Assembly (NCBI RefSeq): GCF_003473485.1
Contig: NC_053048.1
Coordinates: forward strand, 35,584,755 to 35,648,754
DNA: 64,000 nt
DNA from: Medicago truncatula
Lineage: Eukaryota; Streptophyta; Magnoliopsida; Fabales; Fabaceae
Reading direction: 5' to 3'
Under the pieces are notes generated by a model. That model saw only the letters and a program-made list of their open reading frames with translations, was not told where the DNA came from and did not search any database. Within the stretch, counting starts at the first letter, position 1. Each line of letters begins with the position of its first letter. Both the position numbers and the translations under genes were made by a program. Positions 1 to 64,000 of the stretch are shown one piece after another.

Positions 1-69
1 TACATTTTTTAAGTCAAGGGGGTTGAATTGAACCCTTCATAGGGACTCGATTTGCCCCTATGCAATAAT

Positions 70-345
70 TAAGCATGTATTATGAAGAGATATAATAAGG
101 TCATGACCTTGAATTTCTTAATTTATAGGTTATACATAAATTTCATTTTAGATCGTCAATGAGGTTGATGATTCTCTCTGATTTTACATAAGGTGTGTAT
201 TTCTTAATCTAAATGTTATTATATAAAAAAAGTATGTAATAATTTTTAAAATATGCAATAATACATGTTCATTTACTATAAACAAGAACATAAAATATAT
301 AGTTATAGCATATACATCTTTAGGTGGTGATCTAAAATTTGATTT
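70..345. repeat. Left copy of a direct repeat upstream of the SDR genes
   Basis: This stretch aligns by eye with 4640-4963. Shared landmarks in the same order are a 'catgt/atgtaaat...tcaatgag-ttg' stretch, a 'cttacat-a' stretch, 'taatctaaat', a run of A followed by 'agtatgt', 'gcaataat', and a final 'ggtgatctaaaatttgat'. Each copy lies upstream of one of the two tandem SDR genes, so the repeat is best read as the 5' part of the unit that was duplicated. The copy is cut at its right end by the foldback element that begins with a target duplication at 346. Confidence 0.6.
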
Positions 346-1243
346 TTTGGAGTTGGCTTAAATGCAATTTTACCCCCCCTATTTTGATTGAATCTGAATT
401 TTACCCTCCCTATTTTAAAACTCGGAATTTTACCCCCTCTATTTTGATTGAATTGGGATTTTGCCCCCCTTATTTTAAAACTCGAAATTTTACCCCCTCT
501 ATTTTACGTTTTTTTAGAATTTTGCCCCCTATTTTAAAATAAAGAACAAAAAAAATAAAGAAACGATTAGAAAATATTAATTTGGTAAAAAAAAATATAA
601 AGAAAACACAAAAAAAAACTAAAAAATAAAAAAACAATGAAATTACAAGAAAAAATTAAATTAAGAATACATGAAAAAACTAGTTTGCACCTCTAAATAT
701 TTTTTATTTTCATGTATTTTAATACTAGTTTTTTATTTTATTTTTAGAGATCATACTAGTTTTATGCATTTTTTAAGCCTTAATTATTTGTATTAAATGT
801 TTTTTAATGAAAAAATAAAAATAAAACCAAAAAAATACTAAAAAAATGAATAGAAAATACTAGAAAAAATGCATAAAACTAGTATGATCTCTAAAAATAA
901 AATAAAAAACTAGTACGAAAATACATGAAAATAGGAAATAATTAGAGGTGCAAACTAGTTTTTTCATGAATTCTTAATTGAATTTTTTCTTGTAATTTCA
1001 TTGTTTTTCTATTTTTTAGTTTTTTTTTGTTGTGTTTTTCTTATATTTTTTTACCAAATTAATGTTTTCTAATCGTTTCTTTATTTTTCTAGTATTTTTT
1101 GGTTCTTTATTTTAAAATAGGGGGTAAAATTTTGAAAAAGGTAATATAGAGGGGGGTAAAATTCTGAGTTTTAAAATAGGGGGGGTGAAATTCAGATTCA
1201 ATCAAAATAGGGGGGGTAAAATTGCATTTAAGCCTTTGGAGTT
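346..1243. mobile_element. Foldback Mutator-like (MULE-type) non-autonomous element with 9-bp target duplication
   Basis: The element proper is 355-1234. It starts GGCTTAAATGCAATTTTACC and ends with the reverse complement. It is flanked on both sides by the identical 9 bp TTTGGAGTT (346-354 and 1235-1243), the size expected for Mutator-like insertions. The two arms are inverted copies of each other along about 400 bp each, with a short loop near 770-860, so a transcript would fold into one long hairpin. No transposase is present. The tips carry several 'ccccc-tattttaaaac' sub-repeats. Exact target duplication and well-paired arms suggest a fairly young insertion. Confidence 0.85.
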
Positions 1244-1840
1244 TAAGTAGAAACTCTTTCTAATAAACAGATATTCATTTAGAAAAGAAAATAATATAGA
1301 GTAGAAAAATGTTTCCGAATTGAAGAAAAAGAATGATATAAAAATCTCAATGAGATTAGGTGGAACATTCTTTGGATTTTGTCTCGTCTATTTCCTCACA
1401 TGTGGTGGTTAGTCTAGTAACTTGTCATCAAGTATAGCCACTACCACTACCTACCACTACCAAATTTACACATATATATCAAGAACAATGAAGCTGTTGA
1501 AAAATTTAAATCATTTCATGATAAGTTGCCAACCCACCAATTTGTAGAAATCATTGCTATTAATTATTTGAGTAAAAATTCATCATAATTTTCTCGTTGC
1601 TTAATTTAACCCTTACAAAAAATAATTTACAAATTAGTCTCTAACATTTCATTTATAAAAGGCAAATTAGTTTCGACTCAAAGACTAATTTAATATTATT
1701 TTTAGTCCAAGGTTAATTTGGACTGACATAAAATTGTCGATGACTAAATTGGATTTTCATTCTAATTATTTATATTTCTGATTAGATTACATTTATTCAC
1801 CCCTCTCCTTAGTTCATGCATTCATTGAATTTCAGCATCT
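1244..1840. other. Upstream region of the first SDR gene
   Basis: No gene was found. The stretch at about 1595-1765 holds 'aaattagtctctaac' and 'gactaaattgg' arms typical of the 'fixed-phrase' TIR elements seen elsewhere in the window, here decayed. The remainder is AT-rich sequence leading to the SDR start codon at 1841. Confidence 0.35.
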
Positions 1841-4385
1841 ATGGCAGAAGCAAAACTAAGGTTAGTATTACTACTAGTACCACTACTACCAGGGGCGGAT
1901 CCAGTGCATGACGAGTGTGTGCACGTGCATACCCTAAACTTTGAAAAATTGCACTAATATTCTTATAGTTTTGCATTATGACCACCATGAATTTTTTTGC
2001 TTTGCACCTTTGACCCAAAGAGTTTGCATCTAAACCCCAAATATCCTTCCATTGCTTTAATTTATTATTTCTGTCACACCGACTTTTCTTCCCTTCTTTA
2101 CTTTTCAGCACCGATCAAATCATACAGTTTTCTGACCATATGAAGGTACCAAGGGATCCAACCCATGAATGCTCCCAACCTGTTTAAAAAGATATGCTGC
2201 TTGGCTATATCAAGAATCATATAGCCAAAAATATTATATTTACTCACAAATATAATATATAGTACTGTGCTACACCACTTTGAACTACTTCATTTTTCTG
2301 TGGCTCATGCATATCAATCAGCACACATGCAAAGATTCAATTTCCATAAGTATGTTTCCATATATTACTTTGTATTATATGGACCTGTTTAATTAAGATT
2401 TGTGCTTTTCAGGTATGCAGTTGTTACTGGGTCAAACAAAGGGATAGGATTTGAGACTGTTAAAATGTTGGCCTCAAATGGTGTCAAGGTGGTGCTTACA
2501 GCTAGAGATGAGAAAAAAGGGAATGAAGCCATTCAGAAATTGAAACAGTTTGGTCTCTCTGACCAAGTTATGTTTCACCAACTTGATGTCACTGACTCTG
2601 CTAGTATTACTTCACTTGTGATCATAATATAAGAAATTGTTGAGGTGGAGAAGTGTCACATGTGATCTATAGTCAACTGATGCTTAAAAATTGTTCAAAA
2701 TTTCAATTGATCTATTAAAGTAGAAGTTTTTAGTTCTCCACATCCTTAGAGTTAGTGACTTGATCAATGTAGATTCAACAAATATAAAAGAAAACGAATA
2801 TAAGCTAGAAAGATTTTGAAGCACTAATATTCATTTTCTTAGTTTTTTTGCATAACTATGACGCCCGATTGGGTCACCTCAGTTGTGAGGAGGACAACTG
2901 ATTTAGTGAGTTTCTACTTATGGTGAGTAGCACAGATGATTGTTAAAATTTCAAACGATTTTCAAGTATCAGTTCATGATAGATCATGACACACTTCCCT
3001 AAGCTGTCTATAATAGATGGCAAAATAATAATAAGTTTTATGATATCACAAAAAGAAAAGAACATGACAAGCCAACTTGTTTGTGATCCTTAGTTTTATA
3101 CGAGTGAATCTTTTGAAATCTTAAGTATTTTAAATTTTGTTGTAGGTGAACAATGCAGGAGTTAGTGGTGTCAATCCATATGAAACGGTTAGTGTTCTTA
3201 TTTTATTTACTACTCTCTCCGTCCCTATATGTAAGCACCATTTTCCTCTAATAAAAGGGTGCTTACATATAAGGACGGAGGGAGTAGTAAGTATTACCAT
3301 TGGTGTATGTGAAGCCTCTATATCAAAGCTTTGAATTTATTCAACATGAATGTAGGTGGGATCAACAGTTGATTGGGAGAAACTGACACAAACTAGTGAC
3401 ATGGCTGAAAATTGCCTCAGAACAAACTACTATGGTGTTAAGGAAACAACTGATGCCTTTCTTCCCCTTCTCAAGTTATCCAATTCTTCCAAGATTGTTA
3501 ATGTTTCCTCCCAAGCAGCATTATTGAAGGTACAATCAAGAGTACCAGATCTTTTGAATGATTCACCAATTTGGTTTATGAAATTGCTAGCTTTGTCAAA
3601 TTAGTTTATTAAATTAACACAATGTCAACATGATTTTATTTGTGCATGTTTGGATTGTTGGCGAGTTTGTTAATTGCAACGGTAAGTTTGTTAAAATTCT
3701 AAATGTAACTTTTGTCAAAATTGTAATGGCTCGTCATGATTCTGCCAATCCAAACATGCACTTGCCTCTAGTAGAAAATTTCAAGAACTAAATTCCAAAA
3801 CGATCAATATGATCAAAGACTTCAATGTTCAAGGACTATTTTGAAATATTAACAATTTTATAGGTTAAATTGACAATGTCGTACAACTTCGTGGGACTAA
3901 ATCGATGATTCAGTCCTAAACTTTTTGTTTTTAACTTTAGTCCATTTTATAATAATATGTTTTTACTCTACCTTCTCAACATATGCAAAATTTTGGTGAT
4001 GTTTCAGAATATACCAAATCAATGGGCTAAAAGGGTGTTTGATGATATTGAAAATCTTACAGAAGAGAAAATAGATGAGGTACTAAAAGAGTTTATCAAA
4101 GACTTCAAAGAAGGTTCACTAGAAAACAAAGGGTGGCCAACAATCATGTCTGCCTATATTATCTCAAAAGCAGCCATGAATTCTTACACAAGAATTCTAG
4201 CCAAGAAGTATCCAAACATGTGCATCAATTGTGTGTGTCCTGGTTTTGTTAAAACAGACATCAACAAAAACACTGGCATGTTACCTGTTGACCAAGGTGC
4301 TGCTAGTGTTGTGAGATTAGCTCTGCTTCCTGATGATTCCCCTTCTGGCCTCTTCTTTATTAGGGAAGAAATATCAAACTTTTGA
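1841..4385 (+). CDS. Short-chain dehydrogenase/reductase, salutaridine/neomenthol-reductase-like, possibly defective
   Basis: Predicted exons are 1841-1860, 2413-2617, 3146-3187, 3356-3529 and 4008-4385. The family reduces carbonyls with NADPH, usually in the cytosol. Visible motifs are the dinucleotide-binding TGSNKGIG, NNAG, the catalytic serine in NVSSQAA, YIISK (Tyr and Lys of YxxxK), and CPGFVKTD. All introns match those of the neighbour at 5507 in position and phase. The odd part is the end of exon 2: after '...SITSL' the 14 residues that form helix D and the start of strand 4 in the neighbour are missing. The frame would be kept only if a weak GTGATC donor at 2618 is used. Without splicing there, the reading runs into a stop. 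The product, about 272 aa, may not fold, so this could be a young pseudogene. Intron 1 is 552 bp against 98 bp in the neighbour and holds inserted sequence beginning near 1890 with 'caggggcggatccag'. Confidence 0.65.
3208..3289. mobile_element. Stowaway-like MITE in SDR intron 3
   Basis: The two ends form an inverted repeat of about 32 bp with two mismatches. The left arm begins TACTACTCTCTCCGTCC and the right arm is the complement of TACTACTCCCTCCGTCC. The loop is only about 18 bp. The CTCCCTCCGTC tip and the TA-type flanks fit Stowaway (Tc1/mariner-derived) MITEs. It lies in an intron between exons 3 and 4 of the first SDR gene. Confidence 0.8.
3642..3761. mobile_element. Small TIR element in SDR intron 4
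   Basis: A perfect terminal inverted repeat, GTGCATGTTTGGATTG at the left and CAATCCAAACATGCAC at the right (with one extra base inside), encloses about 120 bp without coding potential. 'tgtttgga' tips are common to hAT- or Harbinger-type MITEs. I could not fix a target duplication. Confidence 0.6.
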
Positions 4386-4639
4386 ATGGTTTTATGAAGT
4401 GTATTACAATTATAGAATGTGTCTCTTGCTGATATTTTGTACCCTTGTTAAATTGTTCACTTTTTGCATGATCATAGTTGCTATTTGCCATGTTTTTATG
4501 GACTTGCAATGTTTAGAACATTAGATGAACCCATCCTCAGTTATGAAATTTTATAAACCAATCCTAATTAATTTTAAAGCTATGAAACCTTGATACAGGT
4601 GTGATACGATAGTTACGCCTCTATTACTAGGCGATATAA

Positions 4640-4963
4640 AAAGATCATATTTCTCTTACTTTAAATTTTGCAATTGGTAGATTATATGTAAATCTTCAAT
4701 GAGATTGGTAGCTCTTCCCAACCTTACATGACGATGTGTCTCCCCTAATCTAAATTCTACTTCATAAAAAAAATAGTATGTTTGCAATAATTTTTTTCAA
4801 GAAAATGCAATATAATATACATAAACATTTACCAGAAACAAGTACCAAAATTATGATTCGTCACAAAAGATAAAATAAAAAGTACCAAAATTATGGTTGT
4901 AGCATACATTTATGATTTGATGGTTTAAGATATGATTTAGATGGTGATCTAAAATTTGATGTT
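4640..4963. repeat. Right copy of the direct repeat upstream of the SDR genes
   Basis: This is the counterpart of 70-345 and lies about 540 bp before the start codon of the second SDR gene. If the 898-bp foldback insertion is removed from the left copy, the distance from repeat to start codon is similar (about 600 bp), as expected for a whole-unit tandem duplication. Further right, 4964-5506 holds only AT-rich sequence and the second SDR promoter. Confidence 0.6.
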
Positions 4964-5506
4964 TTAATCATACAAATAGCATCTATATTGTCAAAGGTTC
5001 ATAAACTAAATAAAAACAATATATTAATGTAAAAGACGAAATTGATTTTTCAAAAATTGAGAGACCAACCTCAGTAATCTAAGAGACCAAAAAATATTTA
5101 AGCCTTCAAATTCAAATGGGAGAGAATTGCCGTCCAAAATATCCAAATCCAAAAGGAAAATGATCACCTAGGCCAAATATGACCTTGGAATAATGAGTAC
5201 ATGACAGTAATATAATCATAGTTAATTAATTTTCTTACTCTAATTTCCATAAGCTATTCTTAGTTGTTATTTTCTTTATAACATTTCAATCTTTCCGTTA
5301 CCAATATTCATGCAAACGGCAATTGATTCCAGATATATATACTCCTTTAAAAAAACATTAACATATGTCATTGTAACCAACTAACATAATTATTTTTTAA
5401 AAGAAGGTTCATCATTTTGATGATACTATATAAGGAACAAGCTTGTAAGAAATAGGTGCTAATACAACAAATTTAGATTCATCAATCACCTCCTAAGTGT
5501 TACATA

Positions 5507-7215
5507 ATGGGGACAGAAGCCATAAGGTACTTTTTGTTTTGTTTAGGTGGTCTTTGTATACAAAAAATAGCAAATACTTTGTAACAACATAGTTGATTTT
5601 TAGTTTTATGAAATTTGTTTTCAGGTATGCTGTTGTGACAGGAGCAAATAAGGGAATTGGTTATGGAATATGTAAGAAACTTGCTTCAAGTGGTGTTGTC
5701 GTTGTGTTAACAGCTAGAAATGAAGAGAGGGGCTTGGAAGCAGTAGAAAGACTAAAAAATGAGTTTGATTTCTCTGACTTTGTGGTTTTTCATCAGCTTG
5801 ATGTTGATGACCCTGCTAGTGTTGCATCTTTAGCTTCTTTCATTAAAACCATGTTTGGGAAACTTGATATCTTGGTATGAATGATAGTTTTGACACAAGT
5901 GGTAGATGCTTAGGTCTCATAAGCATTTGGTCTAGTATTCGATCATTAGCCAATGCGTGTGAAAAAAATATATTGGGAGATTTCAAACCCTTAAATGAAT
6001 CTCAGTTATCTCGAGAGATTACTCTCCGCAGTTGTATGCAGGGATACATTGGTTTAAAAAAATTAAGATAGAAACAATATAAAAAAAAAAATATAGTGAT
6101 TAAGGTTATACACTATTCTCACATTATTTAATGACTTACTCATCTTGTATGTTGTGCCACACTATTGACCAAGTTACAAGAAATCTTGAAATTGGGCATG
6201 AAGGAAGTTATCCTAGCTAAAAAAAAGTACAAAAAATTTACTATTTATATATTGATGCAGGTGAATAATGCAGGTGTTCCTGGGGGCAAATTAATAGATG
6301 GTGATGCTCTACTTAGAAAGGTGTTCTTGGGGGAAAATTACGTTATTTAATTTTTTTTGTTAGGTCTATACTATATATGATGGAGGACTAACAAGTGAAT
6401 AATATATAACATATGAATTTATTGTAGAGAAATGGAGCAGAAATTGATACCAAGGAAATAGGGTATGAAACCTATGAGTTAGCTGAAAAATGTTTGAAAA
6501 CAAACTTCTATGGAGTAGAAAGAGTAACAGAAGCTCTTGTTCCTCTTCTTCAACTATCCACTTCTCCAACAATTGTCAATGTTTCCTCCAGAGCAGGACT
6601 ATTGAAAGTACAATTTTTTTAGAATATGTTGTTTGGATTCTTCATATCTCTATAGATCATCTGACCATAGATTAATCGTTGAATTAATATAAAATCTGAT
6701 AGTTTAACAATTGAACTATGGTCAGATGAACTATAAAAGACACATGATGATCAATGTCTAAAAGCTAGTTGATCATTTCACCTATAATCATTGTGATTTA
6801 TTATTCTTAATATTATTATTTAATTTAACTGTTTCAGAATATATCAAATGAGTGGGCTAGAATAGTGTTTAATGACATTGAAAACCTAACAAAGGAAAAA
6901 ATAGATGAGGTGCTAAAAGAGTTTGAGAAAGATTACAAAGAAGGATCACTAGAGATCAAAGATTGGCCAACTTTTGCTTCTGCTTATACAATGTCAAAAG
7001 CAGCTTTAAATGCTTACACAAGGATAATGGCCAAGAAATATCCTCATTTTCATATAAACTCTGTGTGTCCTGGCTTTGTCAAGACTGATATGAATAACAA
7101 TATTGGAAACTTAAGCATTGATGAAGGTGTTGAAACTCCTTTAATGTTGGCACTATGGTCAAATAATGGTCCTTCTGGTTGTTTCTTTAATAAGGGTGAA
7201 GTAATATCCTTTTGA
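5507..7215 (+). CDS. Short-chain dehydrogenase/reductase, salutaridine/neomenthol-reductase-like
   Basis: Exons are 5507-5526, 5625-5874, 6261-6320, 6428-6607 and 6838-7215, giving 295 aa, the normal length for this NADPH-dependent carbonyl reductase group (SDR114C type). Order of motifs: TGANKGIG cofactor loop (about residue 13), FGKLDILV then NNAG across the exon 2/3 junction, the serine in NVSSRAG, YTMSK (catalytic Tyr and Lys), CPGFVKTD, and a conserved C-terminal GPSGCFF. All introns are bounded by GT and AG and keep frame. It is the intact partner of the tandem pair; the neighbour at 1841 lacks part of exon 2. The substrate cannot be read from sequence; known relatives reduce menthone, salutaridine or aromatic aldehydes. 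Start chosen because the 20-nt first exon gives MGTEAIR in the same phase as the neighbour. Confidence 0.9.
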
Positions 7216-8587
7216 TCATTATTATCCTAATAGTGTTCTTATATTCTAGAAATGAAGTGACACCCTTTTGATCAAAAGTTTATGTTATGTATCCAAGAGA
7301 ATGAATAATAGGCCATATTCATGTTAGGAAATCAAGTTTGAACCTAGCACAACAAAAATAAAATGGCACATTGATGGGAACAAATACAATCCTACTATAC
7401 ACTTTTGAATTTGCATTTACCAAACAAGATTGAATAAACTTCACTTGTAAAATTGAAGTGATTTATGTGTAAATGTTTTACTCCTGCACTTTATGATGCC
7501 AAGTCTCGAACCGACAACCACAAGAATCACGAGTAATCTTAGAACCGAGTTTGAAGTTATACTCTAAACTTTAAAATTACTAAATTTAATGTAAAACTTA
7601 TAGTAAACTTTTCATCTAATCCAAAAGTCACTTTCTTCCAATTAGTATTTTTTGTTGCTGAATGTATCACACTTCTAGTTAAAATTAAGATTTGAAGACA
7701 AAATCCATCTTATCTAGCTATAATCAAAGATATGTAAATCAACTAAAACCAAATTCCATCAAGACAAATCAATTTTAATAGTCTTATTTTTTTTACTGTA
7801 AAATCAAGCACAAACAATCTTTGATTCCAACAGATTTGTGAGAAATATGAAAGTCTACTATTGTAAGAAAACTGACAAAAAGGGGAGGCTTAGTGTGAAG
7901 CAAGACAATGAAGTGAAGTTGCTAAGAAGCTGCTTTCCTACTTAAAGCCAAAAGTGCTTGTTAAGATGCAACTGCTTATTATTAGCGTCATGATTCATCC
8001 AAACTTCCCTTTAGCCTAATGCACGTAACATTTTTTTGGCTTTTTGAAAATCCTTCCAAATGCTACAATTACTTTCCCTTACCTTATCACTTGTCAAATA
8101 CGCTCTCTATTTTTAGTAAGAGATTCAATCTAGAGTTATAAATGTTTGAGAAGTGTATATAAGTGTTGATCTAGTCTCCTGACGCATGTTTAAGACGTGT
8201 CTAATAGATTTTCGAGTCAAAACAAGTATAATTAAACACTCTTAAAGATGTCTCTAAGAAGTTTGATGTCTAAAATAAAGATGTAAGTTTTGTAGATATA
8301 TAATAAGGTTTAATGATGTGTTTCGTCCTTGCAATTAGACGTCATTTAAAAATTAGTCCTTGTAATCGCTAATCCTAGCAATTTACCCTTGCATTGTTTA
8401 ATCATTTAAAATTTCGTCTTTTGACTAACTTAATCACTGTCACGTCATCAAATTAGCAAAATGGCATGAAAATGGACAAAAATACCCTCGTCATCAATGT
8501 TCGAACTCCTCCCTTATATTCAACTGAGTCAAATGAAAACAAATTCCTTTGCATTGTATTATATAGAATTGAATCAAACAGTCATGC
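7216..8587. other. Intergenic region after the SDR pair
   Basis: No gene was found. The part at about 8310-8460 has 'fcgtccttgcaattag' and 'agtccttgtaatcgc' phrases typical of one arm of a TIR element of the 'gtccctg' type, but no second arm was found. The rest is AT-rich. Confidence 0.3.
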
Positions 8588-8690
8588 ATTATTATACGCA
8601 GGGGCCGAGGTTCGAACCTCAGACAAGTCACTTATTCATCTTAAAAAGGTGAATTCTAGCCATTAGGCTACCTTAAAAAAAAAAAAATTC
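8588..8690 (-). mobile_element. tRNA-derived SINE, minus orientation
   Basis: Read on the minus strand, a T run is followed by 'aaggtagcctaatggctag' (A-box-like) and then 'gaggttcgaacctcggc' (a perfect B box). The same order occurs at 8727-8850 (+) and 32567-32702 (+), and weakly at 41708-41835 (-). This identifies a family of tRNA-derived SINEs. Confidence 0.7.
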
Positions 8691-8726
8691 AATCAAATAA
8701 ATGAGTCATATATACGCAGATTTATT

Positions 8727-8850
8727 TTTTTTGGTCAAGTAGTCTAGTGACTAGAACTCACACAATTAATTGTGGAGAAGTGTGATGTCCGAGGTTTGAA
8801 CCCCAACCTCTGCCTATAATATGTGTATCCCTACCAACTGAGGCTAAACT
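8727..8850 (+). mobile_element. tRNA-derived SINE
   Basis: A T run is followed by 'ggtcaagtagtctagtgac', then 'gaggtttgaaccccaac' (B box) and a tail 'ctaccaactgaggctaa'. It matches the other family members in order and spacing. It lies in the spacer before phosphomannomutase. Confidence 0.7.
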
Positions 8851-9272
8851 CACGTTGATATACGCAAAAATTTTATACATTTGATTTAAAATACATAAAC
8901 ATTGAATATTGTTTACGGAAAATATTGTCAACATATGATGCTGTGTTGATGCTGCTTAACCTCTAATAATTTAACAAGTGGATTATACAATCCATGTCAC
9001 TGATAAACCTTGTTAACTCCATTTAGAAGCTTTTGTGAAAAACAACCTGAATCATGGATAAAAACCTGTCAAAATTGAAAACTTTCCCAAAATATCCTAA
9101 ATTTTCCTCCGAATATCCTCTCAAGGAAAGAAAACAACGACAACTTTATTCTCTTTCACGTTTCCTTTTGACAACGTAAGCACATGTTCTTTTTCCCGCT
9201 TGTTGGGTCCCACTTGAATCTTCTCTTCCACTGTTTGTCTCACTCTCACATCAGATCTCATCCAGTTTGTGT

Positions 9273-9280
9273 TATATAAA
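9273..9280 (+). promoter_or_regulatory. TATA box of phosphomannomutase
   Basis: TATATAAA stands about 48 bp before a good 5' splice donor at 9321, and a T-rich acceptor ends at 9538. This suggests a short untranslated first exon (about 9305-9320), a 5'-UTR intron of 218 bp, and translation from 9566. Confidence 0.55.
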
Positions 9281-9565
9281 CCCCATTCAAGGATACATCT
9301 CTTCATCCTTCTCCTCCCAGGTAACTTTTACCTTTCAATTCTACTTCTTCATTTGCAAAGTTTCAACCTTTTCACCAATTTTATCTCTTTTTTATCATAA
9401 AATAACTTGGGTCATTTTTATTTTCTCATGGGTGTCTTCAAATTTTCAAATTTGATCTCTTGTGTAATCTATGGAACTGTTCACTCTGTTTTTGACACTC
9501 CATTAGTGTTCATTGCTTAGTTGCTTGCAATTTTGCAGGTTTAAGTGCTTGATTAACAAGTTATA

Positions 9566-12500
9566 ATGGCTTCCCTGAATCCTGGTGTGCTTGCTTTGTT
9601 TGATGTTGATGGGACTCTTACAGCTCCAAGGAAGGTATTTCATTCTTCTACTACAGATATTGACACTCCATTAGTGTAGTTATTTTGTTGTGATCAATTT
9701 AGCAATGCTGCAATTTTATATGATTCTGAATTGTTATCAGATCTATTGTCTGCTAAGCAGTATTGTCAAATAACGGCTGTAGCGTTGTAACTTAGCAGAA
9801 TTTTAACAAATCAGTACTGTTTCACGATCCTTTATTTAGTACAAAAGGATTTCCAAATAATGGATATAGCGATGCTATAACACTATAGCATAGCCGAATT
9901 TGAACAAACTGCTATTTTGCATGATCCGTAATTGGCAATATTGCTGTTGAGTCATCTAATCTTAATCATCAGTCCGCTTATCATAAAATGCCGTGACTTC
10001 TCCTTGCTGTGAACAAGACTAGAAAATATGGATTTGTTATTTTTTATTGTTTGGCTTTGGATCACATCTATTTACTGTTGCCTACTCAATTGTTAGGGGG
10101 TTACTCCAGAGATGTTGAAGTTCATGCAAGACCTACGCAAGGTATGTGATTTGGGATTTTTTACTTTTTTTACATTACATGTTTTTAGTTTGTTGATGCC
10201 TTTTTCCTCTGTCATGCAAAAGCCTGTTCTTAAAGTTGTTTGCTTTTGTTGTTGAATCTTGCTTTGTTGTCACAGTTTGTAACAGTTGGAGTTGTTGGGG
10301 GTTCTGATCTCGTAAAGATATCTGAGCAACTTGGCCAGACAGGTTAGCTATAAGTATCTCTTTGGTTTCTGATGCTGCAGTGTTAACAACATGTAGGAAG
10401 CCACTTTTTGAAAATTCTTGATTTTAGTTTTTCTTTTCATTACTAATTAATTCCATCTTTTTTTTCTCGTTCTTCTGTGTTCTATTCCAATCTCCAAAAT
10501 TGGATGGAATCATGTGCGCCGATCTAAGCTGATAATTATTGTTACAGTTCTATTTTACATACCCTACTTCCTTTTTCTTCCTCATCTTTGAGAAAACATA
10601 AATCTTAGATGATATATTATCTTGAGTTTTGAATGTCCTGTCCCTATTTGCCTGTTGCAGTTACCACTGACTATGATTACGTATTTTCTGAGAATGGTCT
10701 TGTGGCTCATAAGCAAGGAAAGCTCATTGGAACTCAGGTACACCATCCAAACTCAATCCATAATTGAATAAAATTGCCACCGTGACTGGGGATGTATTCA
10801 AATAGATTCGGTTAACCCCCTATGTAATACACCACGATAAGTTGTGAATTTCCCTCTTTTCAGAGCTTGAAGACGTTCGTTGGGGACGAAAAGCTCAAGG
10901 TGAGGCCTATACTTCTATTCCTATTCAAAACATTAGACATCATTGCATTGATGAGTTGTTCATATTGATTAATCATTAATAACAGAGGGTATTTTGCAGG
11001 AATTTATTAATTTTACTCTTCATTACATTGCTGACTTGGATATCCCTATTAAGAGGTTAGTGAGATTCAGTGGTTAATCACATTGTTATATCAAGCTTCT
11101 TAATCCTAATCTATGTAAGAAAAAATCTAGGGGAACATTTATAGAGTTCCGTAGTGGGATGCTGAATGTATCACCGATTGGGCGAAACTGTAGCCAAGAA
11201 GAAAGAGATGAGTTTGAGAAGTATGACAAGGTGATGATATATTTTAGTTTTTATCATACAAGAACTGTTGCTTTCTTTAATTTGAAATGCTATAGGTTTA
11301 ATTTTATCCTGAAAATTTGCAATGATTTCTCAGGTTCAGAACATACGCTCAAAAATGGTTTCTATACTTCGCGAGAAGTTTGCTCATCTTAACTTGACAT
11401 TTTCCATTGGAGGACAGATAAGCTTTGATGTAATGATGATCTTCATAATGATATGGTGAATTTATTTTTTGGTTAAGTGATAGGCCAACAGGTCTTGATT
11501 ATATATGTACTCTGCAGGTTTTCCCTCAAGGTTGGGATAAAACATACTGCTTGAGATACCTTGATGGTTTCAATGAAATCCACTTTTTTGGTGACAAAAC
11601 TTACAAGGTCAGTCCATAATTTACGGTGAAATACTACGAAATCAATGTCTGTCTTGTTACATTTCCTACCTCTGTGCATTCCTATGAATTGGGGCAGAAA
11701 TTTGTGTAACAAGAATGTATTTGGCAATTTAGTTTAGTTACCTAAAATCAATCAATGGTTATGGCTATATCACTTCATTTTATTATCTTTTAAAATGAAC
11801 CCCTCATTTTAGAAGAGACTATAAAGATAATTAATAATATAATGGTGAAACTGAAATATCTCCCAAACTTTAGTTAGTTGATGACGGTCGCTCACTTTGC
11901 AAGAGATTTATCATTTTTGTTTCACTGCTCGATTTCTAGTTTCTACAAGCAGTTCATCTTATATGCGACTGCGCGCGTCAATAGGGTTCTTTATTCAATT
12001 TCCATCTTCCCTAATCGCCGAGGAACAAATCAACGGCCAGCCATGGGTCACTCCAATGTGTGGAACTCTCACCCTAAGACCTATGGACCTGGTTCTCGCA
12101 CCTGTCGTGTGTGTGGGAACTCTAGTGTGTGTTGCAGGCAGTGCTTCCATAGCAATTCCAAGGAATGCCTAGGAAACTAGCTTCATTAAGTATCACTGAA
12201 ATGTTTAGAATCCTTTCTGTGTTGCAGACTTGCAGTATTACTGAAGGATCAGCATCCACCTGCCCCACCATTTTAGATTATTGTATTGGGATGATACTGA
12301 TGCCCAGATGATTTTAATTTTTTAACTTTTAACTTTGTGGCTTTGAGTTGTGAGACTCAATTTTTTTTTTCTTTCTACTTAGAACTGGAGTTGCTGTTTA
12401 TTTTCTATTTATCCATCACTGGAATTATAAATTAGATCTTGGCATCTTTGTGTGTGTTGTCTGTTTTATGATGATGTCTACAGAAATTACCACCAGAAAA

Positions 12501-12879
12501 AAATAAAAAAGCTTCTCTAATCACTGTATAGGGATATAGGACAAAATCCATCTATTAATTTCCTAAACTTTTGTTTTTTTTTTTATTTTCACTGAGCAGG
12601 GTGGAAATGACCATGAAATTTATGAATCTGAACGGACTATCGGGCACACAGGTATGTTGCTCTAAATTGTATCATCGTATGTAGTTGTGTAGAAATGACC
12701 GAATTTCAGTTACATGGTGAAAATTTTGATTTTGTTGTTATAATTAAACTAAAAACCAAATTAATGCAAGTTCAAAACGGTTTTCCATGTGAACTTTACG
12801 CGTTAATACTGATCGTTTTTCAGTTACCAGCCCTGAAGATACTATCAAGCAGTGTACATCTCTCTTCCTGGGACATTAA
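9566..12879 (+). CDS. PMM: Phosphomannomutase
   Basis: Eleven exons: 9566-9634, 10097-10141, 10276-10342, 10661-10737, 10864-10899, 11000-11055, 11131-11230, 11334-11429, 11518-11607, 12600-12651, 12824-12879, giving 247 aa, the usual eukaryotic PMM size. The enzyme interconverts mannose-6-phosphate and mannose-1-phosphate in the cytosol, feeding GDP-mannose, ascorbate and protein glycosylation. The HAD-type nucleophile motif DVDGTLT is at residues 12-18, and the cap region contains [11 protein letters not shown] and later [19 protein letters not shown] and HFFGDKT, all typical of PMM. The protein ends in TSLFLGH. Every junction is GT-AG and in frame. Intron 1 carries a MITE and intron 9 (992 bp) an RPS29 retrocopy; neither interrupts the reading frame. 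Confidence 0.96.
9755..9965. mobile_element. MITE of a 'tagcgctat' family in PMM intron 1
   Basis: Begins near 'attgtcaaataacggctgt' and ends near 'ggcaatattgctg', with internal phrases such as 'gcatagccgaatttgaacaa' and 'aacaaactgctattttgca'. Closely similar phrases occur at 17735-17890, 31340-31460 and 50500-50710, always in introns. No coding capacity. Terminal bases suggest a hAT-type MITE, but the target duplication is not clear. Confidence 0.5.
11970..12400 (+). pseudogene. Retrocopy of ribosomal protein S29 (uS14) in PMM intron 9
   Basis: From 12043 the frame reads [19 protein letters not shown], the start of plant RPS29, then CRVCGNSS and [13 protein letters not shown]. The real protein is 56 aa; here 11 residues between the two zinc-binding Cys pairs are missing and the reading frame ends after 45 residues. 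A remnant 'cttcattaagtatcactga' just past the stop matches the lost C-terminus (FIKYR). UTR-like sequence flanks it on both sides (5' part from about 11970 with 'aatcgccgaggaac', 3' part to about 12400). No intron is seen, so it is most likely a processed pseudogene. It is in the sense direction of the host gene; a poly(A) tail is not clear. Confidence 0.85.
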
Positions 12880-14335
12880 GATTTTTGCAGTCAGCATATC
12901 ATTATTGATACTGGAAACAACATGGAGCAATGATTGACAGAGGAGAGGGCCACATGATTCGAATATAATTATATCTTCTGATTGTAATTTTATCATAGTA
13001 CTTCACATTGTGGATTTAATAAGAAGCATATCATTCAATTAAATTTGGTTTCTCAATAATTTGTTAATTACCTAAATTCATGGTTTTCTCTAATTTCCAA
13101 AAGGTTTGATTTGGTTTAAAAGGATAAAAACCATGCAAAAGAATTATTTCCAAAAGGCTTGATTTGGTTCAAGTGTCAGTAATATGTGGGATACTATTAC
13201 TTGGTTCATATCATGCAAAATATTAACCATATATCCATACAGTGAAGGCACAAGATTATATTATGAAATCTCAAATAGGGTAGTTCGAGTATCGATTTGG
13301 ATTCCATAATCCCATGATACCGCAATCAAGCAATATGGATAGCCATATAAAGCACGATACACTTCAAAAAATAAACCCCATGCAAACCGTTTCAGCTTGG
13401 AGAAATTCTGTATTAACCCCCGCCACGTCGATTGATCACAAATAGAATCCTAGGAAAAAAAGCCGATTGAAAAGTAGAATCCGTAGACTTTTAAAGTAAA
13501 AATTATGCAATTGAAAAGTTGCTTCTGATATGAAAGGCTTTTGCAGCAATTTATGGGTAGATAGAACCTTGCTTTGAATCTTGATCTAATGATCGGAGTG
13601 ATGAATGAAGGCTTCCTTGAACGCAAGGAATCCAAATCCTTCAAATACAGGCCTACTTGACGATCATGCAAACACCATGCATTTTCATTGAAAGGAGGAT
13701 ACACGTGTAGGAAAGGTATGCCAATTGAAAATCATTACTTCACCAAATGGTTGTTAAAAAGGATTCAAGCAAAATCAGTTAAATTTTTTGGCAAAAGGAC
13801 AACAATGGATTATGCCCAACCAATGTTGTCATGCCTCACTGAACTTTTGTAGTTCCCTCCTTGGCACAGTCTTGACAGCTACGAAAGTGTATCAAGTAAA
13901 TTTGAGAGAAGTAAATAAATACTAAACAAATGGTTGAGCACACACCTATGTTTTTCTTTGTAACCAAAGAGCATGGAAGAACAAAAGAGTGAGACCTATA
14001 CTTAGATATACTTGCACTCAGAAATATTAGAGACAAAAGTAACTAGATCAATAAGATTGATGTGGGTTATAATTTTTTCATTAAATTACACCTTTTTTCA
14101 CAAACATGTCTACTTTAGTACTCTAATTATACGTAAACATTATTGAGTTGTGTACTCTAAGTAGACATGGACGGAGACTTTTTTCCGACAAATGAACCTA
14201 TATGGAAGTGGTAAACTCCTCCTCCACCTCCAACTTTTTATCAAAGTACAATAAAATCAAAGATAAGGCAAAATCCAAGACTCTTCTAATCAAGAACTGA
14301 TGGCTCATAATGATATACATCATTTTGTTAGATTA
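12880..14335. other. Spacer between two converging genes
   Basis: This holds the 3' ends of PMM (+) and FolD (-). I see no coding region. Open frames in the minus direction at 13450-13704 and 13836-14036 show no recognised motif. No clear repeats with inverted ends were found. Confidence 0.4.
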
Positions 14336-17300
14336 TTATTCAAAACTATGGATTCTCTTTGCAGAGATGAGCGTATTTTGTAGAAGCATTGCAATAGTCA
14401 TTGGACCAACACCTCCAGGAACAGGTGTAATAGCAGAGGCAACTTTTACGGCTTCTTCATAACAAACATCTCCAACCAATTTATAACCTCGAGAACTACT
14501 TGGATCCTGTCACAAACACAAGAAAGCGCAATGTAAACTTGTTCATCATCCTAAAATTTAAGCATCAAATGTTAAATCTGTTCATTCATCCTAAAAACAG
14601 TACAAACTCAGAGAGAGCCCTAGCAGCATACTATAAACTAGACCATGAAATAAAATCTACTCACATCTACCGGGTTGATTCCGACATCAATAATGACTGC
14701 ACCGGGTTTTATCCAGCTTCCCTTAACCATGTTTGGTTGGCCAACAGCAGCGATGATGATATCTGCTTGTCTAATGATCTCTTCAGGGTTAGTAGTTCTG
14801 GAATGAACAATACTGACAGTAGCATCTTCCCTCTAGTAACATAAGAGACATATAAAGAAATTAAATTGTATTCTTTTGAAGCAAAAAGGAAAGGAACGAA
14901 TGTTCATACTCAAACAAAACTAGTTTTGAACTGTTAACTAAAAATTTGAGTTTGGTGCAATGAGATATTACTTGCAACAAGAGAGCAGCTGGCATTCCAA
15001 CAATATTACTACGGCCAATCACAACAGCCCTCTTTCCTTTGATAGAAACGCCATATCTGTGGAGTAGTTCTATGCATCCCTTTGGTGTACAGGGAACAAA
15101 CAGGGGTTCTCTCCCTCGCATAGCAAGCCGACCAATATTCAATGGATGAAAACCATCTACATCCTTCTCGATTCTAACAGCATTCAACACATTTTGTTCA
15201 TTCATATGCTGTCACAAGATCAATGAAAATCAATTCAACTTCCACAAGAAAATATTTAGGTTATGAATTGAAGTTTTGGTTTAGGTTATAGTAAACTTAG
15301 CTACAAGCCTACAAGAGTAAGTTATTGTTGAGAATCTCATATATGAGTAAGTTATTGTTGAGAATCTCATATTGGACGAGATATGACATGAAAGGGTGTT
15401 TATAAGTGAGAATCCTTCACTTTATAAGTAGGTTTTGTGGGGTTGAGCTAAGCTCCACCCAAATTCTATATGGATGGTATCAAAGCCTATCCAATATCTA
15501 TTAGGCCACCCTTTATCGGGCTACTCAGGTCCAAATGAGAAATAACTTGAAGAAGTGTTTATAAGTGAGAGACATGTCTTGCCTTACAAGTCAAATTTGT
15601 GGGGTTGAATTTAACTCAACTCAATTTTGAGAGTCTCGCGTTGAATGAGATATGACCTAAAGAAGTGTTTACAAGTGGGAGGCACCCCTCACCTTACAAG
15701 CCAATTTTATGGGTTGAGTTGGACTCAACACAAATTCTAATAGTTATTAATTTTAGGGTTAAATATGTTTTTGGTCCCTACATTTTGCGCGATTTTGAGA
15801 ATAGTCCCTACATTTCAATGAATGTTTTTAAAATCCCTACATTTTTTCTCCGTTAGTGCAATTGGTCCCTGCCATCAGTGCCATGTTGATGAAACACAGG
15901 CCATCATAACAAGTTCAACCCAACCCCACCAAATCTCCACCACAACACCTTCCACACCCGCAACAACAAGCGCTTTCAACGATAACATCATCGCTTTCGG
16001 CCTCCAAATCTTCCCCTCTAAACCAACATATTTCACCGGAAGTGTGACGAACACCGGCGATCCGCATCTACGAAGCTGCGGAGAAAGATCGTGGTGAAGT
16101 TCTCCGCCGTTTTCCGGCGAGATTGAACCGCCAACATTGGCATCACGTTAGAAATTTGACAACAGGGACTATTTACACTAACTCAGGAAAAATGTAGGGA
16201 TTTTAAAAACATTTATTGAAATGTAAGGACTAATTCTCAAAATCGTGCAAAACGTAGGGACCAAAAACATATTTAACCCTTAATTTTATCATGTGACCAA
16301 TTTGAATATTTGACGCAAATACACAAATAGGCTAATTACACAAGTTAGCATACTTTTTCTTACTCAAATACTCTGAATGATTGTATTCTTTACAAGTTAA
16401 TGTGTACAGCTATATATACAAGGGAAGGGGACCTGACTGGAATCCCTTGAGATTAACAAAATTAATAACAACTAAACAGTATACGCAAACTATCAAAGAA
16501 TAAAGGAAATTAAAAAAAAAAAAAAAAAAGATAACTATAACAGCTTGAAAAAGAAAATAAAGTTAGAGAACTAGAAGCATACAGATGGTAAAGGTAGCTG
16601 AACAAGAATGCCATGAACCGAAGGATCATCATTATAACCTGCAATATGGTTCAAAACTTCTTCTTCTGTGGAATCCTCGGGCAAATTTACTTCCAACGAA
16701 TTTATTCCAACAGTTTCACAAGCCTTCTTCTTGTTACGCACATAAGTAGCAGAGTCCTTTCTATCTCCGACAAGGATAACAGCTAACCCTGGAATCACAC
16801 CTGCGGCTTCTCTCATCCTGGAGACTTCAACTGCTATCTCATCTCTGATTTGCTTTGCCACCGTTTTTCCATCAATCACCTTGGCAGAAGAAGCCTCGGT
16901 AGCACTAGCAGCTGCATACAGTCATATGAAAACATATAAACAGGTTAACTAAACCTTTTTCTGGTCAATAGCATGCAGAGGAAAAACACAACAATATGAG
17001 CATGAATGGGAATAAATATACACATATAGGCACCGGAAAAAAAATTAGCATTGTATCGGGCGACATATGAACCTACAATATCAAAGCAAAGACAACAAGT
17101 TAACAATAGGCTAATAGCTAAAAGAACAAAATAACCTTTCAAGAAACAAATCCCATTCATCCACAACTAAGTTTAATATATTGACTCCAACCTATTTATG
17201 GTGTGTTTGGTTTCGTGTTTGGTATACATTTCTTGCGTCCCAATATCGTATTTTCTGTGAATATAAGAAGCCAGGATTCCTAGCTTTTGCTGGATGCGCG

Positions 17301-18261
17301 AATGAAAGGCATTTGGTCGGGGTTTCAAACATGCTATAAAAAAGCCTACAGCTTTGGACAAATCATAATCTTAAATCTAATAAGCAGTTAATTTAGACAT
17401 ATGACTTCTTATACTAACACCAATCCGCAGCCAAATTGAAGTGGATGCAGTGTTCTGAAAACACCCCAAAGCACTCATAATTTATGACACCAGAAAGCTA
17501 TATATTGATAAATAACTACAGGAAAACCCCAAAGTCATCCAATTTAAAGTACTCCCTTTCATATTTCAAATTTTGGAACCAAATAGATCATGCCCTTTTT
17601 CAGGTCTTTAACCAAGCACTTCCCACATACTAGTATCATAACCTTGGGAAAAAGAAGATAAAAGTGTTCAATTAAGACATGCACAAACTTAAAATGATTA
17701 ATCACACTATAAAAGCAAAAAATATAGGTACAAATAGAGCTAGCAAATAGCAGCTATAGCGCTATTACATAGAAGAATTCAAACAAACCGTTATTGTTCC
17801 GTGATAACAGAAGGCAGTGTAGCACTATATAGCATAGCAGAATTTGAATAAACTGATATTTTTCGCAATCTGAGTGACAATACTAGGTAGAAAATGATTT
17901 AACATTTAATGGTTTTACGGTTATGAGGAAATTGTAAAATAAAAACAAACCATGCACTCAAAATATCCAAAAATCTCAAAACCCATAATTTTTATTTTTT
18001 TTTGTTCATGTGCAACTAATTACATCAACTCTAGCAAACAAATAATGAAAAAAATAAGACTACCCAGAAGCTAAAAAGTGAAGAGTAGAGTAAAGGTGAG
18101 AGCTTTATACCAATGGAGAGAACACGGGATGAAGAGGGAGAAGAGTGAATGGTGAAGAAGCGGAGAGAGGTGGGACCCACATTGATGGGATGGCGGCGGC
18201 GGAGGAGGAGAGTAGTGGTGGAAGAAGGAGAAGAATAGCAATGAGTCAAAGAAGAAGCCAT
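14336..18261 (-). CDS. FOLD: Methylenetetrahydrofolate dehydrogenase/cyclohydrolase, plastid-type (FolD)
   Basis: Exons in coding order: 18261-18111, 16911-16583, 15208-14972, 14832-14665, 14506-14336, giving 351 aa. The bifunctional enzyme converts 5,10-methylene-THF to 10-formyl-THF via methenyl-THF. Seen: a Ser/Arg-rich N-terminus of about 50 residues without the enzyme fold (plastid transit peptide), then [22 protein letters not shown] (catalytic Tyr and Lys), [36 protein letters not shown] (cofactor loop), and PGGVGPMT near the end. Length and order fit the chloroplast FOLD4 type of Arabidopsis. All introns are in frame. Intron 2 (1374 bp) carries an LTR-like relic and a cargo-bearing Mutator-like element, and intron 1 a MITE. 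Confidence 0.95.
15300..15735. repeat. LTR-retroelement-like relic (TRIM-type phrases), broken
   Basis: Several copies of a phrase of the form 'gagaatctcatattgga...gagatatgac...aagtgtttataagtgagag...ccttacaag-cc...tttgtggggttgag' follow each other. These are typical of short LTR or TRIM elements in legumes. No internal protein genes are visible and the element is broken and old. A shorter relative occurs at 27735-27860. Family placement is uncertain. Confidence 0.45.
15747..16288. mobile_element. Mutator-like element carrying GC-rich cargo (Pack-MULE-like) in FolD intron 2
   Basis: The element is 15756-16279 and begins GGGTTAAATATGTTTTTGGT; the right end is its complement. It is flanked by identical 9-bp TTAATTTTA copies at 15747-15755 and 16280-16288. 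The arms run about 110 bp. Between them, from about 15865 to 16155, lies GC-rich sequence unlike both the arms and the intron, with an open frame on + ending at 16097. No transposase is present. The contrast in base composition suggests a captured piece of a host gene; I do not recognise the source. Confidence 0.75.
17735..17890. mobile_element. MITE of the 'tagcgctat' family in FolD intron 1
   Basis: Contains 'caaatagcagctatagcg', 'aacaaaccgttattgttcc' and 'tatagcatagcagaattt', the phrases shared with 9755-9965, 31340-31460 and 50500-50710. Confidence 0.5.
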
Positions 18262-19298
18262 TACTGTGTGATTTCTTCTTAAACAATGACTCAGTAATAA
18301 TAATAATCTATAGGTTTTGTTGCTTTGTTGTGCAATGATTCCTTCTCAGAACTTTTTATCGACTTTTTCACTCAGAATCGAATTCCCTCTCTCAGTCTCC
18401 TCCGGCGATGGATGATCAAAAGGGGAAACAATGTGACTGGGCCTTGCTACAGTAATAGACATAAGCCCAATAATACGTAGGACCTATTTGGATAAACAAC
18501 TTATTTGCAGCTTATAACACAAGCATTTATTATGATAAGCGCTTATGTCTAATCGGACATATATTATTTTTATTATCAAATGATAAAATAAAGTTAAATT
18601 ATCTTTGTATATGATTTAAGCTGTTTTTAAGAACTTATGAAAATAAGCTGAAAAAGCCTTACGAGAAAATGTCATAAGCTGTTTTCAAAATGTTCTCTCA
18701 AATACTCTTGCAAAATTTATATCGATAGATAAGCTTAATTAAGTCAATCGGAACAAACCTTCAATGAGTGTGCCAAATATGAAGTCAATTTTCATTTGTA
18801 TGTGAAAAAACACTTTTGTTATATATATGTGCTTTGTAAACTTCAAATCAATATGCACTAGTCTTTTAAAAATTAACTACGTCAAATGCATCGTATATAA
18901 TTTATACTCTTTTACTTGAATCAAATCAAATTAATTATTATGCTTGACATGTCTTAAGGTATCAAATGACTCTTTACTGGGAAAAGGTATTTTCAATTGG
19001 ATTCCGAATGAGCTTGAATTGACGTATCGGCATAATAAAAAAATTTGCTAGCTAATATTAGTTAACTATGAAATTTAATCAGCTACCAAGGACCATGTGG
19101 TTCATACTAAACATACGTCTCAGCGAAATGAAACACACTTTTTACATTGCACTCTTGAAAACACGCATTGTATTATCCCAAATTTACATTCCTTGCAAAA
19201 CATGCGACATATCTTCCTCATCTTCCTCTTCAAAACAATCTCAGTTTCATTAAATAGTGATTTGCCGTACAATTCTACACTAGCAAGTTCCTTGGTCT
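18262..19298. other. FolD upstream region and spacer
   Basis: The first 150 bp before the FolD start should hold its promoter, but no clear TATA box was seen. At about 18478-18712 is a 'ctatttggataaacaactta...' segment resembling a decayed MITE; a related one is at 53583-53748. Nothing else was recognised. Confidence 0.35.
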
Positions 19299-21461
19299 TT
19301 ATCCAGTCTTCTTCCTTTTGAAGCCTTGATGTATGTTTGCAGCATTATATGAATCTAACTTTTCAATTTTCGCAATGCAATCTTTCATCCTTTTCAAAAC
19401 TATTGGCATAGCAGCACAATTGCTTGAGATCTTCTCCTTTAGTAATTTTACTTTCTCAGCACTCTCTGGATCTTCTGCAGTAGATGAACTTCCCTCTCTG
19501 GAAATGTTTTGATCAGAAGCACCTGTAACAATGTAATTAAGGACAACATATTAAATACATTTTGGAAAAAAAATGTCTAAACATATGGCATCTTGAAAGA
19601 GTTAAATAGAGGTGTAACACAAAGAAAAGTCTTAACCACCAAATGGCACAAGATAATTCTGCTACCAATATAGTGAGTCACAGTAACAATAATAGCATGC
19701 AATATCCATATAGAAAACAAATGCAGAGACTTAGATTAACAAAAGGTAGCAGGAAAGATGAAAAATACATAAGCCATAGAGGGAAAGGAATACCCGAAAG
19801 GCTGCATATACAATTTGACAAAATATAATCAGTCAACTCTCCAAGTATTTTCAAAACTGAACTTTTTGTTTACATGATAATATTCAAAATGCACTTTGAA
19901 TTTCAAATTAGCTTGAAGCATCACTACACCAACAACAAGAATCAAAATCTCTTCAAACTAGATAGAGTCAACTATATGGACCAGATGACGATATAAGAAA
20001 GTTTGAAGTCTAAATCATCGGTCCATCACTATAGTCATCAACACCATATCATTAACAAGTAATCCCTAGATGCTAGTTTTAGTATCAATAGAGAAAATTT
20101 CCAAATTGTATCTCATTATCACCCAAAACTTGTATGGAAAAGTTTCGAAGTCAGGTGGCAGGTAGGTAGATTAGAAATATTGCTTCAGAACAGACAAAGG
20201 GCAATAACGTATTTGGTTACGCATACTAGCTGAAACTAACAAAATGCAGGGTTACTTTTAAGAAAGTGAAAGACCCTTCAAATGATAACTTTATTCTACT
20301 TTTCATATAGAAGATTAAAATGATAATAACCAACAGGTCATTCAAAAAACTATCGCTAAATCAGTATCTTAAAGTTTTCATGTTCAGTACAAAGAAAATT
20401 ATAGTAAAACAAGTTCATCACACATGCCACTGAAATCTTTACATAAAAAAACTTAGCTTTACCAACATGCAGATGATCAAAATATTTAGGGATTTGCAGA
20501 AAACCTAAAACCCGCACAAAATAAAAATAATATGCTGAACAGTTGAATTAAATCTACTTAAATGTGTTATACTTTCATGCATTTTAAAAACAGCAATGAG
20601 TGTGCAATTACAGCACTGATAATTCTCTAGTCGATTATGATTCACCAGAAAATAACACCTATGATAAAATCCCCTCGTGATCCATTTAGAGACACAGAAG
20701 CTGTTTTCAATTATCCAAGTGATGTTTGGAGGATGAATGAAGAGGGTACTTTGGTTGGAGATTTTAGAATATCATCAAGGGAAAAAAGAGGCCATTTGAT
20801 GAATGGTATTGATATAAGGTACTTCTTTGTAGGGATGATAAAAAAGTCCATCCATTTTTTGTGCTAATTCTGAATCTACTAAAGGTTCAAACAAGGGTAA
20901 AAATCTAAATACTAGAGTAGATTTATGGACTTTTTCATGTGAATGTGCACAAGCTGTTGCTAGTAACGATCAAATGAAAGCAATTAATATGCATTACCCA
21001 CACAAGAATAAAACCCAAACAAACCAGTTAAATTTTCCATAAAACCCCATAACCAAAAACACATAAATTGAATAAACTTTGAATCTCATAATGTGTCGTG
21101 TCCGAGTATATGCTTCATCGTCAAACTCAAGACAACATTAAATTCCAAACATCAATTGTTGGGTCACCCAGTTAAATGCAAAAATCAGCTTTTTATTAAT
21201 ATTTTTCCAAAATAGGAAGGAAAAAAATCAAATTTTGGTTGACCCCTAGAAAGTACCTGAATTGAATTGAGGAAGAAAGGGTCTTTGGGATTCGAGAACC
21301 GAAAGGAGTGTGGATTTGAGCTGATCCGGAAGAGTTGATCGAAATTCAAGAATTTTGTGCGACATTTCCTTCAAATCAGACTCCAACCTCTCCAACTCCT
21401 CTGAATCTGAATCTTCGGAGCTGCGAAATGCTTCATGGGTTTTCGAAATTTCTGGAGCCAT
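19299..21461 (-). CDS. Small coiled-coil protein, function unknown
   Basis: Two exons, 21461-21257 and 19522-19299, join in frame at a glycine codon split G|GT and give 142 aa. I do not recognise a named family. The N-terminus begins MAPEISKTHEAF, is acidic (SSEDSDSEELERLESDL) and predicts a helix around residues 18-50, followed by LPDQLKSTLLSVLESQRPF. The second exon gives EKVKLLKEKI, PIVLKRMKDCIAKIEKLD, and a basic end GFKRKKTG. The pattern suggests two helical segments, perhaps a subunit of a larger complex. The start is the first ATG; the in-frame TTG codons before it were not used. The intron is 1734 bp and holds an unexplained open frame at 20637. Splice sites are good (GTACTT and a TTACAG acceptor). 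Confidence 0.75.
20637..20867 (+). other. Unexplained open frame inside the intron of the coiled-coil gene
   Basis: A 76-codon frame reads RDPFRDTEAVFNYPSDVW, then GDFRISSREKRGHLMN, in the direction opposite to the host gene. The residue mix looks protein-like and the base composition is richer in GC than the surrounding intron. A GGTACTT donor-like site follows at 20818. I do not recognise it. It may be a captured exon of another gene or a chance frame. Confidence 0.25.
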
Positions 21462-21909
21462 ATTCAGATTCAAATACTCAAGTTGAACAATAACAACACA
21501 TAAATGATGCAGAGGGCGTGTTTTTATTAACGGCCAATGTTTGTGAGAACCTATAAAATTTATATCAACAATTTTTGCTCGGGTTTTATTTTTGGCGTCA
21601 TAATTTTTGTTTCCGAAGTATTAAATTTACAATATATTTATTCTCGAGGATGAATAAAACACAATTATCTTATTCTTTATTTGACAAGTAATTCTTTATT
21701 ATTGCTCCTAAAAATATGATTATTGTTATGAATAAATAATTTAGTGGATGTTCATCTTAGCCATTCACCTTCTTATAAACTCCATAAATGAATGGATGGT
21801 TAATGATCCTTAATTATTTTGTGTCTTATAAATAAGATTCATATTTGAGTGTAAATGCACACTTGTAAAGAGAATAATACACAAAGCTTACATCTTTGAT
21901 CTTGTACTT

Positions 21910-22264
21910 TTAGGGTGTGTTTGTTTTAAGTTATAATTGTTGATTCCCGAGAATAAAATGATAGAAATGTATATGTCTATGTTTGTTACAAGTTTACTAA
22001 AATTTATTCCTTGGTATAAAATGTTTCTGGGAATAGAAAAAAATTTATAAGAAAAAGGGTGGGAATAAAGTTCCCATGGAGATGGGAATAAATTCATAAA
22101 TAGTTTACCTATTATAATCCATATTTTTATGGTTCCTAGGAATATTATAAAGTTAACCAAACATATTTTTCCTAAATTCCTTAGAATAAAATTCTCATCT
22201 TTATATTCCAAGGAATGTTATTCCTAGGAATAAATTTGGTAAACTTGAAACAAACACACCCTTA
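21910..22264. mobile_element. Tourist-like (PIF/Harbinger) MITE
   Basis: Ends are GGGTGTGTTTGTTTTAAGTT at 21913 and the complement at 22261, flanked by 3-bp TTA on each side (21910-21912 and 22262-22264). Internal inverted 'cctagga-taaa' repeats pair along most of the 349 bp. No coding capacity. Confidence 0.75.
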
Positions 22265-23510
22265 ATTTTTTTTTTTATAACAATTATTTATTTATTAAAC
22301 ACATTTGTGAAAATGATATTCTCTTTAATAGGATTCCTAAGCACGTGAATTTGAAAAATAAAATTTTAAACCATGAAACAAATGTTTAAACTTTATTTAT
22401 TTATTATTTTTTTTGCAATTTCAACTTAATTATTCGCTTTCATAAAATACAATAAACTTAAAATAATGTACCTAAAAACCACAAACAAGATATTTGGAAA
22501 ATGGATCCTCTACGGTGACTACAGGGTCCAGTAAAATCTCAACCTTTAAACAATAAATACTTCAAAATCTAAATGTTCAAAACTTGAAATTAAGAGAGAT
22601 AATAAATTTAATGGTGTAGATTCCCACACTGCAACATGAGAAAAACACTTGAGGAAATCCCCTCCCAAATATTTGTAAGAACATTATTATATATATCGAC
22701 GGTTTATCTACTTTTTTGTTATGATTAATCGTATATCTATTGATATATCATAAAATTTAAGTCATTAACCACTTAGTGTGTTTCATTTTAGTAGTTAATG
22801 AAGTACTCTAAATGATTAATGTGATATTTATATTCTTCAAGGAATTGGGGGACAAAATGGAGTGGGAGACCAAAACTCAAAATCAAAATTGGGGGACAAA
22901 ATGTTGTTTTTAAAATAGGGGGATCAAATTTTCATTTTTCTGAAAATAGGTAAACCAAAAGTACATTTAAGCCAATAATCAAATGAAACCCCTGAGCATG
23001 AAGTGGAAGGTTCAAGGAAGTGACGAACATGTTGAATCAAAGGTTAAACCTATTGTGAAGAAAGGCATGAGAGCCAGACAACATCCAAGTATTTGAAACA
23101 CTACGGTTGATCTACCACCCTTAATCGCTTCATCTTCATCAATTGCGATTATTTCACTATGATTGAAATTCCATTTGTAAGAACCGAATTGGAAAGTGAA
23201 AAAAATACAAAAATGGGGGACAATGTCTTCCAAAAAACTGAGGCAAACAAATGCCATCAGCATATACAACAGCAGCAACAGAGAAATTATTCTCGACATG
23301 AATTTGACAAATTTTGGAGCCAAAATTTTCCGGCAAGAGAGAAAAGATGACAATGAGATGAAAATATATTGCATCTCGTTCTATCCCGCTATATTTCTGT
23401 ACATAATGAAACTTACAATCTGCTATACAACTTTTTTTCCCACTTTTTTTTTTTCCTTTTCCCTAACCTTTATTTTCTTCTGCTTTCTACTTTGTATACG
23501 TGAGGTAAGT
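22265..23510. other. Spacer downstream of the KEA gene
   Basis: The segment at 22840-22975 has 'gggggacaaaatg...ggggacaaaatgttg...aaaatagggggatcaaatttt' and 'acatttaagccaa', one decayed arm related to the foldback element at 346. The part near 23000-23510 should be 3'-UTR of KEA. No gene was found. Confidence 0.4.
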
Positions 23511-26500
23511 TCATACTGCCAGTGTCCCTTCAGAGACTTGGGCATCATCTAAATCTAATGCATCTGGAGATTGAGATTTGGTTTTGCTCATAATTCTTGT
23601 AAATCCATAACCAAGAGAACTTCCACTTGCTTCACACAGCTGCATAAATAGAACAAGAACAAAATACATTCATTCATACATCACTTGAGTATTTCATAAT
23701 TTTGAACTAGTTTAAAAGAGAAAATCACTAATTTAATCTCTAAAATAATGTTGTGCAATCAATTTAGTCCCTGATTTTATTAATATTTTAAAATGGTCCC
23801 TACAATTAAAATTTTCTGATCATATTAGTCATTTTGGATCAGTCAATTTAGACACTGAAATTGTCTAGCAAGTAGCAAGGACTAATGTGATTGAGGATTT
23901 CAATTTGAGAATCATTCAGAAACTCTTCAGTTCCAGGAACTAACTTGACAACGCCCTACTTCAAGGACTAGATTGGTGATTCAGAATGCATACCTCTGAA
24001 AGCTCAGCTAGATGTCGGCATCTGAATTCATTTATAGTAGCTGAAATCTCTGATGCCGGAAGTTTAGCCTGAAGAAAGAAAGAATGCTTAGAAAATTGAA
24101 GGCCAAAGATCTCCATGCTATATTACTGTTTCATATATTCATATAAGCTGGTATAATCAAAACTTGTTCTTTGAATGATTTGATTCTCAGAAGGCCTACA
24201 TTAAACATTACCTAACATATTCATTTCCTTTTTTTTTCTCTTCATATTTTTTATGAAGTACAACTATTGTTCCTCAGTAAATTAATATGAGAAGGGAAAT
24301 TTTCAGGTAGTGTAACCAGGAATTCATTTCAAGAAGAAATGACCACGATCTTTTATCTCTCAATAATGTCATAATCAAATAAAAGAGACATATTACCAGT
24401 GACAGTGAGACAAAAATATTTTCATTTGATCAATATTTATGTGGCAAAAAAAATCAACTCAGACCCTCTTCATCTGTACAGCTCGTCCAGCCAAATCCAC
24501 ATCGTTGAATCCAAATCATATATGATCTAACGGTCAAGATTTGGCTGCACCGGATGCAGAGCATTTGGTTAGAGCATTCAATGAAACTTGATTTACCTGA
24601 GCAAGCACAGCAGCTGCTAATTGAAGACTTGGCTCCAAGGTCTCTGGGACCACCTGCAAATGACAGAAAATTCTACAGTAATCATTCCACTAAAAGCCAG
24701 TTTTGCTTTCAATTTGCTATAAAAAAGCAAGAATTAAATGACTCTTTTCCTACGGTTTTGGGACTGTCCTGTAAGGTAACTAAAACATGAATACTAGAAG
24801 TAGGTATGAGAATATTACCGCAGTAGCTCCAGCCTTCTCTAAATTCACTCCATGATCAACGTCATGGGCGCGAACAAAAGTCTTCACATTTGGGAAGTAC
24901 TTACTCAGAGCCCAAACTGTTCTATAATTTGCTCCAGGCGTATCTAGAGTAATAGCTGCAGCACATGCCCTTTCAGCCCCGATCTTATGAAGGACCTAGT
25001 CATCCGTTAAAAAGAAAATCAGGCAACGACAAGTATGTGACACATGTACCCAAGTTGCAAGTACTACCTCTCGACTGCCAGCATCTCCAAAGTACACAGG
25101 GAGATCGAGTGCTCGCCCAACTGCCACTCTTTCACTGTTAATATTGGCAAATATGGATAGCAAGTTAGTTCATCATCTTCTGTGTCCTACCCAAAATTGC
25201 ACAGACATCAAGGGAAGATGGAAGATTTATTCCTACAAACCTTTGAACGAAAGTCAAAGGCCTCAATTGAACTCAAAAAGACTTGTACTAAAGAAGAGTA
25301 TCTATTATCTAAACTACTCCTATTATAAAACAACTTGAAAATTTAAGATAAAAGAAGTATGAAAAGTGTTGAAGATATATGTTTTAGATAAAAGGATGAG
25401 AAAAATAATAAGAACTTCGAATATTATCGATAATAACTTGATACTAACTTCATACAAAAGTTTAACGTAATAGGGATACGCAGACTCGATCCTAAATAAA
25501 TAGGGAAATCACAATAAACTAATTCCCAAGAGATAACGTAACATATTATAAGCTTACAAACATAGTAATAGACATCAAATCATTCATCCATAAGAACAAT
25601 TACAAGAAAAGGATAGAAATTTAAATTAGGGATGTTGTGTTACCTTCTCACATCTAGTGCAACAAATGGAATAAGTCGCTCGGAAAGAAGTTGTGCAATG
25701 ATCTGAAAATAACAAAGGTAAATTCCAGCACATTTATGTAAACTAACTAAGCAAACCAAAATATAGAGAATTTACCTGGCCAACTCGTCCAAATCCACAA
25801 ATAATGATATGATCTTGCAGATCATCTGTCTGTAAAAGATGACATCCAAAATTCAGTAACTACTAAGTTTGTACGTCAACTCCAAATAAAAAAATGTAAA
25901 TGGCAAAACTACAGGTGTCAGTGTCAGAGTAGGTGCTTCATAGATTCTAAGGATAAAAATTTATGACCATGTGCAACTAACGAAGTTACAGGGCTGCAAC
26001 CAATTTAAGAGATTTTACCTCACTTTCTACAGGTAATAAACTTCTAACATCATTCTGCTCGAAACGGGAAGCAATCAGCTGGCCTCCTGCAGCTAGCCAT
26101 GGAGTGATGGCCATTGAAATGCCCACAACAAGAAACAACAAAGAAGATAGCTGGGAAGACATTATGCCCTGCAGAAATGTCAATTAGCAAAAGGTCTTTA
26201 CATATCATCAAGAAAACGAAACTTCTCCGCAGCTACTAATACACAAATAATTTTGTATTTTTCAACTTACAATGATGATTGATAATAAACAAAACTAACG
26301 GCAACGAAATGCAAATTTAATTTTTCAGCACTTGTCTGGCACTCTAACCAGCAACTATTATTTATCCATTTATTAAACTAACTCCAGAAAAATGACTTAT
26401 TTTACATTAATATAAAGATCAAGAGCAAAATAGTATTAATAAATCACAGATTCTTGGTAAGGAAAACAGTATTAAAAAACAAAAACCTGATTAACAGCTT

Positions 26501-29500
26501 CTCCAAAAGCCACAAATGCAAATTCTCCACCAGGAGCAAGAAGAAGTCCAGCTCTTAAAGCAGAAATGACGGAAATCCCAAAGATTCTACCCATCAAAGA
26601 AACTAAGAGAGTCTTGCCGCATATTAAGAGTGCCAATGTCCCCGTGACGACTGGGAAGTTTGAAACAAAAAGTTTTGGATCGATTGACATTCCAACCTGA
26701 AAAGTCACAAAATATAATTGCTATTGATTACACAAGTTACATATTGACGTTGGGTTGATCTTTAACTCATTTGCAACAATAATACTGGGAAATCCAAAGA
26801 CAAATCAACAACAAAAATCAATATTTTTCTGGTCAATTCAACATAACTGTTAAATCTGGGTTTTAGATCAACCCTTCAGCTTGCTTGAAAAATATCAGTT
26901 TTCTTTCTAGTAATAATATGAAGTTATATCTCCAACGCAAATCCCACTTAAGTGTGATAAAGTTCAGTTAATGTTGTTACATATGTGATGCTTTTGTGAG
27001 ACTATCAGTCCACAACAAGCATTTACAATTTATTGAATTTAGCACAAAGAAATACTCTACTTGAATTCTTTTTTCAGTTGCTTTATAATCTTAAACTTTG
27101 AACTCTTCTTCACACAACTGTTGCTGAATACAAAACTAAATTAATAAAAAAATTAGAGCAGTTAGTTACTTTGTATGGACGAAGCAAAAGAAAATGTTTG
27201 ATATCTAAACTTTTCAACTTCAAATAGTTTTTCGCTTTTTCTTCATTGAAGGATCTAACTTGGTTTCCATTTTGAACTATAACTTAGTGGCATGAAATCC
27301 TGATCATAATCATTTATGGTGAATAATGAAGATGGAGATAAGAGGGAGAATCTTTCAAATTTCGATCTGGAAAGGAAACAAGAAGACAGAGATGACCTGT
27401 AGAGTTTGCATTCAATGCAGGAAATAAATTTTCAGAAGAGGACACATATAACACAAAATGAACTCTGCTCTTCGAAAAAATTTACTGTATGATTTCATCT
27501 CTAATGTATGATTTCTCAAATGGCCAATTCATTGCTCGTGAATAGTAACTGTTGCAGTAATGATGGACTCGACAACCACAATTGTAGTCACATCAATAGT
27601 AACTGTCTGCAACTATTGACATCATAATGAAATTGTAAGGATAGTTCTTGTTGGAAATTCCGCCTTTATTGTGGTCCGCCCCTAGTCGCCTAAATTGCGC
27701 CCTTTGGTTTGCTTTCATTGCAGCCTCCAACACCTTCATTGTGTTGGCTTTGAGGGGGTGGATTTAGTCCCACATAAGATAGATAGGACTCTTGGGAAGA
27801 GTTTATAAAGAGGAGGCACTCCTCACCTTACAAGCCGGTTTTGTAAGGATGAGTTAGCCCCCAAATTTCAACAGTTCAAAATGAAAACAGTGTTTGTCAC
27901 ATGAACAAATAAAATAAAACAGTTAGTAAATTTGCAAATTTTTTATATTCAGCACTCACCTTACAAGCCGGTTTTGTAAGGATGAGTTAGCCCCCAAATT
28001 TCAACAGTTCAAAATGAAAACAATGTTTGTCACATGAACAAATAAAATAAAACAGTTAGTAAATTTGCGAATTTTTTATATTCAGCACCTACCGTCATAA
28101 AGAAGAGCCCCAAAAGAAGGCCACGATATGGAGCAATATCAGATTCAACCTGTAAGGAAAATTCAGTTTCTGCCAGTAGTAAACCAGCTAAAAATGCTCC
28201 CAATGCCATGGAAAGTCCTGCCTGTTATAAGAAAAAAGGACAAAATGTCAAAGTCGGGCTAATGGACACAACAAGTAATGAACTTAAACCCTAAGTTTTG
28301 AGCATTAGACCAGTCATCGAGTCGGGTTATGGTTGATGGTCTAACAAGAAGACACACACACATGAATATTATCATTTTTTATATAATTAACATTTAACAG
28401 TGTTGAAGTTTAAAAAAATATTGAATTTCTTGTGGTTCAAACAACACCATAACTGGTGCATCTTGTGGTTAAAAATCTGAACAAGTTAAATTTTCAAAAT
28501 GTAATTAATTTAAGCAGTCAATATCTAATTCACTGGTGAGACAAGTTCTATAAAAGTTTCAATTATAGAGGTTTGATCGGTCATGACACTAGTTCTCTAG
28601 TTACAATGATGAAGGCTCGACTGGATTAGCTACTGGAGCAGTATACAGGCTTGACTGGATAAACTACTGGAGCAGTTCACATTGAGCTGGTCCGACCAGT
28701 TTGTTCCGTTTTCAGAGTAGTGCTTAAACCAAACAATCAAACCTTGGTTGTTAGCCTTCTAATTTGTCTTAAATTATTCTAAGATAATATTACAGAAAAC
28801 ATGAACAGTTGCTTTTATAATGAACAAAAACACTAGAAGAAACTCTTCAGCTAGTCAAAAATCAAAGGAAAGGATGAAAAGCAAAGCAATAGGATAATCA
28901 CGTACCCTGGCAGTCAAAAGACTGGTCCCAAGAATAACAAGAAGTGTATTGGCTGAGAATATTTCAGCATTTTGATTTTCTGCGACTTGCTTGTATATTG
29001 GCCGAAGGAGCTGTAAAGAAGAAGAAGAGGAAACTCAGTACAAAGCCCACACTATATCTGCAAATGAAGTATCACTATCCAAAGCCTTCTAATTGAACCC
29101 CAAAAAAATATCACTTTTCCACTGAACAAATGGCTTTTTTATGATTTATGTTTTATCATTAGGATCCTGAATGGCCACAGCATTAATCCACTAACACAAG
29201 GCACAAAAACTATAAAGAAACTTTCACCATGGCCTCATAAGTTCGACAGTTATAACATGGTCGGTCCAACGTGTTTGGAGGCCTAAAGCAAATTGTTAAA
29301 TAGGCTAAAATATGGTTTTAGTCCCTGCAAATATGCCTCGTTTTAGTTTTAGTCCCTGTAAAAAAAAAAAATTGTTTTTGGTCCCTGCAAAATTTTTTGT
29401 TTTTGAAAATAGTCCCTGACCCCACTTTTGTGATGATTTGCATACGTGACACATTATAACTGAACCCATTTTGTAGTTTTTGGTCCCTGCAAAATATTTT

Positions 29501-32500
29501 GTTTTTAAAAAAGGTCCCTGCAAAATTTGATAGTCCCTCAAAAAATTTTGCAGGGACCAAAAACAATTTTTTTTTACAGGGACTAAAACCAAAACGAGGC
29601 ATATTTGCAGGGACTAAAACCATATTTTAGCCTTGTTAAATAAGGCCTTTTTATTAAATTAATGATAATTTTTTAAAAAATTGTATTATTTGTTTGTTAT
29701 AAAATTGATATTTTATATATGTGTAAATTTTGAAGTTATATAAATTTTTGTTATATATATATATATATGGGGTTAGCTAGAACACACTCACTAGTTTTTA
29801 TGTAGGAGTGTTTTAGCAAGCTACGCCTTAAGGTGTATTTAACTACTTTTTAGTTATAACTTGCTAAAACACACCTTCTAAAAAATAAGTGGGTGTATCC
29901 TAGCAAATGCCCATAGGAGTTGCTAACATACACCCACTTATTTTTTAGAATGTGTGTTTTAGCAACATTCACCTTAAGGTGTATTTAACAACTTTTTAGT
30001 TATATCTTTGCTAAAACACACCTTAATAAAAACTAGTGGGTGTATCCTAGCAAACCCCTATATATATATGTATAGTAGAACTTAACCATTATTTGAGAGG
30101 TCAAAATGGTTAAATAATGTATTTATTATTAATAAGTAAATGTGACAAAAAAAAAAGTATATGCAAACAAGATATAGTGAAAACACTTCTTCAATTGTAA
30201 TTTGTGATTGTGGTGATGTCACTGGGTTTTATTAATGTAGATCATGTGTTCAATTCTTGCAAAATGCATTTTAGTATTTACGGACCGTTTTTTTAGTAAA
30301 GAAGATTATATAAAAAATGTTAAAAAGTGACAGATGGGATTCGAACCCATGGAATATTATTTTTTGAAAAATCGGTTAACCACAGTGCCACTATACAAGA
30401 ATTGTAATAATACGGAAAATATTTATATAATATGCAAACTTTTGGGCCTAAAGCACTAGCTTTAGTGCCCATAGGCCATGGCAGGTCATGCGTTATAAAC
30501 AACCAGGAACATTATATTATTGCAACTGGTTGGTAACTTCCATCAATTATGACTAGTTGAATATCTAATGGTGCTTCACATGGGCATCTATATCATGTGA
30601 AACTATAGAATTGATGGCCTAGCTTTATGCCCTATACACAATTGATTTGAAAAGCACTTAAATTAAATATTAGTAAAACAAAAATAGATATAGCAATTCA
30701 TGAGGACAAGAAAAATTGATATTTCCTTCAAGTATAAAAAAGCTTTAGCTACAAGACTAGGGTTATGTAATAATAATTAGAAGTCGTACTGATGAGACCT
30801 CACATGTCATTTTGAAAACCACTTACCAATCGTCCACCTGCAATTATGGCAGTAATGGCAACTGCTGCCTTAACAGCAGCCAGTCCAAGAGCTTCAGCAA
30901 TGGCTTGAAAACCAACCTGAAAACAAAGACTGCCTCTTTTATACGTGACAAACTAAATCATTGAACTTCTCATGTCACAAATGTTCTCACTCTCCACCGA
31001 GGTTCATGCAATTTAAACATATTCAAAACAGCTAAACCTCATGACAGCAATATATTGTACCTAACAGAAATAAGTAGTTTATGATGACAAGGGAGTGTCT
31101 AGAAAAATCTTACCCCTCCTTTGGAAGAATTAGGTGAAATAAGAGGTATGAGAATTAGTAAGACTACGACAGCCAAATCCTGAATAGAAACAAGAGTAAA
31201 ATAAATTTTGGGTCAAAATATTGCAACACCGATTAAAGAAAGAAATGAAAGGCATTCAGAGCTAATAAAAAAACAGGCAAAATCTGGAATTTCAAATTCA
31301 CAAAACAGTTGACCAGATAGAGCAACAAAGTGAAGGATGCTTATTGAGAATCTTGATAGAATAATGGTTGTTAATCTTGGATAGCCGCGTGTAGCGGCTG
31401 ACCCAAAAAACACTATAGCAAGATAGCGCACACTGGTGGCAGCTATTTTTAATAAAAAAAAGTTAGCAATTAAATAATCTATATTATCTGTATATTAATG
31501 CTCAAAAATAAAAAAATAAAAATCCTTTTCCCCATCAGCTTACCCTCCTCACTATAATTTTTTCCTTTCAAAAAAGTGTAGCAATCACACTTCTTACTCC
31601 CTATTGCTGTAGCCCCTGCTTCAGTAATCCCCAAAATCTAGAAACCACAATTCCTCCTTTTTCTCTTCTTCACATGACAACAACTCTCACCCACATGCAA
31701 CCACTTCCCCTCTTTTGACTACTTTTGTTTCGCCTTTACCCACAGGATCCAAACACCCATTGTAGATACGTCAGAAGGATCTCGCAGCGACCACTTCCAC
31801 TTTTTTCTCCAAAAGCACGCAAAAAGTTGTGATTTTCATCGCAACACCAAAATGTGATGCGAAGAACCCTAGATAGTGGCCAGCTGTGGCAACGAGGCGC
31901 GGTGCCGCAATAGTGCCATTAATGTACCCTGTTAATAAACTAGTACGTAAAAATCTTGATGGGCAGATCTGTAAATGAGTGCAGCCATTTTCCCCAACAT
32001 TCAACAGCAGATGCAGATTTTCAGTTTATTAGGAAGATGTCGTGATCATTAGGAAGATCCTTGTTTATCATGTGTCATGAATTAACTCTCCCATAACATG
32101 GTACTGGCATAGAATCAGTATGCACGTAGAATTGTAAACTATGTAAATTGCAAAGTGCAATGATATTGATATGATCACTCAAATAACCTCTCCTGCAACT
32201 ATGAGAGATCCTGTTTAGCTGGAAGATACAGGCGACGGTATGAGGTACTGAAACAAACTACATAAACCACTCACTCATAAGACAAAGTTCCGCCATCTAT
32301 GTTTCACAATTAAATTCTCTGTAAACTTTAGTACATCATTTGACGAGAAATTTTGTAAGCATCCATAAAAATGGGTAAGAAGCAAAATTACCTGAAAAAG
32401 TAAAACAGAAAATGTAGCTCGTCCATGCCGTGATGTGCTCTCGCCTCTTTCCTGCAACACCTGCAAAACAAGTTCACTGAAACTATTACAGCTTGACAGA

Positions 32501-35500
32501 CTCACAAAAAAATATAGACAGAATGTACAGTGTCTTTTCCCATTTAATGACATGATATGTTTCTATTTTTTTTTTTTGGTCAAGTAGCCTAGTGGCTAGA
32601 GAAATTCACCTTTAAAGTGAATAAGTGGGGTGTCCGGGGTTCGAACCCCGGCCCCTGCATATAATATGCATTATCCCTTACCATGTGAGCTAATCTCCCA
32701 GGGACAAGATATGTTTCTATCTATGAAGCACCGATACGCCTAAATAGCCACCGAATCGTATCCGATACGTCCCGATACTCCGATATGCCGTCGATACATA
32801 TCAAAGGAGTATCCGGAATTTTTTAATTAAAAAATAAAAATAAAAAAATCTGATATGTCGCCGACACGCCAAGATACGCCGCCGACTCGTCTCAGATACG
32901 TCTGACCGTTAAGCCCCTCTTCTTCAAAAGCTTGCTTTGAAGCTTCTTGTGCAACCTACCTCTTCATCTTGTTGTGAAAGGAACTGGAGTACCTATTCAT
33001 TCGTTCACTCTTTAAAAAGAAATAAGTTAAATCCTAAAAGGGCTGAAGACTTGGTTTATGTGCATACAAATTTGAGGCTTTTGGGTAGGAAAAGTGAAGA
33101 ATACAAAGAAGGGAATACTAAGATGTGGGACATTGGTGGAGATGCATGGGAAAGCTTTGATGGTGTTGGAACTCTTGAAGTTGCATCATTGTCTCTTGAT
33201 GAACCAAATTTAGAAGCCGTTCTGTTTACTGATGATGGTGAAGGAGGAGATGACATTGATACCATTCCAATATCTTAGTTTAGATTTAATATTTAGTAAT
33301 GTGTTAAAGATTTTGTTGGCTTCTGAGTTTGGTTTATGACAATGGTTCACAATTTCCATTTTATTTTAATTGGCCAAAGTTTTGAGTTTGGTTTGAAACA
33401 CTGCTTTTTAATTTTCATTTATTTTAATTTTTTAATATATGTATCTTAAACGTATCGTATCCTATGTTTTTCAATTTTTGACATATCGCCGTATCGGATA
33501 CGTAACGTATCCGATACACGTATCGTGTCCGTGCTTCATAGGTTTCTATTTAATGACAAGATATGTTTCTATTTAATGACAAGATATGTCTTTTCCTTGT
33601 TTATCTTTACACATATGTTTCTATTTTGTAAATTTTATACATATCTACTTAATAAATTTTAGATTATAAAAATTATATCTCTAATACTATATAGCATAAT
33701 AAATATTATATAATATTGTTTGCAGTTAAGAGTCATTACATACATTATGCTTATGACACAATATATCATAAAATAGTGTCTCGTCTCGCCTGTGTTCGAG
33801 GTGTCAGAGCAAAAATGAAATAAAACAAAACTAGTGGACACTATTAACACATGTCGTTGTAAGGGTGTTGTTTTGAATACGTGTAAGAAAAAGAACGTGC
33901 GGTGCCTAAAACTAGCAGTGTTTGTGCTCCATAAACTGGAATTCATTTTTAAAGAATAAAGCATAAAAGAATTCATTTTGAAAGAATTGAGGTTATAAAA
34001 ATTGTTTCATATTTGCGAATGATATTTTAAAATTATAGAAGAATTAGTAAGTTTACTGGCCATAGAATTAAATTTCCAACTCCAAATTCAACCAAATGCA
34101 GGAGATATTATAGCTACATCACTGTGTTGCCCACAACCTCCATTTGGATGATTTCCAAACAGGAACAACTTAGCTTGTTTTTCCCGAGTCGTTGGAAGAG
34201 ATAAAGTAGGCTCTTCAAAGTGGTTTGAGAATATTGACATAGTGATGTTTTTATTTGATTATTTCTCTTAATGAAAGAGACAAAATTTTCCAAGAATATG
34301 GATCTTCTATTCAATTAAGATATGATACAAAAAGGTTAGTATGCTTTAGCCTTAGAGGGAATGTTAGATGATAAAAAAATCTAAACATCTTTTTAAAGTA
34401 ACAAAGATTATCTTAGTGTTGGTTTCCGTATGTTTTATTAGTTATTGTAATGCTTTGTTTCCCTACTTTATTAGGATATTGAGTCTTATATATTACTATA
34501 AATAAGAGCTAGTGTTTAGTTTTTTTCATCAAATCACCTATTATGTTAAACCATAATCATAACATGAAGTTTTCATTCTTTTTCCCTTTACTTAATATTT
34601 GAAACCCTACTTTATTACTTCAATAATTTGTTTATTTTTCACCAACCTATATTCCATGGTTCTCATTTATTTCGACTTTACTAAATTTTTAAAAATGGTG
34701 GTTTTGATGAGTATATGGTTTGTGCTAGTTCATTGGAAGAAACTACTGATAGCATTGAATTGTAATCAAAATCTAGAAAGGAATGTTCTTGGCATTGATG
34801 GATGGGATTTAATTATCACTTTTTCTCTAACTACAAGCGTCAAATATCCATGATGGCTTTTGATGTTACAACGCCATTTGTCATTAGCGAGGAAACAAAA
34901 TGACAGGTGTGCATAATATATTCGGATTACAGTAAAATTTTATTCCTTTAGTTACATTACGTCTTGGGTTATGTTAGGGTCTATATACTCATGCAAAAAC
35001 ATCCTTCACCTTCTTGTATGTTTTCTTTATTATTATTCCCTTACCAAGTTAGTGTGACCTACCCCATTTCTCTCCTTTAGGTTTGCAAGTAGTAAAGTAG
35101 TAGGTTTGTGAGATTTGATGATCTTACCAAGTCATTATTCTTATCAACAGGTCTTCATGGCTTGCAGTGGTTTGTGTTATGTTAACACTAGTATAATGAA
35201 GCTATATGGGATAAGGATAGTTTCTTATTTTAAATGTTTACAAAAATAGAGTTTTGATATGTTCTTTGACATAGTTGCCTTTAGGTAATTAAGAGTTAAG
35301 ACTGACATAATATATAGATTAAGGATATCAATTCTGGTTGACGTTTCTACTTTCTAGATATGTGTATGTATGTTGTTGAACAGGTTAAATTGAAATGAAT
35401 TCTGGGGGAAATTCTACCGAAACATTGGAAGCATAATGATAAAATTATAAAATCAGACGGTGACAAGACACGGAAAGTAGCAATGTTAAACAAACTAGTG

Positions 35501-38500
35501 TGTGAAAGTATACCTTGAAAAATAAAAAATTTAAAGCATATAATGATTTGTTTATTAACCTGCAGAACAACAGCAGTGGATGATAAAGCCAGGCCATTCC
35601 CGATAACTATAGCAGCAGGGCCAGGTAGGCCACAGATATAATGAGCCACCAAGCCAATAACTCCAGCAGTTGCCAAAACCTATATTTGTTGCAGCCATAC
35701 ATACTATGAATCGTCAGGCATTACTATAGTGTAACAAAAAATTTGAGGTGAACAATAATAACAAGGATGGAAGATGGAGGTTCCCAATCACCTGCGCAGA
35801 ACCTAATCCGAAAACATATTTCTTCATAGAACTAAGCCTTTCAACAGAGAGCTAAAACAACAAAGCAATTCAAATCTTCAGTTTAGCTCCTGATTAGTTG
35901 ATAATGGTGATGTTCGAAGTTAAGGTAGAACAATAACTTATAGAAAACCCCACCTCCAGGCCAATATTAAATAAAAGGAAAACAACTCCAAATTCAGCTA
36001 TTGCTTTTGTCGCATGAACGTTACGAATGATGGAGAAACCATAAGGCCCAATCAAGATACCAGCAGCCAAGTAGCCAAGAACAGGACTACCTAAACATTG
36101 TTGCAAGATAGAGAGCATAGCATCAGCACAATGAAATGTGAATGTAGGACAAGAAATTTTAGTATGCCCGGCTATTATAAAAGATATTTAACACATCCAG
36201 ATAATGGTTAGAACCTTCTGACGAAAGCAACAATTTACTATTCAAGTGAAGTAAAAAAAATTCCCGAAATATAACAGTTTCATAATGTCATAACCATAGT
36301 TTACAAACTCTGACCAAATCAGAAAGTTAGAGCAGGTAACCCATTAACCAGTCCACTGGTAGGTCAAATAAGGCCTCAGAAACTATGTTTGGAAACCATT
36401 CTGAACCAGAAAACCAGTCAAACCATAAAAACTGGAGATGGTTTAATGAGGACCAAACAAATGTTGGTGCCACTAAGCCAAATTATGGGTCCGTTTGTTT
36501 TAGATTTTAAAAAAAATGGATTTTCCTTAGTATTTCTAAAAGTGATTCTTGTTTGGAAATTTACTTAATAGTATAAGTTATTTCAAACTCATTTGTCATA
36601 AGTTAAAAAGAGATTTTTGACATTCACTATCTTAAATATTCATTGTTAGAGATTTTACATAATAAAAATCACATTTTTTTTCTTTCAAAAAGACATCTTT
36701 CAAAAATGATTTTAATGAAAAGCTATTTGAAATAGCTTTTTATTTTTAGAGATTTTTTAAAATTTTATTATCCAAAAAAAATTATAACAAAATGATGAAA
36801 TATTTAGAATGACATTTTAAGATAAGTTATTCAAACGAATTTTTTCATTGAAGCTTTCTTAAAAAAATTATAACAAAGATTTTACATTATAAAAATCTAT
36901 TTAAAAAAAAACTATAACAAACGGGCCCTATGTCTGATGTTTAAATATCACATTACATTCTATATATTAAATCCTTCAAATGAAGGAAATTTTAGAATAC
37001 TATTGTATTTATCTGTTGCTAAACTTGATTATTTATTGTAGAATATTATATCTGATCGATATAAATGTATTGTATAGGTAGCGTACTATTCTTATCAATT
37101 GTATATATATATTGTACTCTTTCGGTGATGCTTCAATCTTACATGTATATGCGTATGTATGTTATAAATATTAATATTTTAGTATATGTTTATAGAATAT
37201 ATAGGCATGTTAAAACCTTCTTCAACCTTCACCAGAGCTCAAAACCATAAAAAACAAGTCTATTTACCAGTTCAAGGACCAATCCAATTTTGAAAACATT
37301 GATCATAATCGCTAATCATCAAGAAACAGAAGAATGAGTCAAATAGAATGGAGATTATCTATACATAGAAGTTTCATCGAAGCAACCGTGTAGTTTGGTG
37401 GCTTATCACATTCTGTCTAAAACATCTAGTCATAGACAAGCAACCTTGATAATACTGTAAGAGACTATGTTCAATTCAAGACTCAGAAATCATGGTAATT
37501 GAGTTACCTCCAGGGATTTTTTGAAATATTGGCACAAATATAACACTTGCAAGTAATAACCAGAGCATGTCAAAGAGGGAGGCTTCTTCCTCATTCACCT
37601 GGGATAAATATTTTATGCTACAGTTAGATGAAATTTATAAAATAAATCATCAAATTAAGTGAAAAGAATGAAGAAAAGCAAACCTCTTGATGAGGTAACG
37701 ACGCAATAATCTTCTTAATTTTCTTGGGGATTTTCTGGAGTTTTCTAAAGAGAGGCTTTGCATTAGAAGAAAGTTCTTCAGCACTGGTCATAATGACATC
37801 TGCCGGTTGAAGGAGCTGAGCATTTTTGTCTGCTCTACTGGCATAGACAGCAGCTCTGAAATAAAAAAGTCCATCATATGTTGAATACTGGATATGTTCA
37901 TTGTATATAATCTTTGCATATAAATATACATGGCAATAAGGCACAATATAGTCTCCTTTAAATTTATTGAGCAACTCAATTAAAGGTGACATGTATCGTA
38001 TATCTATGAGATATCCCTTTGTACTTGATATTTTAAATCATATTGTCCATAAATCTTAAAAAAGTCGTCCTAATATTTAGAAAGTTTGAAATAGATAACA
38101 ATAAAAGAATAAGATATATGAAGATCATACGGACCCTGCTCCCATTAACAATAATCCAAGAACTAGCTTGGGAAACTGCTTTTTCGCAGATAGTATGAGG
38201 CCCTGGAAAACCGATGTTGGTGTGGACTCAGCCTCCTCTTCAGGAAAAGAAAAGAACGATGCCGGAAAGAATCGAGATGACTTCTTCAATAATGCTTTGG
38301 GAGCTAATGGTGAACTATCTTTAGTAAAATCTTTTTGTGTTTCCTGCTTTTTTGTTTGGACGCCATTCTCATTATCACTTATATAATCCAACTGTGTTGG
38401 TTCTTCCAAAATTTGGCCGGTTTTTTCAGATTGTGTTTCAGGTGGTAACTTGGCAGGCAAAGATGCATCATCGCTTGTGGCCAAATCTTTGTCACTACCA

Positions 38501-39699
38501 ACTGTGACATCATCAGAAAAACTTTCTACCATGTTCTCCTCAGAAACAAGAACGACATCTTCTACTTGTATAGTTTCTACAGCCTCAGCATTCAAATTTT
38601 GAAAAGACTTATCAGCTCGCTGTAAAGCAATCTCAGCATCGTTCACACGTTGTGTAGCCTCAAGTTCAAACGCAACAGCTTGCTCCGCTAAGAGCATTAT
38701 GTTTGTAACATCCTCCTCAGCTTTCACTGCATCCAGTTGTGCCTTTTCAGAAATTTCTTGCAATTTGCTAACTTCCTTTTGCAGCTCCTCCTTTTTATTT
38801 TGCAAGCGCCTCAACTCTACCTCACAATTTGTCAAATTATCCTGACATTTCTTTATATCTTCTTGCGCAACAAAAAGCGTGCTCTCCTTTTCTGTCAAGT
38901 CCTTATCGCCATCACTCTCATTAGAACTTTCATGCACTTCTTTCACGGCCTCTAAAGACTCTATAGCTACCTGAAGTTTTGCCTCGGCCAATGAAAGAGC
39001 CATTGTAGCATTTTGGACAGCATCTTTAGCGATATGTTCTTCATTTGCAACTTTTTGAATGCTGTCAAGGGTAGAATTAACATCATCCAAAGATCGGGCT
39101 GCTTCATCATGCAAAAAAATGGCAGTCTCTGATATTTTTTTAACCTTTTCTTCAAACATAGTACTATTTATTTGCGCTACCTCAAGCTCTTTCACGGCCT
39201 TTTGCAATAGTTCTTTCAACTCATCAACATTTTTTTCCTCTACTCCTATTTCCCTCTCAACCTTCCCTCCTTCTTCCCCTGAAACATCCAATTCAACACC
39301 AGCTACAGGTACCACCCCTAAATCCTCACCCGAACCTTCCACATAATCAACATTGCGACCATTTCCATTAACATAAGCTAAAGAATCACTACCCTGACAC
39401 TTCAACCAAATCTTTCTAGATCCCATAAGAAGTTTCTCATTCTTAGATGACACGCTTCTCTTCTTGTTCAAAACTTTAAACTCATCACCAGAATCATTCA
39501 AAGCAGAAATACAACTAACTTTGTTCTCCACACTAAAACGCGACCTCAAAACACTTTTACCCAGTAAACCACAACCAAAACCTCTCCTTCTAAAGTCGAA
39601 ACAACCTGCTTGACCTACATATTTTTGTCCGTAACTAGTCCCCGCGCCTCCGTGTAAAACTCTTGACTGTGGCAAACTACAACCTATATCAATATTCAT
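23511..39699 (-). CDS. KEA: K+ efflux antiporter of the KEA1/KEA2 type, plastid envelope
   Basis: Twenty exons give 1193 aa: 39699-38135, 37855-37684, 37598-37508, 36090-35954, 35851-35792, 35679-35560, 32460-32392, 31179-31114, 30916-30827, 29010-28906, 28221-28093, 26696-26487, 26168-26019, 25829-25776, 25702-25644, 25134-25068, 24995-24819, 24653-24597, 24068-23994, 23639-23511. The large first exon encodes the plastid leader and a coiled coil ([37 protein letters not shown]). Then come the Na+/H+-exchanger-type membrane helices ([43 protein letters not shown]) and a C-terminal KTN nucleotide-binding domain ([12 protein letters not shown]). Relatives exchange K+ for H+ at the inner chloroplast envelope. 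The start is the first ATG at 39699; the upstream in-frame codon is TTG. A 5'-UTR intron probably ends at 39773. Introns hold many repeats (see their entries). Confidence 0.97.
23725..23972. mobile_element. TIR element of the 'agtccctg' type in KEA intron
   Basis: Begins 'caatttagtccctgatt' preceded by 'cactaatttaatctctaaa' and ends 'aaggactagattggtgatt', giving an imperfect inverted pair of ends without coding capacity. It is decayed. It lies between KEA exons 20 and 19. Confidence 0.45.
27735..27860 (+). repeat. LTR/TRIM-like relic, broken
   Basis: Contains 'gtcccacataagatagatag', 'gagtttataaagaggaggc' and 'ccttacaagccggttttg', phrases of short LTR elements common in legumes. No internal genes; only a fragment remains. 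It overlaps the start of the 133-bp tandem duplication. Confidence 0.45.
27821..28086. repeat. 133-bp tandem duplication beside KEA exon 11
   Basis: Two copies of 133 bp (27821-27953 and 27954-28086) differ at about two positions (cagtgttt/caatgttt and ttgcaaat/ttgcgaat). They lie just after the donor of exon 11 (28093) in the gene's direction. The duplication makes a second donor-like site, CTTGTAAG|GTGAGT, at about 27958. Confidence 0.85.
29293..29642. mobile_element. Mutator-like non-autonomous element in KEA intron 9
   Basis: Ends are GGCTAAAATATGGTTTTAGT at 29303 and its complement at 29632. A 10-bp duplication TTGTTAAATA flanks both sides (29293-29302 and 29633-29642). The interior consists of repeated 'ggtccctgcaaaat' phrases and has no gene; open frames on - here are only these repeats. 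Confidence 0.8.
29757..30071. mobile_element. MITE of paired inverted repeats in KEA intron 9
   Basis: Ends are 'tatatatggggttagctag' and 'ctagcaaacccctatatata'. Inside, four related segments with 'ttttagcaa', 'ccttaaggtgtatttaac' and 'ttctaaaaaataagtgggtg' alternate in orientation, so the element can form nested hairpins. No coding capacity. Confidence 0.6.
30327..30391 (-). ncRNA. tRNA-like sequence (degenerate tRNA or SINE head)
   Basis: On the minus strand, GTGGCA at the start can pair with TGTCAC at the end (one G-T). 'tggttaaccg' resembles an A box and 'atgggttcgaatcccat' is a perfect T arm with B box. A TTTTT run follows directly. The anticodon arm is poor, so a functional tRNA is unlikely; a tRNA-derived relic fits better. 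Confidence 0.4.
31340..31460. mobile_element. MITE of the 'tagcgctat' family in KEA intron 7
   Basis: Contains 'tagccgcgtgtagcggctg', 'acactatagcaagatagcg' and 'ggcagctattttt', related to 9755-9965, 17735-17890 and 50500-50710. The remainder of this intron to 32391 shows no gene. Confidence 0.4.
32549..32720 (+). mobile_element. tRNA-derived SINE with 18-bp target duplication, in KEA intron 6
   Basis: After a T run (32567-32577) comes 'ggtcaagtagcctagtgg' (A-box region), then 'ggggttcgaaccccgg' (B box), 'ctgcatataatatgc' and 'gtgagctaatctccc'. The 18-bp 'gacatgatatgtttctat' at 32549-32566 returns as 'gacaagatatgtttctat' at 32703-32720 with one mismatch, a good SINE-type target duplication. 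Confidence 0.8.
32713..33549 (+). mobile_element. Internally deleted hAT transposon with intact C-terminal domain, in KEA intron 6
   Basis: The element is 32721-33541 with ends CTATGAAGCACC and GTGCTTCATAG, flanked by the 8-bp duplication GTTTCTAT (32713-32720 and 33542-33549), as expected of hAT. Sub-terminal 'ccgatacg'/'gtatcgg' motifs repeat near both ends. Inside, 32937-33278 encodes in one frame [20 protein letters not shown], then [15 protein letters not shown], the hAT dimerisation domain (about 110 aa), followed by an acidic tail. The remaining transposase (DDE domain) is absent. The frame has no internal stop. It is opposite in direction to KEA. Confidence 0.9.
36487..36928. mobile_element. 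TIR element, Tourist/Harbinger- or hAT-like, in KEA intron 3
   Basis: Ends are GGGTCCGTTTGTTTTAG and AACAAACGGGCCC. The flanks show TAT on each side. The interior has inverted 'aaaaatgattttaatgaa'-like parts and no coding capacity. Confidence 0.6.
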
Positions 39700-40100
39700 A
39701 TTTCTCGACCTTGCACAACTCAACTCTCACACAAACAATTTCACCAACACCAATCAGCGATTCATCAATAACCTAATGCAAAAAAATAACAAAGTCAGAT
39801 ATGTATGAATTCATCCAAAGCAAAATAATCACTAAATTTTGTAATGCAGTAATAACAAATTCACAACTGAAAAACTCAGATACCACATTTCCTAACACTT
39901 TTATTTTGTAATTAATCAGCAATTAATAAAAAAAAACTATCAAATCTAACAAAATTTCAACATCCATTTATCATAATTCAAAAACAAATAATTGAGTGAA
40001 GTTAGTGAGAAAACGAAATTGAAACAAATTGAGAGAGAATACGTTGCAAGTGTGTAGTAGTGCATCGAAGAGTGTGAAGATTGATCGAGAAATGTAGTAG

Positions 40101-40364
40101 ATAGAGAAAATATGAAACGACGCAGTGTTCGAAGTTCGGAGCTCAGTTCAGCGAAATCTACAAAATGGAACGAGAACGAACCTAAGACGGCGGAAACGAC
40201 GAAGTAACTCGGCGATGACGGTGGTGGAAGCTGCCGGCGTAGAGACGATACGAACGATGACGACGGCGCTGGTTAATATGCTGCTGAGTTAGTTAAGTTG
40301 AATTTTTGTTTTTTTTCTTTTGCTCAGAAATTTAATTTTGCAATAAGCTAGTGACACATTTGTT
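40101..40364 (-). promoter_or_regulatory. Upstream/5'-UTR block of the KEA gene, shared with the PPR gene
   Basis: This block lies upstream of the KEA start, separated from it by a probable 5'-UTR intron (acceptor at 39773). It contains 'gaaacgacg', 'gttcgaagttcggagctcag', 'aagctgccggcgtagagacg', 'acggcgctggttaat' and 'ctcagaaatttaattttgc'. A copy with the same order and orientation is at 45760-45990, next to the PPR start. GC-rich 'ggcggaaacgacg' parts suggest an untranslated exon rather than distal promoter. Confidence 0.75.
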
Positions 40365-43300
40365 TTTTGTCAGAAGAATAAAAAAACTGAAAATTTCTTT
40401 TATATGTAAAAATAAATAAATGTAATAATATTAAATATTATCAATAATAATAAGTCAATATTGTTTGTCTTTTTGAAGGTAAATGACCCTTTTTAAATTT
40501 TTGAAATACCTGCAAAAACGGCCATTGGGTATATGAGGGGATATTCCTAAGCTCTTTTGTCTTCTCTTTGTTTTAATTTTCAAAAGAAATATCAAGGATA
40601 GTAAAGTGAAAGAAAATAGAGTACAAAATTAAAAAAATTCCTTCTTTTGTGTTTAAGATAAGAAGTATTATAAGGTTGAATATGATATTATCTCCGTCTT
40701 ACGTTAAGTGAATTATTTGTTCATTTCACATACTCTCATTAGTCCTAAATATAAAAGAAGATTAATTTTTCAAGTTTATTGAATAAATGATGTATTTAGT
40801 TTATATTATAGTATATATACATTAATAATTCAATGAACCTAAAAAAAATATTATTCTCTTATATTTATGATTGGAGAGTGTAAAAAATATTATTCTCTTA
40901 TATTTATGGCTGAAGGGAGTATTAAGAAAAATGTATAAATGAATGAGAGAAATGTAGTTTTAAGTGATTTTGTCAAGTATTGGTGCATTCACCATTATTA
41001 TAAATGCAAAGTGGAAGATAATAAATTGAGAGTGATGAAAGTGATATTAATTATAATTATAAATAAAAAAATAATTAATATTGTATTGAAAAATGAAATA
41101 AGTCAGTTATTTTAAGACAATTTTTTTTTTTTACAAAAAAACGCACTTATTGTGGGACGGAGGGAGAATAAAAACAGGACTAGCTTGAACTAAGTTGATC
41201 TTGCTAATTGGTTAACAACTTTATAACTTTGTGTTAAGATTTTGATTACTTAACAAAATAGGTCCAATCCATTAATTTTCAAATAGTATCGAAGAACAAA
41301 AAGGAACACTAGTCGATAAATCGTCATATTTTTGTGTGTTTGATATGTATATACATATCTATCGACATGAAGTCTTGGTTATCATAAACCGTAACATCAA
41401 TGTTGCATTTATAAGAGTCCATCGGAGGAAGGTTCCATTGAGAAATGGAAGTAATTGGACCAATTTATTTATCGATTTGAGGGTTTAATGGTCTTTGAAT
41501 AATTGAACAAGTATGGAAGACCATACCATGCAAACTTTATTATACATTGACTATTCAACATATCAAGCTCAACTACATATTCAGAATGTCTACCTAAAAA
41601 AAAAAAAAACGTTGTAGCTTTTCTTTGAGAGTAAGAAAAAACTTTTGTTTGAGGTGCAATACGTGACAATTATTTAATACTTTTTTTTTTAACAATAAAC
41701 AATAGAGTGTTAGTTATGTGAACATAATTCACTTGATAAAGACATTACAATATACATAAGTCATGGTTTGAATTATAAATTTTTCATTTATTCATCTTAA
41801 TGGGGTGAAATCCTGACCATTAAACTACTTTAAAAAAAAAACAATGGAGTGTTAATTATGACGTTATAACGTCATCACTTTATTAGCAGACACAAGTTGA
41901 ACTCAGAGATACACATAGGAACATAATGAACTTCATATATCCCTTTACTACTCATTCACATCCTGGAATTTGACTTTGGAGTTTGGATTGAATTGAAAAA
42001 CCCTGCATTCATCTTGAATATTTTTTTTTTGGTTACACTCATTCATCTTGTTTGATTTGTCTCAACTTGGATAAAGGAAGTGTTGAATAATAGATTATAA
42101 TAGAAGGTTAAATATGTTTTTAATCCCTATAAATTGAGACTTTTTAAATTTAGTCATTACTTAATTTTAATAGTTTTTTTGTCCCTATAAAAACATTCTG
42201 CATTTAGTTTTAGTCTCTTCTTAATCTAAATTTGTTTAATTATGCTTAAATTCGTAAACTTATAAACAATTTTTTGTAAACTTTTTAAGAACATTATAAA
42301 AGTTCCTCTGCAAAATATTATCTCAATTTGATTTCTACGTCCAGATTTTTGTTACTCTTTTCTTGAACTTTTGTCGTTTAAAAAAAATTCATATTTATTC
42401 TCTTGTTAAAAAATTATATTTTTTTTAGTAAATGAACATTTTATAATGTTTTAAACATGTCTCCAAAAAATCGTTCAAAACTTTAAGAATTCAAAGATAA
42501 TTAAACAAATTTAGTTTATACAAGGACTAAAATTACATGTAATTTTCTTTTTGTAGGGACTAAAAAAGCTATTAAAATTAAGTAAGGATTAAACTTAGAA
42601 GTTCCCAATTTTATAGGGATCAAAAATATATTTAACCCTAAAATATATAAGGATAAAATTGTAATTAAAAAAAATCTAAAGTTCAATTAGTAAAAGTGAT
42701 TCCATTCCGTACCCTTCAAATAGGAGAGGTAACACAATGAGAAAAGACAATGGAATGAGACTGAATGGATGCCATTAGATTTCATTCATCATTTAAAAAA
42801 AATATCCAAACAATGAAATACTTCGTCACACCATTTTATACCATCCTATTGCATTCCATTTCATCGTCAATTCAAATATAGTCCAAGAACATAAAAAAAA
42901 AATTGACACATCTTCATCCAAAATTTTGAGACATCGAGTATATACGTCACATCTCTTATAAAACTAATCACTCAGACGTCAGATCTAAACCAAACAAGAA
43001 CCATCACCATAAGCCACTCTCGAAGAAGCTTATGCGAAATGATATGTTCTCAACAGTGAACATTTCGTGTACGTAACAATGAAAAGAAAGAAAAAAAAAG
43101 TAGGAACAAAATCATGCAGTGGTTACAGCAAACAAAATAATACTTTTTTTTTTGACAAGCAAAATAATACTTGTTTCCTCTCATTTGTCCATAATTAGTA
43201 TTGGTATATCACAGTACAACATTGATAAGTTGTAGAAGACAAATCATGCAAAAGACCAAGAATAATTGTCCAAAAATAAAAAACAAGAATCATAGCTCAA

Positions 43301-44033
43301 ATGGTGCCAAGAACAGCTTATACAAAAAATTATATCCAAATTTGGGGAGTATGTGATTGGACGTGCTAGTATCTCTTATCAAGTATTGTATATTGATTGC
43401 TAACAATGTAATATGTATATAAGTTTCATGCTGTATATATCCTGGAACTTGAGTGCAGTATTATAACACTGCTTGATACACCAGTGTCTAGTTAATAACA
43501 GTTGAAAGATGTGACTGGAAGTATATATGGGTTCGAAAAGAGTCAAGTTGTCTGCCCTTTCAATACCCAAGTGGATAAAATGGTATCACAGAAAGCAGAA
43601 GCTTAAACAACCTTTGCCTCATGAATTTGATGATGTCCTTAATGTCATTATCTCAAGCTGCTATATGGCTAGTCTTTTTTAAGAGGTTTGTCGTCTTCTG
43701 CTGCAACTTCGATGAGTCATTATGAAGCGGTAATATGAGGTAACAGCAGCCACCGGTGATTTCAGTATGAGCATGGTACATTAAGACACATTCTTAATGG
43801 TTAGATACAACCAGGCATTATTAATCCTCTGCTTGTTTAGCAATTCAATCTCTAATCCACAACAAGCAACTCAACATGTACATGTAGCGACAGATATAAG
43901 TCACTTGTGAGAAATCGAAGACGATTAGGCCATCAAGAGTCAGGTGTAAATCTCAAGACCATTTGTTTTTTCCCTTCTATTGACCGTGGTGTCCCACAAA
44001 AGTAATCAATTTATAAAGTAATAAATGATTCTT
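40365..44033. other. Repeat-rich spacer between the KEA and PPR genes
   Basis: No gene was found. At about 40690-41166 are pieces of Stowaway-like ends ('tccgtcttacgttaagtg' and 'tgtgggacggagggag'). A weak SINE relic (-) is at 41708-41835. A Mutator-like pair of ends is at 42106-42638 (listed separately). From 43140 rightward the sequence is less repetitive and may be 3'-UTR of the PPR gene. Confidence 0.4.
42106..42638. mobile_element. TIR element with 'ggttaaatatg' ends
   Basis: Left end 'ggttaaatatgtttttaatc', right end 'atcaaaaatatatttaacc', with 'agtcattacttaattttaat' and its complement further inside. It belongs to the same broad type as 15756-16279. No clear target duplication and more decay point to greater age. 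No coding capacity. Confidence 0.55.
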
Positions 44034-45743
44034 CTACGGAACTTCAACAAAACGTGTATCTTGAGAACTGTCTGAATCGTTTATTTCTACGGAACTGCTA
44101 GCTGATGGTTTATGTACATTACTCTCCTCCATCAATCTTCTCATTTTAATAACATCTTCCCACCTATTGGACCCTGCATAAGTATTAGAGGACAATATAT
44201 AGTTGCCACTATTAGAAGGATCCGTCTCTAGAAGCTTCTTTGTGGCAATCTCAGCCAAGTGTAGATTTCCATGAACCTGAGAAGCACTGAGCAATATCCT
44301 CCATACAACAACATCAGGATCCATGGGCATCCTCTTTATGAACTCATAAGCCCTTCCTAAATTGCCAGAACGACTCAAAAGATCCACAACACAACCATAA
44401 TGTTTCATTTCTGGTGTCAGTCCATAAACTCTTTCCATGCTTTCGAAATATTCCAACCCCTTATCAACCACTCCAGCATGAGCACAGGCCAGCAAAACTC
44501 CAACAAAGGTTCCATGAGTAGGCCTAACACCTTCTCGCAACATCAGTGAAAATAAATTAAGTGCGGAATCTGCAGAACCATTAACAGCAAGGCCTGCGAT
44601 AACTGATGTCCACGATACCGAGTCCCTCTTCCCCATCTCTTCAAACACCGACAATCCTTTCTCAACCGCACCACACTTGCAATACATATCAATCAAAGCA
44701 TTTCCAACATAAATATCAGCATTCACGTCATATTTCCTGATATACTCATGAACAGCCTCCCCAACATCAAGTGCGCCAATATGAGCACACGCAGAGAGCA
44801 CACTGGCAACCGTTATTTCATCTGGCTTCACCTTAGTAACCATCATTTCTTGGAAAAGCCTCACTGCCTTTCCAAACTGACCCGCTTGAGAGTAACTGCT
44901 GATCATAGAAGTCCACGAGATCACATCCCTATGCGGCATATCATCAAACAATTTCCTTGCAGCAACCAAGTTTCCTGCTTTCCCATAACCCATAATCATA
45001 GCATTCCAAGAAACCATATTTCTATCACGCATCCGATCAAACACTCGTCGAGCCAAATCAACCATACTGCGCCGGCCATACATATCAATCAATGTATTTC
45101 CCAGGTAAACATCAACCTCCACCTTATTTTCCTCAATATACTCAATCATAGCATCAACAACACCCCACTCACCCAAAACCGTACACGCCAAAACAACTTT
45201 CACCATTGTCACAGCATCACCCTTCACATCAGCCATCCTCATTTCTTCAAAAACAACCAAAACCTCGCTATACCTCCTACACCGACCATACCCACAAATC
45301 AACGAATTCCAAGAAACCAAATCCCTTTCAGACATTTCATCAAACACCTTACGCGCAAAACCCAGTTCACAAAATCCAGCATACCCATGAATCAAAGCAT
45401 TCGAAACAAACAAATCCGAGTCAAACCCAAGTTTCAAAACACGAGCATGAACTGTAGTGCATGAAACATTAGATATACGAGCACATGCTTTGAGGAGAAA
45501 AGGGTAAGTGAGGTTGTTACCAAATAAGGCTTGGCTATACATGAGATTGTAGTTGCGAATGGCTTCAATGGGTTGGTTGGTTTGGGACCAACCACGGATC
45601 ATGATATTCCAATGGGATAAAGTGGGTCTGGGAATTTGGCGGAAGAGTTCATTGGCTTTGAGAATGTTTGTGGGTGAAAGTGCGTAGGATTTGAGAAGAT
45701 TGAAAATGGAGATAGGGTCTGTGGGAAGAAGCTCCTTGATCAT
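44034..45743 (-). CDS. Pentatricopeptide repeat protein, PLS/E class
   Basis: A single exon of 569 aa from ATG at 45743. About a dozen degenerate 31-36-residue helical repeats are visible, for example DLVSWNSLICGYGRC, NMVSWNAMIMGYGKAG, DVISWTSMISSYSQAGQF and DIYVGNALIDMYCKCG. The C-terminal E-type region has KHYGCVVDLLSRSGNL, PDVVVWRILLSAS and NYILSSNTYA. A DYW deaminase domain is absent, so it is an E-class member. Such proteins bind organelle RNA for editing or processing. No obvious transit peptide stands before the first repeat. Lack of introns is normal for the class. The long + strand frame at 44748-45464 is the antisense shadow. The sequence directly upstream is a copy of the KEA upstream block. 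Confidence 0.95.
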   Translation of the reverse strand: MIKELLPTDPISIFNLLKSYALSPTNILKANELFRQIPRPTLSHWNIMIRGWSQTNQPIEAIRNYNLMYSQALFGNNLTYPFLLKACARISNVSCTTVHARVLKLGFDSDLFVSNALIHGYAGFCELGFARKVFDEMSERDLVSWNSLICGYGRCRRYSEVLVVFEEMRMADVKGDAVTMVKVVLACTVLGEWGVVDAMIEYIEENKVEVDVYLGNTLIDMYGRRSMVDLARRVFDRMRDRNMVSWNAMIMGYGKAGNLVAARKLFDDMPHRDVISWTSMISSYSQAGQFGKAVRLFQEMMVTKVKPDEITVASVLSACAHIGALDVGEAVHEYIRKYDVNADIYVGNALIDMYCKCGAVEKGLSVFEEMGKRDSVSWTSVIAGLAVNGSADSALNLFSLMLREGVRPTHGTFVGVLLACAHAGVVDKGLEYFESMERVYGLTPEMKHYGCVVDLLSRSGNLGRAYEFIKRMPMDPDVVVWRILLSASQVHGNLHLAEIATKKLLETDPSNSGNYILSSNTYAGSNRWEDVIKMRRLMEESNVHKPSASSSVEINDSDSSQDTRFVEVP

Positions 45744-45759
45744 GTTTGAGAAAGAGCAA

Positions 45760-45990
45760 GATAGAGAAAATATGAAACGACGTGGTGTTCGAAGTTCGGA
45801 GCTCAGTTCATCGAAATCTAAGAAATGGAACCTAAGACGGCGGTGGAAGCTGCCGGCGTAGAGACGATACGAACGAGAATGACGGCGCTGGTTAATAAGC
45901 TGAGTTAGTTAGTTAAGTTGATTTTTTTTTTTTTTTCCTTTGCTCAGAAATTTAATTTTGCAATAAGTTAGTGACACATTTGTTTTTTTT
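45760..45990 (-). repeat. Copy of the KEA upstream block placed at the PPR start
   Basis: This matches 40101-40364 almost base for base, apart from gaps, the largest about 31 bp between 'gacggcgg' and 'tggaagctgcc'. It ends 17 bp before the PPR start codon. Orientation relative to the gene is the same as at KEA, so it could serve as promoter or 5'-UTR for PPR. Confidence 0.85.
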
Positions 45991-46664
45991 AATCGTTTAT
46001 TCGATCGTTTCATAACATAGACCGGATGTATCTATACAAGTAAAATATATAACTCCCATGCACTAGTTAAAAACTAAAAATAAAAATAAAGAGATGATTT
46101 ATATTAAAAAGAGCAATATTTTAATTTTTTAAAAATAGAATACACTTCCTTCAAAAAAATAAATAAATAGAATACACAATATCTAAAAAAATATTTATTT
46201 GTTTAATTTCTTAAACAATACCTCGGGCAGCCGTTAACAATCCCCCTTTAATATTTTGTTTACTCTTCAATTTTCATAGAAAAGATTATGATAATCTAGA
46301 GTTCGACCATAAAATAAGTAAAATATGACCAATAATTCCTCCAACTTTTGTGGTATATTCGTTAACTCATTTTTTAATTGATATTTTTTTTTAAGGAAAC
46401 TCATTTTTTTTAGTTGATAATTTAAATAAATATTATAATCCTTTATATAATGTTATAGATATATACAATTACCATTTTCAATAGTATATCTGGAGTATTT
46501 CTTTTTCTTTATACGTCTTCTCTTAAAATCAGCCCCCCCTCCCCCCGTTGAAAAATAATTATATTTAATTATTTTTGCTATCAATTAAGTTAATTACAAT
46601 GTAAATTAAGTGATCCACTTTATTATTGATTTAAATACAAACTCATTAATCACTTATGATGTTC
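45991..46664. other. Spacer between the two PPR starts
   Basis: AT-rich sequence with no recognised gene or repeat, except C/T-rich 'agccccccctccccccgttg' near 46530. Confidence 0.3.
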
Positions 46665-46742
46665 ATGGTGGGCGAAATTGCATAGAATTTGAGAAGGTTG
46701 AAAATGGAGATAGGGTATGTGGGAAGAAGCTCTTTGATCATA
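46665..46742 (-). pseudogene. Fragment copy of the PPR gene's first 26 codons
   Basis: On the minus strand it reads MIKELLPTYPISIFNLLK, against MIKELLPTDPISIFNLLK at the PPR start, then continues for about 8 codons before similarity is lost. It lies about 1 kb upstream of the real gene. Only this 5' fragment is present, so it is non-functional. Confidence 0.85.
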
Positions 46743-47119
46743 TATGTATTCAACAATAAGATGATGGTAATTGATTTTAGGTTGATTTGGAGCTTTTAAG
46801 GTGGAGTTAAATCGATGAACATAGTGCCAGAGACAGAGGGAAAACGGTGAACTACTCTGACGAGGCAAAAATACATAGACTTTCTCTTAGTCGACGACTA
46901 CTAATGTACCAAATGCTTGAATGCTGAAAATTATGTAAGAAATAGTTCAACCGACAATGTCAATATTGTTTGGTTGTACACCTTTACCATACGTTGCGGT
47001 TATGAGTGTCAGTTTTAATGACCGTCACTTGATGTACGAATCATAACAAAAAAAAGTCAATTTTGCCTATTGTGCTATATTTGTGAATTATTTTTAGTCG
47101 AGATACAAGAAGGCCGAAG

Positions 47120-47970
47120 CCCCCAAAAGAAAACAACTAAATAACAATCATCCCATGGGTAATCAACCTAAAACATTAACTAGCAATAAATAACTAATTC
47201 GAGTAAGACATTACTCATATATCATCAAAACATGCTCATGATCCTAGCCCATTTTAGCAACCACGTCCGCACAAAAATTCGCCTCACGATAAGAACAAGT
47301 GAGTGACAAACCTTAATCTTCCAATCCAAAACTATAACCGTCGGATCCTTTGAATCAACCCCCCATAATAATGACAACTCATGACGACTCATGACAACAT
47401 TGCTGGTTCGCGCCTGCTCATAATAATGAGCCCACACCAGAACCTCACACCACGGTTGTTGGGGACGAAGAAAGTAGAGTTTTAGACCTCGTGATTTCGC
47501 CACTTCCAGTGAGAATGACAGGTAACAGCCCACAAATGCTTGGCCACGAAACATCATTTATTTTACCATGCTCATGACAGAGGTTCCAAATTAATTCAAT
47601 CATGAAAATTTTAATAAAAGAAATTACCACTTCTTGTAGGATTAAGCAACTTACACCACAGTGCATTTGCCGAAGGACAATCTCGGAGGACATGAAGAGC
47701 GTCTTCAATTTCATTTTGATAATAATTGCACCAAGGTTCACTAATCATCATCTTACTCTTCTTATAAATTAGTGAGAATACGATCATGCTTAGCCATCCA
47801 GATTCCAGTGGAAACTTCTAACTCACTCTGATGTGTTCAATTTCCAGGTTTTAAACCAAATCCCTGTCCAGCTCATTTTCATTGAAATTGCATAGCAGCA
47901 TATAAGCCGATGACACGTCCAAATTACCTGTAAGGGGTCTATTCCAGATCCTCTTGACCGAACCATGACA
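47120..47970 (-). mobile_element. Decayed LINE remnant (reverse-transcriptase zinc-binding region and following part)
   Basis: On the minus strand, pieces read PWCNYYQNEIEDALHVLRDCP and later LCHEHGKINDVSWPSI and HYYEQARTSNVVMSRHE in different frames. These resemble the zf-RVT and RNase H-like tail of plant non-LTR retrotransposon proteins. The frame is interrupted several times and the 5' part is missing. It lies between the PPR fragment and the RIO1 gene. The stretch 47971-48483 shows no gene. Confidence 0.6.
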
Positions 47971-48483
47971 GAGGTGGGGCAAAACATGTAATCGTTTATA
48001 GCTCAAACAATTATCTAATCCGTGCAGGACAGGATTACCTAAAAGAGTAATTCATGATTGTATATTTAGAAAGATAAATTGGAAAATGTCTGCCATTTCA
48101 AATTGAAATGGTGGTTCACTCACTTACCATGCAAAATCAATTTCCTTACGGTAACTGTGACACACTTATCATTCTTCATCGTTTCATCTAAATCAATGAA
48201 AACACTTATTTAAAGCTGATTTGTAATTGAAAGATTCATAAAATCAACAACACATTGATCAAACAGACGACATCTGCATAGCTATTTTGCACTTTGCAAG
48301 TGTAGACAAAACTCAACATCCATATACAAATTGAAATACACCAAAATTGAAAGGTTTATAAAATTAATTCTAACCTCTCCTAATATATGCTTAGAAAACA
48401 AAATCACTACCTTTGAAAATCTTTGGCTGTATTATAAAATCCAAAACCTACACTCATATAGCACCATGACAAATAGTTACTGT

Positions 48484-51400
48484 CTATCTGGTCTTGGGGG
48501 CTTTAGACAATTTTCTCTCTATTTTCCTCAGTTTTTTCTTTTTCCTTTTTTCTTTATTCTCTTCTTTCACCTTCTTTTTATTTTCTTTCCTAGCTTTTTT
48601 TCTAGCATCTTTCTTCTCTTGAGTATCTGAACCACTTTCAGAATATAAAATCTCTTCAGAATCACTTATGTCACCATTGTCCTCACTGGGTTGAGACTCG
48701 GCATCATCTAATAGATTGTTTGGCCCTGCAGCTGCGGCAACTAAAAGTCCAGGAATTGTCTGATAATACAAATCTAAAATGTCTTTGCCGTTCATTGTCT
48801 TAACATCGACAAGTTTATTTGCAATGTATTCCTGGTAACAAGAGTTCAAGAAAATAAACATGTCATAATGGAGAGAAAAAATCAATGAGCTAAATAGAAA
48901 ATAGACCAACATGACTATAGTGCTTTTAGTTCATCAAAATACATTTAATTTTTATATCAAAACCAGACTCATAATGTTTTAGAAAGAAAACACGATATTG
49001 GCAGGTTAAATAAAGTATGAATTTTACATTTTTTTTTTTGGTACAAAAGTATGAATTTTACATTTTTATCATATATGTAAATTAATAACAAACTACTGCA
49101 CTAATATCATATCTAATTGGGAATACTTATATTTAGAATCAGTTGTAAATAGAAGTGTTAGAATAGTTGTTATGCTTATATACTTGATGACTCAATGTTA
49201 TTAAAATCACAATCTTAATTGTGGGATTGCACAATTTCACAAGTCGAGATCCCCCCATTCTGTGCTGCGTAGCTGCATTTCACTTTCACATGGGTCTTTC
49301 TTGTGTGATCATCAGATTCAAGAAGGCGGAAAGTCATGCACATTGGCTTGTTTTATTATCCGGATCAGTTTTCCATAAAACTGTCCCCTCCCGATCCTAG
49401 GTTGAATCTCAATTTTCACAACATCGCTTATACTCTTATTTTTAGTTATAAAAAAACTTAGTGCCTAATAGTTGCGTTTCCAGCATTGTAGTGGTGTTTT
49501 CTGTATGGCAAGAGTTCTAGTATCCGAAGGGGCTTATCTCCATAGCTTGTTACACCTTTTTGCTTAAATACAAATATCTAAGACTATACTCGCTAAATTT
49601 CTGACTTCAGTTTTTTCTTCATTTGCTTGCGTTCTGATTCATATTCTTACATTCATACAAAAAGTAACTTTATATGGCCAGTTACCTTCGCAAATAGACG
49701 GTCTGCATTCTCATCCTCTATCGATACATCTCCTCTGGCCAAAAGTTTTTGTTGCACCTGGGAAATGTTGAAAATGATAAGCATATGTTTAAAGTTGTTC
49801 AGAGAATGTAATCAATGACAAATTAACGACAAATACCTCTTCCAAATAACTATCCACAGCATCGTCGGCAATCAATGCATCAAAAATAAAAACAAACAGT
49901 TCTACTATTGTCATGACACCTACACCATGCTTTTTAAAGAAATCCTGCAAGTAAAACAAGTACTTAAAATCACTTTTTTTTTCTTATTAGCCCCCCACAC
50001 ATGAGGAAGATGACAAGAGATATGTGATTTACAGATAGTGCCTCGGGAGGAACTTACGGATACGTGAATACAGTCTTCAATCAGAAACTCAAAAGCAAGA
50101 GGATGGTCAAGGTCAACCCCTTGAGAAACATCAATAATATATAAGTGACCCTGATAAATGAAGAATAAATAAGTAAACTATGTATAGAGAGACATTTCGT
50201 CACTAAAATATAAACACCCAAAGAAGTATTCACCTCATTATAAAGTATATTATATTCACTGAGGTCGCCATGCACCAATCTGCACTTCTGATATAATGTC
50301 CGCATTGCAACAATCATCTGAAACACAAAAGCTCATAGTGTCAGCCTCAAAAATTGGCATAACAGATTAAACTTTAGCACCTTTATAATTTAGAAAGGTA
50401 TGGGAAATGTGTGAGAAGTGTTTCCATGGATAATCCTTAAATGATGCCCCATAAGATAGTGTAGACTTCTAAACTACTTTAATCACACAGGTGAGCTTTT
50501 AGCAGTGTTGTCAATTGAGGAAGGCAGGAAAAGAAAAACAGTTTGTTCAAATTCTGCTACACTACAGTATTACATCGTGCAACTATATCCTCTATTCAAC
50601 AACACGTCGTACTAATGAGCGTATCGCAGAACAATATCAATCTTTTGAAATTCCGCTACACGGGAGCGCTATGGTGCTACTGTAGCCGCTATTGAACAAC
50701 TCTGGCTTTTAGTAACCATTCTAGATAAAAGGCTTCTGAGGACCAAAACAAGAGCCATATATTAAAGCATCCCAACAACATTCTAAACCATGCTAACTTT
50801 ACTAGACTACTGTATGACACACCTCAACATAGCCTTCCCGTAGCCTGTCTAAAGATAAATCTGCGTCTTTGAGACGTGGAGCGGCACAACCATCCTTTCC
50901 TGCATGACTCAAATAACCAGAGAACTTTAGTTAAACTCCTACTTGCATTTGTTCTGTCTAAACTGCAGTATGTATTACAAGAACGAGATGATACGCTACA
51001 CCAAGAAATTGGAATTTTGTAGGACTGATAATGCATTTGATCATTATTGAACGATGCACTACGTTACTTTCCATTTTTCTTTCTTTTTTAATCAAATGTT
51101 GACATATATACACTGGTATTCAATATAACAAACACAATTAAGAGTAGTTGACTATAATCGGACAATCAGATTGTATCAAAATCCAGGATAAAAGCAATAC
51201 CAATAAATTCCATAACAAGGATATGTTGCTTCAGAAGATATGGTTTAGGGCACCTAATTCCTTCTGCCTTTAGCCTGCACTCCAATACAGACAGGGAGAA
51301 AGAAAGAACAACTTAGGCAAAAAACTAATCAAACTCTTTCTTAATTGGAAAAATATGAAAGAAGAAACTATACATAAAGGAGGCCATTTAACACCATAAT

Positions 51401-53328
51401 AATATAATACAGTTGGAAAAAAAAAATAGTGGATAACTTGAATGATTTTCTCCTTTCTTCAATTCTTTTTTTCATATTATTTTTGTTGACAGTGTAATTT
51501 AATATATCACATTTTACATCAGTACTATCTTTAACATTTTTCAGTTAAGTGCATATCCAACAGAAGAAGAAAAAATCCAACAGAAGAGAAAAACAGGAAT
51601 GAAAAAAGAGCAAATGCAAACCTCGAAAGATTACTCCTTTCCTTTTCTGCCCATGTTTTTACCATTTTTCGGGGATTAGACCCACAGTACTCGTTTTCAA
51701 ACCGGCGATCTCCTTTCACATATCTAGCTCTATCCCTGATATCAATTAGATCATAAAAGTCAGTTTATAAATAAAATATTATAGCAGCCTGTGTAATTCT
51801 TTCTTAATATTTCAGCGTTCAAGAATCAAGATAATATGAAATAAAATAACAGAAGTTAGAACAATCTGATACTCGTAGTACTCACTTAAATGCCAGAACA
51901 GATGTTTTGTATATTTTAATTGCAAGTTCTCGACCATCGGATTTTGTAGCATGATAAACATTTGCCTGTTAGAAAACAAAAGAGAGTAAAGACATAAGTA
52001 TAATAACAAATAGACTCAATTATTCACATTAAGTTCCCATCATAAAACCTTAATAAAAAAATCACAAAAAATAAAAATAAAAAAATCTGAAACTTGTAAA
52101 TAAAAGCTTCTGGTGTACGACATACTTCTTTTCCAGTTGAAATGCATCCATTCATACATTGAATTTGAAACAAATCTTCTTCGTTCAGCATCTTGCGCGT
52201 TCTGAGATCAATTACCTATTGTAATTTTATTGTTAGGAGCATATGTATTTATTGAAAATGAATAAGATAAACAAGGAAACTTTAAGTAAAAATAAATATG
52301 TATAACAAATAGAATCAATTATCCACATCCAATCCCCATCATAAAACCTTGACTACAAAATCACAAAAACAAAACTGAAACATGTAAGTAAAAGCTTCTG
52401 GTGTATGACATACTTCTTTTCTAGTTAAAATGCATCCATTGGAATCTTGAAACCAACGTTTGTTCATCATCTTGTATATTTCCATGCGCGTTCTGGGATC
52501 AATTGCCTAGGGGATTTTTAGCGTTAGTTGCACAAGAATTATTGAGAATGAATTAAGGCAAACAAGGAAACCTTAAGTAAAAAATAGAAAATTTCTATTG
52601 ACAAGTGCAGCTTTTGAAAGTACTAATATATACTAGATGTTGTGATTTCCAATAAATAATCTCTATTCATTGATTTCTTAACCAATGCCCTAGTGCGAGA
52701 CAAAAGAAAAATTCAGGTACTAAATGCTATGAAATAATTATTGTTTACATTCTCAACAGTGGCTCGGTCGGCTTTGTCATTAGTTTTAGTTTTACCAATG
52801 GCCATCTCTTTCACACATCCACGAATTTCTGTTGTAACACTGTTAGACATGGCAATATTCATTCTTCCTTCCAAATCCTGCAACAACAATAACATCTAAC
52901 TTAGCTTAAAACTAGAACCGAAAAACACATTGCACAGAACACAAAATCAAACAAATCATCTCACAACAGAAAAACCAAACCAATATATTTAAATGATTCA
53001 TAGTAACATTTGCGAATCAATAAAATATATGTCACAGTTGAAGACCACATACACACGAAAACAACTGCAACATGTGAAACTCACACATACATGTGATGTC
53101 TACAGATGAAAGCATACAAATATGCATGGTAATGTCGTTAGAGAGAGAGAGGGTTATGAAGAATGGAACCTCTAATGGGGAAGCATCATCAAATTCGGAA
53201 CCTGAGGAAAACGAGTCATGATCATCGCTTTTGAATTCATCATCTTCATAACTGTTTTGTTGTTCCACCTCAATGGCCATTGATTCTAGTTCATCATCAT
53301 CGATTTTCTGTTCGACCTCCATGACCAT
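48484..53328 (-). CDS. RIO1: RIO1-type atypical protein kinase
   Basis: Thirteen predicted exons: 53328-53170, 52877-52749, 52506-52414, 52215-52126, 51965-51886, 51735-51622, 51274-51201, 50899-50823, 50317-50234, 50150-50058, 49944-49837, 49757-49686, 48831-48484; 506 aa if all are used. RIO1 kinases act in late 40S ribosome maturation in the cytoplasm. Visible: acidic N-terminus, RATVEN, ATP loop, LAIKIYKTS (ATP-binding Lys), PRKMVKTWAEKE, ILVMEFIG, catalytic HGDLSEYN, metal-binding IIDVS, and a Lys-rich C-terminal tail. Exons 3 and 4 are two versions of the same ATP-loop exon; only the second has STGKE, the first has LTRKE. Both have phase-0 ends, so either or both could be used. A W to C change in KDGCAAPRLKD and other drift suggest a diverging paralogue. 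Start is the first ATG at 53328; the earlier in-frame codon is TTG. Confidence 0.92.
50500..50710. mobile_element. MITE of the 'tagcgctat' family in RIO1 intron 8
   Basis: Contains 'gttgtcaattgaggaaggc', 'cagtttgttcaaattctgc', 'gaaattccgctacacggg' and 'gtagccgctattgaacaac', related in minus and plus phrases to 9755-9965 and 17735-17890. Confidence 0.45.
52000..52510 (-). repeat. Tandem duplication of a RIO1 exon with flanking intron (291-bp step)
   Basis: Exon copies 52126-52215 and 52414-52506 share the start 'attgatc-cagaacgcgca', the end 'aatggatgcattt-aact-g-aaaagaa|gtatg', and the intron that follows ('tcrtacaccagaagctttt', then 'aaggttttatgatgggga' like parts). Exon starts are 291 bp apart. 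The 52126-52215 copy has lost about 12 nt and gained others in its middle. Confidence 0.85.
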
Positions 53329-53582
53329 TGTTATGGCCGCTTTGAATGCCGAAAGAAACAAACCAAGGCAGAAAAGAGTGATGATGCAAAAACCCTAATT
53401 TGCTTTAGTTTTAGTGTGCACAAGTTTAGTAATAATTCATTCGTCAAACAAAATCAAAAAGTTAGTAATTAGTAATAATTCAGAAACGTGGGCGTCAAGC
53501 TAGACTACTAATAACCAAAACCCTGGAATTTTTTACCTTTCTTTAAAAAACTCAACATTACCCCCTCCTCTTTCAATTATGG

Positions 53583-53748
53583 GCATGTTTGGACTGACTT
53601 AATTTTGAACTTATACAAATAAATAAGTTTTTAGTTTATCAAGGTAAGATACAATTTTCGTCGATGACAACTTATGAATTCACATAAAAACTTGTTTATT
53701 TGCTTAATCTTCTTTTTTATAAGCTCAAAAATAAGTAAATCCAAACGA
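53583..53748. mobile_element. Small TIR element upstream of RIO1
   Basis: Ends 'gggcatgtttggactgact' and 'aagtaaatccaaacgag' with internal 'taagtttttag'/'aaacttgtttatt' inverted parts. Non-coding. A related, less clear segment is at 18478-18712. Confidence 0.45.
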
Positions 53749-54589
53749 GTTTTATATACACAATTATCCCTTGTCAATACTCTCTCCAATCCTTATTATT
53801 AAAAACAATTGACTTTTTAGATTTATTGAATAATTAATGTATTTGGTTTTATAACTCTAACTCTAATTGTTGCGCCGATAATCTAGGTAATCTTGGTCAT
53901 AATGGACTCATTAATTTTTGTATAAATTGTCTAATCCTCCCTTCTTTTTCCAACTTCTAATGGCTAATGATTGTAGAGAGAACTTTTTATCTTGTTTGTT
54001 TCTTAGCCTTCATATTGTTATTTTTCCCTTTATTAAAAAAAAGGATAAGTTTACCATTGATTTAATGGTTGGATTATATTTGATTCATAATTTGAATTAG
54101 GATTACTATAGATTTGATTTGTTAAAATTGATCTAAAAATTAAATTATATTTTATTTAAAATTCAAATTAGAACCGGTTTAGCTTTAATTTGTTAAATTT
54201 AATTATTAAATGAAGAAATTTGATCTTATAGATCTTGACACCACATATTCACTCAGAATTTTAATATTTAGATGGAGATGTGGTGTCCCAATCTTAAGTT
54301 GGTTTTGAATCATTAGTCTATTACTTTAAGTGTTCCTTAATTGAAGCAAAAACAAATGATGCGTAAAGAACTTTTTGATGGGAAGCCGCCATATAGCACC
54401 CGCTCTAGGGACCTTCTCCAACTCGTCAATGAATTCTCTCTACTGGTATATTAGAGTGTATGACTTTTAAAAAAAAAAAAATGGGAATCAGCGATTTTCA
54501 CTTCAAAGTCAAGGCACTTAATTTTCATGTTTAGGAAATAGAAAGGTAAGAAGAAATAATGGAGTTGGAAACAAGCAATCCTGACTGAA
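53749..54589. other. Upstream region of RIO1 and spacer
   Basis: AT-rich; includes a 'tttttagatttattgaataattaatgta' type repeat phrase near 53810. No gene recognised. Confidence 0.3.
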
Positions 54590-54960
54590 GCCAATATCAC
54601 ATGGTCATCATGTAGTGGAGCATGATTGGATTAATGGGGATTCTGACGTCTGTGAGTTTGATTTAGTTGTGTTACGAAGAGAGCAAATTGGTGAGACATA
54701 GTACTTAGGAATCTTTGATACTTTGGTTGGAGATTGTGTTACCAAATATTTGCAAGACAATTATTTTGACAAGAATTTCAAAGAGTCTCATTTGAGGAGA
54801 AAAGCCAAATAAACACTCAAGAGAGCATACCTAGGTGCAAAAAAAAAATTAGAGATGCTGAAAAGTCAGATGAAACTTGCATCATAGGTTCAACATATGT
54901 GATTATAATAAATGGAGAAAAACTCGTGCTACTGCCCAATGAATATTGGAATGTAGTTCA
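54590..54960 (+). pseudogene. Pseudogene of a PP2C-like protein (PP2C44-like)
   Basis: Pieces read ISHGHHVVEHDWINGDSD, FDLVVLRREQ, LGIFDTLVGDCVTKYLQDNY, FKESHLRRKAK, then RDAEKSDETCIIGS and IINGEKLVLLPNEYWNVV. The order matches the N-terminal half of plant PP2C-like proteins of the number-44 type (FDxxVGD...ESHxRRK...INGEKL). Stops fall after GET and after RRKAK, the catalytic half is missing, and no start codon is evident. The right end joins LINE-tail sequence. Confidence 0.65.
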
Positions 54961-55183
54961 AGGTTATGTTTGGTTAGACAGGCTTCCAGCGGAGTTGTAT
55001 ATGGATTTCTTTCGAGATAGAATTGGCTTGCCCAATTATAAATTTTAGTAGTCTTTTTTAATAAAATTTTAGAGTTTGACGGGCATAGGATGGAGGCTTT
55101 CCGGGATGCCAACCTAGTTGGGATGTCGGTGTGGCCTCCCTGATGTCTGTCTTTTTCCTTGCTTAGCAAAAAAAAAAAAAAAG
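54961..55183 (+). mobile_element. 5'-truncated LINE 3' end with poly(A)
   Basis: Sequence after the PP2C piece includes 'acaggcttccagcggag', 'tttgacgggcataggatgga' and 'gttgggatgtcggtgtggc', and ends in a run of 14-15 A at about 55168-55183. This is the shape of a LINE 3' end on +. 'agttc' just before the break and just after the A run may be a short target duplication. A second T run follows at 55200. Confidence 0.6.
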
Positions 55184-55501
55184 TTCTTTAATTTCACTTG
55201 TTTTTTTTTTTTTTTTTTTTATGCTAGCTGAATTAGTAGAAATTGATAGACACATAAATCTATGGACAATATTAAATTATCTCACTTTACTATAGATGTT
55301 ACTATTACATGGTAGTGGAATGACTCCACGAGAATAACCTCCAAAAAAATGAAATAATATAATTAATATAATGTATATATTGAACAACTCTTTTTCTGAA
55401 TACATAAATTAATTAAACTCTCAAATTAGCTTATAATTAAAACTAATTTGTAAAAAATGTTAAATACTGAAATTCAATCAAAAGGGGGTGGAAGAAGCAA
55501 T

Positions 55502-56954
55502 TCATGTTTCTGCTGTTTCAGACTTTTCTTCTGCCTGTGCCTCAGTTTCTTCTGGTTTTGATGGTTCTTCCTCATCAGCCGGTTCAGGTGGTGGAGTGGA
55601 ATTCTTTTTGTTTGCAGCAGCTTGAAGCACATGATTGTAGTTTCCTTTCTCCATGAAAAGCTGTTGAAAATGATGCTTGCAATAGAGGACACCATCTAGT
55701 GCAGCATAGGAAGAATGTGTAAGGTGGCAACCTCCATGAGCACACCTAAAGCAATTCTTGTGGTAACATTCCCCTTCCAATGACATCTATTTCACCGAGC
55801 AAATTTTTTATAATTAGTTCGGTTTAGTCAATACACGGTTATAAAGAGTTTAAATCTTAAATGAATCTTACAATAAAATTGAGTTTGGTGATATTACAAA
55901 CCTTTTCCAAAGGATAAACAGTTTTTGTGCAAACTGCACATTTGTCTAGAGTTCCACTGAACATAGAGGAGAGTCTGCTGGGTGTCCTGTTCTGTAAAGG
56001 AAGAACATTATAACATATATATTAGAAAGAGTATAGAAGAATACTTAAAGACACAGAAAATCATGATTTCCAATTGTGGCCGCGATATAAAGTATTTTAA
56101 GGCTTTGGCTGCATCAACGGCATTTTCCCATAATATAAAATTTGATGTTTAACTACGACCGCAATTTAAAACAATGTTCAAAATAGTAACACTTTGTTTA
56201 GGTTGGATAGTGAACATACCATCAACTCATTTATCTTCTCAGAAGACTTTGCTGCCAGAATTAAGCCATGAAAATAAAGTATCATATGTTAGCAAGATTG
56301 TGACTGAATAACAGTAGAAAACAAAGAATCGATAACAAAAGATGTTTTACATCGTAAATCTTAATTACCTTGAAAGTTCTTGCTGAAATTTCCAGATTCC
56401 TTGAAAAGTTGTTCAAAATGGGGCTTGCAATAGAGGACACCATCCATTGAGGAGTAAGTACTCATCTGACCAACATATATGATGAAACCCAACTTAGACA
56501 CAAGTTTAAACTATACTTTTTTTCTTCTATGTGCAAATCCAACCTTAAGAATGCGGCAGAGTTAAAAAAAAAACTCTTGAGAAAGAACTTTGTTGTCCAT
56601 ACTATGGTCCTACCCGACTTGTGTATAAAGGATACCCGGTTTATCCAAAATAGTCATAACCATATTTCACTTTATATCAAATGTGCATGTAATTTGCTAA
56701 ATAATTGCATGTTTCGACAAGGGGTCGTTAATAGGAAAGACAAACCATTGATGCCAAATTCAAATATTCAATCATAATGATTCAAGAATCAAACAATATA
56801 AAATTATAAAGAAGCATACCGTAAGATTTCCCTTGCAGTGAGTGCATTTCAAGCAACTTTTATGGTAAGGTATACCTTCAAGAGTTAACAAATCAACCAC
56901 ATAAACAGTCTTGTCACAAGCCTTGCATTTATCGAGAGTTCCAGTGAATGACAT
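55502..56954 (-). CDS. PLIM2: Two-LIM-domain actin-binding protein, PLIM2 type
   Basis: Exons: 56954-56820, 56465-56369, 56251-56220, 55991-55902, 55786-55502, giving 212 aa. Plant LIM proteins bind and bundle actin filaments; the PLIM2 group is mostly expressed in pollen. The first LIM domain starts at residue 10 with CKAC, then HKSCLKCTHC and YCKPHF; a linker with SSEKINELMNRTPSRLSS follows; the second has CAVC, HKNCFRCAHGGC and YCKHHF. The acidic, Pro/Glu-rich tail (PPPEPADEEEP...) after residue 180 separates PLIM from WLIM members. All splice junctions are GT-AG and in frame. All eight Cys/His zinc positions of each domain are present by eye. Confidence 0.95.
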
Positions 56955-57488
56955 TTTGTTGTTTCTTTAATTATTTATCAAGCCTTATTTTCTGCTTGTG
57001 TTTCTTCTTCTTCTTCTTCTTCCCTTTAACACAGAATCTGAGGATAAGAGAAAACGAGACTCATTACTTGCACCTCATGATGATAAATATGGGATTGAAT
57101 AAAGGTATTTGATATTTCTAAACAAAGGATTTGATTGCTGTGGTAAATTATTGACTAGTGATCAGAGACCTCACAAATTAAGGAAATGGTGTAAAAATAA
57201 TATGTTGTAATTTGTGGATACAATCTAGTTGTTTAGAGTGAAAACAGGTTGATCTCTGACCTTTTCAACAGTTGGAAATAAATGTGTATATAACCAAAAT
57301 AACTCCAACTTTTTATTTTGCTATTCATGTATGGCTCCTAAATTTGTCAAATACAATGAATGTCTTAGAATTTCATAATTAACCTGCCATAATACCATAC
57401 AATATCAACAAATGAACACACACACAGTATTACCAGAATATTACCAGTAATAATAATAACAATAACATCATTAATAATTTTTTTAAAG

Positions 57489-57489
57489 G

Positions 57490-57531
<42 letters not shown>

Positions 57532-57556
57532 AATAATAATAATAATAATAATAATA
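57489..57556. repeat. Compound microsatellite (CAA)n(TAA)n
   Basis: About 13 CAA units are followed by about 9 TAA units, and a few CAA units return after 57560. Upstream of the LIM gene. Confidence 0.95.
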
Positions 57557-57587
57557 TTGATAACAACAACATAATGAAATAAAAAAA

Positions 57588-58120
57588 ATTAAATAAGTTT
57601 TTTCTCTCTATCAATATCTAAAACTTCCTCCTCAAAAAAATATCAAATTTTGATTTTCATCCCTTTAAAAAATTGTCAACAAGTTTTCGTCCCTTAAATA
57701 TTTTCCGTCACGACTTTTCATCTCTGTTTTTAAGTCAGCTCACACTTACCCTTCACATTCTTGAGTGACTTTTTTTATAGAGATGCTTAAAATATATATT
57801 ATAACAATCACTCCCACAAAAATTTAAAAGTGTTTAACAAAATATGAATTAAATAAATTTTTAAGCGTTAAAGCATAAAATTTCGTATTTAATTTATTTC
57901 TTGTTAAAAAAATTAAACTTTTTTGAAAGAGATTTCTATAAAGTACTAAGCATGACTTAAAAAATAACTCAAAATTTGGAAGAATGCGCATGAGTTTACC
58001 TAAAAGCAGGGAACAAGTCGTGACAAAAAAACATTTAGGCGAGCAAAACTATTTGAAATTTTGTAGGCAGATTAAAAATGAAATTTGATATATTAATAGG
58101 GACAAAAAATTATTTAACCT
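57588..58120. mobile_element. Decayed TIR element with 'ttaaataa...tttttc' ends
   Basis: Left 'aattaaataagttttttctc' and right 'gggacaaaaaattatttaac' can pair imperfectly, with 'tatcaatatc'/'gatatattaatag' further in. Of the same type as 42106-42638. Non-coding. Confidence 0.4.
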
Positions 58121-58582
58121 AACAAAAAATACCTCGGTTTATTAAAAATTTGCTCAATCAATTTTCAAGAAGGCTATAGTGACATAACTCTATATTATTG
58201 GCTCCAAATCTATGAGATACTACCAACCAACAACCAAGCCTTATCCCACTAAATGGGGTCGACAAATCTATGAGATACTAATGCCTTAAATATCAAAATA
58301 CCAGTGGGTCGGAGTTTGAAACCTAAATTTCCTATTTCTTCATACTTATAGTGTGAGTTTAATCCTGCACTACTTGATAAAAGAAAAAACACATCCAACA
58401 TTTTCTGATGCATCTTTGTTACAACATAATAACTCGTAACTACAGACACATAATTATATGCTTTTTTGACATAATCATAATAGAAAGAATATATTTTGAT
58501 ATATGTGGGTGAAAGATATGAAACTATCAATGTGTTTGGAATCACGGTCATTATAAAACTATAACCAGAAGCTTCATATTAG

Positions 58583-58940
58583 CATGTTGCATGTCGCGAA
58601 AGCGCTTGTCGCTGGTTCTAGCATTTTCCAAGTTTTATTGATAAGTCTGAATTAATTTTTATTTATTTATTTATATTTTAGGACGGAAGGACCATGTGAT
58701 TATGGTGTCAATTTTTATCTTAGAAAGATGCTCTACTTTCAATTTTTTAAAATAGAGGACTGCTATTTAAAGCGACAATTAATATCTAGAAATGCTCATG
58801 AAATGAAGTTAACCTGTGAAATTCTATTATGAGCGGCAAACACGGAGGGGGAAGTAGCAAATCACCACATGCCACCTCATGTCGGGAAAATATCGTGAAA
58901 GCGCCTGTCGCTGGATCTAGCATTTTCCATAAAACTTGAA
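58583..58940. repeat. Direct repeat of about 50 bp, 300 bp apart
   Basis: 'tcgcgaaagcgcttgtcgct' with 'ggttctagcattttccaag' at 58591-58632 returns as 'tcgtgaaagcgcctgtcgct' with 'ggatctagcattttccata' at about 58893-58934. The sequence between is unique. Confidence 0.7.
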
Positions 58941-60053
58941 ATGAGAATATGTAAAAACAATTTTAATTGGTTCTTGGTTTTGGAGAAAATAGAAGGGTCC
59001 AAATTTAATGCAATTTGCATTTAATTTCACTTTGGAAAAGATGGTTTTAAACACCGTAATTAAATAGGATCAAGTTAGTTTTTTTTTTTTCGCTTATAAT
59101 TTAGGAAAAAAAAGAGCATAATTTTTTTGCTTATACTTTCAGATGGAAGAAGTATCATTGAACACATGAAAATAAAAGGGATGAACTCAACATCGGTCAT
59201 TGATTTTTTTTAAGCTTTGTTAACTAGTGTCTCGAAGACACTCTTCAATGATTTCAAATTAAAAATTATTCCCTTTTTTACAAAGTTAAAAATTATTCTT
59301 TAAAAAATCAAATATTTTAATTTTCAACGCATATATAAAGCCAACTATATCTAAGCCTCATTAAGTTGGAAGTGTTTCAACTAAGAATTAAGAAAAAATA
59401 CAAGTGGTACCCCACATCGGCTAATAAGAAAAAGTTGATAAAGTGGTAGTGGTCTTAGAATTCTTCAATCGACTTCTGAATCAATTTGAACTTCCTTGAA
59501 CGTCTTCATGACACTCACTCTAATAGAATCTTAAGTCTTTGGTGATCATCAAATGTCAAAATTGACTAACAAAACTTAACCACCATACAGTAAAAGCAAA
59601 AAGAGAATGAAAAATGGTTAGCTACAAATAGGGTTAGAAGCAAAAAAAAAGAATTAAAAATGTGTTAACATAGGGAATGAAATAAGAAATAAGCTTAACT
59701 AATAGAGCATATATTGAGAATTCATCATCAAACTCAAATCACCAAAGTGGAACCCCTTGTTTGAATGTGTATGTTTCAAGTTTATAATTTTTCCTATTGG
59801 GTTTATGGGGCCATTGGCATATAAAAATCCATAAATAGCTTCGTAATTTTGTGATCAACGGTTCAAAACTCTTGCATATGGCTCATGCTCGCAAATTTGG
59901 TGATCCCCCAAAAAACATCCTCTTCACAAGGGGCCCACCATATTTCATGCAACTTTTCTAGATAAAAACATATAAACTCCAAAAACGCAGCTTCTTTCTC
60001 TGTTTCTCTCTGTTTTTGCATTGCGTCTCTCTCTTCCAATTCTTCCAATAACA

Positions 60054-61463
60054 ATGGCAGAGACACAAGTAAAATCAGAATCATCATCTGGTTCATCTCC
60101 ACATCTGGTTGTAATTGAGGTATCATCAAACAACGTCGTACCGAATAACCAATTGACTTTGTGTGCTTTTTTTGGAGTACAGATATTGTTCTAGCAGAAG
60201 TGACCAAAGAGAAAAAGCTATGTTATGTGAAAGCATGGGAAGAAAGTGAAAAAACCAAAGCAGATAACAAGTATGACTATTTCATGTGTTTTTGCATTTT
60301 CTAGTTATAAGCATAGTTTATTTATTTAATCAAGAAACATTGTATGGCACTATTACATTGCATGAATGAGACAATAATCATAATTCACACTAGTCTCAAA
60401 ACTGAAAAGATTATGTGAATTTACAAATGACCAATTGATAAATTATGTAATAAATATTTTTACAAATTTCAAATGTTGATTTAATGTTTTTTTAGTACAT
60501 CTCTGTATTTTACTATTCTCTGAATTCTCAATCTAAATTTTGGAAATGATTTAATTTGTTAACAGAGCTCACAAGCACATCTCTTCCATTGCTGCTTGGG
60601 AAGACAGCAAAAAGGCAGCTCTAGAAGCTGAGCTCAAAAAAATTGAGGTAATTACTAACCTAATTCTCAACATGATAACATTATATTTCTTGACTAATGC
60701 CAAAAAAAACTTACATATAAAATAAGATGCATGGTCAAGGGTAAGACTATTAAAATTATAGCTTTAGGTTCACATGTAAAATGATTATTTGCTATTAATT
60801 TTTATAAACAAATGTTAGTGATTAATTTGTTAAGGAAATATTAACAGCCAAGATCGAGCTCTAAGAATCCTTCTTAGAGCTCATATCATAACACTAGAGA
60901 ACACCTTCAAAGACATTAATTTTTATAAAGTAAAGGGCTATGCATGCTAATAAAAAAAGTTCAAAGTTAAAGGAAATACTTATGTGTAAAAATAAAATGG
61001 CCACATATGCAAGTAAAAGGGGTTAACTTATCTCAAAATTTATTTGAAGTAGCAACTATTACACACAATACAAATGAAGCACGGACACTCCTCAGATTAG
61101 GTGTGTTATGGTTTCGGACATGCGTCGGTGTCGACACGACACGGACTATGATGATTACATTGAGTTATGTCATTTTATCAAATTATTATCAATGTCGGTG
61201 TATCGGCATCCATATCGTGTCGGTGCTTCATATACAACTCTCGAATAACATATTATTTACATGAGCAGGAACAACTAGAGAGAAAGAAAGCAAGATATGG
61301 TGAAATAATGAGAAACAAGATAGCATTAGTTCACAAGGAAGCAGAGGAGAAGAGGGCAATGATTGAAGCCAAACGAGGTGAAGAGGTTCTTAAGGTACAG
61401 GAAATGGCTGCTAAATACCGTGCAACTGGAACCACTCCAAAAAAGACCATTGGATGTTTTTGA
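60054..61463 (+). CDS. Remorin
   Basis: Exons supported by homology are 60183-60270, 60566-60647 and 61269-61463; a first exon begins with ATG at 60054 (MAETQVKSESSS...). Remorins are plant plasma-membrane proteins of nanodomains. Seen: EKKLCYVKAWEESEK, AWEDSKKAALEAELKKIEEQ (coiled coil), ARYGEIMRNK, AEEKRAMIEAKRGEE, MAAKYRATG and the C-terminal anchor ending GCF. The join between exon 1 and the rest is unclear: the ATG frame, with or without the 63-nt GT-AG segment 60120-60182, runs into TAG at 60191, and the conserved frame is one base off. Use of a GTTCAT donor at about 60091 would restore it as SSS-DIVLAEV. The short N-terminus without Pro-rich part resembles group 2 remorins. Confidence 0.85.
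61075..61230. mobile_element. hAT-type MITE in remorin intron 3
   Basis: Ends TGAAGCACGGACAC and GTGTCGGTGCTTCA, with internal 'gtcggtgtcgacacgacacg'. The tips match those of the hAT at 32721 (TGAAGCACC), so it is likely a small derivative of the same family. The 8-bp duplication is imperfect ('atacaa' on both sides). Confidence 0.7.
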
Positions 61464-62030
61464 TAGTTTTTCTTTTTCCAACAAAATAAATATGTAGTTG
61501 CAGCAAATTTTGTCTTTGACCTCAATATGTTTGTGTGCAAAAAACACAAGAAAATTGTCCGAAGAATAAACAGTTTTGGTTAATGCCTTTTGTAGATAAC
61601 TGGCATAAATGCAGTGTTCGAGTTGCGACATTTTGTTATATTTATTAACTGTCTAAATAGAATTAACTACATATTTGAACTGTGTTAAACATCTAATTTA
61701 GTGTAAAAGATTGATGTCAAAATGTTGTGTACAAATGGAACAGCTAAGGTTGCAATTAAAAATCCTCAATGTCACCAATGCTAACCTACCACAAAGTCAT
61801 CTCATTCTCATACCTCTTGAATTGCATTGATAGAAATACTACAAAACACCAAACAGAAAACAACAAATATCATAGATATACACACAACAAGAAAAAGATA
61901 ATTAGCAAGATAAATATAGAGTAGAAAATACAAAATATTTCCCTAATTCCATCACAAAATTTAATGATGAAAGAATTAGAAAATATTTCATTTTTTTCCA
62001 ACTCCAAGTCCAACTAGTAGTGACAAATGC
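61464..62030. other. Spacer between converging remorin and MYB genes
   Basis: 3' ends of both genes; no further gene or repeat recognised. Confidence 0.5.
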
Positions 62031-63597
62031 CTAAAAAGGAGAAGCAAAAGAGTTTCCTAAGAAACTCATGTCATTGTTCATAGGAAAATCAAACAAGAGC
62101 TGCAAAGCAGTGTCTGATGAATCTTGCAAGTCATTGGAGCTTGATGAATCAGACTCAAGAAGCACATCTTCAGCACTAAACTTGTAGTTCCTCCAATCCA
62201 ACTCTTCTTTCACAATACTATTGCTTGCTGTAACAGCAGAAATGGAGTCACATTTGTTGGAAGATAATGATCCTGCAGAAATAGGACTCTGAGAGCAACT
62301 AGTGATTATGTTAATATGATCTGTATCTGGTTTTTGAACCTTGCGAAATGCATCTCCAACTTCAGAGTTCCATATACGGAGGAAATAATCAGAAGAAGAA
62401 TCAGTTTTTGTGAAGGAATTAGGATTGTTGTTGAAGTGTGATGACTCAATTGAGAGTCTTGCTTCTGCTTCAAGCCTTGCACTCTCCCATTGAGCCATGT
62501 GACGTGTTGAAACCGATGCATGTGACTTGTGATTTGGGTAACTAGTTAATGAGGCTACTGGCTCGTGTGTTTTTGGATCAATTCCCAAGCTTTTGAGACG
62601 TTTCTTCAAATGTGTGTTCCAAAAGTTCTTTATCTCATTGTCTGTTCTTCCGGGTAACTGGGATGCAATAGCAGCCCACCTGAAATTTTGTTAAATTTGT
62701 TGAATTATTTTTGTAAGTTATATGTTAATAAACTCAAAGAGTTTGAACTGATTAAGGTTCAAAGAATGCATCCAACTATCTAGATTCAATGATCATGGAT
62801 TTTTGAGGGAAAAAAATTATGAAACTGGAATCTTGGTCAGGACATCAAAGTATTTGATGTCTCTGCAACTGCGGTCGAGGACACATCAGCAGTATTTACC
62901 GGACCGACTCAACACAGTTGTATGCCTAAGACTTATTTAAATAAGGGCGAAAAGTAATTTTGCTTTAACTTCACAGCCATGTATTTTAGTTAAGTTGAGC
63001 TTGAATAATTATAACTTGCACAATGTAGGTTTTGAACTTAAGTCTCCGAGCATAAAAGTAGAGCTCTTTGCGAATTATGCTTCATAACAACTTAGTAAAT
63101 TTTATACACGCAATTTACTTATCCTAAACAATATTTTTATTCGGGGGTCTAATTTGTTATTGATAAAATAAGTCTAGAGCGAAGGCTTTGGTCGCCTTAT
63201 GCTCGGGGCAATCCTCAGCATTTAAACACAATTTTCTACAATATCAAAGTTTGTGACACAAATGTGACCTCTATTCAAAATTATGTTTTATGATAAAGTA
63301 CTATGATATATTCTATAGAGATCTAAAAGTTTCACAACAACAGTGGATCTCATGAAGAGGAATCTAGATTTGTGAAGGATGAGACAAAACTGAAGAGCAA
63401 ATACTTCACTACCAAAGAAACTGTATGAATTGAAAACAAGCTTAATAATAAATGCTGAACTGTTTACCTATTTCCAAGGATAGCATGAAGCTGAATGACT
63501 AATTTTTCTTCCTCAGGAGTAAAGGGTCCACGTTTAATGTCAGGTCTTAGATAGTTGGTCCACCTAAGCCTACAACTCTTACCACAACGAAGAAGAC
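62031..63597 (-). CDS. R2R3-MYB transcription factor, MIXTA-like subgroup 9 type (partial, first exon outside)
   Basis: Two exons are seen: 63597-63468 and 62679-62031. The first visible exon gives [19 protein letters not shown] and [16 protein letters not shown]; the second continues [19 protein letters not shown], completing the R2 end and the whole R3 repeat. The DNA-binding exon structure (exon 2 of 130 nt, splits at G|GT and AG|G) is the standard one for this family. Downstream, [14 protein letters not shown] and [16 protein letters not shown] resemble subgroup 9 (MYB16/17/106), factors of epidermal cell shape and cuticle or floral development. The C-terminus is Ser- and acid-rich ([15 protein letters not shown]). 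Exon 1 with the start codon and most of R2 is not found up to 64000 and should lie to the right. Confidence 0.93.
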
Positions 63598-64000
63598 CTG
63601 AAAGTAAATTACTAATCTGTATAAACATGAAGTCTTTAATTAATGTTGGGCTGACAAACAGAATAAAATATCAATTATTGTTGTTATTTTGTTTCTTTAA
63701 TTTGACAATGGTTATTAATTAAAGAACATAGAAGAAAAAGTGTCCAAAGAAAATAAATCATTGTTTGCCACGTGGCTAGCTGGTCTACAATTGAAACCTA
63801 TTAGAGTACTGCATGAAAAATGAAAACCAAAGTTTTGGTTAGGAATATTGAAAGGTTAAAACAAATTAAAACAAGAGAGCAATAAAAATCAAAGCATATT
63901 TTTGTTTTTCTAAATCTAATGTAGCAACTAATATACCAACATTTTGTTATTTCGAGTGGAAACCAACTCGGATTCCTTAAGTATTGTAGAAAGGAAAAAA
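63598..64000. other. MYB intron 1 (part)
   Basis: No coding similarity to the MYB first exon is visible on the minus strand, so this is read as intron 1. Nothing else recognised. Confidence 0.5.

What the first reader, a model, noticed from the sequence alone, without database searches (positions are those of the whole stretch)
52000..52510. Tandemly duplicated ATP-loop exon in a RIO1 kinase gene
Two neighbouring exons (52414-52506 and 52126-52215) encode alternative versions of the same 30-31 residue segment just before the ATP-binding Lys exon. Both have phase-0 ends and good splice sites, so one, the other or both can be included in frame. The first keeps the family-like upstream part (AIDPRTR...) but has LTRKE in place of STGKE; the second keeps STGKE but is rebuilt in its middle. 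The pair could make kinase-active and kinase-dead isoforms, or reflect decay of a paralogue. Intron sequence is duplicated too.
Basis: partly seen in the sequence, partly recalled or inferred. Interest (0 to 1): 0.75.

Follow-up and report, generated by a model that had tools for sequence, protein, structure and literature searches.

The report
Duplicated ATP-loop exon in RIO1 paralogue
A fast-evolving copy of a ribosome-maturation kinase gene in the legume Medicago truncatula carries two neighbouring, differently worn versions of the exon that builds its ATP-binding loop, and a sister gene shows a second, separate duplication at the same spot; whether the pair is used together or alternatively is not known.

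Summary
The duplication is real. In a 13-exon RIO1-type gene (53328-48484, minus strand; Medicago truncatula C7) a unit of about 290 bp holding exon 3 and intron flanks is repeated head to tail. Exons 3A and 3B are in phase 0; all four combinations keep the frame, and the 506-codon frame has no internal stop. 3A has lost P-loop residues (STGKE to LTRKE); 3B keeps STGKE but has a reworked helix half. Intron divergence puts the duplication after the split from paralogue L010; against L009 the order is not significant. The gene evolves fast (branch dN/dS 0.72, interval includes 1) yet keeps its frame. Nothing found would make the exons mutually exclusive. Complementary wear fits inclusion of both, 3A giving the helix and 3B the P-loop; against this, the two protein records found carry 3A only, and no transcript-derived protein of the gene appeared in the rows shown. 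The conserved sister gene at 42.60 Mb has its own tandem duplication there, making a hybrid 16-residue exon; a 588-residue protein on a contig of at most 2.2 kb shows it spliced in. So: a new member of a known kind (tandem exon duplication); the active/dead isoform switch is not supported, and isoform use is undecided.

The parts
53170..53328 (-). exon 1 (start codon at 53328; N-terminal acidic part, lacks the RPNAHGG block of other family members)
52749..52877 (-). exon 2 (...DKADRATVEN)
52302..52583 (-). duplicated unit, copy A (intron 2 end, exon 3A, start of following intron)
52414..52506 (-). exon 3A, 31 codons, LTRKE in place of STGKE; the only version in the two protein records found
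52003..52292 (-). duplicated unit, copy B
52126..52215 (-). exon 3B, 30 codons, STGKE kept, helix half reworked; net 3 nt shorter than 3A (-12, +3, +6 by hand alignment, a single 3-nt gap by MAFFT)
51886..51965 (-). exon 4 with the ATP-binding Lys (ANVYHATKSDGRELAIKIYK)
51201..51735 (-). exons 5-6 (51735-51622, 51274-51201)
50058..50899 (-). exons 7-9 (50899-50823, 50317-50234 with HGDLSEYN, 50150-50058 with IIDVS)
48484..49944 (-). exons 10-12 (49944-49837, 49757-49686, 48831-48484 with stop codon)

Best explanation
An intragenic tandem duplication of about 290 bp doubled exon 3 of a RIO1 paralogue in the lineage of M. truncatula, after this gene had separated from paralogue L010 and probably also from L009. 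Shown: the duplication, GT-AG sites, phase-0 ends and a complete frame. Inferred: both exons were spliced into the mRNA together, because plant introns are mostly recognised one by one and nothing here forces a choice. In a doubly included 506-residue protein, exon 3A supplies the N-terminal helix and exon 3B the P-loop that runs into exon 4, so each copy could lose the half that the other provides: 3A lost the Ser and Gly of STGKE, 3B lost (by hand alignment) four helix residues. The leftover halves become an insertion of about 30 residues between helix and P-loop. The gene is a fast-evolving, probably dispensable paralogue whose present expression and isoform use are unknown.
For: Repeat and gene model. 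A-B intron divergence 30/187, against A-L010 41/135 (p 0.003), B-L010 39/135 (p 0.006), A-L020 43/168 (p 0.035), B-L020 41/168 (p 0.06), A-L009 34/171 (p 0.41), B-L009 38/171 (p 0.14). Complementary wear: Ser and Gly of STGKE are kept in 155 of 157 proteins of the usual segment length, the other two being this gene's records; of 174 family-invariant columns, in this stretch the 3A form changes S172 and G174 (and L155 to I), the 3B form lacks M153 and L155. 3B's net length change and hand-aligned indels are multiples of three, while 28 of 136 intronic gaps are. Donors rank 4 (A) and 7 (B) of 34. Precedent: the sister gene's hybrid exon is spliced in. Intron definition in plants: PMC2674458, passages seen.
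Against: The two records of the gene (P0001, a cluster of 3 member sequences, and P0002) carry 3A and skip 3B. None of 287 fetched proteins has the 3B peptide, and a fragment query with both exons showed no piece of this gene in the 120 rows listed of 975. The 3B acceptor is weak, rank 31 of 34, though the sister gene's exon 3 acceptor ranks 29. The frame argument depends on the alignment: MAFFT sees one 3-nt gap in 3B, chance 0.21; two or three events give 0.042 or 0.0087. The complementarity rests on few residues. A 90-nt exon stays free of stops after 15 random substitutions in 58% of trials. Branch dN/dS 0.72 (0.47-1.23) does not exclude neutrality. Structure models were too poor to test the insertion.
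Confidence: 0.4

Rival explanations
1. Exon 3A alone is used, as in the public records. Exon 3B is skipped or rarely used and is drifting. The product carries LTRKE in place of the phosphate-binding STGKE and is probably a weak or dead kinase.
For: P0001 (identical to my A-only translation) and P0002 both have 3A only; 3B acceptor rank 31 of 34; copy B has the longer branch, 0.219 against 0.106, though its reworked middle inflates this.
Against: 3B has kept an open frame, splice signals and an unchanged NGCISTGKE, and its indels as hand-aligned keep the frame although most intronic gaps in the gene do not. Whether RNA supports the public models was not visible.
Confidence: 0.28
2. The whole gene is a fast-decaying, little expressed paralogue; the duplicated exon has no present function.
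For: 28 of 174 family-invariant columns depart in the 3A form, 16 by gaps and 12 by substitutions; long branch; branch dN/dS 0.72, interval including 1; no transcript-derived protein of the gene in the rows shown (120 of 6536, 120 of 975).
Against: No internal stop in 506 codons; random substitution leaves no stop in 2.3% of 2000 trials at 100 and 0.35% at 150 substitutions, against roughly 135 on this branch (my arithmetic). HGDLSEYN, IIDVS and the Lys are intact.
Confidence: 0.2
3. Exons 3A and 3B are alternatives (one or the other), giving kinase-dead and kinase-active isoforms.
For: Equal phase, near-equal length, good donors, difference located in the P-loop.
Against: No enforcing feature seen: 198-nt intron between them, no frame penalty for double inclusion, and no inverted pair of 20 nt or more between the introns; a 3B-only protein lacks conserved helix residues; no 3B peptide among 287 proteins.
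Confidence: 0.12

Closest known systems
Tandem exon duplication (Kondrashov and Koonin 2001, seen only as a reference in PMC2674458)
   Same: Neighbouring, homologous, phase-matched exons made by intragenic tandem duplication.
   Different: Best-known cases (recalled) became mutually exclusive alternatives; here nothing seen enforces exclusivity and the copies are worn in complementary halves.
RIO1 (RIOK1) atypical kinase family
   Same: RIO domain by Pfam, HGDLSEYN, IIDVS, ATP-binding Lys; best solved matches are RIO1 chains 6g5i and 4otp (human by recall).
   Different: P-loop changed to LTRKE if only 3A is used; N-terminal RPNAHGG block missing; exon 3 doubled.
M. truncatula RIO1 gene at C7:42.60 Mb (L009)
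   Same: Also carries a tandem duplication touching the P-loop exons.
   Different: Its duplication runs from inside exon 3 to inside exon 4, three of its four repeat blocks are 90-93% identical (the fourth 72%) so it is probably younger, and it makes one hybrid 48-nt exon that is spliced in.

Membership tests
RIO1 kinase family | RIO domain match above Pfam cut-off | tested here: met
   PF01163, 232.7 bits against a cut-off of 22, for both A-only and B-only forms
RIO1 kinase family | STGKEA phosphate-binding loop | tested here: inconclusive
   Met if 3B joins exon 4 (B-only or both); not met in the recorded A-only form, which reads LTRKEA. The motif as RIO1 signature: PMC2564912 and PMC4125297, passages seen
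RIO1 kinase family | LVHxDLSEYN active site and IIDVS metal loop | tested here: met
   LVHGDLSEYN and IIDVSQ present
Tandem exon duplication | adjacent homologous exons with homologous intron flanks | tested here: met
Mutually exclusive exons | one and only one copy in each mRNA | not testable with these tools
   needs RNA-seq; no enforcing feature found in sequence
Pseudogene | frame-breaking lesions or lost splice sites | tested here: not met
   13 exons, GT-AG throughout, one terminal stop; expression not tested

The most novel reading that the evidence does not exclude
Exon-level division of labour inside one gene: after duplication both exons are always included, one keeping only the helix half and the other only the P-loop half, so that a single ATP-binding lobe is now built from two complementary half-worn exons. 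With the sister gene's hybrid exon, a stretch of RIO1 that has one length in nearly every plant protein measured would have been lengthened twice independently in one species.
Probability: 0.33. Interest if true: 0.62.

Novelty: new member of a known kind. Interest (0 to 1): 0.4.

Why it matters
RIO1 is needed for small-subunit maturation in yeast and humans (general knowledge) and its ATP loop hardly varies: the stretch from the helix to the ATP-binding Lys has one length in 157 of 158 proteins measured, the exception being the sister gene's P0014 (named ones are plants, a few unnamed). One species has duplicated DNA at this spot in two genes. If both exons are included together, this is a clean case for asking how duplicated exons share work instead of becoming alternatives, and why one conserved catalytic loop tolerates inserts.

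Tried and rejected
AlphaFold2 models of P0014 and P0001 gave mean pLDDT 49.1 and 51.9, and the N-lobe of P0014 had low confidence and no strands; not used, and no fold search was run. A tree of the exon-3 units left A, B and the paralogues unresolved (support 27-36); exon 3B's reworked middle confounds it, so the relative date rests on intron divergence, which is significant against L010, borderline against L020 and not significant against L009. An idea that 3B came from the L010/L020 lineage (shared CTC codon) was dropped: quartet sites 1, 1 and 3 and the intron distances. A transposon origin of the second copy was considered because exon-3 fragments sit in or near repeats on C8, but the window copies abut head to tail with no inserted ends visible. 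The A-B exon divergence by codon-aware alignment (19 of 81) is not significantly above the introns (30 of 187; p 0.17). The gap-based exon figure (33 of 90) is inflated by misalignment of the middle. Of 15 coding gaps BLAST counted 10 as multiples of three; the other five (1 and 2 in exon 3B; 5, 2 and 2 in exon 12) lie side by side and sum to 3 and 9 by my reading. For exon 3B BLAST gives 12, 1, 2, 3, 3; MAFFT one 3-nt gap; my hand alignment -12, +3, +6. The 136 intronic gaps pool comparisons with L009 and L010, so some window-side events may be counted twice. A paper search for 'Medicago truncatula' with 'RIO1 kinase' held no paper; exon-duplication searches listed 15 of 27, 12 of 13 and 12 of 12 papers, none on this gene by title or abstract start; on RIO kinases likewise. 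On re-check I lowered the double-inclusion reading from 0.42 to 0.40 (and the novel case from 0.35 to 0.33) because the indel argument is alignment-dependent and the date against L009 is not significant.

Full report
Where it is. The window lies on contig C7 of a 430-Mb genome. The A-only translation of the gene equals P0001, named serine/threonine-protein kinase rio1 of Medicago truncatula, letter for letter, so the species is taken as M. truncatula.

The gene. On the minus strand 13 exons from 53328 to 48484 join into a frame with one terminal stop: 506 residues with both exon 3 copies, 476 with 3A, 475 with 3B, 445 with neither. All boundaries are GT-AG. The RIO domain scores 232.7 bits, and the best solved matches of the B-only form are RIO1 chains 6g5i and 4otp (human by recall).

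The duplication. A unit of about 290 bp is present twice, head to tail, at 52302-52583 (A) and 52003-52292 (B). Exon 3A reads AIDPRTRMEIYKMMNKRWFQDSNGCILTRKE; exon 3B reads VIDLRTRKMLNEEDLFQIQCMNGCISTGKE. Of 158 proteins whose segment could be measured, 157 have the usual length; in these the Ser and the Gly of STGKE are each kept in 155, the other two reading Leu and Arg. Of all 287 proteins fetched, 274 hold STGKEA exactly and two hold LTRKEA, P0001 and P0002, the records of this gene. The motif is the described RIO1 phosphate-binding loop (PMC2564912 and PMC4125297, passages seen).

Age. In the flanking introns A and B differ at 30 of 187 positions. Against L010 the figures are 41/135 for A and 39/135 for B (p 0.003 and 0.006), against L020 43/168 and 41/168 (p 0.035 and 0.06), against L009 34/171 and 38/171 (p 0.41 and 0.14). 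The duplication is thus younger than the split from L010; for L009 the point estimates agree but the difference is not significant. A tree of whole units does not resolve this.

Paralogues. A search with the Cicer protein P0016 (33 matches; only the best candidates are scored) gave exons of three full genes, all on C7, at 42.60, 35.63 (this one) and 3.83 Mb, plus fragments on C6 and near 3.826 Mb. The Pfam search also hit C4:46.29 Mb, which resembles P0016 only over 24 residues at E 0.5 with VGKES and is read as a RIO2-type gene. The gene at 42.60 Mb (L009) is conserved: with its extra exon it departs from 1 of 174 family-invariant columns, without it from 3, against 28 (A form) and 27 (B form) for the window gene and 25 for L010. 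Of the window gene's 28, 16 are gaps. A protein tree places the window gene with L010 (69), near the Vicieae genes (58) and the second Cicer gene (88), on long branches; long-branch attraction is possible.

Selection. Three-way estimates on 421 columns give branch dN/dS of 0.72 (0.47-1.23) for the window gene, 0.25 (0.14-0.44) for L009 and 0.54 (0.40-0.82) for L010. Constraint on the window gene is weak and neutrality is not excluded by this measure. The open frame argues the other way: random substitution of the 506-codon frame left no stop in 2.3% of 2000 trials at 100 substitutions and 0.35% at 150; I estimate about 135 on this branch. In the introns 28 of 136 gaps are multiples of three. 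Exon 3B is 3 nt shorter than 3A; by hand alignment its changes are -12, +3 and +6, by MAFFT a single 3-nt gap. Chance is 0.21 for one such event, 0.042 for two, 0.0087 for three. This favours, without proving, that 3B was translated for part of its history. The lack of stops in 3B alone says little: 58% of trials at 15 substitutions.

Splicing. Among 34 donors and 34 acceptors of the three genes, scored with each left out in turn, the donors of A and B rank 4 (tied with two of L009) and 7, the acceptors 27 and 31. The set is small and the sites are inferred. The intron between A and B is 198 nt and double inclusion keeps the frame. The repeat search (20 nt or more, 51000-54000) found no inverted pair between the introns; one arm, 52254-52275, lies in the A-B intron, but its partner at 53691-53712 is upstream of the start codon. 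Steric exclusion, decay of double-inclusion mRNA and RNA docking (the RNA-structure route is in the abstract start of PMC6071210; the others are recalled) therefore find no support. In plants exon skipping and cryptic exons make up 10.0-20.2% of events and intron retention 40.1-51.9% in the four columns of a table in PMC2674458, which ties the latter to intron definition (passages seen). Double inclusion is the plain expectation.

Against it stand the public records. P0001 and P0002 both contain 3A only. By my reading P0002 also uses another donor in intron 1 and reads on into intron 11. None of 287 fetched proteins holds the 3B peptide; these are the listed rows of 6536, 7133 and 975 matches. 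A 169-residue query with both exons showed no fragment of this gene in the 120 rows listed. Members behind a cluster cannot be seen, and whether RNA supports the models is unknown.

The sister event. In L009 a tandem repeat of 190-200 bp spacing runs from inside exon 3 to inside exon 4; three of its four blocks are 90-93% identical, the fourth 72%. It makes a new 48-nt exon (3085-3132) that begins with the acceptor and start of exon 4 and ends with the end and donor of exon 3: ANVYHATKSIISTEKE. P0014, a 588-residue protein whose longest contig has 2196 bases, matches the form with this exon at 587 of 588 residues. The gene's coding span is 6.0 kb, so that contig must be spliced; the cluster stands for 13 member sequences, the others of which I could not see. 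None of 287 proteins holds the form without the exon (STGKEANISHA). The second copy of exon 4 reads ANISHA for ANVYHA and is 15 nt longer. Here, as proposed for the window gene, one copy keeps the P-loop and the spare one wears. It is a precedent for inclusion, not proof for the window gene.

Verdict. It is an ordinary mechanism, tandem exon duplication, in an unusual place. The active/dead switch is not supported. I favour double inclusion with complementary wear (0.40) over 3A-only use (0.28), general decay (0.20) and alternative use (0.12). One junction count in RNA-seq would decide.

Noticed in passing
L009 3085-3132 (G000 C7:42602084-42602131): Hybrid 48-nt exon in the conserved RIO1 gene, made by a tandem duplication with breakpoints inside exons 3 and 4; present in the 588-residue protein P0014 from a spliced contig of at most 2.2 kb; the other 157 proteins measured have the usual segment length.
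   Followed up: yes
window 52878-53169; L010 5169-5256; L020 upstream of about 5049: The window gene, L010 and apparently L020 have an intron at SPLE^EWEG that L009 lacks; gain or loss not decided.
   Followed up: partly
L022 4092-5118 and L021 4632-5100: Exon-3 flank or exon-3 segments at two C8 sites share flanking sequence by eye; at L022 the flanks form inverted arms (128 nt, 80%), as if a terminal-inverted-repeat element had captured part of RIO1. No such arms around the segment were reported at L021.
   Followed up: partly
L020 (G000 C6:8734500-8744000): Truncated RIO1 copy closest to L010, matching only exons 2 to 5.
   Followed up: partly
L054 (G000 C7:3825961-3826059): A lone RIO1 exon-7-like match about 7 kb from the nearer end of the L010 gene, suggesting a further partial duplication.
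   Followed up: no
L009 about 2330-2700: Intron 2 of L009 appears to contain the 3' end of a LINE-like element (read by eye).
   Followed up: no
P0003, P0004, P0021, P0027, P0028, P0087: Papaver RIO1-type proteins of 802-879 residues, longer than most others listed.
   Followed up: no
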